A stretch of 64,000 nucleotides of DNA from Solirubrobacteraceae bacterium (GTDB lineage Bacteria > Actinomycetota > Thermoleophilia > Solirubrobacterales > Solirubrobacteraceae), in contig JAJCYD010000023.1 in assembly GCA_029263125.1 (NCBI GenBank), positions 1-64,000 of the forward strand, given 5' to 3'. The notes under the pieces were generated by a model. It had not been told where the DNA came from, searched no databases, and saw nothing but the letters and a program-made list of their open reading frames with translations. Below, piece by piece: positions 1 through 64,000 of the stretch (the first letter of the stretch is position 1; the number at the start of each line of letters is the position of its first letter). The translations under genes and the position numbers were made by a program.

Positions 1-127
1 GGTCATGTCGGTAGAAGTGGTGTAACGGAAGTTCGCGGAGGTTCCGGGGTCGCGTGAGGCGCCGGTCATCGCGGGCTCTGAGACTCGTCGGTCGACAACC
101 AATCGATCGATGAAGAGGAGCACCACG

Positions 128-1348
128 ATGACCGACACGCAGAGCATGACGACGCAGGAACTGGTGCGCAGGACGCTGCTTGACGAGCATGGCGACTTTC
201 TCAGGGAGGCGGTGGCGTTGGTCGCTGCGCAGCTGATGGACGCCGAGATCAGCGCGCAGATCGGTGCGGGGCGCGGCGAGGTGTCCGCGGATCGGGTGAC
301 GCATCGCAATGGCTATCGGCCGCGCGGGTGGGAGACGAGGGTCGGCGAGATCGAGCTGCAGATCCCCAAGAAGCGGTCGGGGTCCTATTTTCCGTCGTTT
401 CTTGAGCCGCGGCGGCGCTGTGAGCAGGCGATCGTCGCGGTCGTGATGGAGGCCTACGTCAACGGTGTGTCGACACGCAAGGTTGACCGGCTCGTCGAGC
501 AGTTGGGCATCCACGCCATGAGCAAGGATCGCGTCAGCGCGCTGTGCCGGGCGCTGGACGACCAGGTCGAGGCGTTTCGCCAGCGGCCATTGGAGGGTGC
601 GCACCTGTACCTGTGGCTGGACGCCAAGGTGGTCAAGGTTCGCGACCGCGGGCATGTGTATCCGAAGGCGTTGGTGATCGCCTACTCGGTTCATGAGTCC
701 GGACGGCGTGAGGTGATCGGCCTGGATATCGGCGAGATCGAGACCGAGGCGTTCTGGGTCGCGTTCTTGCGCTCCTTGCGCGAGCGCGGCCTGACCGGGG
801 TGCGGTTGTGCGCGTCTGACGAGCACCTCGGGCTGAAGAACGCGATTGCCAGGGTGCTCGGCTGCCCGTGGCAGCGCTGCACGGTGCACTTCGTCAGGGA
901 CATGTTGCGCCACTGTCGCCCCGCGCAGCGCGGGATGGTCTCCGCGGCGCTGCGCGAGATCTTCAACGCCGACAGCCACAAGGCCGCGACCGAGCGCTGC
1001 GGCGACGTGATCGAGCGTCTGCGCGCCCCGGCGCCGAAGGTCGCCGAGCTGCTCGAGGGCGCCGAGGAGGACCTGCTGGCCTTCTATGGCTTCCCGGCCG
1101 CGCATTGGTCCAAGCTGCGCTCCACCAACCCGCTTGAGCGCGTGAACCGCGAGATCGGACGGCGCGCGGACGTCGTCGGGATCTTCCCCAACAACGCGAG
1201 CGCGATCCGGCTCGCCGGCGCGCTGCTGATCGAGCAAAACGACGAATGGCTCGTCAGCCGCCGCTATCTCTCCGAGGAGTCGCTCGCGCTCGTCCTCGGC
1301 GACCACGACATCGAGGAGATGGTGCCTGCAGAGTCCATCGCCGCCTGA
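128..1348 (+). CDS. IS256-family (mutator type) transposase
   Basis: A 406-residue DDE transposase that cuts and pastes or copies its own IS element. Catalytic residues visible in the family context are Asp165 (LWLDAKVVKV), Asp231 (ASDEHLGLK) and Glu337 (STNPLERVNREIG). The conserved C(x)2H-like segment before the third acidic residue (WQRCTVHFVRDML) is typical of the MULE/IS256 group. I chose the ATG at 128 rather than the one at 110 because GAGGAG at 115-120 is well spaced for it. The frame is uninterrupted and of normal family length. Confidence 0.93.
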   Translation: MTDTQSMTTQELVRRTLLDEHGDFLREAVALVAAQLMDAEISAQIGAGRGEVSADRVTHRNGYRPRGWETRVGEIELQIPKKRSGSYFPSFLEPRRRCEQAIVAVVMEAYVNGVSTRKVDRLVEQLGIHAMSKDRVSALCRALDDQVEAFRQRPLEGAHLYLWLDAKVVKVRDRGHVYPKALVIAYSVHESGRREVIGLDIGEIETEAFWVAFLRSLRERGLTGVRLCASDEHLGLKNAIARVLGCPWQRCTVHFVRDMLRHCRPAQRGMVSAALREIFNADSHKAATERCGDVIERLRAPAPKVAELLEGAEEDLLAFYGFPAAHWSKLRSTNPLERVNREIGRRADVVGIFPNNASAIRLAGALLIEQNDEWLVSRRYLSEESLALVLGDHDIEEMVPAESIAA

Positions 1349-1383
1349 GCCGGCGCCGGCTCGCGCGCGGGCGCGCGCGAAAA

Positions 1384-1414
1384 GCTGTTCAAAACCCTTC
1401 GGGTTTCGAACAGC
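1384..1414 (+). terminator. hairpin after transposase gene
   Basis: An inverted repeat with arms 1384-1397 and 1401-1414 around a TTC loop, one mismatch in the arm. It lies 35 bp after the transposase stop and inside the IS right end, so it may stop read-through from or into the element. There is no clear T-run, so termination is likely but not certain. Confidence 0.5.
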
Positions 1415-1471
1415 AACAGCAACTACTACTACGACACCGACGAGCGCTACACCACATCAGACGACTTGACT

Positions 1472-1966
1472 TGCACAACCGCCGGATCGAAGATCAAGCG
1501 GTGTCGAGCCGTCACGTGTGCACGCGTGAGCCGCGGGATGGACTGCCGCATTTCGCGCCGAGCGAACGTTGGTCCGCGGGCCCCCGTTCGCTGGGCCTGC
1601 TCCCGCTCGAGGGTTGCGGATCCGTCGACAAGGGAGCGTCTCGGTGGGTGTTCGCCGTCGCCTGCGATCACCGGGTTGGGCGCCTTCTGCATGCATGCCA
1701 TGGGAAACGCGCCCAGTCGACTCGCATCGCATCGAGCTGGGCGCCTTCTGCAGGTCAGTCATGCCACACCCGCCCAGCCGCTCGGACAGCCGTGAGAGCA
1801 CGCCCCTCGCGCAGCCGCGCTCTCCCCGCATCGCGGGCCTGCGGCGCGCTTCCGCTTTCCATGCGACTGAGCAGCGGCCGCGGAGTCGCAGTGTTCCGTC
1901 AGCTTTCGCGTGGGAGCGGTCGTCACGGCGCTCGCGCGCTCGTGAAGGATGCTGTGGTCCGGCGCG
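1472..1966. other. gene-free stretch beside the IS
   Basis: About 500 bp without a credible gene; open frames here are short, arginine/serine-rich and overlap on both strands. It contains a 15-bp direct repeat (see 1677-1752). Together with the broken toxin gene that follows, it looks like decayed accessory DNA. Confidence 0.6.
1677..1752 (+). repeat. 15-bp direct repeat, two copies
   Basis: TGGGCGCCTTCTGCA occurs at 1677-1691 and again at 1738-1752, a period of 61 bp. It lies in non-coding DNA between the IS and the toxin-antitoxin remnant. No function is evident. Confidence 0.6.
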
Positions 1967-2239
1967 ATGGCGGCCCGCGTGGGCGTGCGTGTATTGAAGA
2001 ACGGGCTCAGCGGGCACCTCGCCCGAGTCAAGGCGGGCGAAGAGATCACGGTGACCGAACATGGCCGGCCGGTCGCCAGGCTGGTTCCGGTCGGAGCGGA
2101 TGTCGATCGCATGACCGCGCTCGTGGACTGCGGCATCGTGCGCCCACCGGCTACGTCGGCGCGACGACTGCCGGCCCGGCGGGTACGGCTGACGGGGGGC
2201 GGATCCGCTGTCGATGACGTGGCCGACCAGCGGCGGTGA
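1967..2239 (+). CDS. Phd/YefM (VapB-type) antitoxin
   Basis: The first 45 residues match the Phd/YefM antitoxin fold: a VGVRVLKNGLSGHLARVKAGE start, then ITVTEHGRPVARLVP, which in the family forms the DNA-binding dimer that represses its own operon. The remaining C-terminal part is arginine-rich and would hold the toxin-neutralising segment. The stop overlaps the GTG of the following PIN-domain toxin gene by four bases, the normal arrangement for a toxin-antitoxin pair. The start at 1967 is preferred to 1949 because homologues begin with the VGVRELK motif close to the N-terminus. Confidence 0.75.
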   Translation: MAARVGVRVLKNGLSGHLARVKAGEEITVTEHGRPVARLVPVGADVDRMTALVDCGIVRPPATSARRLPARRVRLTGGGSAVDDVADQRR

Positions 2240-2442
2240 TCACCTACTTCGACACGTCGATCCTGATCAAGCTGCTGATCGACGACGAGGCGTTCGGAGC
2301 AGAATCCGAACGACTCTGGGTCGAGTCGGAGGTTGCCGTGTGTGCGGAGATCGGCTACACGGAGGCGCGCGCGGCGCTCGCCGCCATGCGACGAGAGAAG
2401 CGACTGACTGCATCCTCCCTACGTGTCACCGAACCCCGTTAG
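2236..2442 (+). pseudogene. truncated VapC-type PIN-domain toxin
   Basis: The N-terminal half of a PIN-domain ribonuclease is clear: ITYFDTSILIKLLIDDE carries the first catalytic Asp, and EIGYTEARAALAAMRREKRL is the usual second helix with its Glu. Full VapC proteins are about 130 residues; this one stops at 68, just after LTASSLR, and loses the two C-terminal acidic residues. No continuation was found in the other frames downstream, so it is a truncated, probably inactive toxin next to an intact antitoxin. Confidence 0.72.
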
Positions 2443-2731
2443 CGTGCGGCTGTCGCCCGCCGGACACCTGGACGGGCGCCGTCCGGATGTGGTCGAATGC
2501 GTCAACGGCTACGACCGCGCCCGACGGGAGTCGGCCAGTAGCGGTTCCCGGCTGCATCGAGGCGGCGTAACGAGCCGTCCCCCGCCGACCGTCACCGCCG
2601 CGCGCGTCGCTGAGCGTCGTCCAGCATCCGCGCGCGGGGGGACAGGCCGGCAGTAGAGCGCTACCGCTGAGTAGAACTGCGCCAGCATGTGAGCGCGCGA
2701 CGGCGGGCCGACACACGCTGCGCCCGAGCCC
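2443..2731. other. no gene seen
   Basis: Nearly 290 bp between the toxin remnant and the convergent gene ending at 2732. Only short open frames with shadow-like composition occur; no hairpin or repeat stood out. Confidence 0.5.
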
Positions 2732-3400
2732 TCAGACCGCCGCGGAGACCGCCTGCTCGCACTCGACGACGTACACGTCGCTGTCGGTCAGGCGCCGGCC
2801 GCCGATCTGCGCGATCACCCGCGAGGCGCCCTCGACCTCCCAGCGCTCGGGCACGGCGATGTGGTCGGTGCTGAACATGCCGGCGATGCTGTTGGGCAGT
2901 CGCGCGGTCGGCGCCTGCAGCCCCAGCTCGTCGATCAGCGCCAGGATCCCGCGGCGGCCCATGAGCGTGCCGACGTTCTCGCGCTCGTGCAGCCCGTGAT
3001 TCCAGCCGCCGCCCCAGATCACATCCTGTCCGCCGGCCAGCGCGTCGCGGACGCCGGCGATCGCCGCTCGGGTGATGCTCGCGACGCTGTCGCCGTCGTC
3101 GTCGCTGAAGGGCGCGGCGTTGCGCCAGGGAAGCACGCTGCTGCACGCGAGCAGCTCGCCGACACGCGCGCATGTCACGGCCGGGTGAGTGGGCTCGATC
3201 GCCTCCAGGCCCGCGGCCGACCAGACCGCCGACCACGACACGTCATCGCCCCTGGGCTCCGATCGAGCGGTCTTGCCGGCCTGGAGGGCGAAGTCGTCGC
3301 GCACGATGCTGAGCAGCCAGATGTCGCACGAGCACCGCTGCATGAACGTGGCATGGCCAGCCGACCAGCGTCCCTCGAGGTTCCAGGTTCCAACGCGCAT
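2732..3400 (-). CDS. endonuclease/exonuclease/phosphatase-fold protein
   Basis: A 222-residue protein whose N-terminus MRVGTWNLEGRW is the first strand and metal-binding Asn of the endonuclease/exonuclease/phosphatase (EEP) superfamily. Later segments fit the fold: WGGGWNHGLHERENVGT in place of the GDxN motif, and STDHIAVP as the closing DH motif. The central GDxN is altered to GGWN, so the exact activity is uncertain. I start at the ATG at 3400, because the family begins at this motif; 25 more residues are open upstream. The substrate cannot be named from sequence. Confidence 0.65.
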   Translation of the reverse strand: MRVGTWNLEGRWSAGHATFMQRCSCDIWLLSIVRDDFALQAGKTARSEPRGDDVSWSAVWSAAGLEAIEPTHPAVTCARVGELLACSSVLPWRNAAPFSDDDGDSVASITRAAIAGVRDALAGGQDVIWGGGWNHGLHERENVGTLMGRRGILALIDELGLQAPTARLPNSIAGMFSTDHIAVPERWEVEGASRVIAQIGGRRLTDSDVYVVECEQAVSAAV

Positions 3401-3480
3401 CCGGCGAAGGGTGTCAGCTACGGCGTGCTCACGACGACACGACCCCGGCGCGCCGAGCCGATCCCGCACCGACACCGAGC

Positions 3481-4626
3481 TCAGGCGGCGGCCGCCGGCA
3501 TCGCCTGAGCGCTCGGCACGGGCGGGCGCCGCAGCGCGTACTCAGGCGGGCAGATGTCGAGGTAGTGGCTGAAGGACCAGTCCACGAAGCGCTTGGAGTT
3601 CATCATCTTCAGGCCGAGCGGCAGCAGCCGCGTCGGCGTGACGCGCCCCACGAGATGCTGCACGCGCAGCATCCAGCGGTAGGACCACAGGTGGTCGGCG
3701 GAGAACGCGCCGTAACGCTCCAGCGCCTGCTCGCGCGTCTGGCGCCCATCGATCACGTCGCGCAGCTCGCGGCCGGCGGCCAGGCCGAAGTAGAAGGCGG
3801 GGCGGATGCCCTCGGCGGTCGTCGGCAGGCAGTGCCCGGCGCTGTCGCCGACGAAGAAGATGCCGTCCTCGACGGCGGGTCGCAGCTCGTGGGGGATCCA
3901 GTTGCCCTGCCAGCGCTCCGCCGGCACGCCGACGTCGGCGGCCAACTGCAAGGTCGGCTCCTTGACGTGATCGCGAGGGTCAAACGAGCCGACGCCGACG
4001 CGCAGCTCGCCGTCGGCCGGAAAGGACCACGAGTAGCCGCGCTTGACGTACTTCGGGTCGATCCACAGCTCGAGGTCCTCGCCGTTGGAATGAGGGTGGA
4101 TCTCCAGGCCGCGCGACAGGCGCGCGTCGGGCGGCTGGACGTTGGCGCCGGCGCCGAGGATGCGCCGCCAGCCGAGGCCGTCGACGATCAGCGGCGCGGA
4201 CAGGTCGCCGCGGTCGGTGTGGACGGTGTTGGCGGTCCGTCCGGACACCTTCGCGGTCTCGAAGTCGCACGAGCCCTCCGACTGCGAGCGCAGCAGCGCG
4301 CAGATGCGGCGGTAGTCAAACGTCGAGAACGTCCACGGCAGCGTCCAGCGCATCGAGCGGCCCGGAACGTGGATCAGCAGGTCGGTGAACGTTTGCTGGA
4401 CGGCGCCCATGAGGTCCAGGTGCTCGAGCCACTGCGTCGGCGCCGCGCACGCGCTCGTCTGCTTCTCGCCGATCTCGTAGCGGTCGATCATCAGGACGCG
4501 CGCGCCACTGCCGGCGAGCTCGCGAGCGACGGTCAATCCGGCAAAGCTGGCACCGCAGATCAGGACGTCGTACTCGCCGTGCAGCGGGGTGCGCTCGTCA
4601 CCGCGCTTGGTCGCTCGAACTGGCAT
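3481..4626 (-). CDS. geranylgeranyl reductase-like FAD oxidoreductase
   Basis: A 381-residue flavoprotein. The N-terminal Rossmann motif DVLICGASFAGLTVARELAGSGARVLMIDR binds FAD (GxxxxG region about residues 22-50), and the second FAD motif GDSAGHCLPTTAEGIRPAFYFG lies near residue 265. This pairing with the intervening CAAPT segment is typical of the geranylgeranyl/digeranylgeranyl reductase family, which saturates isoprenoid chains such as menaquinone tails or lipids. It is convergent with nothing and diverges from rpsA. The true substrate is unknown. Confidence 0.75.
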   Translation of the reverse strand: MPVRATKRGDERTPLHGEYDVLICGASFAGLTVARELAGSGARVLMIDRYEIGEKQTSACAAPTQWLEHLDLMGAVQQTFTDLLIHVPGRSMRWTLPWTFSTFDYRRICALLRSQSEGSCDFETAKVSGRTANTVHTDRGDLSAPLIVDGLGWRRILGAGANVQPPDARLSRGLEIHPHSNGEDLELWIDPKYVKRGYSWSFPADGELRVGVGSFDPRDHVKEPTLQLAADVGVPAERWQGNWIPHELRPAVEDGIFFVGDSAGHCLPTTAEGIRPAFYFGLAAGRELRDVIDGRQTREQALERYGAFSADHLWSYRWMLRVQHLVGRVTPTRLLPLGLKMMNSKRFVDWSFSHYLDICPPEYALRRPPVPSAQAMPAAAA

Positions 4627-4700
4627 CCGCAGCGGATGATATGGGTGGGCCTCGTTCGGGGAACAAGGTTGGCCGGTGACCCACTAACCTCCCTCGGCAC

Positions 4701-6221
4701 ATGACCACCATCACCGAAGCTGCACCAGAGGCGAAGGTCGTCGACGGTTCCAACGGCCTGCTGCTCGAGATCGACGGGCAGATCGTCCCCAACTACGACG
4801 CGACGTTCAACCCCTTCGAAGAGGGCGAGGTCGTCACCGGCATCGTCGTCCGCATCGACAACGACGAAGTGCTTGTCGACATCGGCTACAAGAGCGAGGG
4901 GGTCATCCCCTCCAACGAGCTTTCGATTCGCAAGTCCGTCGACCCGCACGACGAGGTCGAGATGGGCGAGGAGGTCGACGCGCTCGTCCTCACCAAGGAG
5001 GATCAGGACGGCCGCCTGATCATGTCCAAGAAGCGCGCCCGCTTCGAGAAGGCGTGGCGGCGCATCGAGGCGGCGGCCGAGTCCGGCGAGCCCGTCGAGG
5101 GCACGGTCATCGAGGTCGTCAAGGGTGGCCTCATCATCGACCTCGGGGTGCGCGGCTTCCTGCCCGCCTCGCTGGTTGACATCCGCCGCGTGCCCGACCT
5201 CGACCAGTACCTGCACGGCAAGATCGAGTGCAAGGTCATCGAGCTCAATCGCGCGCGCAACAACGTCGTCCTGTCGCGCCGCGCCGTCCTGGAGGAGGAG
5301 CGCAAGGAGCAGCGCCAGGAGATCCTCGACCGCCTGCAGCCCGGTCTCATCGTCGAGGGCCAGATCTCGAACATCGTCGACTTCGGCGCGTTCGTGGACC
5401 TCAACGGCATCGACGGCCTGATCCACATCTCCGAGCTGTCGTGGTCGCACGTCAACCACCCGTCGGAGATCCTCTCGATCGGTGACACCGTCGCGGTCAA
5501 GGTGCTCGACATCGACCGCGAGCGCCAGCGCATCTCGCTGGGTCTCAAGCAGACCCAGGAGGATCCGTGGCAGCGGGTCGTCGACACCTACAACGTCGGC
5601 GACGAGCTCGAGGGCACCGTCACGAAGGTCGTCACGTTCGGCGCGTTCGTCGAGATCCTCGACGGCGTCGAGGGCCTCGTGCACATCTCCGAGCTGGCGC
5701 CGCATCACGTCGAGAACCCGCGCGAGATCGTCTCGCCCGGCGACGACGTCAAGGTCAAGATCCTGGAGATCGACTCCGAGCGCCGGCGCCTGTCGCTGAG
5801 CGTCAAGCGCGTCGAGGGTCAGGTGCTCACGCCGAAGACCCTGCCGCCGGAGGAGCTGGCGGAGGGCGGCCTGGACGAGCTGCCCGAGGGCATGAGCGAG
5901 GAGGCCTTCGTCGGCGGCACGGTCACCGACGACGCCCCGGCCGCCGAGGACGACGCCACCGAAGCCGCTGCCGAGCCCGAGGCCGCTACCGAGCCCGAGG
6001 CCGCGGCGGAGCCCGAGGCCGCTGCCGAGCCCGAGACCGCAACCGAGCCCGAGGCCGCGGTGGAGCCCGAGGCCGCTGCCGATCCCGAGGCCACTACCGA
6101 GCCAGAAGCCGCGGTAGTGCCCGAGGCCGCTGCCGAGCCCAAAGCGGAATCCGCCGCGGAGCCCGAAGCGCAAGCGGTCGCGGAGTCCGAGGCCGACCCG
6201 GCCGCGGACGACCCCGCCTGA
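4701..6221 (+). CDS. rpsA: 30S ribosomal protein S1
   Basis: A 506-residue S1 protein with four S1 (OB-fold) RNA-binding domains at about residues 38-107, 128-195, 215-283 and 300-370; the third and fourth carry the classic DFGAFVDL and TFGAFVEI motifs followed by GLIHISELSW and GLVHISELAP. It binds mRNA on the small subunit. From about residue 412 the protein ends in an acidic alanine/proline/glutamate tail built of EPEAAx hexapeptides, unlike the short tails of most homologues. The ATG at 4701 follows within 75 bp of the divergent flavoprotein gene. coaE follows after 16 bp. Confidence 0.95.
   Translation: MTTITEAAPEAKVVDGSNGLLLEIDGQIVPNYDATFNPFEEGEVVTGIVVRIDNDEVLVDIGYKSEGVIPSNELSIRKSVDPHDEVEMGEEVDALVLTKEDQDGRLIMSKKRARFEKAWRRIEAAAESGEPVEGTVIEVVKGGLIIDLGVRGFLPASLVDIRRVPDLDQYLHGKIECKVIELNRARNNVVLSRRAVLEEERKEQRQEILDRLQPGLIVEGQISNIVDFGAFVDLNGIDGLIHISELSWSHVNHPSEILSIGDTVAVKVLDIDRERQRISLGLKQTQEDPWQRVVDTYNVGDELEGTVTKVVTFGAFVEILDGVEGLVHISELAPHHVENPREIVSPGDDVKVKILEIDSERRRLSLSVKRVEGQVLTPKTLPPEELAEGGLDELPEGMSEEAFVGGTVTDDAPAAEDDATEAAAEPEAATEPEAAAEPEAAAEPETATEPEAAVEPEAAADPEATTEPEAAVVPEAAAEPKAESAAEPEAQAVAESEADPAADDPA
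5962..6140 (+). repeat. 18-bp tandem repeats in the rpsA tail
   Basis: About ten imperfect copies of an 18-bp unit (gagcccgaggccgctgcc and variants) encode the EPEAAA-like hexapeptide repeats at the end of ribosomal protein S1. The copies differ mainly at the codon for the last residue. Such arrays change copy number easily between strains. Confidence 0.8.
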
Positions 6222-6237
6222 TCACGAGCGCCGAGCA

Positions 6238-6834
6238 ATGCCGGGCGTCCCGTTCGTCGGACTGACGGGCGGGCTCGGCGCCGGCAAGTCGACGGCGCTG
6301 GAGGCGCTCGGGCGCCTCGGCGCCGTGACCCTGTCCACCGACGACGTGGTCCACGAGCTGTACGAGCACGAGGAGGTTCGCGACGCGATCGTCGCGCGCT
6401 GGGGGGCCGCCGTCGCACCGCGCGGCGTCATCGACCGCTCGAAGGTCGCGGCACGGGCATTCGCCGCTCCCGGCGAGTGGGCATGGCTCGAAGGCGAGCT
6501 GTGGCCTCGCGTGCGCGCGCGAGTGGCCTCGTGGCGCGCCGAGGTGAGCGAGCACGAGCCGCCGCCGGTCGCGGCCGTCGTCGAGACGCCGCTGCTGTTC
6601 GAGTCCGGGATGCAGGAGATCTACGACGCGACGATCGCGGTCATCGCTCCCGAGGCCGTGCGCGCCGAGCGGGCCGCCGCACGTGGACACGCCGCGCTCG
6701 CCGAGCGTGACGCGCGTCAGCTCTCACAAGCCGAGAAGGCACGGCGCGCGACGTTCACCGTCGACAACGTCGGTACGGTGGAGGAGCTTGAGCGCCAACT
6801 GTCAGCGGTGCTCGGCAGACTGTCTGCATCGTGA
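6238..6834 (+). CDS. coaE: dephospho-CoA kinase
   Basis: A 198-residue P-loop kinase that phosphorylates dephospho-CoA at the 3' hydroxyl, the last step of coenzyme A synthesis. It opens with FVGLTGGLGAGKSTALEAL (Walker A) and then STDDVVHELYE, the conserved substrate-binding Asp pair; VVETPLLFESGM fits the central CoaE motif (VPLLFE). It starts 16 bp after rpsA, and its stop overlaps the GTG of the transglycosylase gene, so the three are probably co-transcribed. Confidence 0.93.
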   Translation: MPGVPFVGLTGGLGAGKSTALEALGRLGAVTLSTDDVVHELYEHEEVRDAIVARWGAAVAPRGVIDRSKVAARAFAAPGEWAWLEGELWPRVRARVASWRAEVSEHEPPPVAAVVETPLLFESGMQEIYDATIAVIAPEAVRAERAAARGHAALAERDARQLSQAEKARRATFTVDNVGTVEELERQLSAVLGRLSAS

Positions 6835-7511
6835 GCACCCGCACCGCCACACGGCCCGCGCCGACACGCAGCCCCCGTCCCGTCGCCCGCCGGCGCCAGC
6901 GCCGGCGGCGCCGTCGTCGTGTCCTGGCGCTGCTGGGCTTCGCGCTCCTCGCGGGGGCGCTGGCGGCGATCGTCGTGCCGCGCCTGCCCGACGCCGTCCG
7001 CGAGCTCGCGCTGCCGCTGCGCCACGAGGACATCATCCGCCAGCAGTCGGCCGACAAGGGCCTGGATCCGTCGCTCGTCGCGGCGATCATCTACACCGAG
7101 TCGAAGTTCCGCGACCAGACCTCCCACGCGGGCGCGCGCGGGCTGATGCAGATCACGCCCGACACCGCGGACTACATCGCCCGCCTGTCTGGTGGCACCG
7201 CATTCGAGCAGGGCGACCTCGCCACGCCGCAGATCAACATCTCCTACGGCGTCTACTACCTGCGCTACCTGCTGCACCGCTACGAGCAGAACACCGTCCT
7301 CGCCCTGGCCGCCTACAACGGCGGGGAGGGCAACGTCGACCGCTGGATCCAGGACGCGCGCACATCCGAGCGGGCCTTCGGGCTGAGCTCGATTCCCTTC
7401 GCCGAGACGCGCGAGTACGTCGGCCGGGTGCTCGACGCGCGCCGCGAGTATCGCTCGAAGTACGCGCGCGAGCTCGGGCTGCCTGCGGCGCGGTCGGCTC
7501 GAGCTCAGTAG
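6831..7511 (+). CDS. membrane-anchored lytic transglycosylase (SLT domain)
   Basis: A 226-residue protein. Residues 1-33 are basic, followed by a membrane segment (about 34-52, LALLGFALLAGALAAIVVP). The rest is an SLT/goose-lysozyme-like domain that cleaves peptidoglycan: the catalytic Glu is in YTESKF, followed by GARGLMQITPDTA, then the NISYGVYYLRYLL and AYNGGEGNV motifs. The GTG start overlaps the coaE stop by four bases. It probably acts outside the membrane in wall remodelling. Confidence 0.9.
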   Translation: MSTRTATRPAPTRSPRPVARRRQRRRRRRRVLALLGFALLAGALAAIVVPRLPDAVRELALPLRHEDIIRQQSADKGLDPSLVAAIIYTESKFRDQTSHAGARGLMQITPDTADYIARLSGGTAFEQGDLATPQINISYGVYYLRYLLHRYEQNTVLALAAYNGGEGNVDRWIQDARTSERAFGLSSIPFAETREYVGRVLDARREYRSKYARELGLPAARSARAQ

Positions 7512-8050
7512 TAGGTGCGGCCGGGCTGGCTGGCGCGGATCTCCTCGTCGGCACACAGATCGGGCTCGGGAGGCAGCGCGGCCGGCGGGAGCGCCGGCGG
7601 CGGCGGAGTGGCGCCGTGGGACATGCGATCGAGATCCTCCGGCGAGGCGACGTCCGGCCGCGCGCCGGGGGCCAGCTCGATGCGCGCGGAGTCCTGGAAC
7701 AGATCGCGGTAGCCGGTCGTTCCCGTCGGCTTGAAGTTCACGTCGATGTCGGCGTAGGTCGTCATGAACGAGCACGGAGCGAGCTCGTGCAGCTGCGCGC
7801 TGCGCCAGTCGATTCCGCGCGGGTCGGGCCGGCCGGCGACGCCGATCTCGGCCTGCATCGCGTCCAGCGCGCCCATCAGCCGCTCGATGTTGCGGCCGTA
7901 GTCGCCGGGCACGATCTCCAGGCCGGCGACGAGCCCGCCGTGGTTGTAGATCGCTGATGCCACGTCGCCGACGAGCACGAACTCGACGCGATGGGTCTCA
8001 AGCGCCTGGAGCGCCATGATGAGGTCGGGGTCGAGCTGTAGCTCGCTCAT
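7505..8050 (-). CDS. nucleotidyltransferase-like hypothetical protein
   Basis: A 181-residue protein that resembles the nucleotidyltransferase fold proteins often found as antitoxin-like or aminoglycoside-type NTases: LETHRVEFVLVGDVASAIYNHGGLVAGLEIVPGD resembles the VGG-x-A...D region of that fold, although the usual T-D-D metal motif is replaced by LEIVPGD. I start at the ATG at 8050. It converges with the transglycosylase gene with a 7-bp overlap. Function unknown; the changed metal motif makes catalysis doubtful. Confidence 0.6.
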   Translation of the reverse strand: MSELQLDPDLIMALQALETHRVEFVLVGDVASAIYNHGGLVAGLEIVPGDYGRNIERLMGALDAMQAEIGVAGRPDPRGIDWRSAQLHELAPCSFMTTYADIDVNFKPTGTTGYRDLFQDSARIELAPGARPDVASPEDLDRMSHGATPPPPALPPAALPPEPDLCADEEIRASQPGRTYY

Positions 8051-8149
8051 GGCGAGGTGTTCGAGGGGGAACGCGCCACTCCTTCCCCCGGATTGGCCGA
8101 GGCGCGACACGGTCTGAGAGGGCGCGCTGCGCTACCCTTCCGCGAACTC

Positions 8150-8347
8150 ATGGCCGTCCCCAAGCAAAAGCAGTCCCACAGCCGCACCGCCAAGCGTCGC
8201 GCACAGCACAAGATGGCGGCGCCGGTCTTCAACGCCTGTCCGACCTGCCACGAGCCCCGCAGGCCACACCGCGTGTGCCCCAACTGCGGCAGCTACAAGG
8301 GCAGCGAGGTCGTCGCGCCGCAGGCGCACGACGACCACGACCACTAG
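8150..8347 (+). CDS. rpmF: 50S ribosomal protein L32
   Basis: A 65-residue L32: MAVPKQKQSHSRTAKRRA is the universal N-terminus, and CPTCHEPRRPHRVCPNCG holds the four zinc-binding cysteines of the zinc-ribbon form. It ends in a His/Asp-rich tail. The start at 8150 is fixed by the MAVPK motif; a TACCCT box lies at 8132-8137. It precedes plsX by 13 bp, the usual rpmF-plsX order linking ribosome and lipid synthesis. Confidence 0.95.
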   Translation: MAVPKQKQSHSRTAKRRAQHKMAAPVFNACPTCHEPRRPHRVCPNCGSYKGSEVVAPQAHDDHDH

Positions 8348-8360
8348 TCTCCGCCGGCGG

Positions 8361-9458
8361 ATGCCGGCATCACGCGATAGACCGACAGTGTCCCGTCTGC
8401 GTGCGAAGCAGACGGCGTCGATACACGTCCCGGTCGTCGCGGTCGATGCGAACGGTGCCGACCTCGGGCCCGCGGAGGTCGCAGCGGGTGCGACTGCCGC
8501 CGCACGTCTGGGCGTTCGCGTCCTGCTCTTCGGCCCCGCGTCGCAGTTCGGTGACGTCGGCCCGGGCGTCGAGGTCATCGACGCCCCCCTGTCGATCGCC
8601 AAGGAGGCCAACCCCGCCGCCGCGGCCCGGGCGCATCCCGACTCCTCGATCGTCCGCGCCGCCAAGGCCGTCGCGTCGGGCGATGCCGACGCGCTCGTGT
8701 CCGCCGGCGCGACCGGGGCGGCGCTCGCGGCGGGCCTGTTCAACATCAAGCGCGATCGCGGCATCCTGCGCCCCGCGCTCGCCGCGCAAGTCCCCGTTCC
8801 CGGCGCCCCGGTCACGCTGCTGGACGTCGGGGCGAACACCGAGGTGCGCGCCGAGCACCTCGTGCAGTTCGCGTTCATGGGCGCCGCGTTGGCCACGGTC
8901 GTGCACGGCGTCGCGCAGCCGCGCGTCGCGCTGCTGTCGGTCGGCGAGGAGTCCACGCGCGGCACGCAGCTGGTCCTCGACGTCCACGCCCGCCTGTCGG
9001 CGATGGACGAGCTGCGCTTCGTCGGCAACATCGAGGGCCACGAGCTGACCGAGGGCAAGGCCGACGTCGTCGTCACCGACGGCTTCACGGGCAACGTCGC
9101 GCTGAAGGTCATGGAGGGCGTGTCCAGCAAGATGATCGCCGAGCTGCGCGCGACGGCGACGTCCAGCAGGCGCGCGCGCGCGGGAGGTGCGCTGATGCGC
9201 CCGGCGCTGCGCGCGTTTCGTGACGAGATCTCGCCCGAGACCGCCGGCGGCGCCTACCTCCTCGGCCTGCGGAAGATCGGCGTCGTGGGCCACGGGCGCT
9301 TCACCAGGCGCGGCTTCGAGCACGCGATCCTGCTCGCGGCGCGCGGCGTCACCGGTGATGTCGTGGGCCGCACGCATGGTGCGCTGGAACGTGCCGGGGC
9401 GTTGCGCAAGCCGGCCGCCGCGATGTCCGGGAGCGCCACTACCGTGTCGGCCTCATGA
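8361..9458 (+). CDS. plsX: phosphate acyltransferase PlsX
   Basis: A 365-residue enzyme that converts acyl-ACP and phosphate into acyl phosphate for phosphatidic acid synthesis. Family segments seen are VALDxGxD-like VAVDANGADLGP (residues about 26-37; most homologues read DAMGGD), LVSAGATGAALAAGLF, LLDVGANTEV, LLSVGEES and VVVTDGFTGNVALK. Its stop overlaps the acpP start by four bases. The first 22 residues are unlike the family, so the GTG at 8388 could be the true start. Confidence 0.9.
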   Translation: MPASRDRPTVSRLRAKQTASIHVPVVAVDANGADLGPAEVAAGATAAARLGVRVLLFGPASQFGDVGPGVEVIDAPLSIAKEANPAAAARAHPDSSIVRAAKAVASGDADALVSAGATGAALAAGLFNIKRDRGILRPALAAQVPVPGAPVTLLDVGANTEVRAEHLVQFAFMGAALATVVHGVAQPRVALLSVGEESTRGTQLVLDVHARLSAMDELRFVGNIEGHELTEGKADVVVTDGFTGNVALKVMEGVSSKMIAELRATATSSRRARAGGALMRPALRAFRDEISPETAGGAYLLGLRKIGVVGHGRFTRRGFEHAILLAARGVTGDVVGRTHGALERAGALRKPAAAMSGSATTVSAS

Positions 9459-9718
9459 CTCGTGAGGGCGTCTTCGCGCTGATCCAGGCACACCTCGTCG
9501 ACGAGCTCGAGGTCGATCCCGACCGGATCGACGAGTCGACGAGCTTCCGGGTCGACCTCGAGGCCGACTCGCTGGATCTCTACACGCTCGTGCAGGAGCT
9601 GGAGGACTCCTACGGCGTGAAGGTGCCCGACGAGCAGGCCGCGAAGATCGTCACCGTGGGTCACGCCGTCGACTTCGTCCTCGCGCACGGCGTCACATCC
9701 GAACCCTCCGGGCCCTGA
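9455..9718 (+). CDS. acpP: acyl carrier protein
   Basis: An 87-residue acyl carrier protein. The phosphopantetheine serine is in DLEADSLDLYTLV, preceded by IDESTSFRVDL and followed by the acidic helix QELEDSYGVKVPDE. It carries the growing acyl chain in fatty-acid synthesis and fits its position between plsX and rnc. The ATG overlaps the plsX stop (ATGA). The motif is DSLDL rather than the usual DSLDxVEL, a modest variation. Confidence 0.92.
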   Translation: MTREGVFALIQAHLVDELEVDPDRIDESTSFRVDLEADSLDLYTLVQELEDSYGVKVPDEQAAKIVTVGHAVDFVLAHGVTSEPSGP

Positions 9719-10431
9719 AGCTGCTCACCGACCTGCTCGCCGAGCTGCCGGAGCACCTGCACCGGCAGGTCTTCACGCACGCGTCCTGGACCGAGCGCCG
9801 CAGCGACTCCTACTCGCGCCTGGCGTTCCTCGGAGACTCGGTGCTCGGCCTGGCGGTGACCGCGCACCTCTATCCCCGCCTGGAGGCCGAGCGCTTCGGC
9901 GCGGGGCGCCTGACGAAGATCCGTGCCCAGAGCGTGTCCGGGGTCTCCTGCCGCGCCGTCGCGGAGCGCCTTGGGGTGCCCGATCTCCTGCGAGCGACGG
10001 CGCCGCCGGGCATTGGTCAGAGCGTCGAGTCGCTCGTGGTGACCGAGCGGGTGCTCGCATCGGTCATCGAGGCCGTGATCGGCGCGTGCTACCTGCATGC
10101 CGGCTACGAACGCACCGCGGCGGCGGTGGTCGAGGCCTTCCAGCCGGAGATCGCCACCGCCCTGACGCATCCCGTCGACTTCAAGTCCACGCTGCAGGAG
10201 CGCCTCGCGCGGCGTGCGGCGACCGTCGAGTACGCCGTCGACGTCGAGTCCGGGCCGCCGCACGACCGCACCTTCGAGGTCGTCGCGAGCGTCGGCGGCG
10301 CGCCCGTGAGCCGTGGCGCGGGGCGATCCAAGAAGCATGCCGAGCAGGAAGCCGCGCGAATTGCGCTCGAAGCCCTGCTTTCCGATGCTCCCGGCTCCCC
10401 GAGCGAGGACGAGCTGTGGCAGGCTGGGTGA
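9715..10431 (+). CDS. rnc: ribonuclease III-like protein (degenerate active site)
   Basis: An RNase III-domain plus dsRNA-binding-domain protein of about 238 residues in the usual acpP-rnc-smc position. The signature reads SRLAFLGDSVLGL instead of ERLEFLGDAVL, GRLTKIRA instead of GELTKIRA, and ASVIEAVIGA instead of ADxxEALIGA, so several metal-ligand acids are replaced while one Asp and one Glu remain. The dsRNA-binding domain (DFKSTLQERL ... SKKHAEQEAARIAL) is intact. No ATG, GTG or TTG is available before the domain; the frame probably begins at a CTG at 9715 (overlapping the acpP stop) or 9721. The first ATG/GTG-type start, 9841, would remove the signature. Confidence 0.75.
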   Translation: MKLLTDLLAELPEHLHRQVFTHASWTERRSDSYSRLAFLGDSVLGLAVTAHLYPRLEAERFGAGRLTKIRAQSVSGVSCRAVAERLGVPDLLRATAPPGIGQSVESLVVTERVLASVIEAVIGACYLHAGYERTAAAVVEAFQPEIATALTHPVDFKSTLQERLARRAATVEYAVDVESGPPHDRTFEVVASVGGAPVSRGAGRSKKHAEQEAARIALEALLSDAPGSPSEDELWQAG

Positions 10432-10435
10432 GCCC

Positions 10436-13400
10436 GTGCACCTTCGCTCGCTGACGCTCAAGGGCTTCAAGTCCTTCCCCGACCGCACGAAGCTCGACTT
10501 CGCGCCCGGCGTCTCGGTCGTCGTCGGGCCCAACGGCTCGGGCAAGTCCAACGTGACCGACGCCGTGCTGTGGGCGATGGGTGAGCAGTCGCCGCTGGCG
10601 GTGCGCGGCCAGTCGATGCGCGACGTCATCTTCGGCGGCGGTCGCGGCGTGAAGGCGCGCTCGGCCGCCGAGGTCGAGATCGTCATCGACAACGCCGACG
10701 GTGCGGTCGACGTGCCGATGGGCGAGATCTCGATCATGCGCCGCCTGGACCGCAACGGCGAGGGCGAGTACCGCCTCAACGGCGCCCGCTGCCGGCTGGT
10801 CGACGTGCTGGAGGTGCTCAGCGACACCGGCCTGGGAAAGGAGATGCACTCCGTGGTCTCGCAGGGTCGCGTGGAGACGATCGTCACCTCCAAGCCGCGC
10901 GAGCGCCGGCTGCTGATCGAGGAGGCCGCCGGCCTGGGCAAGCATCGCAAGCGCCGTCGCCGCGCACAGCTCAAGCTGGCGCACACCGAGGACAACCTGG
11001 GTCGCGCGCTGGACGTCGAGCGCGAAGCCCGCTCTCGCCTGCGCCCGCTCAAGCGCCAGGCCGAGGCAGCCGAGCTGCACGAGCGCCTGGAGCGCCAGAC
11101 CGTCGAGGCGCGCTGGCAGCTCGTGCGCGACATCGCGCGAGCGCGGCGAACCGACCTCGTGGACGCCGAGGGTGCTGCCACGGCGACACGGGCGGCCCGC
11201 GAGGAGTCCCGACGCGCACTCGCCGAGGTCGCCGCGCGGCGCGGCGAGGTCGACGAGGCGCTCGCTGCCAGAGGAGAGCAGCGCGAGGCGCTAGCGCGCC
11301 TCGTCTACCGGGCGCGCTCGTCGGCGGAGCGCATCGAGCTGCGCTTGGACCGCGTGCGCTCGGTGGCGCGCGATCTGACCGAGCGCTCCGAGCGCCGAGC
11401 CGGCGAGCTCGCGCAGCTTCAGGCGGGCGGCGAGCACGACGAGCAGGACCGCGAGCTGCTGGCCGCCGGACGCGAGCGCATCGCCGCGCTGGAGGCCGAG
11501 CTTGTGCGACTGGCCGCCGATCACGAGGCCGAGCTGCAGCGCGAGCTCGCGACGCTCGAGGCGACGCGCGTGCAGGGCGTGGGTCGGGTCGACGAGCTGC
11601 GTGGGAACGCCGAGCGCCGCGTCGCGGAGCTTGCCGAGGCCGAGACCCTCGCCGAGGCGGCGCGCGCGTCGCGCCGTGAGGCCGATCGCGGCCTGGAGTC
11701 CGCGCGGCGCGAGTCCGCACGTGTGGGAGCCGAGCTGGCGGCCTGCAACCAGTTCCTGCGCACCCGCGCCGGCAGCAGCGCCAACGGGCGTGTGGGGCGC
11801 TGCCTGGCCGACGCACTGGAGGTGCGGCCGGGCTGCGAGCGCGCGGTCGCCGCGGCGCTCGGCGGCCTGCTGCGCGCCGGTCTCGTCGAGCAGGTCAGCG
11901 ATGCCGCGTCCCAGCTCGACGCATCGGGCTCCGAGGGAGGGCGGGTGCTCATCACCGGCGACCTGGCGCCGGGGCCCGCGCCTGCGCCGCACCCGCCGGC
12001 GCCCGGTGCGGTGCGCCTCGGCGACGTCATCGACGGCGAGCGCCATGAGCTCGCCGTTGCGAGGCGGCTGCTGTGGGATGCCTGGATCGTCGAGGACCTC
12101 CACGCGCTGCCGCCGGGCTTCAGCGGGGTCGCGGCGACCCGCGACGGCCGCGTCTGGCACGGCCGCCGCCGCGAGCTGCGCCAGGCTCCCGAGGGTGGAG
12201 AGGAGCGCGTGCTGCAGGAGCGAAACCGCCGCGAGGAGCTGATCGTCTCCAGCGAGGGGGCGGTCGTCGCCGAGCAGGCCTCCAAGATCGCATGCGAGCA
12301 GGCCGAGCAGGCGGTGCTGGCCGCCGACGCCGCCCGCGAGATGGCCGACAACGCCCGGCGTGACGCGCAGCGCGAGCTCGCCACCGCCGAGGAGGACGCC
12401 CGCCGCACCGTGTGGCTGATCGCCAAGCGCCGCGAGGCTCCGCTGGAGGGCGCGTCGGCCGTGAGGCGCGCGCAGATCGACGGCGAGCTCGCGGCCGAGC
12501 GGCGGGTGGCCGAGCGCGCCGAGCGCGAGCGCACCGAGCGCGTCCGGCGGATCGCCGGCCTACGGGCGCGGATCGCCGCCGACGGCGCCCTGATGCCGGC
12601 GGCCACGCGGCTCGCGACCGCGCTGGAGGCGGCGGCCGAGACGATCGCCGCACACGCCGCCACGCTCGAGGCCGACCTGGAGGCCGATCGCGCCGCCGGT
12701 GAGCAGCTCGCCGCGCGGCTTCGCGCCTGCGCGACCGAGGAGGCGCAGATCCAGCGGGCGCTGAGCGAACGCGGTGAGCAGGTCACCGCCGCGGAGGTTC
12801 GCGCGCAGCAGGTCCGCGATCAGTCCTGCGACGCCGATCACGAGCTCGCCCTGCTCGCCGAGCGCCTCGGCCTTCCCGCAGACCCCGCCCACGAGGCGCT
12901 GGCTGACGAGGAGGCCGCGACGCTGCACGCCCGCATCGAGCGCCTGGCTCGCCGTCGCGAGCAGCTCGGCCCGGTCAACCCGCTCGCCAAGGACGAGTAC
13001 GAGCAGGCGCTGCAGCACGTCACCGAGCTTGGGTCCCAGCGCGAGGACCTGGAGACCGCGCTGCGCGAGCTGCGGACGCTGATCCGCGACACCGATCGTC
13101 AGATCGACGCGACGTTCGAGGAGACCTTCGAGGCCGCGGCGCGCAACTTCGAGGAGCTCGCGGGCCAGCTCTTCCCCGGCGGGCGCGGACGGCTGCGGCT
13201 CGTCACCGAGGATCACGGGATCACCGGTGTCGCGGGCGCCGTTGCGGACGGCGGCGAGACGAGCTCCGGCGATGCCGACGACGCTGCCGAGGCCGAGGCC
13301 GCCGGTCCCGCCGAGGACCTGCTCGGCGTCGAGATCGAGATCACGCCGGCGGGCAAGTCGATGAAGCGGCTGTCGCTGCTGTCGGGCGGAGAGAAGTCGA

Positions 13401-13702
13401 TGACCGCGATCGCGTTCCTGTTCGCGGTCTTCCTCGCCAAGCCGTGCCCGTTCTACATCCTCGACGAGGTCGAGGCCGCGCTGGACGATCCGAACATCAC
13501 CCGCTTCCTGGCGCTGCTGCGCCGCTACTGCGACCGCGCGCAGTTCATCGTCGTCACCCACCAGAAGCGCACGATGGAGGCCGCCGACACGCTGTACGGC
13601 GTGTCGATGGGCGACGACGGCGTCTCCAAGGTCGTCTCGCGGCGCCTGCCGCGCGAGATCGAGCCCGAGAGCGCGGCGGCGTCCTCTGCCGGGGCCGCCT
13701 GA
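10436..13702 (+). CDS. smc: chromosome segregation protein SMC
   Basis: A 1088-residue SMC ATPase that organises and segregates the chromosome. The N-terminal head opens with LRSLTLKGFKSFPDRT and Walker A GPNGSGKSNVTDAV; long arginine/glutamate-rich coiled coils flank a hinge near residues 430-570; the C-terminal head has the signature LSLLSGGEKSMTAIAFLF and Walker B FYILDEVEAALDD. I start at the GTG at 10436, four bases after the rnc stop, because the family begins at this strand. An acidic Gly/Ala insert (about residues 935-965) precedes the C-terminal signature. Confidence 0.95.
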   Translation: MHLRSLTLKGFKSFPDRTKLDFAPGVSVVVGPNGSGKSNVTDAVLWAMGEQSPLAVRGQSMRDVIFGGGRGVKARSAAEVEIVIDNADGAVDVPMGEISIMRRLDRNGEGEYRLNGARCRLVDVLEVLSDTGLGKEMHSVVSQGRVETIVTSKPRERRLLIEEAAGLGKHRKRRRRAQLKLAHTEDNLGRALDVEREARSRLRPLKRQAEAAELHERLERQTVEARWQLVRDIARARRTDLVDAEGAATATRAAREESRRALAEVAARRGEVDEALAARGEQREALARLVYRARSSAERIELRLDRVRSVARDLTERSERRAGELAQLQAGGEHDEQDRELLAAGRERIAALEAELVRLAADHEAELQRELATLEATRVQGVGRVDELRGNAERRVAELAEAETLAEAARASRREADRGLESARRESARVGAELAACNQFLRTRAGSSANGRVGRCLADALEVRPGCERAVAAALGGLLRAGLVEQVSDAASQLDASGSEGGRVLITGDLAPGPAPAPHPPAPGAVRLGDVIDGERHELAVARRLLWDAWIVEDLHALPPGFSGVAATRDGRVWHGRRRELRQAPEGGEERVLQERNRREELIVSSEGAVVAEQASKIACEQAEQAVLAADAAREMADNARRDAQRELATAEEDARRTVWLIAKRREAPLEGASAVRRAQIDGELAAERRVAERAERERTERVRRIAGLRARIAADGALMPAATRLATALEAAAETIAAHAATLEADLEADRAAGEQLAARLRACATEEAQIQRALSERGEQVTAAEVRAQQVRDQSCDADHELALLAERLGLPADPAHEALADEEAATLHARIERLARRREQLGPVNPLAKDEYEQALQHVTELGSQREDLETALRELRTLIRDTDRQIDATFEETFEAAARNFEELAGQLFPGGRGRLRLVTEDHGITGVAGAVADGGETSSGDADDAAEAEAAGPAEDLLGVEIEITPAGKSMKRLSLLSGGEKSMTAIAFLFAVFLAKPCPFYILDEVEAALDDPNITRFLALLRRYCDRAQFIVVTHQKRTMEAADTLYGVSMGDDGVSKVVSRRLPREIEPESAAASSAGAA

Positions 13703-13719
13703 CGGGCGGTCGCCGAGAG

Positions 13720-14196
13720 CTACAGGCGCTTCTCGGCGAAGTAGACGGCGATGTGGTTGTCGTTGTAGCTCGGGATCTCGACGTAGCCCGTGCGCGCAAA
13801 CAGCGAGCGGCTGTGGCGTTGCTCGGGCCCCGCATCAAGGCGGACGCGCTCGTAGCCGAGGTCGCGGGCGGCGTCCTCCAGCGCGGCGAGCAGCGCGCGA
13901 CCGGTGCCGCGCGTGCGCGCGGCCGGGACGACGTACATCCGCTTGATTTCGCAGATGTCGGGACTTAGGCGCCGCAGGCCGCCGATCGCCACGGGCTCCT
14001 CGCCCTCGTAGCCGACGAGGAACGTGCCGTGGGGAGCGGTCATCTCGTCGGGGGTCGTGGTCGACCCGGGGCGCGTCACGCGACCCGGGTACTGGGCGTC
14101 GAGCAGCTCGATCAGCTCGCGCAGCAGCTCTCGGCCCGGTGGCTCGTCGCTGCGGCCGGGACGGAAGCGGAGCGCCATGGCGCTATCGTCGCGCAT
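13720..14196 (-). CDS. GNAT-family N-acetyltransferase
   Basis: A 158-residue acetyltransferase. The acetyl-CoA loop motif R/Q-x-x-G-x-G/A is in VVPAARTRGTGRALLAALEDAARDLGY, following the strand CEIKRMYV, and the protein ends in the family motif RSLFARTGYVEIPSYND. It transfers an acetyl group from acetyl-CoA to an amine on an unknown small molecule or protein. It lies alone on the minus strand between smc and ftsY, and its 5' end is only a few bases from the ftsY start, so the two promoters overlap. Confidence 0.85.
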   Translation of the reverse strand: MRDDSAMALRFRPGRSDEPPGRELLRELIELLDAQYPGRVTRPGSTTTPDEMTAPHGTFLVGYEGEEPVAIGGLRRLSPDICEIKRMYVVPAARTRGTGRALLAALEDAARDLGYERVRLDAGPEQRHSRSLFARTGYVEIPSYNDNHIAVYFAEKRL

Positions 14197-14201
14197 CGCT
14201 C

Positions 14202-15212
14202 ATGGCCCGCGACTGGATCGATCTCTTCATCACCGATGTGCAACGCCCTGCCGCGGCGACGGCCGCCGCCGCGCAGGACGAGCCCGCCCGGCGGCGCGGC
14301 TTCTTCAAGAAGCTGCGCCAGAACCTCTCCAAGACGCGCGAGGCGCTCGGGGCCGAGATCCAGGCGACGCTGCTGGAGGGCGATGTCGACGAGGAGACCT
14401 GGGAGCGCCTTGAGGAGGCGCTGATCATGGCCGACGTCGGCGCCACCACCACCGCGCGCGTCGTGGGGGAGCTGGAGGCGCAGGCCGCCGGCGGGGAGAT
14501 CGTCGGGGGCGAGGCGCTCAGCGCTCGCCTCTCGGAGATGCTGGCGACGATCGCGCGCACCGGCGATGACCGCATCGACGTGCGCCCGTCGCCCACGGTG
14601 ATCATGGCCGTCGGCGTCAACGGCACCGGCAAGACGACGACCATCGGCAAGCTCGCATGGCACCTGCAGCGCGAGCTCGGGCTGCACGTCGTGCTCGGTG
14701 CCGCCGACACCTTTCGCGCGGCGGCCGTCGAGCAGCTCGCCGGCTGGGCGCAGCGCGCGGGCTGTGAGATCGTGCGCGGTCCCGAGGGCTCAGATCCCGG
14801 CTCGGTCGCATTCGAGGCCGTCAAGGAGGGCCTGCAGCGCGGCGCCGACGTCGTGATCATCGACACCGCGGGACGGCTGCATACCCAGGACGACCTGATG
14901 GCCGAGCTGTCCAAGGTCCGGCGCGTGATCGCCAAGCAGCTGGATGGCGCGCCGCACGAGACGTTGCTGACGGTCGACGCCACGACCGGTCAGAACGGCC
15001 TGCGTCAGGCCAAGCTCTTCTCCGAGGCGGTGCCGGTCGACGGGATCGTCCTGACCAAGCTCGACGGCACCGCCAAGGGCGGCATCGCGCTGGCGATCGC
15101 CGGCGAGCTGGGGATTCCCGTCAAGCTGATCGGGGTCGGAGAAGCGGTCGAGGACCTGCGCCCGTTCGACGCCGACGACTACGCTCGCGCCCTGCTCGGC
15201 GACGCTTCGTAG
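14202..15212 (+). CDS. ftsY: signal recognition particle receptor FtsY
   Basis: A 336-residue SRP-family GTPase that docks ribosome-SRP complexes at the membrane. NG-domain motifs are G1 AVGVNGTGKTTTIGKLA, DTFRAAAVEQL, DTAGRLHTQDDLMAEL, and G4 TKLDGTAKGG. The N-terminal A region is short and rich in alanine. I use the ATG at 14202; a TATCGT box lies just upstream. Its partner Ffh is encoded 3 kb downstream. Confidence 0.95.
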   Translation: MARDWIDLFITDVQRPAAATAAAAQDEPARRRGFFKKLRQNLSKTREALGAEIQATLLEGDVDEETWERLEEALIMADVGATTTARVVGELEAQAAGGEIVGGEALSARLSEMLATIARTGDDRIDVRPSPTVIMAVGVNGTGKTTTIGKLAWHLQRELGLHVVLGAADTFRAAAVEQLAGWAQRAGCEIVRGPEGSDPGSVAFEAVKEGLQRGADVVIIDTAGRLHTQDDLMAELSKVRRVIAKQLDGAPHETLLTVDATTGQNGLRQAKLFSEAVPVDGIVLTKLDGTAKGGIALAIAGELGIPVKLIGVGEAVEDLRPFDADDYARALLGDAS

Positions 15213-15213
15213 G

Positions 15214-15219
15214 CATACT
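15214..15219 (+). promoter_or_regulatory. -10 box (leaderless start)
   Basis: CATACT ends 7 nt before the ATG at 15227. With the usual 6-8 nt from -10 to transcription start, the mRNA would begin at or next to the start codon. The same hexamer and spacing occur before the fur-like gene at 41979. Confidence 0.5.
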
Positions 15220-15226
15220 GTGCCGC

Positions 15227-15850
15227 ATGCCAACGCGCTGGGTGATCCTCGCCGTCCTCGCAGTGTCTGGCGCGTTGCCGTCGGCGGCGCAGGCCCAGGC
15301 CCCGCTGACCCCCGAGCGCTACGCGGCGCTGGACGGCGCCATCAGCGGCCTGGTGGCGTTGGACGCGCGAGATCCGTCCAGCGCGGCATACGCAGCGGCG
15401 CGGACCGCCTGTCGATCGATGGACAGCGCCGATCCCCTGCTCGCCTCCCAGCGCCGTGTATGCAACGCGACCGTGAAGTTCCTGAAGGCCCTGAGGACGT
15501 TCAACGGCTGTTCGACCATCGCCGGCTGCGGCAAGCTGGCGCGACCCGCACGGATCGCCGTCAACACGCTGATCCGCCACAGTCGCGAGGCCAACGGGGA
15601 CGCCAGGGCGGCGATGATCGTCAAGCCGTGCTACCGCCAACTGCGGACCACCAAGGCCACGCTGCAGCAGCACGAGCGCTTTCGTGGCTACTTCCGGTCC
15701 TTCCAGCGCCTGGCGAAGACGAGGTCGCCGAGGATCGCTCGTCGTCTGCTTCGCCAGGAGGACGCGATCAACCGCGCCATGGGCGACGACCGCTCGGCCG
15801 CGCGGATTCGCAACGACTTCCGCAAGGCCTGCAGGCCGCCCGAGGTCTGA
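15227..15850 (+). CDS. secreted six-cysteine protein of unknown function
   Basis: A 207-residue protein with a clear signal peptide: MPTRWVILAVLAVSGALPSAAQAQA, with likely cleavage after AQA near residue 23-25. The mature part has exactly six cysteines (TACR, RVCN, NGCS, AGCG, KPCY, KACR), which suggests three disulfides, and a basic helical second half. I do not recognise the family. It starts 14 bp after ftsY but has its own -10 box, so it is probably expressed separately. Confidence 0.7.
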   Translation: MPTRWVILAVLAVSGALPSAAQAQAPLTPERYAALDGAISGLVALDARDPSSAAYAAARTACRSMDSADPLLASQRRVCNATVKFLKALRTFNGCSTIAGCGKLARPARIAVNTLIRHSREANGDARAAMIVKPCYRQLRTTKATLQQHERFRGYFRSFQRLAKTRSPRIARRLLRQEDAINRAMGDDRSAARIRNDFRKACRPPEV

Positions 15851-15886
15851 TCGGCCGGCGCGCTCGACCCGCTCGGCGCCGACGCC

Positions 15887-15892
15887 TATATT
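15887..15892 (+). promoter_or_regulatory. -10 box before nfeD-like gene
   Basis: TATATT lies 6 nt upstream of the ATG at 15899 in otherwise GC-rich DNA. The spacing implies a leaderless transcript for the nfeD-SPFH pair. Confidence 0.5.
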
Positions 15893-15898
15893 GGACTG

Positions 15899-16327
15899 AT
15901 GGAAGCATGGATGGTCTGGATCCTGCTGGCGCTGCTCCTGGCCGCGGGCGAGGTCATGTCGCTGAGCTTCTTCCTGGCGCCCTTCGCGATCGGGGCGCTG
16001 CTCGGTGCCGGGGCGGAGCTGATCGGTCTCGGCACGGCGCTCTCGTTGATCGTCTTCATCGTCAGCTCCGGGCTGACGTTCGGGCTGGTGCGCCCGATCG
16101 CCAGGCGGCACATGCGCACGCCGCCCGGGATCCGCACGGGCACCGCGGCCCTGATCGGCCGGACGGCGGTGGTCACCGAGCAGGTAAACGGGGACGCCGG
16201 CAGCGTCAAGCTGGAGGGCGAGATCTGGACCGCTCGTCCGTACGAAGAGGGTGCCGTCCTCGAAGCCGGCCGGCGTGTGCACGTCGTCGAGATCCGCGGC
16301 GCGACGGCGCTCGTCAGCGACATCTGA
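15899..16327 (+). CDS. NfeD-family membrane protein
   Basis: A 142-residue protein with two to three N-terminal membrane segments (about residues 5-26, 27-45, 48-68) and a C-terminal OB-fold-like NfeD domain (GTAALIGRTAVVTEQVN ... GSVKLEGEIWTAR ... VLEAGRRVHVVEIRGATALV). Proteins of this family pair with SPFH/stomatin proteins in membrane microdomains and quality control. The next gene is exactly such a partner, 13 bp downstream. Confidence 0.9.
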   Translation: MEAWMVWILLALLLAAGEVMSLSFFLAPFAIGALLGAGAELIGLGTALSLIVFIVSSGLTFGLVRPIARRHMRTPPGIRTGTAALIGRTAVVTEQVNGDAGSVKLEGEIWTARPYEEGAVLEAGRRVHVVEIRGATALVSDI

Positions 16328-16340
16328 CCTGGAGGTTGCA

Positions 16341-17246
16341 ATGGAAGCCGGACTGATCCTGCTCATCGTCATCGCGGTCTTCGCCCTGCTGGTGGCCGCG
16401 AAGACCGTGCGCATCATCCCGCAGGCGCGGGCCGGTGTCGTCGAGCGCCTCGGGCGCTATCAGCGCACGCTGTCGCCGGGCCTGGCGATCGTCGTGCCGT
16501 TCGTGGACCATGTCGGCTCGATGATCGACCTGCGCGAGCAGGTCGTGACGTTCAAGCCCGCGGGCGTGATCACCGGCGACAACGTCGGCATCCAGATCGA
16601 CAGCGTCCTGTACTTCACGATCACCGACGCCAAGTCGGTCTCCTACGAGGTCGCCAACCCGCTGCAGGCGATCGAGCAGCTCACCGTCACGACGCTGCGA
16701 AACGTCATCGGCGGCCTGACGCTGGAGCAGACGCTGACCAGCCGCGATGAGATCAACACCCGGCTGCGCACGGTGCTCGACGAGGCGACCGGGCGCTGGG
16801 GCATCCGCGTCAACCGCGTCGAGGTCAAGGCGATCGATCCTCCCGCCTCGATCCAGGAGGCCATGGAGAAGCAGATGCGCGCCGAGCGCGATCGCCGCGC
16901 GGCGATCCTCACGGCCGAGGGCTCCAAGCAGTCGCAGATCCTCAACGCCGAGGGTGCCAAGACGTCCGCCGTGCTCACGGCCGAAGGTCAGCGCGAGGCG
17001 GCGATCCTGCGCGCGGAGGGCGAGGCGAAGGCGATCGACACGGTCTTCAAGGCGATTCACGCCGGCGACCCCGACCAGGGTCTGCTGTCCTACCAGTACC
17101 TGCAGATGCTGCCCAAGCTCGCCGCGGGCGACGCGAACAAGATCTTCGTCATCCCGTCGGAGTTCAGCCAGGCCCTGGGCAACATCGGGGGCGCGATCGC
17201 CGGAACGGTGCGACCGCAGCAGCCGCCCGCGCCGCCGGTGCCGTGA
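16341..17246 (+). CDS. SPFH-domain (stomatin/band 7) protein
   Basis: A 301-residue stomatin-like protein: one N-terminal membrane helix (LILLIVIAVFALLVAAKTV), then the SPFH/band-7 domain with VVERLGRYQRTLSPGLAIVVPFVD, QVVTFKPAGVITGDNV and DEATGRWGIRVNRVEVKAIDPP, and a C-terminal coiled coil with repeated AEG motifs. It forms oligomers that organise the membrane. GGAGGT at 16331-16336 is a strong ribosome binding site for the ATG at 16341. It pairs with the NfeD protein encoded just before it. Confidence 0.92.
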   Translation: MEAGLILLIVIAVFALLVAAKTVRIIPQARAGVVERLGRYQRTLSPGLAIVVPFVDHVGSMIDLREQVVTFKPAGVITGDNVGIQIDSVLYFTITDAKSVSYEVANPLQAIEQLTVTTLRNVIGGLTLEQTLTSRDEINTRLRTVLDEATGRWGIRVNRVEVKAIDPPASIQEAMEKQMRAERDRRAAILTAEGSKQSQILNAEGAKTSAVLTAEGQREAAILRAEGEAKAIDTVFKAIHAGDPDQGLLSYQYLQMLPKLAAGDANKIFVIPSEFSQALGNIGGAIAGTVRPQQPPAPPVP

Positions 17247-17893
17247 GCCCCTACCTCGTCTCAGACGAGGTCGAGGACTATGGCGCCGCGCACACGACGC
17301 CGCCGGCCGCGCATCTGCTCGCGCTGCAACGCGAGACCGTCGAGACGCTCGACGCGCCGCAGATGCTGACCGGCGACGTCGAGGGCCGCTTCCTGGAGCT
17401 CCTCGTCTTCCTGGCCGCGCCCCGGCTCGTGCTGGAGATCGGCACGTACTCCGGCTACAGCGCGCTGGCGATGGCCGCCGCGCTGCCCGCCGACGGGCAG
17501 ATCGTCACCTGCGAGCTGTCTGACGAGCACGCCGACGTCGCCGAGCGCCACATCGCCGCCGCTGGGCAATCCGGCCGCATCGAGGTCCGGCGCGGGCGGG
17601 CGATCGACACGATCGCGACGCTCGACGGGCCGTTTGACCTCGTCTTCATCGACGCCGACAAGGCGAGCTATCTCGACTACTACGAGGCGGTCCTGCCCAA
17701 GCTGTCGGCGCGCGGCGTGATCGTCGTCGACAACGTGTTCTGGAGCGGGCGAGTGGCACAGCCGGCGTCCGTCGATGACGAAGACTCCACGGTCGCGATG
17801 CGCGCCTTCAACGATCATGTGATGGGCGATCCGCGCGTCATCAACGTCATGCTGACCGTTCGCGACGGGATGACGCTGTTGCGCCGCGCGTAG
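17243..17893 (+). CDS. SAM-dependent O-methyltransferase
   Basis: A 216-residue class I methyltransferase of the catechol/caffeoyl-CoA O-methyltransferase family. The SAM motif is VLEIGTYSGYSALAMAAALP (about residues 56-75), followed by CELSDEHADVAERHI, the metal/catalytic Asp in LVFIDADKASYLDYY, and VVDNVFWSG. It transfers a methyl group to a hydroxyl on an unknown acceptor. The GTG start overlaps the stop of the SPFH gene by four bases, so it belongs to the same transcript. Confidence 0.88.
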   Translation: MSPYLVSDEVEDYGAAHTTPPAAHLLALQRETVETLDAPQMLTGDVEGRFLELLVFLAAPRLVLEIGTYSGYSALAMAAALPADGQIVTCELSDEHADVAERHIAAAGQSGRIEVRRGRAIDTIATLDGPFDLVFIDADKASYLDYYEAVLPKLSARGVIVVDNVFWSGRVAQPASVDDEDSTVAMRAFNDHVMGDPRVINVMLTVRDGMTLLRRA

Positions 17894-17953
17894 GCCGCCG
17901 GCTCGGCGCTCGGACGGCGTTTGGCCTTGCACCGATCGCGCCCACCCGCTAGA

Positions 17954-17967
17954 ACCTGTCCACAGGT
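17954..17967. promoter_or_regulatory. 14-bp palindrome before a small membrane peptide gene
   Basis: ACCTGTCCACAGGT has perfect 6-bp arms around CC. It lies 24 bp before the small ORF start, where a repressor or activator could act. No regulator can be named. Confidence 0.4.
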
Positions 17968-17991
17968 CACGATGGCTATCTAGGGGGACGT

Positions 17992-18087
17992 ATGGGAGAC
18001 AGCAACGAAGGTGCTCAGAGCCTGCTGGTGTATGGGGGCGCAGCGCTCGCGATCATCATCGTCATCATGGTGCTCGCCGTCAGCTAG
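17992..18087 (+). CDS. 31-residue single-span membrane peptide
   Basis: A very short gene: the protein has a hydrophilic start (MGDSNEGAQSLLVYGG) and one hydrophobic helix (AALAIIIVIMVLAV) ending the protein. A purine-rich AGGGGGA at 17982-17988 lies at good spacing before the ATG. It sits alone in a 306-bp gap between the methyltransferase and ffh, with a palindrome upstream. The composition is like a real small membrane protein, but no family is recognised and conservation has not been tested. Confidence 0.55.
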   Translation: MGDSNEGAQSLLVYGGAALAIIIVIMVLAVS

Positions 18088-18184
18088 CAGACGCGCAGGT
18101 TCGCACGCAGGGCTCGCACGCCATCGGTGGCGTGACGAGTCCGGCAGTGCGATCACCTGGCCACGGCCGACGCCGGCCGCCGCC

Positions 18185-18190
18185 TAGACT
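18185..18190 (+). promoter_or_regulatory. -10 box before ffh
   Basis: TAGACT ends 9 nt before the GTG at 18200, and no Shine-Dalgarno sequence precedes the gene. This fits a transcript with almost no leader. Confidence 0.45.
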
Positions 18191-18199
18191 CACCGAGCC

Positions 18200-19534
18200 G
18201 TGTTCGACACGCTCTCAGAGAAGCTGCAGGCCACGCTCGCCGACGTTCGCTCCCGCGGGACGCTGACCGAGGCCGACGTCAACGCCGCCATGCGCGAGAT
18301 CCGCCTCGCCTTGCTGGAGGCCGATGTCAACTTCAAGGTCGTCAAGTCGTTCACGACGACCGTCAAGGAGCGCTGTCTGGGCTCCGACGTGCTCGGCCAG
18401 CTCAACCCCGGCCAGCAGGTCGTCAAGATCGTCAACGAGGAGCTCACCGCGCTGATGGGCGGTTCCAGCGCGGGCATCGCCTTCGCCTCCCGCCCGCCGA
18501 CGGTGATCCTCATGGCGGGCCTTCAGGGCTCCGGCAAGACCACCGCCACCGCCAAGCTCGCGCGCTTTCTCATGCAGGAGCACGGCTCGTCGGTTGCCGT
18601 CGCGGCCTGCGACGTCTACCGCCCCGCGGCCGTCGACCAGCTCGTCAAGGTGGGCGGCCAGGTCGGCGCGACCGTCTACGAGCAGGGCACCGACCGTGAC
18701 CCCGTCGACATCGCCACGTGGGCGCTGGACCAGGCCAAGCGCGAGGGCAAGGACGTCCTGATCGTCGACACGGCCGGGCGCCTGCACATCGACGAGACGC
18801 TCATGAATGAGCTCGTGTCCATCCGCAAGGCCGTCAAGCCGACGACCGTCCTGCTCGTCGTCGACGCGATGACCGGCCAGGACGCCGTCAACGTCGCCGA
18901 GCAGTTCGCTTCGGCGGTCGCCTTCGACGGCGTGCTGATGTCCAAGCTCGACGGCGACGCCCGCGGCGGCGCTGCACTGTCGGTCAAGGCGGTCACCGGC
19001 AAGCCGATCCTGTTCGCCTCCACCGGCGAGAAGCTCGACCAGTTCGAGCGTTTTCACCCCGACCGCATGGCGCAGCGAATCCTCGGCATGGGCGACGTGC
19101 TGTCGTTCATCGAGAAGGCCGAGGCGCAGATCGGCGAGGACGAGGCCAAGGAGCTTGAGCGCAAGCTGCGCCGCAACGAGTTCACGTTCGAGGACTTTCT
19201 CTCGCAGCTGAAGATGATGCGCAAGATGGGGCCGCTGCAGTCGCTGCTGGGGATGATCCCAGGCTTTCAGGGCGCCACGATGAAGAATGTCAAGGTCGAC
19301 GAGCGCGAGCTCGATCGCATCGAGGCGATCGTCCTGTCGATGACGCCGCTTGAGCGCCGGCGCCCGGATCTCATCAAGGGATCGCGCCGGCTGCGGATCG
19401 CTCGCGGGTCCGGCACGACGGTCCAGGCGGTCAACCAGCTCGTCAAGCAGTTCGCCCAGATGCAGAAGCTGATGAAGCAACTCGGCAAGGGCAAGATGCC
19501 CGACCTCCAGGCGCTCATGCGTCAGGGGCGGTAG
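18200..19534 (+). CDS. ffh: signal recognition particle protein Ffh
   Basis: A 444-residue SRP54 GTPase that binds signal sequences emerging from the ribosome and 4.5S RNA. The NG domain has MAGLQGSGKTTATAKLA, DVYRPAAVDQL, DTAGRLHIDETLM and SKLDGDARGG; the C-terminal M domain is methionine-rich (QLKMMRKMGPLQSLLGMIPG ... QMQKLMKQLGKGKM) with the RNA-binding SRRLRIARGSGT motif. It heads the conserved ffh-rpsP-khpA-rimM-trmD-rplS cluster. Confidence 0.96.
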   Translation: MFDTLSEKLQATLADVRSRGTLTEADVNAAMREIRLALLEADVNFKVVKSFTTTVKERCLGSDVLGQLNPGQQVVKIVNEELTALMGGSSAGIAFASRPPTVILMAGLQGSGKTTATAKLARFLMQEHGSSVAVAACDVYRPAAVDQLVKVGGQVGATVYEQGTDRDPVDIATWALDQAKREGKDVLIVDTAGRLHIDETLMNELVSIRKAVKPTTVLLVVDAMTGQDAVNVAEQFASAVAFDGVLMSKLDGDARGGAALSVKAVTGKPILFASTGEKLDQFERFHPDRMAQRILGMGDVLSFIEKAEAQIGEDEAKELERKLRRNEFTFEDFLSQLKMMRKMGPLQSLLGMIPGFQGATMKNVKVDERELDRIEAIVLSMTPLERRRPDLIKGSRRLRIARGSGTTVQAVNQLVKQFAQMQKLMKQLGKGKMPDLQALMRQGR

Positions 19535-19546
19535 GCTGGACGTCAT

Positions 19547-19789
19547 ATGGCCGTACGACTGAGACTCACCCGTGTGGGTGGCAAGAAGGACCCGATCTGG
19601 CGCGTCGTCGTTGCCGATCAGCGCTCGCCGCGCGACGGCCGCGTGATCGAGACGATCGGCCACTACAACGCGCAGACCCAACCGTCGACCATCAAGGTCG
19701 ATGAAGAGCGTGCCCGCCACTGGCTCGACCGCGGTGCTCAGCCGTCGGACCAGGTGCGCAAGCTGCTGCGCATCCAGGGCATCGCTTAA
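19547..19789 (+). CDS. rpsP: 30S ribosomal protein S16
   Basis: An 80-residue S16 with the family start [20 protein letters not shown], the core [16 protein letters not shown], and the end [15 protein letters not shown]. It is an early-assembly protein of the small subunit. It begins 12 bp after ffh; a TAGGCT box at 19532-19537 may give it an extra nearly leaderless promoter. khpA follows 12 bp later. Confidence 0.96.
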
Positions 19790-19801
19790 CCCAGCCCAGC
19801 C

Positions 19802-20035
19802 GTGCAGGAGCTGCTGGAGTATCTGGCTCGGGCCCTCGTCGACGATCCCGACGCCGTGCGCGTGGAGTCCTTCGACGAGGACGACGGCAGCATCGTGCTC
19901 GAGCTGTCGGTCGGCGAGGACGACTACGGCAAGGTGATCGGCCGCGGAGGGCGCACCGCGAATGCCCTGCGCACGGTCCTCAAGGCGGCGGCGGTGCGAG
20001 AAGAGCGCCGCGTGTTCGTCGACATCGTGGATTGA
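19802..20035 (+). CDS. khpA: KH-domain RNA-binding protein KhpA
   Basis: A 77-residue single KH domain protein. The GxxG loop is in GKVIGRGGRTANALRTVLKAAA, preceded by the VELSVGEDDYG strand. KhpA binds RNA broadly (with KhpB in many Gram-positives) and affects division and translation. It starts with GTG between rpsP and rimM, its standard position; the rimM start is at or just past its stop. Confidence 0.93.
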   Translation: MQELLEYLARALVDDPDAVRVESFDEDDGSIVLELSVGEDDYGKVIGRGGRTANALRTVLKAAAVREERRVFVDIVD

Positions 20036-20037
20036 TC

Positions 20038-20547
20038 GTGAGCCCGGCGGACGTGCTGAATGCCGGCCGCGTCGGACGCCCGCACGGACTCGACGGCTCC
20101 TTTCACGTGACGCGGCCGCGCCCGGCGCTGCTGGTGCTCGGCGGGGTGGTGAGGATCGGCGATGCCTGGCGCGAGGTCGTTCGCCGCGCCGGCACCGACG
20201 ATCGCCCGATCCTGCGCCTGGAGGGGATCGCCGGCCGGGTGGCCGTGGAGGCGCTGCGGGGCGAGGACCTGCTCGTCGCCCGATCCGCCGCGCCGGCGCT
20301 GGATCCCGGGGAGTACTGGGCCGAGGACCTTCAGGGCTGCGACGTCGTGAGCGCCGACGGACAAGCGCTCGGCGTCGTCGAGCGACTTCGCGCGCTGCCC
20401 TCCTGCGAGGTCCTCGAAGTCGGGGAGCTGCTGATCCCGATGGTCGGCGACGCCGTGCTGTCAGTCGACGTGGCGGCGCGGCGGATCGTCGTGGACGCGG
20501 CGTTCCTCGGTGTCGAAGACGGCGACGCGTCCGGGAACGCCTCCTAG
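20038..20547 (+). CDS. rimM: ribosome maturation factor RimM
   Basis: A 169-residue RimM that helps mature the 3' domain of the 30S subunit and binds S19. The N-terminal domain begins NAGRVGRPHGLDGSFHV and the PRC-barrel part contains PGEYWAEDLQGCDVVSADGQALGVV and LLIPMVGDAVLSVDV. I choose the GTG at 20038; a TTG at 20032 overlapping the khpA stop is an alternative that adds two residues. Confidence 0.92.
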   Translation: MSPADVLNAGRVGRPHGLDGSFHVTRPRPALLVLGGVVRIGDAWREVVRRAGTDDRPILRLEGIAGRVAVEALRGEDLLVARSAAPALDPGEYWAEDLQGCDVVSADGQALGVVERLRALPSCEVLEVGELLIPMVGDAVLSVDVAARRIVVDAAFLGVEDGDASGNAS

Positions 20548-20559
20548 GGAGGTGGTCTG

Positions 20560-21249
20560 CTGCGCCTCGACGTCGTCACGCTGTTTCCCGACTGGTTTGA
20601 CTGGTTTCGCACGCAGCGCCATGTCTCAAACGCGCTGGCCGCGGGGCACGAGCTGCGAACGCTGGACCTTCGCGAGCACACGCCGCTGAGCGGCGGCCAG
20701 GTCGACGACACGCCATTCGGCGGGGGGGCCGGCATGCTGCTGCGAGTCGACGTCATGGACGCGGCGCTGCGCGCGTTCTATGGCGCCGATCCCGTCGACC
20801 TGCGTCGCGAGCGTCGCGTCATCGCGCTGACTCCGACCGGGCGGCTGCTGGACGACGCGCTCGTCGACGAGCTGTCGGTCGAGTCCGACGTGACGCTGCT
20901 GTGCGGGCGCTATGAGGGCTTCGACGAGCGGATCGTCGAGCATTTCGCCAGCGAGGCCGTGTCGATCGGGGAGTACGTGCTCGCGGGCGGCGAGCTCGCG
21001 GCGATGGTGATCTGCGACGCGGTGCTGAGAAAGCTCCCGGGCGCGCTGGGCGCCTCCGCGTCGGCGACCGAGGAGTCCTTCTCCACGGCGCTGCACGGCC
21101 GCCCGGAGTACCCGCACTACACGCGCCCCGCCGAGTACCGCGGCTGGAAGGTGCCCGACGTGCTGCTGTCAGGCCATCACGAGCAGATCCGCGCCTGGCG
21201 CGAGGAGCGCTCGCGCGAGCGCGTGCGGGGGACGGGCTCCCCGGAGTAG
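20560..21249 (+). CDS. trmD: tRNA (guanine-37-N1)-methyltransferase (CTG start)
   Basis: TrmD methylates G37 next to the anticodon and prevents frameshifting. The N-terminus [15 protein letters not shown] and the motifs [28 protein letters not shown] and [16 protein letters not shown] (the knot) are all present, giving about 229 residues. No ATG, GTG or TTG exists before the LFP motif: the frame begins CTG CTG CGC, with GGGAGG at 20548-20553 placed 6 nt before the CTG at 20560. A methionine at 20734 would delete the essential N-terminus, so CTG is the best start. Confidence 0.9.
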
Positions 21250-21311
21250 GAGCTCCGCTACCATCTGCCGTCGGCGCGACCCCATCCCTGCATCGCGCCC
21301 TCCTCCTCTCT

Positions 21312-21866
21312 ATGTCCTCAGTCATCGAACGTCTTGAGCGCGCGCAACTGCGCCGCGTCCCGTCCTTTCAGGCGGGCGACCGCCTGCGGGTCCACTTCCA
21401 GGTGACGGAGGGCACGCGCAAGCGCACCCAGGTCTTCGAGGGCGTCGTCATCAAGCGCCAGGGCCACGGGGTCCGCGAGACCTTCACCGTGCGCAAGCAG
21501 TCCTTCGGCGTCGGCGTCGAGCGCACGTTCCCGGTGCACTCACCGAAGATCGAGAAGATCGAGGTCGCCGCTCGCGGCGACGTGCGGCGCGCCAAGCTCT
21601 ACTACCTGCGCGACCGCGTCGGCAAGCGCGCCCGCGTCCGCGAGCGCCGCTACACCGGCCCGGAGGAGCGCGTCGTCGGCGGGCTGCTCAACGACCCGGC
21701 CGAGCAGCTTGAGGCCGAGGCGGCTGCCGAGCCCGAGGCGGTCGACGCCGAGGGCGCCGTCGCCGACGACGCCGTCGCGGAGGCGGCGGCCGCCCAGGAT
21801 CACAGCGCTGCCGAGACCGCTGACGGAGGCGAGGCCGAGCAGGCCCCCACCGGCCAGCAGGCGTGA
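21312..21866 (+). CDS. rplS: 50S ribosomal protein L19 with acidic tail
   Basis: A 184-residue L19. The first 115 residues are the ribosomal core ([74 protein letters not shown]), at the 30S-50S interface. The C-terminal 60 residues are an alanine/glutamate/aspartate-rich extension absent from most homologues and similar in composition to the rpsA tail. lepB overlaps its stop. Confidence 0.94.
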
Positions 21867-22747
21867 CCGAGGCAGATTCCTCCCAGGGTCCGAGGCGACC
21901 GCAACGCGGAGTGCCGCTGGACCCGCCGCCGGATCCGCTGGTCAATGGCGATCACGATCGGCCATCTGAGCTTGACGAGCCGGTGAACGTCGACCCTCGG
22001 CCGATCGAGCGGGACAACTCGCGCCGTGCGACCGCGGATGCTCAGCGCCCGCATCCCACGCCCGCTGAGACCGGCGGCTCTCGGCCGAGCGAGGATCGCA
22101 TCCGCGCCGAGCGGTCGGGTGGCGGCGGCGGGCGCTCGGGCAGGAAGTCCTCGGAGGACAAGAGCAACTCGCCGTTTGAGATCGTCCTGATCATCGCCGT
22201 GGCGCTTGGCTTGGCGCTCGGCATCCAGGCGTTCCTGGTCAAGCCGTACCGGATTCCCTCGGAGTCGATGGTGCCGACGCTGATCGTCGGCCAGCGGGTT
22301 CTCGTCAACCGCATCGGCAACCGCTTCGGCGATCCGCAGATCGGCGACGTGACGGTCTTCCACCCGCCCAGCGGCGCCGAGAACGCCAACGAATGCGGGG
22401 CACCGCATGCTGACGACCAGCCCTGCCCGACGCCGACGCCCACCAAGGCCGACGTGAACTTCATCAAGCGGATCGTCGCCGGTCCCGGCGACACGCTCGC
22501 CATCGTCGACGGCCACGCCGTCCGCAACGGAAAGCGTCAGCGCGAGCCGTTCATCCAGGCATGCGGGGAGGGGGAGGAATGCAACTTCCCCAAGGCGATC
22601 AAGATCCCGCCTGGCCACTACTTCATGATGGGCGACAATCGCGGGGCCTCCGACGACAGTCGCTTCTGGGGACCGGTCCCGCGCGAATGGATCATCGGCA
22701 ACGCCTTCTCGACGTACTGGCCGCCGAAGCGCATCGGCCTGCTCTAG
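21863..22747 (+). CDS. lepB: signal peptidase I
   Basis: A 294-residue type I signal peptidase that removes signal peptides outside the membrane. After a long Pro/Arg/Ser-rich cytoplasmic segment (1-100) there is one membrane helix (106-125) and the catalytic domain: nucleophile Ser135 in [13 protein letters not shown], general base Lys202 in [12 protein letters not shown], and the box [20 protein letters not shown]. The GTG start overlaps the rplS stop. The N-terminal extension could be shorter in vivo. Confidence 0.93.
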
Positions 22748-23563
22748 GTGAGCCCGGGCGCCGCGTTCGGCGTTCCGCCCGGCGCGTGCTGCATCATGGC
22801 GGCGAGCGTGAAGCCGTCGACGACAGCCGTGGCCGGACACCCTGAAGGCGTGCCGGCATCCTCTGGCCCAAGCGGATCGTCCTCGCTGGCGGCCACCCGG
22901 CGGCGCACGACCGCCGCCAGCCGGCGTCGCACCAGCGGTCGCAGGCTGTTCGCCTTCGACCGGCGCCTCGGCGTGCGCTGGGTCGCGGGCGCCGACGAGG
23001 CTGGTCGTGGCTGCCTGGCCGGACCGCTCGTCGCGGCGGCCGTCCTGTTCGACACCGAGGGGCTGACCGCGCGGCAGCTGTGCGAGCTCGGCCGGCTCAA
23101 CGACTCCAAGCAGCACTCGATCGAGGGTCGCGAGGAGCTGTTCCCGATCGTCCTGCGCACGGCCACGAAGGTCTGCGTCGTTTCGCGCTGCGCTCGCGGC
23201 ATCGATGACCGCGGTCTGCACAAGACCAACCTCGCCGCATTGCGCGACGCCCTGATCGGCGTCGCCCGCCCAGGCTGCATCTGCCTGTCTGACGGCTTCG
23301 CCGTCGGCGACGTCGGCTTCGAGCAGCGCGCGATCGTCGAGGGCGACGCCACCTCTGCCGCGATCGCAGCCGCTTCGATCGTCGCCAAGGTCACGCGCGA
23401 TCGCTACATGCAGCGCGCGGACGCGCTGCACCCCGGATGGGAGTTCGCGGCACACGTCGGCTACTCGACGCCCGAGCACCGCGAGGCGATCCGCCGCCAG
23501 GGCGTTTCGCCGCTTCACCGGCTGAGCTTTCAGTCGACGGCGTACCAGCAGCTGACGTTGTAG
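22748..23563 (+). CDS. rnhB: ribonuclease HII
   Basis: RNase HII cuts the RNA strand of RNA-DNA hybrids and single ribonucleotides in DNA. The core begins at about residue 72 with VAGADEAGRGCLAGPLVAAAVLF (catalytic Asp and Glu), then LNDSKQHS, SDGFAVGDV and AAASIVAKVTRDRYM. The first 70 residues are a low-complexity Ser/Arg/Ala extension, so the GTG at 22748, next to the lepB stop, may be too far upstream; later starts at 22796 or beyond are possible. Confidence 0.9.
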   Translation: MSPGAAFGVPPGACCIMAASVKPSTTAVAGHPEGVPASSGPSGSSSLAATRRRTTAASRRRTSGRRLFAFDRRLGVRWVAGADEAGRGCLAGPLVAAAVLFDTEGLTARQLCELGRLNDSKQHSIEGREELFPIVLRTATKVCVVSRCARGIDDRGLHKTNLAALRDALIGVARPGCICLSDGFAVGDVGFEQRAIVEGDATSAAIAAASIVAKVTRDRYMQRADALHPGWEFAAHVGYSTPEHREAIRRQGVSPLHRLSFQSTAYQQLTL

Positions 23564-23576
23564 GCGTTCGCGCACG

Positions 23577-23951
23577 TCAGAACGCTCCTTCGAGATGGTC
23601 CAGTCGCAGCAGGCGACCCACCCGATCCACCGTGACGCCCACGACGTCGAAGCGCAGATCCGCGGCGCGCGGTCGGTCGCTGCTATCAACCAGCCAGGCT
23701 GCGGCCATTCCGCGCACCTGCCGTTGCTTGCGCGGCGAGACGGACTCCAACGCCGTACCGGCTCTCGCCTCGATGCGCCGGGCCTTGACCTCGACGAAGA
23801 CGATCGTGGTGTTGTCGCACACGATGAGATCGAGTTCTCCAAACCGCGTGCGGTGGTTGCGCGTGAGCAGCCGGTAGCCGAGGCGCTCGAGGTGCTCAAG
23901 CGCAAGATCCTCGCCCAGCCGGCCGAGCCGTTGTCGAAGGTCTGTGGACAT
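23577..23951 (-). CDS. yraN: UPF0102 (YraN) endonuclease-fold protein
   Basis: A 124-residue protein of the UPF0102/YraN family, a restriction-endonuclease-like fold: LGRLGEDLALEHLERLGYRLLTRNHRTRFGELDLIVCD and then IVFVEVKARR give the E...D...ExK nuclease pattern. It is often next to rnhB and comM, as here, but on the opposite strand. I start at the ATG at 23951 since the family begins close to the LGRLGED motif; 8 further residues are open upstream. Confidence 0.88.
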   Translation of the reverse strand: MSTDLRQRLGRLGEDLALEHLERLGYRLLTRNHRTRFGELDLIVCDNTTIVFVEVKARRIEARAGTALESVSPRKQRQVRGMAAAWLVDSSDRPRAADLRFDVVGVTVDRVGRLLRLDHLEGAF

Positions 23952-24127
23952 GGCCCGCACGCTAGGCGCAGACATGTGTCAAGAGTGCAACGGAATGCGA
24001 CGTTTGCGTGCAGCTGGGCATACGTCATTGCGGGGGCTTGGCCAGGGCGGTTGTCGGCACGATTTCGCGCCTGATTTGTCACAAATGCAGGCTGACGCGA
24101 CACAGCCGCTGACCTAGCTTGTCGGTC

Positions 24128-25660
24128 GTGCTCGCACGTGCCACCACCTTCGCGATCGATGGCCTCGCCTCGCGCCGCGTCACAGTCGAGGTCGACCTTC
24201 GCAGCGGGTTGCCCGCGTTCACGATCGTCGGGCGCGGCGACGCTGCCGTGCGCGAGTCGCGCGAGCGCGTGCACGCTGCGCTGCTGAACTCCGGCTTCGC
24301 GTTTCCGCAGCGTCGGATCACGGTGAACCTCGCGCCGGCCCATCTGCGCAAGGTGGGCCCGGGCTTTGACCTCGCGACCGCGTGCGGTCTGCTTGCCGCT
24401 TCTGAGCAGGTCCCCGCCCGCAACGTCGATCGCTGGGCGGTCTTCGGGGAGCTCTCGCTCAGCGGCGAGCTGCGCCATTGCCGCGGCGTGCTCGCCGTGG
24501 CGCATGGCGCCCGACGGGCGGGAATCGAGGGACTCATCCTGCCGCGCGTATGCGCCCGCGAGGCGGCACTCGTGGAGGGCCTCGTGGTTGCCGGAGCGTC
24601 GACGCTGGTCGAGGTGGCCTCGATTCTGCGCGGAGGACGCGTGCCTGACCTGCCACCCGTCGATCTCACGGCCGCCGATCAGGGGGATCCAGACGAGCAG
24701 CCGGATCTGAGCGACCTCCGCGGCCACGCGTCGCCGATCCGCGCGCTGACGATCGCCGCCGCCGGAGCGCACAACCTGCTGCTGTCGGGGCCGCCGGGAA
24801 CGGGCAAGACGATGCTGGCCCGCCGATTGCCGTCGATCCTGCCCCCGCTCACTCGGGCCGAGGCCATCGACGTCACCGGAATCCATAGCGTCGCCGGCCA
24901 GCTCCCCGAGGGCGGATCGCTCGTGCGGCGCAGGCCGCTGCGCGCGCCCCATCACACGATCTCGTCCTCGGGCCTCGTGGGAGGCGGGACGCTGCCGAGC
25001 CCCGGGGAGGCCAGCCTCGCCCACCATGGCGTGCTGTTCCTCGACGAGCTGTCGGAGTTCAGCCGGTCGGCGCTGGAGGCGCTTCGCCAGCCGCTGGAGG
25101 ACGGCGTCGTCGCGATCGTGCGCGGCCAGCGCACCGTCACGTTCCCAACGAGGTTTCAGCTCGTCGCCTCTACCAACCCGTGTCCCTGCGGGATGGCCGG
25201 CAGCCCGCGCTGCCGGTGCTCGGAGGGGGACATGTCGCGTCACCGCCGCAAGCTCAGCGGACCGCTGCTGGACCGCGTGGATCTGCTGGTCCACATGCAG
25301 CGCCCGAGAGCCGACGAGCTCGGGGCGTCCGCGCTGACGACGTCGCAGGACGTGCGCGCGGCGGTGTTCGAGGCCCGCGAGCGCCAAGCGGCGCGCCTTC
25401 GGGGAACCGGGCTGTTGACGAACGCTGCGCTGACGCCACGCCACATCCGCGATCTGGTCCATGTCGATGCCTGTGGCATGTCGTGCCTGCAACGCTCCTA
25501 TGAGCGGGGCGACCTGAGCGCACGTGGCCACCAGCGCGTGCTGCGCGTAGCGCGGACGATTGCCGATCTCGCCGGCAGCGACGGGGTCGCCGCCAGCCAC
25601 ATCAACGAGGCGCTGGGCTTGCGCCAGCACGACATCCTCGAAGGAGCGCTCGCCGCATGA
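24128..25660 (+). CDS. comM: YifB/ComM-type Mg-chelatase-like AAA ATPase
   Basis: A 510-residue ATPase. The N-terminal ChlI-like domain starts MLARATTFAIDGLASRRVTVEVDL, with the PAFTIVG motif; Walker A is LLLSGPPGTGKTMLARRLPSILPPL, Walker B LFLDELSEFSR, and the C-terminal part holds the zinc-ribbon-like NPCPCGMAGSPRCRCSEGD. ComM proteins act as helicases that aid branch migration in natural transformation. I prefer the GTG at 24128 (TTG at 24119 also open). The stop overlaps the dprA start. Confidence 0.92.
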   Translation: MLARATTFAIDGLASRRVTVEVDLRSGLPAFTIVGRGDAAVRESRERVHAALLNSGFAFPQRRITVNLAPAHLRKVGPGFDLATACGLLAASEQVPARNVDRWAVFGELSLSGELRHCRGVLAVAHGARRAGIEGLILPRVCAREAALVEGLVVAGASTLVEVASILRGGRVPDLPPVDLTAADQGDPDEQPDLSDLRGHASPIRALTIAAAGAHNLLLSGPPGTGKTMLARRLPSILPPLTRAEAIDVTGIHSVAGQLPEGGSLVRRRPLRAPHHTISSSGLVGGGTLPSPGEASLAHHGVLFLDELSEFSRSALEALRQPLEDGVVAIVRGQRTVTFPTRFQLVASTNPCPCGMAGSPRCRCSEGDMSRHRRKLSGPLLDRVDLLVHMQRPRADELGASALTTSQDVRAAVFEARERQAARLRGTGLLTNAALTPRHIRDLVHVDACGMSCLQRSYERGDLSARGHQRVLRVARTIADLAGSDGVAASHINEALGLRQHDILEGALAA

Positions 25661-26751
25661 GCGCGTGCGACCGCTGCCTGCGACGCACCGCGCTCGTGGC
25701 ATCGCTGGCGGGTCACATCGAACGCGCTCGCCGCAACCACCGGCACATCTCCGAGCTGCTGGGGCTCAGCGACGAGAGCTTGGTGTCGGCTTTGGCCGGT
25801 GAGCGTCGCGGCGAGATCGAGCGCCGCCATGCGTCCTTCGACGCGGACGCCGCTCGTGATCAGATCGACGCGGCGGCGCTGCATCCGATCTGCCGTCACG
25901 ACGCCGGATACCCACCCCAGCTGGCACAGGGCGCCGACGCCCCCGCCGTACTGCATGTCGCCGGCGATCCGGGCCGGCTGCAAGCCCTCCGTCACGCTGA
26001 CACGCCCGCGGTGGCGATCGTGGGAGCCCGAAGAGCCGGGCACGAGGGGCTCGAGATCGCCCGCGGCCTCGGCCGCGGGCTGGCGGCCGCGGGCGTGACG
26101 GTCGTCAGTGGCATGGCGCTCGGCATCGACTCCGCGGCGCATGCCGGCGCGCTGCAGGTCGGTGGCCCGACGCTGAGCGTGCTCGCGAGCGGGGCGGACG
26201 TGCCATATCCGGCGAGCAAGCGCACGCTGTATCGCGCGCTCCTGCAAACCGATGCGGTGGTCTCGGAGATGCCGCCTGGATTTCAGCCGCTGCGCTGGTG
26301 CTTCCCCGCGCGCAACCGCACGATCGCCGGACTCGCGTCGCTGACGATCGTCGTCGAAGCGACCGAGCGGTCGGGTTCGCTGATCACCGCAGAGCTCGCG
26401 CAGGATCTCGGCCGCGCGGTCGGTGCGGTGCCAGGCTCGGTGCTGGCACCGCGTACCGCCGGCTCCAACGCCCTGCTGCGCGATGGCGCGCTGGTCATCC
26501 GCCATGCCCAGGACGCACTCGACGAAGTGCTCGGGATCGGCGTCTCCACGGCGCTCGCCGGCCGCGCCAGCGACGAGCTGCAAGGACCGCTGCGCGAGCT
26601 GCTGCTGCGCGTTGAGAACGGGAGTGCCACCGTGGACGATCTGGCGAACACGCCGGCCGAGGCGCAGGACGCGCTCGCCGGCCTTTCGGAGCTTGAGCTG
26701 CTCGGGTTCCTGCGCCGCGGACCCGCAGGACGGTACGTGCGCTGTGCGTAG
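25657..26751 (+). CDS. dprA: DNA-processing protein DprA
   Basis: A 364-residue DprA/Smf protein that loads RecA on incoming single-stranded DNA. The Rossmann-like core has AIVGARRAGHEGLEIARGLGRGLAAAGVTVVSGMALGIDSAAH, LASGADVPYPASKRTLYRAL and FPARNRTIAGLASLTIVVEA; a winged-helix-like C-terminal part follows. ATGA overlap with comM indicates co-expression. Together they are the core of DNA uptake processing in this genome. Confidence 0.93.
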   Translation: MSACDRCLRRTALVASLAGHIERARRNHRHISELLGLSDESLVSALAGERRGEIERRHASFDADAARDQIDAAALHPICRHDAGYPPQLAQGADAPAVLHVAGDPGRLQALRHADTPAVAIVGARRAGHEGLEIARGLGRGLAAAGVTVVSGMALGIDSAAHAGALQVGGPTLSVLASGADVPYPASKRTLYRALLQTDAVVSEMPPGFQPLRWCFPARNRTIAGLASLTIVVEATERSGSLITAELAQDLGRAVGAVPGSVLAPRTAGSNALLRDGALVIRHAQDALDEVLGIGVSTALAGRASDELQGPLRELLLRVENGSATVDDLANTPAEAQDALAGLSELELLGFLRRGPAGRYVRCA

Positions 26752-26760
26752 GACACATCA

Positions 26761-26804
26761 GCCTGAATCTCCGATCCACGATCATCGGAGATTGAGCCTC
26801 AGGC
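26761..26804 (+). terminator. two-part hairpin between dprA and thiD
   Basis: The inner stem pairs AATCTCCGAT (26766-26775) with ATCGGAGATT (26784-26793). The outer GCCTGA (26761-26766) pairs with TCAGGC (26799-26804), leaving a small asymmetric bulge. It begins 9 nt after the dprA stop and ends just before the thiD -10 box. There is no T-run, so it may terminate, or be an operator. Confidence 0.5.
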
Positions 26805-26805
26805 A

Positions 26806-26811
26806 TATCCT
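26806..26811 (+). promoter_or_regulatory. -10 box before thiD
   Basis: TATCCT ends 7 nt before the GTG at 26819, giving a leaderless transcript. It lies right after the hairpin at 26761-26804. Confidence 0.45.
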
Positions 26812-26818
26812 TGGACGC

Positions 26819-27616
26819 GTGTCGACTCGACGAATTCCGGTCGTGCTCTCGATCGCGGGGTCGGACTCCGGCGGGGGCGCCGGCATCCAGGCCGACATCA
26901 AGGCCTTCGCGCGCGCAGGCGTACATGGAGCGACCGCGATCACGGCGATCACCGCGCAGAACACGCTTGGCGTGCACGCCGTGGAGACGATCTCGCCGGA
27001 GATGATCGCCGCCCAGATCCAAGCCGTCGCGGACGACCTTCGTCTTGCGGCCGTGAAGATCGGGATGCTCGGCGACATCGCGACGATCGAGACGGTGGCC
27101 GTGGCGCTGGACTCGCTGCGAGACGGGCCGCCGGTCGTCCACGATCCAGTCATGGTCGCGGAGTCCGGCGCGCGCCTGCTCGAGAGCGACGCGGTCGCCG
27201 CGCTGCGCGAGCAGATCCTTCCGCGAGTCACCGTCATCACGCCGAACCTCCAGGAGGCGCGGGTCCTCGCCGGCGACGACGGCCTCGACGGGCTCGAGCT
27301 CGTTCAGGCCCTGCACGCGCTCGGGCCGGCCTTCGTCGTGGTCACCGGTGGGCACCGAGACGCGGCCACGGACCTCTTCTTCGACGGAGCGACGCTCACC
27401 GAGCTACCCGGCGAGCGCCACTCCGACGGCGCGGCGCACGGGTCCGGCTGCACCCATGCCTCGACGCTGGCCGCCCGCCTGGCGCTTGGCGACGACCCCT
27501 TGACGGCAGCCCTCCACGCTCGAGCGGTCGCCGCGGAGGCCGTGGCGAACGGGTTGCGCGATCTCGGTGGCGGCGCGGGACCGGTGAATGTGCTGAACAT
27601 CGGTCGAGCCGGTTGA
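26819..27616 (+). CDS. thiD: hydroxymethylpyrimidine/phosphomethylpyrimidine kinase
   Basis: A 265-residue ribokinase-fold kinase of thiamine synthesis that phosphorylates HMP and HMP-P. The family motifs are [74 protein letters not shown] and the anion-hole [20 protein letters not shown] at 26819 is chosen; it has its own -10 box and no Shine-Dalgarno. No other thiamine gene is nearby and no TPP riboswitch was recognised. Confidence 0.92.
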
Positions 27617-27713
27617 GAGCGGTCATACGGATGGCTGCCTCGAGCCGACCCCAATACCAGCTCCGGCGGACGGTCTGCGCGCCGGGCTCGCGATGGCCGC
27701 TGGACCCCTTTGT

Positions 27714-27719
27714 CATAAT
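27714..27719 (+). promoter_or_regulatory. -10 box before 27729 gene
   Basis: CATAAT lies 9 nt before the ATG at 27729; the mRNA would have only two or three leader bases. Confidence 0.4.
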
Positions 27720-27728
27720 CGCTGGCCG

Positions 27729-27977
27729 ATGAGGTTCTTGCGGATGAAGCCAGGTCACGGAGAGGTCCTCATCGCCGAGGGAGACGTCGAAGTGCCCGAG
27801 GAACACGAGGCGCTCGTCGAGGAGTTTCGCGCGCAGCTGGACCAGGGCATGTGGGCCGCCGTGCCGCGGGCGACGCCTGCGGGCCGGCGCGAGGCGCAGA
27901 TGGTCACGAGCTTCGACGACGTCCCCGAAGACGCTGACCGGGTGATCTTCTTTCCCCGCGCCGCCGGCGGGCGCTAG
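27729..27977 (+). CDS. small acidic hypothetical protein
   Basis: An 82-residue acidic protein (many Glu/Asp; MRFLRMKPGHGEVLIAEGDVEVPEEH start). It has the look of a small soluble domain: the final part, MVTSFDDVPEDADRVIFFPRAAGG, recalls ubiquitin-like or MoaD-like small proteins only loosely and I cannot assign it. It lies 15 bp before the next gene, and both precede ilvD in an apparent operon. Coding is supported by position, length and a plausible -10 box. Confidence 0.55.
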   Translation: MRFLRMKPGHGEVLIAEGDVEVPEEHEALVEEFRAQLDQGMWAAVPRATPAGRREAQMVTSFDDVPEDADRVIFFPRAAGGR

Positions 27978-27992
27978 ACCGGGACGTCGGCA

Positions 27993-28607
27993 ATGCTGCT
28001 CGCCCTCAGCGCCAGCGCCATCGTGGTCCTCGTCCTGCTGTGGGAGGTCGCGTGGCCCGTCGCGTCACAGCGCATCGAACGCTGGCGCGCGAGCCGCAGG
28101 CTGATCGCCGCCGACGGCTATGACCCGGGCCGCGAGCGCCGCGCCGAGCAGCGCGCGCGCACGCTGCTGTGCTCGTGCGTCAACGAGGAGGAGTGGGCGA
28201 TGTACCGCGACCTCGGCTTCATCCGCGTGTGGGGCGGGCTTGCCGAGGGCCCGCTCGCCGACCGCGACGGCGGTGGCGCGCCCTACGCCTACCTCATCTA
28301 TCCGCACAAGCCGATCGTCGCCTACCTCCCGCAGACGCGCCGCCTGCTCAGCGAGTACTGCATCACGTTCCTCGATGACACCCGGCCTTATGGCTCGGCG
28401 TTGCTGCCCGACTCCGACGACGTGCTGGCCAAGTGGATGGCGCTGACCGGCGACGAGCGACGCATCATCAACAGCGCGAACATGCATCTGCCCGGCCGCC
28501 AGGTCGACCCCAAGCAGGTGCGCCGAGACCTCTGGCGGCTCGGGCAATGGGAGCAGGCGCGTCTTCGCGATCAGCATCACGGCGCGGGTAGTGTTCCGGC
28601 CCCGTGA
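27993..28607 (+). CDS. membrane-anchored hypothetical protein
   Basis: A 204-residue protein with one N-terminal membrane helix (residues about 2-24, [23 protein letters not shown]), then a basic stretch and a soluble domain with a Cys pair near CSCVNEEEW, and [32 protein letters not shown] near the end. No family was recognised. Its stop overlaps the GTG of ilvD by four bases, so translation is likely coupled to that biosynthetic gene. Confidence 0.65.
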
Positions 28608-30286
28608 CGACCGAGACCAAGCTCGATCCCAAGCACCGCAGCCGCGCCCTCACCGAGGGACCCAGTCGCGCGGCCGCCCGCGCGTACCTGCACGGCATCG
28701 GCTTCGACGATGACGCGCTGAAGAAGCCGATCATCGGCGTCGCCTCGACGTGGATCGAGACGATGCCCTGCAACTTCCACCTGCGTGCGCTGGCGGCGAA
28801 GGTCAAGGACGGCATCCGTGCCGCCGGCGGCACGCCGATGGAGCTCAACACGATCGCGATCTCCGACGGGATCACGATGGGCACGAGCGGCATGAAGACG
28901 AGCCTCGTCAGCCGCGAGGTCATCGCCGACTCGATCGAGCTCGTCGCGCTCGGCCACCTCTTCGACGGCGTCGTCGCGATCTCCGGCTGCGACAAGACGA
29001 TTCCCGGCACGGTCATGGCGCTCGCCCGCCTGGATGTTCCCGGCGTGATGCTCTACGGCGGATCGATCGCGCCCGGGCGCTTCAAGGGTCAGGACGTCAC
29101 GATCCAGGACGTCTTCGAGGCCGTCGGCAAGCACGCCGCCGGCACGATGTCCGAGGACGAACTCGAAGAGCTCGTCAAGGTCGCCAGCCCCGGCGCCGGC
29201 GCCTGTGGCGGCCAGTTCACCGCCAACACGATGGCGATGGCCTTCGAGGTCCTGGGCATCAGCCCGATGGGCTCGTCGATGGTTCCGGCGATGCATGCCA
29301 GCAAGGTCGACGTCGCGATGGCGTCGGGCAAGCTCATGATGGACGTCCTCGAGCGCGGCCTGCGTCCGCGCGACATCATCACCCGGGATGGGCTGGAGAA
29401 CGCGATCGCCGCGATCGCCACCAGCGGCGGCTCGACCAACGGCGTGCTGCACCTGCTCGCCATCGCTCGCGAAGCGGGCGTCCCGCTGGACATGGACGAC
29501 TTCGACCGCATCGCCGCTCGCACGCCGCTGCTGTGCGACCTCAAGCCCGGCGGGCGCTATGTCGCCACCGACCTCTACGACGCGGGCGGCGTCCCGCTCG
29601 TGGCGCAGCGGCTGCTGGAGGCCGGCCTGCTGCATGAGGACGCCATCACCGTCACCGGGCGCACCATCGGCGAGCACGCCCGAGAGGCGATCGAGACCGA
29701 CGGCCAGCGCGTCGTGCGCCCGCTCGACGACCCGATCAGCCCCACGGGCGGGCTGGCGATCCTGCGCGGCAACCTCGCTCCAGAGGGGTGCGTCGTCAAG
29801 CTCTCCGGTCACGAGCGCCGTCGCCACGAAGGTCCGGCTCGCGTCTTCGAGCACGAGGAGGACGCGATGGAGGCCGTCGTCTCAGAGACGATCCAGCGCG
29901 GCGACGTCATCGTCATCCGCAACGAGGGCCCCGCCGGCGGCCCGGGCATGCGCGAGATGCTGTCGGTGACCGCGGCGCTCAACGGCACCGGGATGGGCGA
30001 GCACGTCGTGCTGCTCACCGACGGGCGCTTCAGCGGCGCCACGCACGGCTTCATGGTCGGACACGTGGCGCCCGAGTCGGTGCGTGGCGGACCGATCGCG
30101 GCCGCCCATGACGGCGACATCATCACGGTCGACGTTGCGCAGCGGCGACTTGACATCGACCTCGATGACGAGACGATCGAGCAGCGCGTCGCGGCCTACG
30201 CGGGGCCGGACCACACGACCCTGGGGGGCGTGCTCGGCAAGTACGCCAAGCTTGTCTCCAGCGCATCAGAGGGCGCCATCACGTAG
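28604..30286 (+). CDS. ilvD: dihydroxy-acid dehydratase
   Basis: A 560-residue iron-sulfur enzyme that makes the 2-keto acids for valine, isoleucine and leucine. Cluster and active-site motifs are [67 protein letters not shown], and the C-terminal [12 protein letters not shown] and [21 protein letters not shown]. The GTG start overlaps the preceding gene. No other ilv gene is in the window. Confidence 0.95.
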
Positions 30287-30305
30287 AACCGGCAACACCG
30301 CGGCC

Positions 30306-30872
30306 ATGCGCATCGCGATCGACATCGACTCCACGCTGCACCACTACTGGAACCTCCTCTCCGAGGCGGCGATCCGACGCTTCGGAATCGACCTTCCCTA
30401 CGAGGAGCAGCTGGACTGGGGCATCACGCGGCTGCGCCCCGACCAGCTGCACCTGTGCATCCAGGAGACGCACCTCGATGCGGCGATCCTCGACAGCGAG
30501 CCCTACCCCGACGCCGTCGCGACGGTGACACGCTGGCGCGCGGCGGGGCACTTCATCCACATCACGAGCCACCGGGACGCGCACACCCTGGATGCCACCG
30601 CCCGCTGGCTGGAGCGGATCGGGCTGCCCTACGACGACCTGCACATCTCACACGACAAGATCAGTCGCTGCCTGCAACTGGGGATCGAACTGCTCGTCGA
30701 CGACAGCCCCGAGAACCTCGCCGACGCCATCGGGCACGGCATGGTCGTCGCCACGATCAGCCACCCATGGAACCGGGAGCTGTGCGAGGAGGAGGACGTC
30801 ATCTGCGCGTCGGACTGGCGTGAGCTGAACGACCTGCTGGATCCGCTGCTGCGCGGGCCCGCCAACGTGTGA
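30306..30872 (+). CDS. HAD-superfamily 5'-nucleotidase-like phosphatase
   Basis: A 188-residue HAD-fold protein. The catalytic motif I is RIAIDIDSTLHHYW (DxDxT), motif II is in HITSHRDAH, and motif III-IV in LLVDDSPENLADAIGHG, matching the NT5C/YqfW group of small 5'-nucleotidase-like phosphatases. The ATG at 30306 follows ilvD by 19 bp. The substrate is unknown. A hairpin at 30904 probably ends this transcript. Confidence 0.8.
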   Translation: MRIAIDIDSTLHHYWNLLSEAAIRRFGIDLPYEEQLDWGITRLRPDQLHLCIQETHLDAAILDSEPYPDAVATVTRWRAAGHFIHITSHRDAHTLDATARWLERIGLPYDDLHISHDKISRCLQLGIELLVDDSPENLADAIGHGMVVATISHPWNRELCEEEDVICASDWRELNDLLDPLLRGPANV

Positions 30873-30903
30873 GATCACACGCACGCTGCGGTACTCAACC
30901 TGT

Positions 30904-30930
30904 GCCTTCAGCGCTCAAGCGCGTGAAGGC
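30904..30930 (+). terminator. hairpin after the HAD gene
   Basis: GCCTTCA-GCGC pairs with GCGC-G-TGAAGGC around a TCAA loop, with a single bulged base. It lies 31 bp after the stop at 30872; there is no T-run. Confidence 0.5.
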
Positions 30931-31060
30931 CTCTCCCATCGCCGTCGGCCAGGCCGGCGCCTGAGACGCTAGCGGGTCCCGACACGATCCAGAACACGGT
31001 GGTCAATCCGGCCTGGCACGTTCCCGACTTGCCGTGGGCCGGCTCGCTTCCCGATCTTCA

Positions 31061-31384
31061 TCAGCTGAACGGACTCGGGCTGACCGGCCCGATCGTGCCG
31101 GGTTCGATCTCCTCCCAACCACGCTCCAGCAGCAGCGCGTGATGCGGCGTGTGGCGCATCACGAGGCTTCCGAAGAACACGCCGCGCTCGCGCCGGCGCA
31201 TGACGGCGTACCACATCGTCGTCGCGTCGCTCGTGCCCTGGATGCGCAGCCACGGCCTGGGTGGTTGGTCGGAGCCGTCCACGATCCCGGCGTCGATCAG
31301 CTGATGGATCGTGCACACGGTGCCCTGCGCGGTGTCGATGTAGAAGAGGCCCACTCGGTTCGAGACCAATGGTCGATGGGGCAC
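31061..31384 (-). CDS. hypothetical protein (107 aa)
   Basis: A 107-residue frame starting GTG (MPHRPLVSNRVGLFYIDTAQGTVCTIHQLID) with mixed, protein-like composition: IQGTSDATTMWYAVMRRRERGVFFGSLVM and LLLERGWEEIEPGTIG. It has a typical codon pattern, unlike the shadow frames, and an inverted repeat lies directly upstream of its start. No family is recognised. It stands alone between ilvD's operon and xerC on the minus strand. Confidence 0.55.
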   Translation of the reverse strand: MPHRPLVSNRVGLFYIDTAQGTVCTIHQLIDAGIVDGSDQPPRPWLRIQGTSDATTMWYAVMRRRERGVFFGSLVMRHTPHHALLLERGWEEIEPGTIGPVSPSPFS

Positions 31385-31407
31385 ATCCGCTCACTCGTAA
31401 GCGGATG
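31384..31407. promoter_or_regulatory. inverted repeat upstream of hypothetical gene
   Basis: CATCCGCT at 31384-31391 and AGCGGATG at 31400-31407 form perfect 8-bp arms around an 8-nt spacer. It overlaps the start of the minus-strand gene ending at 31384 and is about 95 bp before xerC. Confidence 0.4.
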
Positions 31408-31502
31408 CACACGACGAACGACGAGCCGGCGCGTGCAGGGCCACCCACGCGCGGGTCGAAGCACGATCACGTCCGATGCGCGCGCCCGCACCACAACCTC
31501 AC

Positions 31503-32396
31503 ATGAGCGCCGGATGGCGCGCCGCGCTCGTGCGCTTCGACGAGGACCTGCGTCGCAAGGGCTCGGCCGCGAAGACGCGTGAGGCCTACGGCTCGGACAT
31601 GCGCCAGTTCGCCGTCTGGGCCAGCGGTCAGGATGCCGAGCCGGCCGCCGTCACCTACCGACTGTTGCGTCGCTACGCGTCCGCGCTGTCTGAGCGGCGC
31701 CTGTCGTCGGCGACGGTCGCGCGCAAGCTGGCGGCATTGCGGTCGTTCTTCGGCGTGCTGCGCGAGCACGGCGACATCGCGGCCAACCCGGCGGACCTGC
31801 TGGCGGCGCCGAAGCTCGCCTCCGAGCTCCCGACGGTGCTCGCGCCCGAGCAGGTGAGCCGCCTGCTGGACCGCATTCCCGTATCGACGCCGCTGGAGCT
31901 CCGTGATCGCGCCCTGTTCGAGATCGCCTATGCCTGCGGGCTGCGCGCCGAGGAGCTCGTTCGCCTGAACGTCGGCTCGGTGGACTTCGATGGCGAGCAG
32001 CTGCGCGTCGAGGGCAAGGGCGACAGGACGCGCATCGTCCCCGCGGGGGAGCCGGCGATGGCCGAGTTGACTCGCTATCTCGACCGCGCTCGTGGCGCGC
32101 TGGATCGCGGAAACGGTGAGCTCGCGCTGTTTCTGTCGAAGTCCGGCCGGCGGTTGTCGACGTCGGACATCCGCCGACGCCTGAGCGTCTGGTCTCGCTA
32201 CGCCGCGATGCAGGGTGCCGTCCACCCCCACGCGCTGCGCCATTCGTTCGCGACGCATCTGCTGGAGGGCGGAGCGGACCTGCGCACGATCCAGGAGCTG
32301 TTGGGGCACGCATCGGTGTCAACGACGCAGACCTACACTCGGGTAGAGTCGGCGCGCCTGAAGGTCGCATACGCACGGGCGCATCCGAGGGCGTAG
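31503..32396 (+). CDS. xerC: tyrosine recombinase XerC/XerD type
   Basis: A 297-residue tyrosine recombinase. The N-terminal SAM-like DNA-binding domain (RFDEDLRRKGSAAKTREAYGSDMRQF) is followed by the catalytic core with Arg in ACGLRAEELVRLNVG, Lys in VEGKGDRTRIVP, the HPHALRHSFATHLLEGGADLRTIQELLGH box and the nucleophile Tyr in STTQTYTRV. It resolves chromosome dimers with its partner at dif. It is followed by the whiG-like sigma factor 6 bp later, the conserved actinobacterial pairing. Confidence 0.93.
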   Translation: MSAGWRAALVRFDEDLRRKGSAAKTREAYGSDMRQFAVWASGQDAEPAAVTYRLLRRYASALSERRLSSATVARKLAALRSFFGVLREHGDIAANPADLLAAPKLASELPTVLAPEQVSRLLDRIPVSTPLELRDRALFEIAYACGLRAEELVRLNVGSVDFDGEQLRVEGKGDRTRIVPAGEPAMAELTRYLDRARGALDRGNGELALFLSKSGRRLSTSDIRRRLSVWSRYAAMQGAVHPHALRHSFATHLLEGGADLRTIQELLGHASVSTTQTYTRVESARLKVAYARAHPRA

Positions 32397-32402
32397 CCAC
32401 CA

Positions 32403-33194
32403 GTGGAAACCAACGTCAAATCCATCGAGCTCAAGGACCTGTGGCGCCGGTACAAGCGCGATGGTGACGAGCGTGCCCGCGAACGGCTGGTCGTCGCCTA
32501 CTCGCCGCTGGTCAAGTACGTCTCCGGCCGGATGGCCTCGGGGCTGCCGGCGCACGTCGAGGAGGCCGACCTCATCTCCTACGGCCTCGGTGGGCTGATC
32601 TCGGCGATCGAGCGCTTCGAGCTCGAGCGCGAGATCAAGTTCGAGACCTACGCGATCACGCGCATCAAGGGCTCGATCATCGACGAGCTGCGCTCGCTGG
32701 ACTGGGTGCCGCGTTCGGTCCGCGCGCGAGCCCGCGCGATCGAACGGGCCAACACCAAGCTCGAGCACAAGCTCCAGCGTGCTCCCACCGACGAGGAGAT
32801 GGCGCGCGAGCTGGAGATGCCCGTCGGCGACTTTCAGGACGCGCTGCTGCAGATCTCCAACTCGACGGTCGCCGCGCTGGATGAGCTGTGGACGGTCTCC
32901 GACGCATCGGGCGATCAGGTCTCGCTGCTGGACACCCTCCAGGACCCGGGCGCGCCCGATCCCGCCGCGGTCATGGACGCGACGGACCTCAAGGACCGCA
33001 TCGCCGACGCGATCGCGCGCCTGCCCGAGCGCGAGAAGCTCGTGGTCGCGCTCTATTACTACGAGAACCTCACGCTTCGGGAGATCGGCGAGGTGCTCGG
33101 CGTGACCGAGTCGCGCGTCTCCCAGCTGCACACCAAGGCCGTCCTTCGCCTGCGCGGTCGGATGTCCGACGAGGACATCGGCGACGCCGCCTAG
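32403..33194 (+). CDS. whiG: RNA polymerase sigma factor, FliA/WhiG (sigma-28) type
   Basis: A 263-residue sigma-28-like factor with regions 2 to 4 and no region 1: AYSPLVKYVSGRMASGLPAHVEEADLISYGLGGLISAIERFE is region 2, with FETYAITRIKGSIIDELRSLDWVPRSVR ahead of region 3 and LTLREIGEVLGVTESRVSQLHTKAVLRLR as region 4.2. WhiG controls sporulation in Streptomyces, FliA motility elsewhere; no flagellar gene is in the window. Start GTG at 32403, 6 bp after xerC. Confidence 0.92.
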   Translation: METNVKSIELKDLWRRYKRDGDERARERLVVAYSPLVKYVSGRMASGLPAHVEEADLISYGLGGLISAIERFELEREIKFETYAITRIKGSIIDELRSLDWVPRSVRARARAIERANTKLEHKLQRAPTDEEMARELEMPVGDFQDALLQISNSTVAALDELWTVSDASGDQVSLLDTLQDPGAPDPAAVMDATDLKDRIADAIARLPEREKLVVALYYYENLTLREIGEVLGVTESRVSQLHTKAVLRLRGRMSDEDIGDAA

Positions 33195-33243
33195 CGACCC
33201 GGCCGGTAGCCGGCTGGAAACACCGGCGGCCCAGTACTAGCAT

Positions 33244-33270
33244 CGCGGCTCCCCGAGGAGAGGAGCCGCG
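33244..33270 (+). promoter_or_regulatory. hairpin enclosing the SD of the EF-G-like gene
   Basis: CGCGGCTCC at 33244-33252 pairs perfectly with GGAGCCGCG at 33262-33270; the 9-nt loop is CCGAGGAGA. The ATG lies at 33274, so the ribosome binding region (AGGAG at 33261-33265) is in the 3' arm of a 9-bp GC-rich stem, with a second GAGGAG in the loop. It could hold back translation or be a remnant terminator for the sigma gene. Confidence 0.55.
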
Positions 33271-33273
33271 GCT

Positions 33274-35340
33274 ATGCACAAGTCTGCTGACCGCATTCGC
33301 AACGTAGCCCTGATCGGTCATCGCGGCAGCGGGAAGACCTCCCTGCACGAGGCGCTGCTCTTCGAGGCGCGCGCGACCAAGCGTCTCGGCTCGGTGGTCG
33401 ATGGCACGACGGTGTCGGACTCCGAGCCCGACGAGCAGGCGCGCCAGATGTCGATCTCGGCGGCGTTGAGCTCGTTCGAGTGGGCCGATCGCAAGCTCAA
33501 CCTCGTCGACACGCCCGGGGAGCCGAGCTTCGTCGCCGATGCGCTGGGAGCGATGCGCGTCTGCGAGTCGGCGGTCTTCGTCGTCAACGGCGTCATGGGC
33601 GTCGAGGTCACGACCCGGCGGCTGTGGGAGCGAGCCGAGGAGCTGGACATCGCGCGGATGGTGTTCGTGAACATGCTCGACCGCGAGCGCGCGGACTTCT
33701 TCCGCGCGCTGGAGTCCCTGAAGGAGGCCTTCGGCGCCCACGTCGTGGCCACGGAGATCCCGATCGGCTCCGAGCACGAGATCTCCGGCGTCATCGATCT
33801 GATCGACATGAAGGCCTACCGCTACGACGGTGCCGGCCTGGACAACTGCACCGAGGTCGCGATCCCCGACGAGCTGCAGGCGACCGCCGAGGAGTACCGC
33901 GAGAAGCTCATGGACGAGATCTGCGAGGTCTCCGACTCGCTCATGGAGCGCTACCTGGAGGGCGAGCAGATCGATCATGACGAGATCGTCGCCGCGCTCA
34001 AGGAGGGCACGAACCACGGCTCGCTGTTTCCGGTCACGTGCGGCGTCGCGACGCGCAACCTCGCCACCAACAGGCTGCTCGACGCGATCGTCGAGGACCT
34101 TCCCTCACCCGTCAAGCATGGCGGCTTGGAGCTGGCCGAGATCACGTTGGAGCACCGCGACGACGCCCCGCTGTACGCCTACGTCTTCAAGACGCGTGCG
34201 GACCCGTTCGCGGGACGCATCAACCTCTTCCGCGTCTACCAGGGCGTCATGCGCCACGACACGCAGGTGATGAACACCAGCACCCATCACAAGGAGCGCA
34301 TCGGCCAGCTGCTCGTGTTCAGCGGCAAGGAGTCCGGACATGCCGAGGAGTTCGGGCCGGGCGACATCGGCGCCGTCGCCAAGCTCAAGGAGACGCGCGC
34401 GGGCGACTGGCTCGCCGAGCGCGACGAGCCGATCTCGATGCCCCGGATCGACCTGCCGGCGCCGGTCATGGCCTTCGCGATGGAGGCCGTCGGCGACGAG
34501 GACAAGGTCTACACCGCGCTGCGCCGCCTGCAGGAGGAAGACGCGACGATCGACCTGCACCGCGACGAGCAGACCGGCGATCAGATCATCGCCGGGCTCT
34601 CGCAGATGCACGTCGAGGTGATCATCGATCGCCTGAAGTCGCGCTTCGGCGCCGAGGTCGTGCTCAAGCCGCCGCGGGTGCCCTACCAGGAGACGATCCG
34701 GCGACCCGCCAAGGCCCACGGCCGCCACAAGAAGCAGTCCGGCGGCCGTGGCCAGTTCGGCGACTGCCACATCTCGATCGAGCCACGCGCCCCGGGCGCG
34801 GGCTTTGCGTTCATCAACCACATCAAGGGTGGCGTGATCCCGACGTCGTTCATCCCTGCGGTCGAGAAGGGGGTCGTGGAGGCCATGCAGTCCGGGCCGA
34901 TCGCCGGTTGCCCCGTGAAGGACGTCGCCGTGACGGTGTTCGACGGCAGCTACCACACGGTCGACTCGTCGGAGATGGCGTTCAAGCTCGCGGGCTCGAT
35001 CGCGATGCGCGAGGCGATGACGGCGGCCGCTCCGGTCCTGCTGGAGCCGATCATGCGCGTGACGCTGTCGATCCCCGAGGACTCAGTCGGCGACGTCATC
35101 GGTGACCTCAACTCCCGCCGCGGGCGCCCGCAGGGCATGGAAGGCGTGGGCGGCGGGCTGACCGAGATCAAGGCCGAGGTGCCGATGGCCGAGATGCTCA
35201 CCTACGCTCCCGACCTGCGCTCGCTGACGGGCGGCCAGGGTGACTACACGATGGCGTTTGAACGCTACGAGGAGGTGCCCACGCACCTGCAGCAGAAGGT
35301 CGTCGCCAAGGCGGCCGAGGAGGAGGCGGTGAACGCCTAG
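33274..35340 (+). CDS. fusA2: elongation factor G-like GTPase
   Basis: A 688-residue EF-G paralogue of the kind that lies outside the str operon. It has G1 ALIGHRGSGKTSLHEALLFEA, G3 LVDTPGEPSF and the G4 position reads VNMLDRERADFF in place of the usual NKxDR, so the guanine-specificity Lys is lost. Domains II-V follow, including the domain IV RRPAKAHGRHKKQSGGRGQFGD and the C-terminal GGQGDYTMAFERYEEVP. Its role is uncertain: it may aid ribosome recycling or stress recovery. The translation start is buried in a hairpin. Confidence 0.88.
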   Translation: MHKSADRIRNVALIGHRGSGKTSLHEALLFEARATKRLGSVVDGTTVSDSEPDEQARQMSISAALSSFEWADRKLNLVDTPGEPSFVADALGAMRVCESAVFVVNGVMGVEVTTRRLWERAEELDIARMVFVNMLDRERADFFRALESLKEAFGAHVVATEIPIGSEHEISGVIDLIDMKAYRYDGAGLDNCTEVAIPDELQATAEEYREKLMDEICEVSDSLMERYLEGEQIDHDEIVAALKEGTNHGSLFPVTCGVATRNLATNRLLDAIVEDLPSPVKHGGLELAEITLEHRDDAPLYAYVFKTRADPFAGRINLFRVYQGVMRHDTQVMNTSTHHKERIGQLLVFSGKESGHAEEFGPGDIGAVAKLKETRAGDWLAERDEPISMPRIDLPAPVMAFAMEAVGDEDKVYTALRRLQEEDATIDLHRDEQTGDQIIAGLSQMHVEVIIDRLKSRFGAEVVLKPPRVPYQETIRRPAKAHGRHKKQSGGRGQFGDCHISIEPRAPGAGFAFINHIKGGVIPTSFIPAVEKGVVEAMQSGPIAGCPVKDVAVTVFDGSYHTVDSSEMAFKLAGSIAMREAMTAAAPVLLEPIMRVTLSIPEDSVGDVIGDLNSRRGRPQGMEGVGGGLTEIKAEVPMAEMLTYAPDLRSLTGGQGDYTMAFERYEEVPTHLQQKVVAKAAEEEAVNA

Positions 35341-35343
35341 CCG

Positions 35344-35982
35344 ATGTGGCCCCCGGGGGCACTGGAGTTCCTGCGCGAGCTCGAGGACAACAACGATCGG
35401 GCGTGGTTCAAGGCCAACCGCGCGCGCTATGACCGCGACCTCGTGGAGCCCGCCAAAGCGCTCGCGGCATCACTGTCGCATCTCGGCGGGGCGCGCCTCT
35501 TTCGGCCCTACAACGATGCGCGCTTCTCCAACAGGCCGCCGATCAAGGAGCAGCTCGGAGTGGCCATCGGCTACGGACCGGCCGGCGGCTACTACGTCGA
35601 GCTGTCGCTCGACGGCCTGCTCGTCGGCGCCGGGTTGCACCACGGCGCCGCTGACCAGATCGAGCGCTTCCGCGCGGCGATCGACGACGACCGCAAGGCC
35701 GAGGGCTTCGAGCGGGCGCTGCGCGACGCCACGGACGCGGGCCTTGAGATCATCGATCCCGAGCTCAAGCGCGCGCCGCGTGGCTACCGCGTCGACCATC
35801 CGCGCATCGAGCACCTGCGCCGCAAGCAGCTCACGGTGTATCGACGCCACGCGCTTGAGCGGTGGCTGCACGAACCGGCCTGCGCCGCCCGCGTGCGCAC
35901 AGAGCTCGACGCCACGCGCGCGCTCGTCACCTGGCTGGCCGAGCACGTCGGGGCCTCGCAACTGCCGCGCCGCGGCCGCTGA
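35344..35982 (+). CDS. DUF2461-family protein
   Basis: A 212-residue protein with the DUF2461 layout: FLRELEDNNDRAWFKANRARYDRDLVEPAKALA at the start, RLFRPYNDARFSNRPPIKEQLGVAIG in the middle, a YYVELSLDGLLVGAGLHH segment and the RGYRVDHPRIEHLRRKQLTVYRR end. The biochemical function of this family is not known. It starts 3 bp after the EF-G-like gene and is presumably co-transcribed. Confidence 0.88.
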   Translation: MWPPGALEFLRELEDNNDRAWFKANRARYDRDLVEPAKALAASLSHLGGARLFRPYNDARFSNRPPIKEQLGVAIGYGPAGGYYVELSLDGLLVGAGLHHGAADQIERFRAAIDDDRKAEGFERALRDATDAGLEIIDPELKRAPRGYRVDHPRIEHLRRKQLTVYRRHALERWLHEPACAARVRTELDATRALVTWLAEHVGASQLPRRGR

Positions 35983-35991
35983 CCGCTGACG

Positions 35992-36150
35992 TCAGTCCGG
36001 GCGACTCAACGAGGTGTTGGCGGCCTCGACCAGCGCGTAGATGCCCGCACCGAGCATGTCGCCGACGACGAACGCCAGCAACATGTTGCACGAGATGACA
36101 CGGTCGAGCGGAGCGTCGCGACGGCTCGGCGTGTCGGCGACGGCCGCCAT
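35992..36150 (-). pseudogene. remnant of an amino-acid/polyamine permease
   Basis: A 52-residue minus-strand frame ending NMLLAFVVGDMLGAGIYALVEAAN; the FVVGDxLGAGIYALVG pattern is the first membrane helix of APC-superfamily amino-acid permeases. It stops 9 residues later, while a complete permease has about 450 residues and twelve helices. No further permease sequence was found in this frame or nearby, so this is a fragment left by deletion. Confidence 0.55.
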
Positions 36151-36219
36151 CGCCTCTGACTACCCGTTCCCGTGCTCGGGTAGCCACTCGGCGTTCGGGC
36201 GTCGATGCACGTCCGGCGG

Positions 36220-36225
36220 TACGCT
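36220..36225 (+). promoter_or_regulatory. -10 box before 36235 gene
   Basis: TACGCT ends 9 nt before the ATG at 36235; with no Shine-Dalgarno, a nearly leaderless transcript is likely. Confidence 0.4.
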
Positions 36226-36234
36226 GCGTGTCCG

Positions 36235-37035
36235 ATGACGCGCAAGTCGATCACGACCACTCGTGCTCCGGTCGCTTGCGATGTGTGCGGGCGCACGCTG
36301 CTGCGCGGCGAGCATGCTGACCCGTTCATCGCCGGAGGATCGCGGCGGATGGTCTGCGAGCTGTGCACCGCACGCGCCGCCAACGAGGGCTGGATCCGCG
36401 AAGGTGCCGACAACGCGCTCGGCGTGCGACGCAACGGGCAGCGCAACGGGCGCTCGCTGCTGGGCCGCCTTCGTCTGCGTCAAGGCTCGGGCAGCGGTCC
36501 CGAGCAACAGGAGCCGATCACGCCCGGTCGTAGGCGCAACGGCAACGTCAGCCGCATCGAGAACGCCGAGCGCGCATCCCATGGCGAGCGCGAGCGCGAG
36601 CGCAGCGGCGCAGGCGAGCCCACCGAAGGCGACCCCACGCCCACGCCCGCGCCGCGATCAGCAGACGAGCACGAGGCGGAGGCTCTATCGCGCGAGCCGC
36701 GCCGTGTGCGCGCCGTGCCGACCAACGCGGACCTCAAGTCGGCACGCGCCTTGGACGTCTTCAACACGACGGCTCATCCGCGCCGGATCGCAGGGGTCGC
36801 GCGCTCGCTCGGGCAGCCCGCCGTGACCGTGCTGCCGTCGGCCACCGAGGGCTCGATCGTGTCGATCGTCGTCGGCTGGGACTTGTGCTGGTATCGATAC
36901 GAGGTCGATCTCGCCGACGAGGCCGCGGGCGTTCGCGTCACCGGACAGGGCGCCGAGCTGACAGATCTGGCGCCGGAGGAGTTGCAGCCCAACGCCGCTG
37001 CCGACGAGCGCGGTCTCCTCGTTCTCGGCGCATGA
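36235..37035 (+). CDS. zinc-ribbon-like hypothetical protein
   Basis: A 266-residue protein. It begins with a probable zinc ribbon: CDVCGRTLLRGEH and CELCTARAANEGW provide four cysteines at residues about 15, 18, 46 and 49. A low-complexity Arg/Gly/Ser/Pro stretch spans residues 70-150, and a conserved-looking C-terminal domain (ARALDVFNTTAHPRRIAGVARSLGQPAV ... GSIVSIVVGWDLCWYRYEVDL) ends it. I do not know the family. It has its own -10 box. Confidence 0.65.
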   Translation: MTRKSITTTRAPVACDVCGRTLLRGEHADPFIAGGSRRMVCELCTARAANEGWIREGADNALGVRRNGQRNGRSLLGRLRLRQGSGSGPEQQEPITPGRRRNGNVSRIENAERASHGERERERSGAGEPTEGDPTPTPAPRSADEHEAEALSREPRRVRAVPTNADLKSARALDVFNTTAHPRRIAGVARSLGQPAVTVLPSATEGSIVSIVVGWDLCWYRYEVDLADEAAGVRVTGQGAELTDLAPEELQPNAAADERGLLVLGA

Positions 37036-37038
37036 CCC

Positions 37039-37064
37039 AGTGGTTCGCCCAGTGATGAACCACT
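37039..37064. promoter_or_regulatory. inverted repeat at promoter of 37076 gene
   Basis: AGTGGTTC at 37039-37046 and GAACCACT at 37057-37064 form perfect 8-bp arms with a 10-nt spacer. The right arm ends on the first base of the TAGGGT box at 37064-37069, which is 6 nt before the ATG at 37076. This is a typical place for an operator; a terminator of the preceding gene is the alternative. Confidence 0.5.
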
Positions 37065-37075
37065 AGGGTGATCCG

Positions 37076-37318
37076 ATGATCTACTGCGTGGTTCCAGAGG
37101 CGTTGGAGAGCGAGCTGTTGGAGAAGCTCACCGCGTACTACGCCGGCGACGACAACGTCACGGTCATCGTCGACCGGCGCACGGGCGACCGGCGCAACCG
37201 TCGCGGGACCGACGGCGCGGATCCCGCCCCGGCCGATCCCGATCTGGTCAAGCAGCGCGAGACGCGCGACCGCCGCCGCGCACGCGTACCGGGCGATTTC
37301 CCGGCGATCGACCGGTAG
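37076..37318 (+). CDS. small hypothetical protein
   Basis: An 80-residue protein with a folded-looking N-terminus ([35 protein letters not shown]) and a charged Arg/Asp-rich C-terminus with the repeated pattern [13 protein letters not shown] and [10 protein letters not shown]. The first half resembles other short actinobacterial proteins that begin MxYCVVPxxLE, but no function is known. It sits between the zinc-ribbon gene and the coxS promoter. Confidence 0.6.
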
Positions 37319-37431
37319 CGCCGGCTTCAGGGCCGAGTAGGACGCCGCGCCCCGGGCCGCCTACGGGGGTCGTCTGCGCCGCCCGGATGGCTGCGGATGA
37401 TCTCTTGGGGTTAGCGCGCGTATCGATAGGA

Positions 37432-37437
37432 GATACT
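37432..37437 (+). promoter_or_regulatory. -10 box of the cox operon
   Basis: GATACT is preceded by an AT-richer stretch (TATCGATAGGA); transcription from here would begin close to the inverted repeat at 37444-37465. Confidence 0.35.
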
Positions 37438-37443
37438 CGTATG

Positions 37444-37465
37444 ACGAGCGGGCATGACCGCTCGT
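37444..37465 (+). promoter_or_regulatory. inverted repeat in the coxS leader
   Basis: ACGAGCGG at 37444-37451 and CCGCTCGT at 37458-37465 are perfect 8-bp arms around GCATGA. It lies 26 bp before the coxS ATG. It may be a regulator site or a 5' mRNA hairpin. Confidence 0.45.
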
Positions 37466-37491
37466 GCGCGCTGTCCGATCGAAGGAGACCC

Positions 37492-37986
37492 ATGGGCACC
37501 ACCTTTCCCGTGCAGATGACCGTCAATGGCGAGTCCTACGCATCCGAGGTGCCGCCGCGGCTGTTGCTCGTGCACTACCTGCGCGACGACCTCGGCCTCA
37601 CCGGCACGCACGTCGGCTGCGACACCTCCAATTGCGGGGCGTGCACCTGCCTGCTTGACGGCGAGTCCGTCAAGAGCTGCACGGTGCTCGCCGTGCAGGC
37701 CGACGGCGCCGACGTGACGACGATCGAGGGCATGGCGGCTCCGGACGGCACGCTGCATCCGCTACAGGAGGGCTTCTGGGCTCAGCATGGCCTGCAGTGC
37801 GGCTACTGCACCCCGGGCATGATCATGGCCGCCGCCGATCTGCTCGCGCGCCACGGCGACGGGCCGATCACCGAAGCGGACGTGCGCGCGGGACTGGACG
37901 GCAACCTCTGCCGCTGCACGGGCTATCAGAACATCGTCAAGGCGGTGCAGGCTGCCGCCGAGGCCGGGCGAGGAGTGGCGGCATGA
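37492..37986 (+). CDS. coxS: CO dehydrogenase-type small (2Fe-2S) subunit
   Basis: A 164-residue iron-sulfur subunit of a xanthine-dehydrogenase-family enzyme. The plant-type [2Fe-2S] cluster motif is [22 protein letters not shown], and the second cluster is bound by [11 protein letters not shown] with [11 protein letters not shown]. It passes electrons from the molybdenum site on CoxL towards the FAD on CoxM. GAAGGAGA at 37481-37488 sets the start at ATG 37492. Its stop overlaps coxL (ATGA). Confidence 0.93.
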
Positions 37987-40448
37987 GCATCATCGAGGAG
38001 GCTCCCCTCAAGCACGTCGGCCGGTCGCTGCGCCGCAAGGAGGACCCGCGCCTGATCACCGGCAGCGCCACGTACGTCGATGATCTCTCGCTGCACGGCA
38101 TGCTGCATGCGGCGATCGTGCGCTCGCCCGAGGCGCACGCGCGGATCGTCTCGATCGACACCGAGGCCGCACGCGCGCACCCCGGCGTCCGGGCGGTGTA
38201 CACGGGCGAGGATCTCGCCGACCTGCTCGCGCCGCTGCCGATGGCGTGGGCGCCGCCGGGCGTGGACATGACGGCGCCCGAGCGCTGGCCGCTGGCTCGC
38301 GGCAAGGTCAGCCACGTCGGCGACGGCGTCGCGATGGTCGTCGCCGAGGACAAGTACGCGGCGGCCGACGCCGTCCAGCTCGTGCAGGTCGAGTACGAGG
38401 CGCTGCCCGTCGTCGTCGACGTCGAGGAGGCGCTGACCGACGCGACGCTCGTCCACGAGTCGCTGGGCACCAACAAGACCCACGAGTGGTCGATGGGCGG
38501 CGGTGACGTCGAGCGAGCGCTCGCCGACGCCGACGTCGTGATCGAGCGGCGGATCGTCAACCACCGCACCGCCGGCGCGGCGATCGAGACGCGCGGCGTG
38601 ATCGCCGAGTACCGCGCCGGTCAGCTCACCGTCTGGTCCTCGACGCAGGTGCCGCACCTCGTGCGGCTCTTCTTCGCGGTGCAGATGGGCATCAGCGAGG
38701 ACAAGGTGCGCGTCATCGCGCCCGAGGTCGGCGGCGGCTTCGGCAGCAAGCTGCAGGTCTGCGCGGAGGAGACGCTGTGCGCGTGGGCCTCCAAGCACCT
38801 CGGCCACCCGGTCAAGTGGATCGAGACGCGCTCGGAGAACATGGCCGTCTCTCACCACGGCCGCGACCAGGTCGACCACGTGCGGATGGGCGCCACGAAG
38901 GACGGCAGGATCACCGCCTTCCACGCGAAGATCATCCAGGACTGCGGCGCGTACTTCGGGCTGCTGACGCCGATGATCCCCGAGCTCGGCGCGTTCGTGA
39001 TGACCGGCTGCTACGCGATCGAGAACGTGCGCACCGACATCGTCGGCGTGCTCACCAACAAGTTCTTCACCGATGCGATCCGCGGCGCCGGACGGCCCGA
39101 GATGACGCACATGCTGGAGGTCACGATCGACCAGCTCGCGGCCGAGCTTGAGATGGACCCGATCGAGCTGCGGCGCAAGAACTTCATCTCCGCCGACCAG
39201 TTCCCCTACGAGACGCCCTACGGGATCACCTATGACTCCGGCAACTACGCGGGCACGCTGGACCGGGCGCTGGAGATGCTGGACATGGACGCCTTCCGCG
39301 CCGAGCAGGCCGAGCTTGCAAGCCAGGGCATCCTGCGCGGCGTCGGTTTCTCGACCTACACCGAGATCTGCGGGCTGGCCCCGTCGCGAGCGGTGGGCCC
39401 GAAGGGCTTCGGGCTGGGCATCGGCCTGTATGAGTCCGCGCTCGTACGCGTGCACCCGACCGGGTCGGTGACGGTCTTCACCGGCGCCTCGCCGCACGGC
39501 CAGGGCCACGAGACCGGCTTCGCGCAGATCGTCGCCGACCGCCTGGGCTGCGATCCGCAGGTCGTCGAGGTCATCCACGGCGACACGGCCACGGGCCCGA
39601 TGGGACTGGGCACCTACGGCTCTCGATCGTTGTCGATCGGCGGCGTGGCGGCGGCGCATGCCGCCGAAAAGCTCGCCGAGAAGTGCAAGGCGATCGTTGC
39701 CTTCAACCTCGAGGCGGCGGTTGAGGACATCGACGTGGGCTCCGGGAAGTTCTCGCTGGCCGGCGACCCGGACAAGGGCATGACCCTCGCCGAGATCGCG
39801 GGCTGCGCCTACATCGACGCGACCGCGATGCCCGAAGGGATGGAGCTTGGCCTCGAGCAGACGCTGATCTATGACCCGTCGAACTTCGTCTTCCCGTTCG
39901 GCGCGCACGTCTGCGTCGTCGACGTCGACGCGGTCACCGGCAAGGTCGACGTCGTGCGCTGGATCGCGGTCGACGACTGCGGCCCGGCGATCAACCCGAT
40001 GCTCATCGACGGGCAGATCCATGGTGGCGTGGCGCACGGCATCGGCCAGGCGCTCTACGAGCAGGTCGTCTACGACGAGCGCGGGCAGCTCGTGACGGGC
40101 ACGTTCATGGACTACGCGCTGCCGACCGCCGAGGAGATACCGGGCATCGAGACCGATCGCACCGAGACGCCGTCGCCATCGAACTCGCTCGGCGTCAAGG
40201 GCATCGGCGAGGCGGGCACGATCGCCGCCACGCCGGCGATCGTCAACGCGGTCATCGACGCGCTGCGCCACGAGGGCGTCACGTACCTCGACATGCCGCT
40301 CACGCCGATGCGCGTGTGGCAGGCGCTCCAGGAGGCGCGCGGGCGCGGTGACGGTCCGCGCTCGACCGAACAGGGGGTGGCGCTGTCTCCCGAGGCGCAA
40401 GGCTCGGCCGGATCGGGACCCACGACTCCCGAAGGAGGTGCGGCATGA
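37983..40448 (+). CDS. coxL: CO dehydrogenase-type large (molybdopterin) subunit
   Basis: An 821-residue molybdopterin-binding subunit. It has the family segments [19 protein letters not shown], the [23 protein letters not shown] pterin loop and the C-terminal [13 protein letters not shown] with the catalytic Glu. The active-site loop reads [10 protein letters not shown]: the form II pattern (AYRGAGR, with Tyr changed to Ile) and not the form I AYRCSFR of true CO dehydrogenases, so the substrate may be CO or another aldehyde- or purine-like compound. Confidence 0.9.
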
Positions 40449-41287
40449 TCGCCGCCGCGTTCGACTACGCCGTCGCCGACTCCATCGACGACGCGATCCG
40501 CCTGCTCGGCGAGGGCGGCGACGATGCCAAGCTGCTGGCCGGCGGGCATTCGCTGCTGCCGCTCATGAAGCTGCGCTTCGCCTCGCCCTCGCTGCTGGTG
40601 GACATCGGGCGGATCGACGGCCTGCGCGGCGTCGACACCGGCGGCGACTCCTTCCGCATCGGCGCGCTCACGCGCCATGCGGATCTGCAGGACCGCCGGG
40701 ACATGGGCCTGCTCGCGGCCGCCGCGCGCAAGATCGCCGACCAGCAGGTGCGAAACCGCGGCACGATCGGCGGCTCGCTGGCCAACGGCGACGCGGCGGC
40801 GGACCTGCCCGCGGTGCTGCTCGCCTACGGCGGCTCGGTCACCGTCCGCGGCGCCGACGGTGAGCGCGAGATCGCCGCCGAGGACCTGTTCGAGGGCTAC
40901 CTGACGACATCGATCGCCGCCGGGGAGGTCCTGACCGAGGTCCGCGTTCCCGCGCTCGCCGGATACGGTCACGGCTATGAGAAGTTCAACCGCCGTGCCG
41001 AGGACTGGGCGATGGTCGGCGTGAGCGCGCTGGTCAAGGCGTCCGATGGCGTCTGCGAGGACGTGCGCATCGGCCTGACGCACATGGCGTCGGTGCCGCT
41101 GCGCGCCGGCGCCGTCGAGGACGCGCTGCGCGGCCAGCCGCTGGACGCCGAGCACATCAAGGCCGCCGCGGAGCATGCCGCCGAGGGCACGGAGCCCACC
41201 GGAGACCTCAACGCCACGCCGGACTACAAGCGCCACCTCGCCCGCGTGCTCTGCGAGCGCGCGCTGACGACGGCCGCCGCGGCGTGA
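40445..41287 (+). CDS. coxM: CO dehydrogenase-type medium (FAD) subunit
   Basis: A 280-residue FAD-binding subunit. The two FAD motifs are KLLAGGHSLLPLMKLRFA near residue 35 and RGTIGGSLANGDAAADLPAVLLA near residue 105, and the C-terminal part (VRIGLTHMASVPLRAGAVEDAL) is the CODH_C-type domain. The order here is S-L-M, unlike the common M-S-L order. The start overlaps the coxL stop and its own stop overlaps the next gene. Confidence 0.93.
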   Translation: MIAAAFDYAVADSIDDAIRLLGEGGDDAKLLAGGHSLLPLMKLRFASPSLLVDIGRIDGLRGVDTGGDSFRIGALTRHADLQDRRDMGLLAAAARKIADQQVRNRGTIGGSLANGDAAADLPAVLLAYGGSVTVRGADGEREIAAEDLFEGYLTTSIAAGEVLTEVRVPALAGYGHGYEKFNRRAEDWAMVGVSALVKASDGVCEDVRIGLTHMASVPLRAGAVEDALRGQPLDAEHIKAAAEHAAEGTEPTGDLNATPDYKRHLARVLCERALTTAAAA

Positions 41288-41862
41288 TCGCAGCCGTCGT
41301 CCTGGCGGCGGGCGGCGCTTCGCGATTCGGCTCGGCCAAGCAATTGGCCGAGCTGGATGGCGTCCCGCTGCTCGAGCACGCGATCCGCGCGGTGCAGGCG
41401 GTGCCGGCGATCGAGCGGATCGTCGTCGTGCTCGGTGCTCGTGCGGACGAGATCCAGGCGGGCGTGGACTTCGGCTCAGCCGAGGTCGTCGTCTGTGAGG
41501 ACTGGGCGACCGGCCAGGCGGCGTCGCTGCGGACCGGCATCCAAGCGGTGCGCGACGGCGCCGACGCCGTCGTCCTGACGCTCGGCGACATGCCGAAGAT
41601 CACGCCGCAGGTCATCGCCCGCTTCGCCGACCTGGCCGACGAGCACGGTGCTCATACGCGCGCCCGTGGGATGTTCGACGGCGCCCCCGGCCATCCCGTC
41701 GCGCTCGGCAGCGCCTACTTCGACGACATCGCCTCGCTGGAGGGCGACATCGGCGCGCGCGACGTGCTCAAGCGCATCGGCGCCTTCCCGATCGAGTGCG
41801 GGCACCTGTGCTCGGGCATCGACATCGACACGCCCGAGACGCTCGAGGACCTGCGCGGCTGA
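41284..41862 (+). CDS. mocA: MocA-like molybdopterin nucleotidyltransferase
   Basis: A 192-residue protein of the MobA/MocA group: AAVVLAAGGASRFGSAKQLAELDGVPLLEHAI is the nucleotide-binding loop and Lys, VVLGARADEI and LTLGDMPKITPQVI provide the following strand with the metal-binding Asp, and GAPGHPVALG and EGDIGARDVL the substrate side. It probably makes the cytidylylated cofactor needed by the Cox enzyme. It is translated from a GTG overlapping coxM. Confidence 0.85.
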   Translation: MIAAVVLAAGGASRFGSAKQLAELDGVPLLEHAIRAVQAVPAIERIVVVLGARADEIQAGVDFGSAEVVVCEDWATGQAASLRTGIQAVRDGADAVVLTLGDMPKITPQVIARFADLADEHGAHTRARGMFDGAPGHPVALGSAYFDDIASLEGDIGARDVLKRIGAFPIECGHLCSGIDIDTPETLEDLRG

Positions 41863-41937
41863 GCTCGGGCAGTCCGAGCGGGCGCTCAGCTGTCGCACGG
41901 TCTCGCCCGGGCGCTGCGGTCCCGCCGAGCCACGCCT

Positions 41938-41947
41938 AATCCGGATT
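41938..41947. promoter_or_regulatory. palindromic operator candidate at fur-katG promoter
   Basis: AATCCGGATT is a perfect 10-bp palindrome, followed by a partial repeat (CCAGATT). It lies in the -35 area relative to CATACT at 41966-41971, a natural site for Fur/PerR-type self-repression. Confidence 0.45.
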
Positions 41948-41965
41948 GATTCCAGATTGCTGTGC

Positions 41966-41971
41966 CATACT
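41966..41971 (+). promoter_or_regulatory. -10 box, leaderless fur-like gene
   Basis: CATACT ends exactly 7 nt before the GTG at 41979, so transcription probably starts at the start codon. Confidence 0.5.
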
Positions 41972-41978
41972 GCGCCGC

Positions 41979-42422
41979 GTGCCGTCGATCTCGGACTGCG
42001 AGCGCATGTTGCGCGGGGCCTCCCTGCGCGTCACGCGTCCGCGGGTCGCGGTGCTGGCCGCGGTGCACGACCATCCGCATGCCGATACGACGTCGATCGT
42101 CGACCTCGTGCGTGACGATCTCGGCGAGGTGTCCCAGCAAGCCGTCTACGACGGGCTGCGAATCCTGACCTCCGCGCGCCTGGTCCGGTGCATCCACCCA
42201 GCAGGTTCCGTGGCGCGCTATGAGTCGCGGGTCGGCGACAACCATCACCACCTCGTGTGCCGCTCGTGCGGTGCGATCCACGACGTCGACTGCGCCGTTG
42301 GCGCCGCGCCCTGCCTGACCGCGGCCGACCACCACGGCTACGCCCTCGACGAGGCCGAGGTCATCTATTGGGGCGTGTGCCCCGGATGCTCGACCCCACA
42401 CCCATCCCCAGACCACCTCTGA
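41979..42422 (+). CDS. Fur-family (PerR/CatR-like) repressor
   Basis: A 147-residue Fur-family repressor. It has the winged helix RVTRPRVAVLAAVHDHPHADTTSIVDLV and LGEVSQQAVYDGLRILTSARLVR, the metal-binding GDNHHHLVCRSCGAIHDVDC and the last structural pair VCPGC. Such proteins sense peroxide or metal and repress the catalase next door. GTG start with its own -10 box; katG follows 18 bp after the stop. Confidence 0.9.
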   Translation: MPSISDCERMLRGASLRVTRPRVAVLAAVHDHPHADTTSIVDLVRDDLGEVSQQAVYDGLRILTSARLVRCIHPAGSVARYESRVGDNHHHLVCRSCGAIHDVDCAVGAAPCLTAADHHGYALDEAEVIYWGVCPGCSTPHPSPDHL

Positions 42423-44675
<2,253 letters not shown>

Positions 44676-44710
44676 GCTGAGCCTGGACACGTTCGACGAG
44701 ACCCCAAGGA

Positions 44711-44744
44711 GGGGCGCCGGCTCGCATCCGCGAGCGGCGTCCCC
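44711..44744 (+). terminator. terminator hairpin after katG
   Basis: GGGGCGCC and GGCTCGC pair with GCGAGC and GGCG-T-CCCC around ATCC, a strong GC-rich stem with one bulge, 36 bp after the katG stop. Confidence 0.6.
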
Positions 44745-44923
44745 ATGCGGCGCACGACCCGATCACGCCCACCCAGCGTAGACTTCGGCGAGCGCTCCAG
44801 CCACGGGAAGTCCCTGATTGCGACGCGCCAGGTAGCCGTGCCCTGCGAGCCGTAGGGCGCTCATGATCAGTTTTGCCGCACCCATCGCTTGAAGGCAACG
44901 ACATCGACAACGAGGACCCACGT

Positions 44924-45916
44924 ATGACTCTGGTCGAAGAGGCGGGCGCCGCCGCGCGCGCCGTGCCCCAACTGCCCAAGCGTCTGGAGCCCCTGGCGAT
45001 CGCCGCGGTACGCAACGCCGCGATGGCCGCGTTCGTGTGGGCCGGCCGCGGTGACGGCAAGGCCGCCGATGGCGCGGCCACCGAGGCGATGCGCGAGGCT
45101 CTCGGCCACGCGCACGTGCTCGGCAACGTCGTCATCGGCGAGGGCGAGAAGGACAACGCGCCGATGCTCTACAACGGCGAGAAGGTCGGCGAGGGCGACG
45201 ACGTGAGCTTCGACATCGCCGTGGACCCCGTCGAGGGCACCGACCTCTGCGCCGCCGGCCAGGCCGGAGCGCTGACGACGATCGCGTTTGCCGGCGCCGG
45301 CAACATGTGGTCGCCCGGCCCCGCGCTCTACATGGACAAGCTTGTCGTCGAAGCTGCCGCACGCGATGCGATCGACCTGCGCGACGAGCCCGAGCGGGTC
45401 CTCAAACGCGTCTCCGCCGCGCTGGGCAAACGCCCGCGCGACATGGTCGTCGTCGTGCTCGACAAGCCGCGCCACGTCGAGCTCATCACTCGCCTGCGGG
45501 CGTGCGGCGCTCGCGTGCAGACGCCGACCGCCGGCGACGTCGCCGGCGCCCTGCTGGCGGCGCTGCCGGGCACCGGCGTCGATCTGCTGATGGGCTGCGG
45601 CGGAACGCCCGAGGGCGCGATGGCGGCCTGCGCGGTCAAGTGCGTCGGCGGGGGCATGCAGACCCGACTTGCCCCCCAGCGCGAGCCCGAGGCCGAGGCG
45701 ATCGCCGCAGCCGGGCTGTCGACGACCGAGATCCTCGAGGTCGAAGACCTCGTCAAGGGCGACGCGATGTTCGCCGCGACCGCCATCACAGGCGGCACCC
45801 TGGGCCTCAACGCCCCGCGGCGCTCCGGTGGCTGGAACCTCACGCATTCGCTGATCGTGCGACCGGGCTCGGTGCGCCGGATCGTCGAGAGCAGACCCGT
45901 AACCGACCAGGAGTGA
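44924..45916 (+). CDS. glpX: class II fructose-1,6-bisphosphatase (SBPase-type)
   Basis: A 330-residue GlpX phosphatase. Motifs include [17 protein letters not shown], the metal motif [33 protein letters not shown] and [19 protein letters not shown]. Class II enzymes in autotrophs can act on fructose- and sedoheptulose-bisphosphate, as the Calvin cycle needs. It is the first gene of the cbb operon. I prefer the ATG at 44924 (GAGGA at 44912) to the longer frame. fba follows after 4 bp. Confidence 0.93.
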
Positions 45917-45920
45917 TCAG

Positions 45921-46943
45921 ATGGCACTAGTCACCATGCGACAGCTGCTCGACGAGGCCGCCGCCGGCGGTTACGGCGTGGCCGCGTTCAACGTCAACAA
46001 CCTCGAGCAGATCCAGGGAATCATGGAGGCCGCGCAGGAGACGCAGTCGCCAGTGATCGTCCAGGCCTCGCGCGGCGCGCGCAAGTATGCCGGCGACAAC
46101 TTCCTCTACCACATGATGCTCGCGGCGGCCGAGACCTACCCGGACATCCCCGTCGCCCTGCATCAGGATCACGGCAACTCGCCGGAGACCTGCATCAGCG
46201 CGATCGAGCTGGGCTTCACGAGCGTCATGATGGACGGGTCGCTCGGCGAGGACGCCAAGACGCCACTGGACTTCGAGTCAAACGTCGCCGTGACCAAGGA
46301 GGTCGTGGACTACGCGCATCCGCGCGGCGTCACCGTCGAGGGCGAGCTCGGCACGCTCGGCGGCATGGAGGACGGCGTCGGATCGGGCGAGATCAACCTG
46401 ACCGACCCCGCGCAGGCCGAGGAGTTCGTCGAGCGCACCGGCGTCGACGCGCTCGCCGTCGCGATCGGCACGAGCCACGGCGCGTACAAGTTCTCGCGCG
46501 AGCCCGACGGCGACATCCTCGCGATGGAGATCATCGAGGACATCCATCGCCGGCTGCCCGATACGCACATCGTCATGCACGGCTCGTCGAGCGTGCCAGC
46601 GGAGTGGGTGCAGCGCGTCAAGGATGCCGGCGGCGAGGTCGATGCCGGCTTCGGCGTGCCGATCTCGGCGATCAAGCGCGGCATCGAGCACGGTGTGCGC
46701 AAGGTCAACATCGACACCGACGGGCGTCTGGCGATCACGGCGATGATGCGCGAGCACTTCCGCGACACCCCGGGCGACTGGGATCCGCGCGGTCCGGGCA
46801 AGGCGGCGCGCGCAGGCCAGAAGGCGATCTGCGCCGCGCGCATGGTGGAGCTCGGCATGGCCGGGCACGCCGGCGACTACAAGCCGATGTCGCTGGAGGA
46901 CATGGCCACGCGCTACGCCTCCGGCGTGCGCACCGCCGTCTAA
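45921..46943 (+). CDS. fba: class II fructose-bisphosphate aldolase
   Basis: A 340-residue zinc-dependent aldolase that joins triose phosphates (and, in the Calvin cycle, erythrose-4-phosphate with DHAP). The metal His is in [15 protein letters not shown], followed by [55 protein letters not shown] and [14 protein letters not shown], which match the CbbA type. It is 4 bp after glpX and clearly part of the same operon. Confidence 0.94.
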
Positions 46944-46978
46944 GCGGCCTTGACCATTGCAGCGCCGCGGAGGCGCAG

Positions 46979-47671
46979 GTGATCGATGTCGCGTTCGTTG
47001 GCACCGACGTGCGTCGCGCGGCGACGTCCGTCGTCATCGACGTGCTGCGTGCGACATCGACGATCACCCATGCCCTGACCTCCGGCTATGAGCGGGTGCT
47101 CGTGGCCGGAAGCATCGCCCAGGCGCTGGAGCTCAACGCCGACGGACGTGTCCTGGCGGGCGAGCGCGAATGCGAGCGCCCGCCGGGCTTCGACCTGGGC
47201 AACTCGCCGCAGGACATGACGACGCCGGGCGGCGTCGAGGTCGTCCTTGCGACGACGAACGGGGCGCCGGCGATCGTCGCCGCTGCCGCGGTCAGCGACG
47301 AGGTGCTCGTCGCCTGCCTGCTGAACCTCGACGCGGTCGTCACGGCGCTCGCGTCCCGCACCGGCGACGTGCTGCTGGTGTGCGCGGGCACCGGCGGCAA
47401 GATCACGCTGGAGGACGTCTACGTCGCCGGGCGGGTGGCGGCGGCGCTCGACGGCGAGCGCACCGACGCGGCTCGCATCGCCGAGGTGCTGGCCGGCTCG
47501 TTCGAGCGTCCGCTGGCGGCGCTGCAGGCCAGCGCCGGAGCGGCCGGGATCCGCGCCGCGGGCTTGGACTCCGACATCGACTTCTGCGCGCAGGAGTCGA
47601 TCTCGGTCGTTGTGCCACGACTTGCGCGCATGGACGGCGAGACCGCCGTTGTGGAGCCGCTGAACTCATAG
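46979..47671 (+). CDS. ComB-like 2-phosphosulfolactate phosphatase
   Basis: A 230-residue ComB-fold phosphatase: SVVIDVLRATSTITHAL near the start, LAGERECERPPGFDLGNSPQDM, VVLATTNGAPAIVAAAA and LVCAGTGGKITLEDVY are the family motifs. ComB removes phosphate from phosphosulfolactate in coenzyme M synthesis; here, inside a Calvin-cycle operon and without other com genes, it more likely acts on another C2-C3 phosphoester. GGAGG at 46969-46973 serves the GTG at 46979. Confidence 0.85.
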   Translation: MIDVAFVGTDVRRAATSVVIDVLRATSTITHALTSGYERVLVAGSIAQALELNADGRVLAGERECERPPGFDLGNSPQDMTTPGGVEVVLATTNGAPAIVAAAAVSDEVLVACLLNLDAVVTALASRTGDVLLVCAGTGGKITLEDVYVAGRVAAALDGERTDAARIAEVLAGSFERPLAALQASAGAAGIRAAGLDSDIDFCAQESISVVVPRLARMDGETAVVEPLNS

Positions 47672-47695
47672 CGTAATGACAATGCAAACGCGACG

Positions 47696-47733
47696 ATCTT
47701 TGGCTTTTTATCTTTGGATGGCCAAGGTACCCT
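47696..47733 (+). promoter_or_regulatory. cbbL promoter with direct repeats
   Basis: ATCTTTGG occurs at 47696-47703 and 47710-47717, 14 bp apart, and the second copy ends a TTGG-ATGG-CCAA inverted repeat at 47714-47725. TACCCT at 47728-47733 fits a -10 box with an AT-rich -35 area (CTTTTTA). The run is AT-rich in GC-rich DNA. A CbbR-type activator site is likely; it would give cbbL its own promoter inside the operon. Confidence 0.5.
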
Positions 47734-47742
47734 GACGCGTAG

Positions 47743-49224
<1,482 letters not shown>

Positions 49225-49238
49225 GGGAGAGAGAAGAT

Positions 49239-49733
49239 ATGAGACTCACACAAGGAACGTTCTCCTTCCTGCCGGACCTGACCGACGAGCAGATCGAGGC
49301 GCAGATCACCTACGCGCTGTCCAACGGATGGTCGATCATGGTCGAGTACACCGACGACCCGCACCCGCGCAACGGGCTGTGGGACATGTGGTCGCCGCCG
49401 ATGTTCGATCTCGAAGAGGGCGAGGCGGACGTCGTGATGCGCGACGTGCGCGCGTGCCGCGAGGCGCATTCGCACCTCTACGTGAAGGTCGTTGCGTACG
49501 ACCGCTCGAAGGGGCGCCAGACCTCGGCGCTGTCGTTCATCGTCAACCGGCCGGAGGTCGAGCCCGGCTTCCGCTTGGAGCGCCAGGAGTCCCACGACCG
49601 CGTCATCCGCTACACGATCCACTCCTACGCCGGCCTCAACACGCCGGCCGGCGAGCGCTACGGCGGACCGGGCGGGGACCTGGCGCCGGTCATCGCCCAC
49701 GGGGCCAAGTCGAACGGCAAGTCGGGCGAATAA
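49239..49733 (+). CDS. cbbS: RuBisCO small subunit
   Basis: A 164-residue small subunit with the red-type start [23 protein letters not shown], the [26 protein letters not shown] core and a C-terminal extension. It caps the L8S8 complex. It begins 14 bp after cbbL with its own GGGGAGAGAGAAG ribosome binding site. The following gene cbbX starts at the base after its stop. The C-terminal extension is typical of red-type small subunits, which have the longer beta-hairpin. Confidence 0.95.
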
Positions 49734-50666
49734 GTGGCCCAGACGACCGAAACCCTGCCTGAGAAGGTCAAGGCTCTCGACGACGCCGACGCGGTCGAGG
49801 CGGTGCTGTCGGAGCTCGACGAGGAGCTCGTCGGTCTCGATCCCGTCAAGGAGCGCATCCGCGAGATGGCGGCGCTCCTGGTCATCGACAAGCTACGCCG
49901 CGAGGCAGGGCTCGAATCGTCGCGCCCGTCGCTGCACATGACGTTCACCGGCAACCCCGGTACCGGCAAGACCACCGTCGCGCTGAAGATGGCGGAGATC
50001 CTCCATCGGCTTGGGTACATTCCCAAGCCGAAGGTGGTCTCCGTCACGCGCGACGACCTCGTCGGGCAGTACGTGGGACACACCGCCCCCAAGACCCGTG
50101 ACGTGCTCAAGCGGGCCAAGGGCGGCGTGCTGTTCATCGACGAGGCCTACTACCTGTACCGCCCCGAGAACGAACGCGACTACGGGCAGGAGTCGATCGA
50201 GATCCTGCTGCAGGTCATGGAGACCGAGCGCGACGACCTCGTCGTCGTCCTCGCCGGCTACAAGGACCGGATGGACACGTTCTTTCGATCCAACCCCGGC
50301 ATGGGCTCGCGCGTGGCCCACCATCTGCACTTCCCGGACTTCACGGTCGACGAGCTCGTGCAGATCGCCGACCTCATGATGGGTCAGCAGCAGTACGAGT
50401 TCGAAGACGAGGCGCGCGACGCGTTTCGCGAGTACATCGAGCGGCGCGTGGAGCGTCCGCGCTTCGCCTACGGGCGCAGCATCCGCAACGCGATCGACCG
50501 CTCGCGGATGCGCCAGGCGGGACGTCTGTACGAGCGGCGCGACGAGCTTACGCGCGAGGATCTCGTGACGATCAAGGCAGAGGACATTCGCGGCAGCTCG
50601 CTGTTCTCAGACGAGGACGGCGAGTCCTCGGCCGACGACGACACCGCGCCCGGCAACCAGAGCTAG
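49734..50666 (+). CDS. cbbX: red-type RuBisCO activase CbbX
   Basis: A 310-residue AAA+ ATPase that removes sugar-phosphate inhibitors from red-type RuBisCO by pulling on the large subunit's C-terminus. Walker A is [19 protein letters not shown], Walker [22 protein letters not shown], sensor 1 [15 protein letters not shown] and the arginine-finger region [13 protein letters not shown]. The GTG begins immediately after the cbbS stop. Its presence confirms the RuBisCO subtype. Confidence 0.95.
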
Positions 50667-50692
50667 CCCATAGATGCGATAGTTCGTCGGCC

Positions 50693-51628
50693 ATGGCCCG
50701 ACCGATCATTCTCGGCGTCGTCGGAGACTCCGCGACCGGCAAGACGACGCTGTCGCGCGGGCTGGTCCGCATGCTCGGCGACGACAACGTCACGCACGTC
50801 GCGGCCGACGACTACCACCGCTACGACCGTCGCCAGCGCGCCGAGCACGGCATCACGCCGTTGCATCCAGACTGCAACTACATCGACATCATGGAGCGCC
50901 ACTTCGCCGAGTTGCATGACGGCGACGCGATCCTCAAGCCCGTCTACCAGCACAAGCACGGCACGTTCGGTCCGCCGGTTTACACCAAGCCCAATCAGTT
51001 CACGCTGATCGAGGGTCTGCTCGGCTACCACACCGAGGAGCTGCGCAAGTCCTACGACGTGCGCGTGTTCCTCGCGCCGCCTGAGGACCTGCGGCGCAGG
51101 TGGAAGGTCCAGCGCGACTGCTCTCGGCGCGGCTACACGACCGACCAGGTGCTCGAGGAGCTCGACCGTCGCGAGCCCGACTCCCAGCTGTACATCCGCC
51201 CTCAGCAGCGCTGGGCGGACATCGTCGTCTCGTTTCAGCCCGGCAGCCGGGGCGACCAGGAGCATCTCGATGCCGAGGTCGTGTTGCGCAAGGGACTGGA
51301 CCATCCCGACCTGTCGGAGTTCGTCGGCGACGGCGACAGGGGGCTCAAGCTCAAGGAACACGAGCAGGAGCACACGCTCTTCATCCCCGGCGACATCGAT
51401 CCGGCTCGCGGCTCGGAGATCGAGGAGTCCGTCTGGGAGCGCATGCATTTCGCCAGCCACCTGCGCTCCGAACGCCTCGGGGAGTTCACGGTCGGAACCG
51501 AGCTGCATCGCTCGGAGTCGCTGGCCGTCGTGCAGGTGCTCGTGCTGTACCACCTCGTGACCGCCCGCGCCGCCGTCGCGCTGGGCAGCGATAGCTCCCG
51601 CGTCGACCGCGCGGACCAGCCGGCATAA
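50693..51628 (+). CDS. prk: phosphoribulokinase
   Basis: A 311-residue P-loop kinase that makes ribulose-1,5-bisphosphate. Walker A is ILGVVGDSATGKTTLSRGL; the substrate loop has DDYHRYDRRQRAEHGITPLHPDCNY, and IDIMERHFAELHDGDAILKPVYQHKHGTF. The sequence is closest to the cyanobacterial/plant-type class by its start and length. It follows cbbX by 26 bp and completes the RuBisCO module. Cysteine pairs known to give redox control in chloroplasts are not seen. Confidence 0.93.
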   Translation: MARPIILGVVGDSATGKTTLSRGLVRMLGDDNVTHVAADDYHRYDRRQRAEHGITPLHPDCNYIDIMERHFAELHDGDAILKPVYQHKHGTFGPPVYTKPNQFTLIEGLLGYHTEELRKSYDVRVFLAPPEDLRRRWKVQRDCSRRGYTTDQVLEELDRREPDSQLYIRPQQRWADIVVSFQPGSRGDQEHLDAEVVLRKGLDHPDLSEFVGDGDRGLKLKEHEQEHTLFIPGDIDPARGSEIEESVWERMHFASHLRSERLGEFTVGTELHRSESLAVVQVLVLYHLVTARAAVALGSDSSRVDRADQPA

Positions 51629-51666
51629 CTAGCGGGCGCCTTCACCGCAGCGGCCGGCAGAGCTAC

Positions 51667-51686
51667 CATGTGGCAATTGCCACATG
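51667..51686. promoter_or_regulatory. perfect 20-bp palindrome upstream of USP-like gene
   Basis: CATGTGGCAATTGCCACATG is a perfect palindrome, centred 50 bp before the ATG at 51727. It stands in the 98-bp gap after prk. Its length and symmetry are those of a dimeric repressor or activator site. Confidence 0.6.
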
Positions 51687-51726
51687 CAATGTTCCGTGGC
51701 CATCGTGAACGAGGATGGTTTTGCCC

Positions 51727-52182
51727 ATGTCGAGATCTGCCCCGCGAGTCCTCATCATCGCCAACCGCACCGCGGCCACGCAGCCGTTGCTGGATGCGGT
51801 TCGGCGGCGCGCACAGCAGGGGCCGGCGCGGTTTCATCTGCTCGTGCCGGCCACGCCGCGGGGCCTGCACCGGGTCGTCGATCCGGAGGACTCCGGTCGT
51901 GAGGACGCCGAGCGCCAGCTGGAGATCGCCCTCGAGCTGCTGCGTGAGGCGGCCGGCGTGGAGGTCGCCGGCAACGTCGGCAGCGCGGACCCGATGGCCG
52001 CGATCGCCGACGTCATGAACGACCGGCGGGTGCACGAGATCATCCTCTCCACCCTGCCGCGACGGCTGTCGCGGTGGATGCATCTGGACCTGCCGAGCAA
52101 GCTCAACGGGTTCGGCGTCCCGGTCACCCACGTGGAGGCCTCGCGGACGCCTGAGGACGAGATGGCGCACAGCGTCGCGTGA
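51727..52182 (+). CDS. universal stress protein-like domain protein
   Basis: A 151-residue alpha/beta protein: VLIIANRTAATQPLLDAVRRRA at the start, a RFHLLVPATPR strand, then LLREAAGVEVAGNVGSADPMAAIADVMNDRRVHEIILSTLPRRLSRWMHLDLPSKLNGFGVPVTHVE, the pattern of a USP/adenine-nucleotide alpha-hydrolase fold. The final GxGxxGx(9)GS/T motif for ATP binding is not seen. It follows prk with its own palindromic control site, so it may link stress to CO2 fixation. Confidence 0.65.
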   Translation: MSRSAPRVLIIANRTAATQPLLDAVRRRAQQGPARFHLLVPATPRGLHRVVDPEDSGREDAERQLEIALELLREAAGVEVAGNVGSADPMAAIADVMNDRRVHEIILSTLPRRLSRWMHLDLPSKLNGFGVPVTHVEASRTPEDEMAHSVA

Positions 52183-52240
52183 CGCCGGCGGTCCGTCCCT
52201 CCGGCCCGGCGCCGGACGACCGGGCCGTCCAGAACGACCG

Positions 52241-53206
52241 CTAACTCGTCGCTTGCGAGGCCCTGGTCACGGCGGACCCCGGGATGCCCGACGCATCGCC
52301 CAGGCTGTCACGCGCGACAGGGGAGACGACGAATTCCATGAAGCGCTCGACGGCCGTCCGCCGTGGACCGACGGTCGAGCACATCGCATACCAGCGCCGT
52401 GGAGCCGGCCTGTGACGCACCGGCAGCGCTGCCAGCAGGCCGGCCTCGAGCTCCAGCGCGACGGCTGCCCGCGAGATGAACGCCACGCCGATCCCGGCGC
52501 GTGCCGCCTGCTTGATCGCACCGTTGGAGCCCAGCGTCAGCGTCTGGGGCTCCAGCGCCGCGGCCGCGATGAACTCCTCGTTGACGACGCGCGTGCCGGA
52601 GCCCTGCTCGCGCAGAAGCCAGACGCGGCGCTCGAGCTCGGCGGCATCGATCACGCCTCCACCGACATGCGGGTCGTCGGGGGCGGTGATCAGGACGAAT
52701 TCGTTCAGGAGGATCGCGGTCGACTGGATCCGCGGATCGCGCGGAGGGCGCCCGCCGATCGCCACGTCCGCGCGATGGTCCAGGACGAGATCGAGCACCT
52801 GCTCGCGGTTGCCGACGGCGAGGGTCAGGCCGATCCCGTCGTTGCTCTGGCCGAAGACGCGCATGAGCGGCGGGACGAAGGACTCCGCGGCGGTCGTCAC
52901 CGCGGCGAGGCGAAGCCGCCGGTCGGCGAGGTGCGCGGCCTCTCGCGCGGCGCGCCGCCCCTCCTCCAGCAGTCCGATGACATCCGCCGCGAAGGGCGCG
53001 AAGGCGTTGCCGGCGGCCGTTGGGCGGATGCCGCGCCCCTCGCGTTCGGTGACCGGCGTCCCGAGCTCGCGGGACAGCGCCGCCACGGCGGCCGAGACAG
53101 ACGGCTGGGTGACGACGAGCTCGTCCGCGGCGGCGGTGACCGACCCGCCGCGCATGACCGCGAGAAAGCTCCGCAGTTGCGTCAGAGTTATAGACACAAA
53201 CCTCAT
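52241..53206 (-). CDS. cbbR: LysR-family regulator, CbbR-like
   Basis: A 321-residue LysR regulator. The N-terminal helix-turn-helix is LTQLRSFLAVMRGGSVTAAADELVVTQPSVSAAVAALSRELGTPV, followed by the effector domain (LRLAAVTTAAESFVPPLMRVF, ADVAIGGRPPRDPRI). It converges on the cbb operon, which LysR-type CbbR proteins control in other autotrophs. ATG at 53206 is chosen. A short ATCG-N12-CGAT inverted repeat at 53218-53237 is a possible self-regulatory site. Assignment as CbbR rests mainly on position. Confidence 0.8.
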   Translation of the reverse strand: MRFVSITLTQLRSFLAVMRGGSVTAAADELVVTQPSVSAAVAALSRELGTPVTEREGRGIRPTAAGNAFAPFAADVIGLLEEGRRAAREAAHLADRRLRLAAVTTAAESFVPPLMRVFGQSNDGIGLTLAVGNREQVLDLVLDHRADVAIGGRPPRDPRIQSTAILLNEFVLITAPDDPHVGGGVIDAAELERRVWLLREQGSGTRVVNEEFIAAAALEPQTLTLGSNGAIKQAARAGIGVAFISRAAVALELEAGLLAALPVRHRPAPRRWYAMCSTVGPRRTAVERFMEFVVSPVARDSLGDASGIPGSAVTRASQATS

Positions 53207-53335
53207 GGTAGCGGCTAATCGAGAGATTTTCCACGATACCGATCGGTCCGGCTGGGCCCTTGCGATGATGTTCGCCGGCTGGAGCGGTCTACTGTCGAGA
53301 GGACCAGTCGACGAGCGTTCACAAGGAGCGTCACG

Positions 53336-54007
53336 ATGCAGATGCCACCGATCGTCTCGGCGCAGGAGTGGGAGGCCGCACGCGAGGAGCTGCTGGTCAC
53401 CGAGAAGGATCTGACGCGCGCCCGCGACGCGCTGGCCGCCAAGCGTCGCCGGATGCCGCGGATGGCGGTCGAGCAGGACTATCGCTTCGAGGGCGCCGCA
53501 GGGCCGGTGAGCCTGCTCGACCTGTTCGAGGGACGTCGCCAGCTCGTCGTCTACCGCTTCTTCTTCGAGCCCGGTATGTCGGGCTGGCCTGAACGTGGCT
53601 GCGGCGGCTGTTCGTTTCTCGCCGATCAGGTGGCGCATCTCGCACACCTCAATGCCCGCGACACGACGCTCGCGTTCGTCTCGCGCGCGCCGCAACCTGA
53701 CATCGAGCGCTGGACGGCTCGAATGGGCTGGGAGGTCCCCTGGTACACGCTGACCGACGACTTCGACGCGGATCTCGGCGTGGATGAGTGGCATGGCACC
53801 AACGCCTTCCTGCGCGACGGCGATCAGATCTTCCGCACCTACGTCGTCAACAACCGCGGCGACGAGGCCATGGGGTCGACATGGAGCTTCCTCGACCTCA
53901 CCGCGCTCGGTCGCCAGGAGCAGTGGGAGGACTCACCTGAAGGCTACCCGCAGACCGCGCCATACCAGTGGTGGAACCTGCACGACGACTATGGCGACGC
54001 GGCGTGA
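53336..54007 (+). CDS. DUF899 thioredoxin-like protein
   Basis: A 223-residue DUF899 protein with a thioredoxin-like fold: MPPIVSAQEWEAAREELLVTEKDLTRARDALAAKRRRMP is the family start, then SLLDLFEGRRQLVVYRFFFEPG, a Cys pair in ERGCGGCSFLADQ at about residues 84-87, and the GTNAFLRDGDQIFRTYVVNNRGDEAMGSTWSFLDLT segment. Function unknown, perhaps a redox role. AAGGAG at 53322-53327 serves the ATG. It is divergent from cbbR. Confidence 0.85.
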   Translation: MQMPPIVSAQEWEAAREELLVTEKDLTRARDALAAKRRRMPRMAVEQDYRFEGAAGPVSLLDLFEGRRQLVVYRFFFEPGMSGWPERGCGGCSFLADQVAHLAHLNARDTTLAFVSRAPQPDIERWTARMGWEVPWYTLTDDFDADLGVDEWHGTNAFLRDGDQIFRTYVVNNRGDEAMGSTWSFLDLTALGRQEQWEDSPEGYPQTAPYQWWNLHDDYGDAA

Positions 54008-54054
54008 TCGCCACGCACGCGCATGTCGCCTAGCGTGGACCGCGGAGCACTGCG

Positions 54055-54456
54055 ATGCTCTGCGCCATGGTGGCGCGCACGACGATCGATGAGCTGCTGC
54101 AGCGGGCGCGAGCGACGCTGATCCGCCTCGGGCCGCACGAGGCGCGGGGTGCGATGAGCGCCGGCGCGCTGATGATCGACATCCGCTCCGAGGCCCAGCG
54201 GGCCGCCGATGGCATCGTGCCCGACGCGATCTGCTTCGCGCGCAACGTGCTGGAGTGGCGCTGCGATCCCAGCTGCGAGGCGCACGACGATCGTGTCGGC
54301 GACATCGAGCGCAGCGTGATCGTGATGTGCGACGAGGGGTATCAGTCCAGCCTTGCCGCAGCGTCGCTGCAGCAGCTCGGATTTGTCCGCGCGACCGATC
54401 TCGTCGGCGGCTTTCGAGCCTGGCGCGACGCGGGACTGCCGGTCGAGCAGGCGTAG
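54055..54456 (+). CDS. rhodanese-domain protein
   Basis: A 133-residue rhodanese domain: LIDIR-type MIDIRSEAQRAADGIVPDAI at the start, the active-site Cys loop VIVMCDEGYQSSLAAASLQQLGF and the C-terminal DLVGGFRAWRDAGLPV. It probably transfers sulfane sulfur or binds phosphate; in this neighbourhood a role in selenium or sulfur handling is possible but unproven. The start could be ATG 54055 or 54067. Confidence 0.85.
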   Translation: MLCAMVARTTIDELLQRARATLIRLGPHEARGAMSAGALMIDIRSEAQRAADGIVPDAICFARNVLEWRCDPSCEAHDDRVGDIERSVIVMCDEGYQSSLAAASLQQLGFVRATDLVGGFRAWRDAGLPVEQA

Positions 54457-54731
54457 GCCCGCTGCGCGGCCGGCGTCGGAGGCCCTCAGCTGCTGAGGTT
54501 CGCCGCCGAAGAGCCCACGTCGGTGGCAGCAGCAGCTCGGTCAGCCGCCGGAGGTCCTGCTCGTCGCCGCCGAGCAGCAGCGCGGACAGCGGCGACGATC
54601 CCGAGCCGTGGACGCTGAAGGCCAGGTCGTAGCTGGCGATCGGGACGGGCGCGCGGTTGGGGTAGACGGTCTTCAGCCGCTGCACGAGCGTGGTCGCGGC
54701 CGGCGGCAGGACGGTGCCACCGACCCGGCTG
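54457..54731. other. no gene assigned
   Basis: 275 bp between the rhodanese and selB stops (convergent). A minus-strand frame, which runs past the selB end and carries TVLPPAATTLVQRLKTVYPNRAPVPIASYDLAFSVHGSGS, looks partly protein-like. It has no start upstream outside selB and would run over the rhodanese gene, so I do not call it. It might be a decayed gene fragment. Confidence 0.4.
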
Positions 54732-56252
54732 CTAGTGGACGGACCGCCGGCGGCGCAGCACGCGCCGGTCGTCGGGGAGGCGCTTGGTGAAGCGCGCCTG
54801 GTCGAGATGCTCGAGCAGCGCCTCGGCGTACTTGCGCGACGTCTGCAGCTCGTCGCGCAGCCGCGCGAGCGTCACCGCGCCCTCGTCGTCGATGATCGCG
54901 ACGACGCGGTCGGCGACGGCCGCGAGCGCGTCGCGGTGGGCGTAGAGATCACGGCCGATCCGGACGGCGACGCCGGCCTGGATGAGCGTGGGCAGATGCG
55001 CGGCGCCGGCTCCCAGGTCAGCGCGGGCGGGCGGCTCGTGCCCGGCGGCGAGCAGCCGGTCGGCGAGCTCGATCGCCTCGGGTTGCAGGCCAGGTCCCGA
55101 CGGCGCTTCGGACGCCGCCGGCGTGGGGGAGGCCGGCGCTTCGGACGCCGGCTCGGGCTCGCCGCGCCGCAGCCGGTGCAGACGGGCCAGCACGTCCGGG
55201 CGCCTGCCGTGGCGGCGAGCGCGCGGATCGAGCACCGTGCCGCCCGCGAGCGTGTCGGGCGGCGCGATCGAGCGCACGACGAGCCGGTCGCCGGCGGCGG
55301 CGAGCAGCGGGGACTGCAGGCGCACCTGCCACAGTCCGTCGCCGAGCGCCGCCAGGCGCGCGGGCGCAGCGCGCGTGCCGTGATGCACCATGACGCGCCG
55401 GCCGTGCAGGGCGCCGCGGAGGTCCAGTGCCGCGTCGACGAGGTGCGTGGGCGCGAGCGCCGCCGCCGGATCGGCGAGCGCATCGCCGCGGGCGACGTCG
55501 CCGCGGGCGATCCCGGCGAGGTTGACGGCCACGCGCTGCCCCGCGTGCGCTCGCTCGGCCGGCTGGTCGTGGACCTGCAGCGACCGAACCCGGGCGGGCC
55601 GCTGTGCGGGTAGCAGGGACAGCGTGTCGCCGGCCGCCAGCGTGCCCGACCACAGCGTCCCCGTGACGACCGTGCCGGCGCCATGGATCGTGAATGCGCG
55701 GTCGATGTGCAGGACGGCGGCGCCGTCGCGCCGGCCTTCGCCGTTCGGCGTCAGGAGCGTCGCTGCGCGCTCGAGCGCCGCCGCGACGTCCGCCACGCCC
55801 TCGCCGGTGCGCGCCGAGCACGCCACGATCTCGGAATCGGCGAACAGCTCGGCAGCTTCGGCGGCGGCTCGCTCGGGGGGCGCACGGTCGGCCTTGGTGA
55901 TCGCGACGACGCCGTGCTCGATCCCCAGCGCCGCGAGCACCTCGGCGTGCTCGAGCGTCTGCGGCATGACGCCGTCGTCGGCGGCGATGACCATCAGGTG
56001 GAAGTCGATCCCGGTCGCTCCGGCGACCATCGTCCGCACGAAGCGCTCGTGGCCCGGCACGTCGACGACCGACACGCGCCGGCCCCCGGGGAGCACCAGG
56101 GGTGCGAACCCCAGCTCGATCGACATGCCGCGCGCCTGCTCCTGGGGCAGGCGGTCGGTGTCCACGCCGGTCAGCGCCTGCACGAGCGCCGTCTTGCCGT
56201 GATCGATGTGACCGGCGGTGCCGAGCGTCAGCGCTTCATCCGCGGCGCTCAC
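54732..56252 (-). CDS. selB: selenocysteine-specific elongation factor SelB
   Basis: A 506-residue translational GTPase that brings Sec-tRNA to UGA codons. It has G1 LGTAGHIDHGKTALVQALTG, G2 PQEQARGMSIELGFAPL, G3 VVDVPGHERFVRTMVAG and G4 ITKAD, domains II-III, and a C-terminal winged-helix region (DRVVAIIDDEGAVTLARLRDELQTSRKYAEALLEHLD) that binds the SECIS hairpin; it is shorter than the E. coli protein (614 residues). GTG start overlaps the selA stop (GTGA). It ends the selD-selC-selA-selB set. Confidence 0.94.
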   Translation of the reverse strand: MSAADEALTLGTAGHIDHGKTALVQALTGVDTDRLPQEQARGMSIELGFAPLVLPGGRRVSVVDVPGHERFVRTMVAGATGIDFHLMVIAADDGVMPQTLEHAEVLAALGIEHGVVAITKADRAPPERAAAEAAELFADSEIVACSARTGEGVADVAAALERAATLLTPNGEGRRDGAAVLHIDRAFTIHGAGTVVTGTLWSGTLAAGDTLSLLPAQRPARVRSLQVHDQPAERAHAGQRVAVNLAGIARGDVARGDALADPAAALAPTHLVDAALDLRGALHGRRVMVHHGTRAAPARLAALGDGLWQVRLQSPLLAAAGDRLVVRSIAPPDTLAGGTVLDPRARRHGRRPDVLARLHRLRRGEPEPASEAPASPTPAASEAPSGPGLQPEAIELADRLLAAGHEPPARADLGAGAAHLPTLIQAGVAVRIGRDLYAHRDALAAVADRVVAIIDDEGAVTLARLRDELQTSRKYAEALLEHLDQARFTKRLPDDRRVLRRRRSVH

Positions 56253-57553
56253 GTGCGAGGGACGGCGCACACGGCGCGGGCCACGTCGCGCGCGTCGTCG
56301 TCGGTCAATGTGCGCGGGTCCAGCAGCAGCCGGCCGTCGTGGATGCGGCCCACCACCGCGGGATCGCCGGCCCGCAGGTGGGCGGCGAGGGCGTCCGCGC
56401 CGGCCGGGCCGGGATCGATCGCGACGGCGGGACCCGGCAGCTCGAGCAGGGGCAGCGCACCGCCGCCGACGCGGGCCGTCGACGCCACGACCGTGCCGCC
56501 GGTGGCGTCGGCGAGCTCGTTCGCGCGCCTGCTCAGGGTCGCGTCGCCGGCGTGCAGCATCGCGAGCGCCGGCAGCGCGCGGCGCGCGGCGGCCGGGTCG
56601 CGATACAGCGCCAGGGTGGCCTCGAGGGCGGCCAGCGACAGCTTGTCGATGCGCACGGCTCGCGCGAGCGGATGGCGGCGGCACGCGCCGACGGCCTCGC
56701 GCGTGCCGACCAGCAGCCCCGCCTGCGGGCCGCCCAGCAGCTTGTCGCCAGAGAACGTCGTGAGCGCCGCGCCGGCGCGCACGGACCGGCGCACCGGCGG
56801 CTCGCCCGCGAGCAGATCGAGGTCGTCGCCCAGCACGCCCGAGCCGACGTCGTCGATGACCGATGCGCCGAGGTCGCAGAGCTCCTCGATCTCGACCTCT
56901 TCGACGAAGCCGACCGTGCGGAAGTTCGACGGATGCGCGCGCAGGATCGCCCCGATGCGCTCGCCTCCCGCGGCGAGCGCGGACGCGTAGTCGGCCCGGC
57001 GCGTGCGGTTCGTCGTGCCCACCTCGACGAGCCGCGTGCCCGCGGCCTGGAGAACCTCGGGAATGCGGAAGCCGCCGCCGATCTCGATCAGCTGCCCGCG
57101 CGAGACGACGGTGTCGCGGCCACCGGCCAGCGCGGCGCAGGCCAGCAGCACCGCCGCGGCGCAGTTGTTGACGGCCATCGCGGCCTGCGCGCCGGTGAGC
57201 TCCAGCAGCAGCGCCTCGACATGGTCGTGGCGCGAGCCGCGCTCGCCGCTGCTCAGATCGAGTTCGAGGTTGCAGTAGCCGGCGGCGATCGCGGCCACCG
57301 CGGCCTGCGCCTCGACGGCGAGCGGCGCGCGGCCGAGGTTCGTGTGGACGACGACGCCGGTGGCGTTGAGCACGCGCCGGAGGTGAGGGCGCAGGCGCGC
57401 CCGCGCCCGTGCGACGAGATCGACCGCTGCGCCGTCGGTCGGATCGCCGCCGCCGAGGATCTCCTCGCGCCGCGCCTCCAACTCGGCGCGCGCGACCGCC
57501 GTCGCCAGGCGGTCGACGGACGGCAGGTCGCGCAGACGGTCGCGGTTGCTCAT
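56249..57553 (-). CDS. selA: L-seryl-tRNA(Sec) selenium transferase
   Basis: A 434-residue PLP enzyme that turns Ser-tRNA(Sec) into Sec-tRNA(Sec) with selenophosphate. The family segments are NATGVVVHTNLGRAPL, the GLYxNLE-like YCNLELDLSSGERGSRHDHVE, AVNNCAAAVLLA, RAHPSNFRTVGFVEEVEI, DDVGSGVL and the PLP Lys in FSGDKLLGGPQAGLLVG. Its ATG at 57553 begins one base after the 3' end of tRNA-Sec, so no ordinary leader exists once that tRNA is processed. Confidence 0.95.
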   Translation of the reverse strand: MSNRDRLRDLPSVDRLATAVARAELEARREEILGGGDPTDGAAVDLVARARARLRPHLRRVLNATGVVVHTNLGRAPLAVEAQAAVAAIAAGYCNLELDLSSGERGSRHDHVEALLLELTGAQAAMAVNNCAAAVLLACAALAGGRDTVVSRGQLIEIGGGFRIPEVLQAAGTRLVEVGTTNRTRRADYASALAAGGERIGAILRAHPSNFRTVGFVEEVEIEELCDLGASVIDDVGSGVLGDDLDLLAGEPPVRRSVRAGAALTTFSGDKLLGGPQAGLLVGTREAVGACRRHPLARAVRIDKLSLAALEATLALYRDPAAARRALPALAMLHAGDATLSRRANELADATGGTVVASTARVGGGALPLLELPGPAVAIDPGPAGADALAAHLRAGDPAVVGRIHDGRLLLDPRTLTDDDARDVARAVCAVPRT

Positions 57554-57554
57554 A

Positions 57555-57645
57555 CGGAACGGCGAAGGAGTCGAACCTTCCAGCGCGGTCTGCCGCGCCC
57601 CGCCGGTTTTGAAGACCGGATGGGCCACCGGGCCCGGGCCGCTCC
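57555..57645 (-). tRNA. selC: tRNA-Sec (anticodon TCA)
   Basis: A 91-base selenocysteine tRNA without an encoded CCA. The acceptor stem has 8 pairs (57645-57638 with 57563-57556), longer than the usual 7. The anticodon stem pairs CCGGT with ACCGG around CTTCAAA, anticodon TCA at 57612-57610. The long variable arm is a perfect 6-bp stem (GCGCGG / CCGCGC around CAGA), and the T arm is GAAGG-TTCGACT-CCTTC. These are the hallmarks of bacterial tRNA-Sec. It lies between selD and selA on the same strand. Confidence 0.96.
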
Positions 57646-57671
57646 AGGCTGATCGAGCCCGTGCCCGGCGA

Positions 57672-58703
57672 TCATCGCACCGAGATGACGCCGGGCTCAC
57701 CGGCGACGATCTCGCCGACGACCGCGCCCGGCAGCGACGCGGCGGCCTCGGCCGCGACCGCGACGAGCAGGCCGCCGGACGTCGTCGCATCGCACACCAG
57801 GCGCCTGCGGGCCTCCTCGACGTCGGTGGCGAACGTGGAGAACGTCTCCGCATACTCGCGGTTGCGGCGGCTGCCGCCCGAGACGGCGTCGTCGCCGGCG
57901 AGCAGCTCCAGCGCGCCGTCGATCGCCGGCACGGCCGCTGCGTCGATCACCGCCGCCACGCCGCTCGCGCGCCCCAGCGAGTGCAGGTGGCCGAGCAACC
58001 CGAAGCCGGTGACGTCGGTCATCGCGTGGGCCTTGGCACCGCGCGCGGCGGCGGAGGCCGTGTCGTTGAGCTGGGTCATCGTGTCGACCGCGCGTGCGAG
58101 CAGCTCGTCGTCGCGGCGTCCGCGCTTGCGCGCCGTCGTGATCGCGCCGACGCCGAGCGGCTTGGTCAGCACGAGCACATCGCCCGCCCGCGCGCCCGCG
58201 TTGGAGATCAGCTCGTGGGGGTGCACGGTGCCGGTGACCGACATGCCGTACTTCGGCTCCGGGTCATCGATCGAGTGGCCGCCGACGACCGCGATCCCGG
58301 CCGCCGTCGCGACGTCCGCGCCACCGCGCAGGATCTCGCGCAGGATGTCGCCGCCGAGCTGCTCGAGAGGGAACGCGACGACGTTCATCGCCGCCAGCGG
58401 CAGGCCGCCCATCGCGTAGACGTCTGACAGCGCGTTCGCCGCCGCGATCCGGCCGAAGTCGTAGGGGTCGTCGACGATCGGCGTGAAGAAGTCGATCGTC
58501 ATCACGAGCGCGATCTCGTCGGTGAGTTGGAACACCGCGGCGTCATCGGCGGTGTTGGAGCCGACGAGCAGCCGCCGATCGTCGACGGCTGGCAGTCCCC
58601 GGACGATTGGCAGCAGCGCCGCCGCCGGGAGCTTGCATCCACAGCCCGCGCCGTGCGCGAGCGACGTCAGCGCGACGGTTGCCACTGCGTTGGATGCGCT
58701 CAC
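57672..58703 (-). CDS. selD: selenophosphate synthase (Cys form)
   Basis: A 343-residue enzyme that makes selenophosphate from selenide and ATP. The catalytic loop is SLAHGAGCGCKLPA, with Cys21 where many homologues have selenocysteine, and Lys24. Further motifs are VGSNTADDAAVF, TIDFFTPIVDDPYDFGRIAAANALSDVYAMGG, VVGGHSIDDPEPKYGMSVTG and AMTDVTGFGLLGHL. Being a Cys form, it does not depend on its own product. It is first of the selD-selC-selA-selB order on the minus strand. Confidence 0.95.
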   Translation of the reverse strand: MSASNAVATVALTSLAHGAGCGCKLPAAALLPIVRGLPAVDDRRLLVGSNTADDAAVFQLTDEIALVMTIDFFTPIVDDPYDFGRIAAANALSDVYAMGGLPLAAMNVVAFPLEQLGGDILREILRGGADVATAAGIAVVGGHSIDDPEPKYGMSVTGTVHPHELISNAGARAGDVLVLTKPLGVGAITTARKRGRRDDELLARAVDTMTQLNDTASAAARGAKAHAMTDVTGFGLLGHLHSLGRASGVAAVIDAAAVPAIDGALELLAGDDAVSGGSRRNREYAETFSTFATDVEEARRRLVCDATTSGGLLVAVAAEAAASLPGAVVGEIVAGEPGVISVR

Positions 58704-58991
58704 GGCCGTCGGGCTGGGCGGGTCATCTTGTGGGCGTCGGGATACACGATTCGTGGTCGCACGTTACCCGCTGGTGGCCAGAACGCCAGCGGCGGATGGT
58801 GATCGTCCGCATGACGAGGTTGCGCGGCGGCGCGCCGGCAGCGCGCACGCCGGCCGGGTTGCTCGTGGACGTCCAACAGCGCGCCACACCTGTAACGGGC
58901 GCGCCGTGCGCGGAGGCATCGCCGCCGGTCGTGGCGTGCCTCGCCGCGAGCTAATACCCTGTGACGTCGACGGCGGGAAGGAGCCGAGAAG
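58704..58991. promoter_or_regulatory. divergent selD / grd control region
   Basis: 288 bp between the selD start and the grdE start with no gene. TAATAC at 58952-58957 is a likely -10 box for the grd operon, 35 bp before the GTG. AAGGAG (58979-58984) is the ribosome binding site of grdE. I searched for a glycine riboswitch by eye and saw none. Confidence 0.5.
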
Positions 58992-60263
58992 GTGCAAGCA
59001 CAGGCCGGGGCAGGACTGACGCGAATCGTCCACGATGTGCGCGGGCTTGACCTGGGCGAGCGCACGACCTACGAGGCGGGACGCGTCACGGTCGGCGAGG
59101 ACAGCGTGCTCACGCTCCTGCGCGACCCCGCGTTCGCCGAGATCCGGCTGGGATGCGCGAGCCCGGGCGACAGCGTGCGGATCGTGGGCGTGCTCGACGC
59201 CGTCCAGCCCTGCTCCAAGGGTCCTGGCGGGGGCGGCGTCTTCCCCGGATTGCTCGGTCCCCCGATGCCCGTGGGACGTGGCGAGACGCACGTGCTGCGC
59301 GGGGCGGCGGTGCTGGCCGCCGGGTTCCTGCCCCGCGCGCAGGAGGCGGTCATCGACATGTCGGGGCCGGCGGCGCCGCTGTCGCCGCTCGCCGCGACGC
59401 ACAACCTCGTCGTCGAGTGGACGCCCGCCGAGGACGCCTCCTGGGAGGACGTCGACCACGCGCTGCGGCGCGGGCTGGTCAAGGTTGCGGCCCACCTCGC
59501 CGAGGCCGCTCTGGAGGCCGAGCCCGACGGCGTCGAGGAGCTGTCCGAACCCGCCGCATCGACGGGGAACGGCACGCCGCGCGTCGGCGTCATCCTCAAC
59601 CTCCAGACGCAGGGTAAGTTCAAGGACGTCTTCGTCTACGGGCGCAGCCTGTCGGGCGGCCTGCCGACCGTCATCTCGCCGACCGAGCTCGATGACGGCG
59701 CCGTGGTCAGCGGCCAGTTCGGCCACCCCGCGCTGAAGAACCCCACATACCTGCACCAGACCCATCCCGTTGTCGCCGCTCTGCGCGCCAGCGACGAGCT
59801 GCACCTGGCGGCGCTCGTCCTGTGCCCCGAGCCCGTCAACCAGGCCGACAAGGAGCTCGTGTCCGCCCACGCCGCGCGGCTGTGCGCGGCATTGAAGCTC
59901 GACGCGGCGATCGCGACGAAGGAGGGCGGCGGCAACGCCGACGCCGACGTCTCGCTGAAGATGGATCGCCTCGAGGAGGAGGGGATCGCGACGGTCGGCA
60001 TCCTCGCCGAGATGGCGGGGCGCGACGGAACCGGGCCGCCGCTGGTCGTCCCACCCACCAAGGCCAACGCCCTCGTCAGCACCGGGAACTACGATGAGCG
60101 AATGACCTTGCCCGCAGTCGACCGCGCGCTGGGCCGCGACCGGATCGCCCTGCTCGACCAGCCGTCCACCGACGAGATCGAGCTGCCCGTCGCTGTCATC
60201 TACTGCGCGCAGAGCACGCTTGGCTGGGGCCGGCTCACGTGCGCGGAGCCGGCGATCGCCTGA
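58992..60263 (+). CDS. grdE: glycine reductase complex B proprotein GrdE
   Basis: A 423-residue proprotein of the glycine-specific substrate-activating protein B. Known GrdE is cleaved at a Cys to give two subunits, one with a pyruvoyl group that forms a Schiff base with glycine. Matching segments include GDSVRIVGVLDAVQPCSKGPGGGGVFPG, TDSAAVLA-like DMSGPAAPLSP, TPRVGVILNLQTQGKFKDVFVYGR, NPTYLHQTHPVV and ATKEGGGNADADVSLKMDRLEE. I cannot fix the cleavage Cys with certainty. The stop overlaps grdB (TGATG). Confidence 0.9.
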   Translation: MQAQAGAGLTRIVHDVRGLDLGERTTYEAGRVTVGEDSVLTLLRDPAFAEIRLGCASPGDSVRIVGVLDAVQPCSKGPGGGGVFPGLLGPPMPVGRGETHVLRGAAVLAAGFLPRAQEAVIDMSGPAAPLSPLAATHNLVVEWTPAEDASWEDVDHALRRGLVKVAAHLAEAALEAEPDGVEELSEPAASTGNGTPRVGVILNLQTQGKFKDVFVYGRSLSGGLPTVISPTELDDGAVVSGQFGHPALKNPTYLHQTHPVVAALRASDELHLAALVLCPEPVNQADKELVSAHAARLCAALKLDAAIATKEGGGNADADVSLKMDRLEEEGIATVGILAEMAGRDGTGPPLVVPPTKANALVSTGNYDERMTLPAVDRALGRDRIALLDQPSTDEIELPVAVIYCAQSTLGWGRLTCAEPAIA

Positions 60264-61561
60264 TGCGCGTCGTCCACTACGTCAACCAGTTCTTCGCCGG
60301 CATCGGAGGCGAGGACTCCGCGGGCAGCGGGCCGGAGCTGCGCGATGGCGCCACGGGACCCGGACGCAAGCTGGCGAGCCTGCTGGGCGACGAGCACGAG
60401 ATCATCGCCACCGCCGTCTGCGGCGACGACTACGCCGCCGCGCACGCCGAGTTCGCCGCCGAGCTCGTCTCCGGCGCCCGCGAGCGTGGCGCCGAGATGA
60501 TCCTGGCCGGTCCCGCCTTCACGAGCGGGCGCTACGGCATGGCGTGCGCGCGGATCGCGGCGGCGGCCAGCGAGGCCGGCCTGCCCGCGCTGGCCTGCAT
60601 GCATCCCGACAACCCCGGCCTCGGCGAAGCCGCCGGCACGACGGTCGTGCAAAGCGGGCTGACCGCGCGCCAGATGAAGGACTCGCTGGAGCGCTTCGCC
60701 GCGGCGGCGCTGAAGGTGGCCGCGGGCGAGGAGCTCACCGCGCAGGACGGGCGCATCGGCCCGGTCGCTCGCGCGAACCGCCTGGCCGATCACAACGCGG
60801 CCGAGCGCGCCGTCGCGCTCGTGATCACGCGCCTGGGCGGCGATCGCGACGCCACCGAGATCCCCCTCCCCGACTTCGACAGCGTCACGCCTGCCGCGCC
60901 CATCGACGATGCCGCGCAGGCGCTGTTCGCGCTCGTGACGGAGGGCGGCTTCGTGCCCGTCGGCAACCCCGATCGCCTGGAGTCCGCTCGCGCGACGAAG
61001 TGGGTGCGCTACTCACTGGACGGCCTGGACTCGGTCGACGAGGGCGCGTTCATGTCCGTGCACGGCGGCTTCTCCACCCAGTGGGCCAACGCCGATCCCA
61101 ACCGCATCCTCCCACTCGACGTCGCCCGCGAGATGGAGCGAGACGGCGCGATCGGACGCCTGCACGGCGAGGTCCTGGCGACGACCGGCAACGGCACTAC
61201 GGTCGCCGACGCGCGCCGCTTCGGCATGGAGTGGGCCGCCGAGCTGCGCCAGCAGAACATCCAGGCGGCGATCCTCACCGCCACCTGAGGAACCGGCACG
61301 CGTTGCGGGTCAACGCTCACGAAGGAACTGGAGCGCGCAGGGATTCCCACGGCGCTGCTGTGCAACCTCGTCTCGATCGCCAAGCGCGTCGGCGCCCCGC
61401 GGATCGTGCCCACGCGCGGCATCCCGTTCCCCGCCGGCGACCCGGAGCTCGGGCCCGCGGCGGAGCGCGCCTGGCGCCGGCAATTGCTTGACCGGGCACT
61501 GCACGCCGTGTCCACGCAGGTCAGCGAGCCGACGGTCTTCGACGGCGATCCGGTTCAATAG
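60263..61561 (+). CDS. grdB: glycine reductase complex B subunit gamma GrdB (selenoprotein)
   Basis: A 432-residue selenoprotein. The frame has an in-frame TGA at codon 342 (61286-61288) and continues for 90 more residues: TATU-GTGTRCGSTLTKELERAGIP, the same context as clostridial GrdB, ending GDPELGPAAERAWRRQLLDRAL. The Sec together with the pyruvoyl group of GrdE receives the carboxymethyl unit of glycine. The start is the ATG at 60263, overlapping the grdE stop. Ordinary gene callers will end this gene at 61288. Confidence 0.95.
61286..61316 (+). promoter_or_regulatory. Sec UGA codon and candidate SECIS in grdB
   Basis: The TGA at 61286-61288 is followed, after 11 nt, by a perfect 6-bp stem GCGTTG (61300-61305) and CAACGC (61311-61316) with a 5-nt loop CGGGT. 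The loop lies 18-22 nt downstream of the UGA, inside the window where bacterial SelB-binding SECIS loops sit, and has the G-rich loop expected. Structure folding would confirm it. Confidence 0.65.
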
Positions 61562-61569
61562 GCGCCACG

Positions 61570-63006
61570 ATGCCCGTACCTGTGATGAGCGCCACGAGCG
61601 CAGTGCTTGCCCATGTGCCCGGCTTGTGCCGCCACGGCTCAAAGCCGTCTCGCGAGCTCCCGAAGAACCCCGAGGTCCAGGCAGCGTTCCTCGGCTCCCT
61701 GCGCACCTTCGAGCAGGGCGTGGCCTACGGGCCCCACCAGGCGTTCATCGGCGCCGTCCACCCGCGCGATCTGCCGCAGCGGCCATGGGTCGGACCGGCT
61801 CCCAATGGCGAGGGCCGCTTTGCCGGCGTCGGGGAGATCATGCCCGAGGAAGAGTTTCTCGGCCTGCTCGCGGCGGTCGACGACTTCGATCTCGTCAGGC
61901 TCGGCGCGGCTGAGGCCGGCGCGATCGGTGAGCGCCTCGCCCGCCACCCGCTCGCCGAGCATCTGGACCTCGAGAAGGTGGCCGCTGCCGCCGATAACGC
62001 CGAAGCCGTCGCGGCCGAGCCGGGCGCGCTGACGCTGCACCTCGGTGCCGACCATGTGGCCGCGGCCGTGCGCCGCGCCCACGAGAGCGATGCCGCCCTG
62101 ACGGCGGACGTGTTCCTCGAGAACCTCGCGGGGAAGGCGAGCGCCACGCTGGCGCTCCTGCGCGTCCTGCACGACAACGGCATCGACCCCGGCTCGATCG
62201 ACTACGTCATCGGCTCCGGCGAGGAGGCGATCGGCGACCGCTACCAGCGCGGCGGAGGCAACCTCGGCAAGTCGGTGGCGGCGGCCGCCGGCTGCGTCAA
62301 CGCTTCCGGCTGCGATGTCAAGAACTTCTGTGCCGCCCCTATTCCGGCGCTGGTGATCGCGAGCAGCCTCGTCGCGGCAGGGGTCTTCACGCGCGTCGCG
62401 GTGATCGCCGGCGGTTCGCTGCCGAAGCTGGGGATGAAGTTCCAGGGCCATCTCAAGCACGACCTGCCGGTGCTGGAGGACGTGCTCGGCGCCAGCGCGC
62501 TGATCGTGGAGGCCGACGACGGCCGCTCGCCGCGCGTGCGGCTGGACTCGGTTGGCAAGCACCCGGTGGCCGCCGGGTCCTCCAACCCGAAGATCATGGA
62601 GGCGCTCGTCTTCGCTCCGCTTGACCGCCTCGGCATGGCGTCGACCGACGTCGATGACTACGCCACGGAGCTGCACAATCCGGAGATCACCGAGCCGCAG
62701 GGCTCGGGGAACGTCCCGGAGCGTAACTACAAGACGATCGCGGCCCTGGCGATGCGCCGGGGCGACATCGGCCGTGAGGACATGAGCGCGTTCGTCGAGC
62801 AGCGCGGGATGCCCGGCTTCGCTCCCACGCAGGGACATATCGCCTCGGCACTGTGTTACGTCCCGCATGCCCGCGAACGGCTGATGGAAGGAGGCGCCCG
62901 GCGGGTACAGTTGATCGCGAAGGGCAGCCTGTTCCTGGGACGCATGTCCGAGCAGTCCGATGGCATGAGCGTGCTGCTCGAGTCCAACGATCAAGCGGAA
63001 GGATGA
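61570..63006 (+). CDS. grdC: glycine reductase complex C subunit beta GrdC
   Basis: A 478-residue protein, the thiolase/FabH-like half of protein C, which turns the Se-carboxymethyl group on GrdA into acetyl phosphate. Segments: VPGLCRHGSKPSRELPKNPEV, EQGVAYGPHQAFIGAVHPRDL, RLGAAEAGAIGERLARHPL, DYVIGSGEEAIGDRYQRGGGNLGKSVAAAAG, SGCDVKNFCAAPIPALVIA and GHIASALCYVPHARERL. It starts 8 bp after the grdB stop. The partner GrdD is not in this window. Confidence 0.93.
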   Translation: MPVPVMSATSAVLAHVPGLCRHGSKPSRELPKNPEVQAAFLGSLRTFEQGVAYGPHQAFIGAVHPRDLPQRPWVGPAPNGEGRFAGVGEIMPEEEFLGLLAAVDDFDLVRLGAAEAGAIGERLARHPLAEHLDLEKVAAAADNAEAVAAEPGALTLHLGADHVAAAVRRAHESDAALTADVFLENLAGKASATLALLRVLHDNGIDPGSIDYVIGSGEEAIGDRYQRGGGNLGKSVAAAAGCVNASGCDVKNFCAAPIPALVIASSLVAAGVFTRVAVIAGGSLPKLGMKFQGHLKHDLPVLEDVLGASALIVEADDGRSPRVRLDSVGKHPVAAGSSNPKIMEALVFAPLDRLGMASTDVDDYATELHNPEITEPQGSGNVPERNYKTIAALAMRRGDIGREDMSAFVEQRGMPGFAPTQGHIASALCYVPHARERLMEGGARRVQLIAKGSLFLGRMSEQSDGMSVLLESNDQAEG

Positions 63007-63010
63007 CCGG

Positions 63011-63352
63011 ATGGCAGCTGTAGCCGAAGCGACGCGCGAGAACTTCGACGAGCTGGTCGCGAGCGGCACGACGCTTGTCGACGTCTGGGGACCGGAGTGC
63101 CGGCCGTGCCTGGCGCTGAAGCCCCACGTCGAGAAGCTGGCCGCAGCCCGCGACGACATCGCGGTCGTCATGCTCGAGGCGCCGAAGGCCCGCCGGGTCT
63201 GCATCCGCCTCAAGGTCCACGGGCTTCCGACGTTCCTGCTCATGCATGACGGCGAAGAGGTCGCGCGCCTGTCGGCGCCGACGATCAGCCCGCCTGAGCT
63301 CAAGACCTGGCTCAACCAGAGCCTCATCGAGATGAAGGAGGAGGTGAGTTAG
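63011..63352 (+). CDS. trxA: thioredoxin-like protein of the glycine reductase operon
   Basis: A 113-residue thioredoxin-like protein. The active site is VWGPECRPCLALKPHVEKLA (Cys30, Cys33), replacing the usual WCGPC, as is typical of thioredoxins in grd operons. VHGLPTFLLMHDGEEVARL contains the cis-Pro loop. It probably reduces the selenoprotein GrdA between cycles. It lies 4 bp after grdC and 6 bp before grdA. No thioredoxin reductase is in the window. Confidence 0.92.
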   Translation: MAAVAEATRENFDELVASGTTLVDVWGPECRPCLALKPHVEKLAAARDDIAVVMLEAPKARRVCIRLKVHGLPTFLLMHDGEEVARLSAPTISPPELKTWLNQSLIEMKEEVS

Positions 63353-63358
63353 CACCCC

Positions 63359-63817
63359 ATGTTCGAGAGCAAGCAGGTCATCGTGCTCGGAGAGCGCGAC
63401 GGCGTCGCTGGTCCGGCGATCGCCGCATGCGTCGTGAGCGCCGGCGGACACGTCGCGTACACATCGACGGAGTGCTTCGTCTGAACGGCCTCGGGGGCCA
63501 TGGACCTCAATAGCCAGGAAGTGATCAAGCGCCTAGCCGACGAGCACGGGGCCGACAATCTTGTCGTCATCCTCGGAGCACCGGACGACGAAAGCGCGGA
63601 GATCGCCGCCGAGACCGTAGTGCTCGGCGATCCGACCTATGCAGGTGCATTGGCCGAGGCCCAGTTGGGTCTCTCCGTGTATCACGTACTCGAGCAAGAC
63701 TTTCGCACCCTGGTCGACGACGACGTCTGGGAAGAGCAGATCGGCGTCATGGCCGACGTGCTCGACGCCGAGCTGATCTCGTCGGCCGTCAAGGGGATGC
63801 GCGAGCAGCAGCCCTAG
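63359..63817 (+). CDS. grdA: glycine reductase selenoprotein A GrdA
   Basis: A 152-residue selenoprotein, the small carrier between proteins B and C. The frame MFESKQVIVLGERDGVAGPA reaches an in-frame TGA at codon 42 (63482-63484) within ECFVU-TASGAMDLNSQ, the conserved Cys-x-x-Sec of GrdA, and continues to the TAG at 63815. Sec42 carries the Se-carboxymethyl group; Cys39 forms a selenenylsulfide resolved by thioredoxin. Without recoding, only the ATG at 63500 would be called. It ends the operon. Confidence 0.95.
63482..63499 (+). promoter_or_regulatory. Sec UGA codon and weak hairpin in grdA
   Basis: The TGA at 63482-63484 is followed by GGCC (63487-63490), TCGGG loop and GGCC (63496-63499), a 4-bp stem rather close to the UGA for a classical bacterial SECIS. 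Alternative pairings with the next 20 nt (GGGG with CCTC) would put the loop further down. The true element is not certain. Confidence 0.4.
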
Positions 63818-63858
63818 CGCCGCTTCGGCGCCTTCGCGTCCGCACCGATCTCAGCAGC

Positions 63859-63886
63859 AGAAAGGCCCGCTCACACGGGTCTTTCT
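63859..63886 (+). terminator. intrinsic terminator of the grd operon
   Basis: AGAAAGGCCCG pairs over 11 bp (one G-U) with CGGGTCTTTCT around CTCACA, followed by GCCTTTCT. It lies 42 bp after the grdA stop, so the operon ends here. Confidence 0.8.
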
Positions 63887-63895
63887 GCCTTTCTG

Positions 63896-63945
63896 ATGAA
63901 TCGGATGAAGGACTCAAACCCTCGACCTTCTGCATGGCAAGCTCC
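63896..63945 (-). other. tRNA-Gly-like 3' half (remnant)
   Basis: Read on the minus strand, TTGCCATGCAGA, AGGTC, GAGGG-TTTGAGT-CCTTC and ATCCGATTC resemble the anticodon loop (GCC), T arm and acceptor end of a tRNA-Gly. The 5' side (GGAGC...) does not pair with the anticodon stem, the T loop has TTTGAGT instead of TTCGAGT and no acceptor partner is seen. It looks like the 3' half kept at an integration site or a decayed gene, not a working tRNA. Confidence 0.4.
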
Positions 63946-64000
63946 CCTGGGGGACTGAGCGGTTGACCGCCTGACGCCCGTTGTTGTCGGGCTTCGAACC

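What the first reader, a model, noticed from the sequence alone, without database searches (positions are those of the whole stretch)
57551..57660. selA start codon one base after the tRNA-Sec 3' end
On the minus strand the discriminator base of tRNA-Sec is 57555, then a single T, then the ATG of selA at 57553. If selD-selC-selA is co-transcribed, making the tRNA 3' end would cut the message at the selA start, giving a leaderless selA mRNA or destroying its SD; the T arm and acceptor (TTCGACTCCTTCGCCGTTCC) carry no SD-like sequence. tRNA maturation and selA translation could thus be linked: the amount of uncut precursor could set SelA synthesis.
Basis: partly seen in the sequence, partly recalled or inferred. 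Interest (0 to 1): 0.7.

Follow-up and report, generated by a model that had tools for sequence, protein, structure and literature searches.

The report
Selenocysteine tRNA abutting selA's start codon
In a soil actinobacterium (Solirubrobacteraceae) the gene for the selenocysteine tRNA ends one base before the start codon of the enzyme that loads that tRNA, so the cut that finishes the tRNA probably also makes the start of the enzyme's messenger RNA, as tRNAs do in animal mitochondria, but this has not been measured.

Summary
On the minus strand tRNA-Sec is 57645..57555 (discriminator G 57555), then one T, then the selA ATG (57553). selD lies upstream and selB overlaps the selA stop.

The junction is not a one-off. 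It is identical in three further species of the genus and in a contig binned to another genus. A neighbouring lineage has 2 nt, and one distant relative has selB at the same 1-nt distance.

Three results support shared transcription and a cut at G|U. Operonic selC genes lack the TANNNT promoter box of stand-alone selC genes (3/26 against 28/44). All 36 CCA-less tRNAs examined in this genome have T, or CT, after the discriminator, the known RNase Z uracil rule. An RNase Z gene is present. That cut would release a selA-selB message starting U-AUG, essentially leaderless.

There is no SD to destroy, and the cut need not cost SelA: one precursor can yield both tRNA and message. That SelA output is set by uncut precursor is untested and less likely.

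The mechanism resembles mitochondrial tRNA punctuation. Nearly the same geometry was noted in 2021 in a termite-gut selCAB operon (PMC8124441). No transcript data were available.

The parts
57672..58703 (-). selD, selenide water dikinase, first gene of the operon (GTG start, TGA 57674-57672)
   Evidence: TIGR00476 393.9 bits, cut-off 125; translation
57646..57671 (-). 26-nt spacer between selD stop and tRNA-Sec 5' end; no -10-like box (RNase P would cut at its end)
57555..57645 (-). selC, tRNA-Sec (UCA), CCA not encoded; discriminator G at 57555
   Evidence: ARAGORN, RF01852 67.3 bits, only tRNA-Sec over cut-off in this genome, cloverleaf -50.5 kcal/mol
57554..57554 (-). single T (U74) between discriminator and start codon; fits the uracil rule for RNase Z cleavage
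   Evidence: T or CT after the discriminator in 36/36 CCA-less tRNAs of this genome and 41/41 family selC genes; rule: PMC10100781
57551..57553 (-). selA start codon ATG
56249..57553 (-). [quoted passage not shown]
   Evidence: TIGR00474 455.8 bits, PF03841, PDB 3w1h E 8e-90
54732..56252 (-). selB, Sec-specific elongation factor; GTG start overlaps the selA stop (GTGA, 56252-56249), so probably translated by coupling to selA
   Evidence: TIGR00475 324.8 bits, cut-off 242; sequence
60239..61558 (+). neighbouring selenoprotein gene (GrdB-type reductase) with in-frame TGA at 61286-61288, a client of the operon
   Evidence: TIGR01918 422 bits, cut-off 65

Best explanation
selD, selC, selA and selB form one transcription unit read from upstream of selD. 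The tRNA-Sec inside it acts as punctuation. RNase P cuts its 5' end and RNase Z, directed by U74, cuts between G73 and U74. The second cut releases both the tRNA (CCA is then added) and a selA-selB message whose 5' end is U-AUG. Ribosomes of this actinobacterium start on that almost leaderless end without an SD, and selB is translated by coupling through the GTGA overlap. Shown by sequence: gene order, the 1-nt junction, absence of an SD, absence of promoter signals, conservation in relatives, the uracil rule and an RNase Z gene. Inferred: the exact cut, its efficiency, and that the cut RNA is the translated form.
For: (1) Junction G|T|ATG conserved in G087, G178 (two loci), G395 and the G374 contig; in G374 the selD-selC spacer is completely different but the 1-nt junction is the same. 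(2) G318 has selA at 2 nt and G270 has selB at 1 nt; on a SelD tree the starts within 10 nt need 5 label changes, at least 4 forced by supported branches, so they did not all come from one event. (3) TANNNT box 4-14 nt before selC: 28/44 stand-alone genes (shuffled mean 2.8, maximum 9) against 3/26 operonic genes (shuffled mean 1.1, maximum 4); no promoter or terminator match in 57400-59000. (4) T or CT after the discriminator in 36/36 CCA-less tRNAs here, T being 14% of bases; in B. subtilis a uracil within 2 nt stimulates RNase Z about 200-fold (PMC10100781). (5) RNase Z gene L219, NF000801 264 bits over its cut-off of 252, with the HxHxDH motif. (6) The start codon is predicted unpaired at the 5' end of the released fragment in most relatives. 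(7) Leaderless initiation is strong in related actinobacteria: about a quarter of mycobacterial transcripts (PMC4633059) and 264 in Streptomyces counting leaders under 10 nt (PMC4681348). (8) The genome has one tRNA-Sec over the cut-off and one selA, so both products must come from this locus.
Against: In M. tuberculosis start codons at +1 appear to work better than those at +2 to +5 (PMC4633059), so a U-AUG end may be weak. A 5'-monophosphate fragment could be degraded quickly. The promoter scan is consensus-based and would miss unusual promoters. In other family operons the next gene starts 21-46 nt after the tRNA, so a very short gap is not universal. The TIGR02651 RNase Z model is narrowly missed (285 against 293 bits), although another RNase Z model passes.
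Confidence: 0.55

Rival explanations
1. Tight packing without linkage. The genes merely lie close in an operon; SelA is made at low level by SD-independent initiation on whatever RNA is present, and the cut has no consequence.
For: Gap lengths in the family run from 1 nt to over 100 nt. Most family genes that start 21-46 nt after selC also lack an SD by inspection, so SD-less initiation there does not require a 1-nt junction.
Against: The 1-nt gap stayed fixed while the spacer on the other side of the tRNA changed, and short gaps did not arise only once.
Confidence: 0.2
2. One reading: uncut selC-selA RNA is the translated form, and tRNA maturation switches SelA off, so free precursor sets SelA level.
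For: The cut falls at the start codon; a processed 5'-monophosphate fragment may be unstable.
Against: There is no SD upstream. The AUG is 1 nt from a very stable cloverleaf, which should hinder a 30S subunit. The cut leaves the whole reading frame intact.
Confidence: 0.12
3. A promoter inside selC gives a primary leaderless selA transcript, independent of tRNA processing.
For: Leaderless primary transcripts are common in actinobacteria.
Against: No -10-like box fits upstream of 57553 and no promoter match was found; the bases are fixed by the tRNA.
Confidence: 0.06
4. Ribosomes ending selD re-initiate at selA, the folded tRNA bringing the two sites close.
For: selD stop is 26 nt from the tRNA, and in L176 about 8 nt. 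In G011 selA is coupled to an inserted upstream gene.
Against: 118 nt separate stop and start, and RNase P and RNase Z would cut the path.
Confidence: 0.05
5. selA is translated from an upstream in-frame start, running through the tRNA gene.
For: The frame is open for 395 nt upstream here.
Against: L053 has no upstream in-frame start, L176 only a GTG inside the tRNA; homology begins at the ATG.
Confidence: 0.02

Closest known systems
tRNA punctuation of animal mitochondrial transcripts (Ojala, Montoya and Attardi 1981, as cited in PMC10941002 and PMC5203842; RNase P plus RNase Z)
   Same: A tRNA inside a polycistronic RNA; RNase Z cut at the tRNA 3' end; message starts at or within a few nt of the start codon, without SD.
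   Different: One tRNA in one operon of a 3.75-Mb genome whose other genes partly use SDs; the tRNA is the substrate of the enzyme encoded next to it; no RNA evidence yet.
tRNA-Sec ending at -2 of selA in a termite-gut selCAB operon (2021, PMC8124441, one sentence in the Discussion)
   Same: Essentially the same geometry; expression control of SelA and SelB suggested.
   Different: A different, uncultured lineage; no selD upstream mentioned; no processing mechanism or comparative test given there.
selC nested in selB in Alphaproteobacteria (PMC8124441)
   Same: tRNA-Sec maturation and Sec-machinery mRNA share one RNA.
   Different: There the cut would destroy selB mRNA, giving alternative products. 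Here the cut separates two intact products.
Leaderless mRNAs of actinobacteria (PMC4633059 for mycobacteria; PMC4681348 for Streptomyces)
   Same: SD-less start at or next to the 5' end.
   Different: Those 5' ends come from transcription starts. Here the end would come from tRNA processing and carries one extra U.
selA-selB-selC order with selC last and CCA often encoded (Rubrobacter and others)
   Same: Same genes.
   Different: The tRNA follows the coding genes, so its maturation does not touch a start codon.

Membership tests
tRNA-Sec (Rfam RF01852) | Covariance model score over gathering cut-off, UCA anticodon, 8-bp acceptor stem | tested here: met
   67.3 bits against 47; anticodon TCA; fold
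SelA (TIGR00474) | Score over curated cut-off over nearly the full length | tested here: met
   455.8 bits against 267.9, residues 17-428
tRNA punctuation | tRNA directly abuts the reading frame in one transcription unit | tested here: met
   1-nt junction; no own promoter signal for selC or selA. Co-transcription itself is inferred
tRNA punctuation | mRNA 5' end made by the tRNA 3'-processing cut | not testable with these tools
   Needs RNA 5'-end mapping; the RNase Z gene and the uracil signal are present
Leaderless mRNA | Start codon at or within a few nt of the mature 5' end, no SD | tested here: inconclusive
   No SD and predicted U-AUG end; the end itself has not been mapped
RNase Z substrate (CCA-less pre-tRNA with downstream uracil) | No encoded CCA and a U within 2 nt of the discriminator | tested here: met
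   G|TATG; genome-wide rule
selC nested in selB (PMC8124441 type) | tRNA lies inside a translated reading frame | tested here: not met
   selA starts after the tRNA; an upstream in-frame start is not conserved

The most novel reading that the evidence does not exclude
A bacterial tRNA-punctuated operon with feedback: tRNA-Sec maturation makes the leaderless message for SelA and SelB, the two proteins that bind this tRNA, and their binding to the precursor slows the RNase P or RNase Z cut, so that the supply of mature tRNA-Sec and of its partners is balanced on one RNA.
Probability: 0.1. Interest if true: 0.8.

Novelty: new variant of a known kind. Interest (0 to 1): 0.5.

Why it matters
If true, tRNA punctuation, a textbook trait of animal mitochondria, also operates in a free-living bacterium and ties the supply of a tRNA to that of the enzyme that loads it. 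It would be a defined case of an mRNA 5' end made by tRNA maturation, testable with one 5'-end mapping experiment. It also gives annotators a rule: where a CCA-less tRNA with T at 74 abuts an ATG, expect no SD.

Tried and rejected
Promoter or terminator inside the operon: no match. Another start codon for selA: not conserved. tRNA-Ser called by ARAGORN inside selB (55093-55179): no Rfam support, rejected. Precursor fold: the predicted minimum for the 191-nt precursor is an alternative structure 8.5 kcal/mol below the cloverleaf-constrained one; not taken as a switch, because such GC-rich flanks pair easily, the shuffle z-score is only -2 and no conservation of it was tested. Pattern search for tRNA-Sec with a nearby RTG in 396 genomes of the phylum: apart from this window no hit was a selA or selB start. 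About 100 further SelA loci of the phylum plus 72 from genome contigs (several phyla): selC directly upstream of selA only in G787, with encoded CCA and an ATG about 18 nt after it. Fdh-alpha as selenoprotein client: no internal stop. Literature for bacterial tRNA punctuation: no bacterial case found in the held library apart from PMC8124441.

Full report
OBSERVATION. The minus strand reads selD stop (57674-57672), 26 nt, tRNA-Sec 57645..57555, T, ATG of selA at 57553. ARAGORN and Rfam agree on the tRNA and its fold leaves G57555 as the discriminator. SelD, SelA and SelB pass their NCBIfam cut-offs. selB begins with GTG overlapping the selA TGA (GTGA), so selA is the entry point for both. The next in-frame start downstream is the TTG at codon 25, and upstream in-frame starts are not conserved, so the ATG is the start. 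The genome has one tRNA-Sec over the cut-off and one selA. A selenoprotein gene of the GrdB type, with an in-frame TGA in ...ILTATUGTGTRCGSTLTKELE..., lies divergently about 1.5 kb away, so the machinery has a client.

RELATIVES. Named relatives in genome contigs are Solirubrobacteraceae. The junction CCG|T|ATGAGC is identical in G087, G178 (two loci) and G395, and in a contig binned with G374. In G374 the spacer before the tRNA is different in sequence and length while the junction is the same. G318 has TC-ATG (2 nt). A second gene order, selD-selC-selB, has selB ATG at 1 nt (G270), 4 nt (G388) and GTG at 7 nt (G017). Other members have 10, 21, 22, 24, 34, 37, 40 and more nt. On a SelD tree the label 'start within 10 nt' needs five changes, at least four of them forced by supported branches, so short junctions did not all come from one event. 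Outside this family, about 100 further SelA loci of the phylum and 72 loci from genome contigs (several phyla) show selC directly upstream of selA only in G787, where CCA is encoded and the ATG lies about 18 nt further on.

A NATURAL EXPERIMENT. In G011, same genus, about 550 nt separate the tRNA from selA. The insert carries two small ORFs, each preceded by a purine-rich SD-like stretch, and the second overlaps the selA start as ATGA. The bases flanking the insert repeat: GCCGTTCCG at the tRNA end, GCCGTTGCG before T-ATGAGC. This fits an insertion into an ancestral 1-nt junction, after which selA gained translational coupling. It agrees with selA having no initiation signal of its own except the junction.

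CO-TRANSCRIPTION. Stand-alone selC genes of the class have a TANNNT box 4-14 nt upstream in 28 of 44 cases (shuffled mean 2.8, maximum 9). selC genes behind selD have one in 3 of 26 (shuffled mean 1.1, maximum 4). No promoter or terminator match occurs in 57400-59000. This is indirect but argues that selC and selA are read from upstream.

THE CUT. Of 38 different tRNAs examined in this genome, two encode CCA and the other 36 all have T at position 74 or CT at 74-75, although T makes up 14% of bases. All 41 selC genes tested in the family do the same. In B. subtilis a uracil within 2 nt of the discriminator stimulates RNase Z about 200-fold (PMC10100781, citing Pellegrini 2012). The genome encodes an RNase Z. 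The lone T before the selA ATG is therefore best read as the RNase Z uracil. With a G discriminator, one nucleotide is then the closest possible start codon (inference).

HOW IT PROBABLY WORKS. The cut after G73 gives the tRNA and an RNA beginning U-AUG. Its first three bases are predicted unpaired in all eight sequences folded, and the fourth in seven of them. Leaderless messages are common and well translated in actinobacteria (PMC4633059, PMC4681348), but start codons at +2 to +5 appear weaker than at +1, so moderate expression is expected. In the uncut RNA the AUG sits against a cloverleaf of -50 kcal/mol and no SD is available, so the cut RNA is the likelier template (inference from ribosome geometry). 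The cut is not destructive: each precursor can give one tRNA and one message. A crude count suggests this genome does use SDs for part of its genes (16/49 putative genes in the window against 6/42 in control positions), so the missing SD is a property of this locus, not of the whole genome.

WHAT IS KNOWN. Mechanistically this is tRNA punctuation as in animal mitochondria. For bacteria, PMC8124441 mentions a termite-gut selCAB operon whose tRNA-Sec ends at -2 of selA and suggests expression control. Hence the verdict 'new variant of a known kind'. No work on the Solirubrobacteraceae operon, and no processed leaderless message from a bacterial tRNA junction, was found in the held library; absence there is weak evidence.

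LIMITS. No RNA or protein measurements; most relatives are metagenome-assembled genomes; G178 shows two copies, which may be mixed strains, and the G374 contig may be mis-binned. Whether SelA or SelB feeds back on the cut is open.

Noticed in passing
58992-60263 (+) and 60239-61558 (+): Divergent pair of reductase genes of the glycine/sarcosine/betaine type; the second is a selenoprotein B with an in-frame TGA at 61286-61288 (TIGR01918 422 bits). Gene callers will truncate it at 61288.
   Followed up: partly
L039 / L062 (G011), between selC and selA: About 550-nt insert with two small ORFs (90 and about 80 aa, one with a weak HTH match), near-repeat GCCGTT[C/G]CG at both ends; looks like a small element that entered at the tRNA-Sec 3' end.
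   Followed up: partly
55093-55179 (-): ARAGORN tRNA-Ser(cga) inside selB without Rfam support; a false positive.
   Followed up: yes
L216 (own genome): tRNA-Cys followed by a gene resembling macro-domain proteins whose ATG is 11 nt after the discriminator; a possible second tRNA-mRNA junction.
   Followed up: no
L053 (G270): selB, not selA, starts at the same 1-nt distance (G|T|ATGAG) after tRNA-Sec.
   Followed up: yes
L228 (G787): Another actinobacterial family has selC directly before selA, but with encoded CCA and the ATG about 18 nt after it.
   Followed up: partly
window 57646-57671 and relatives: The 26-nt spacer between selD and selC has constant length in the genus and a recurring GGGC(N)CATCA(G/C)CCT-like core; meaning unknown.
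   Followed up: no
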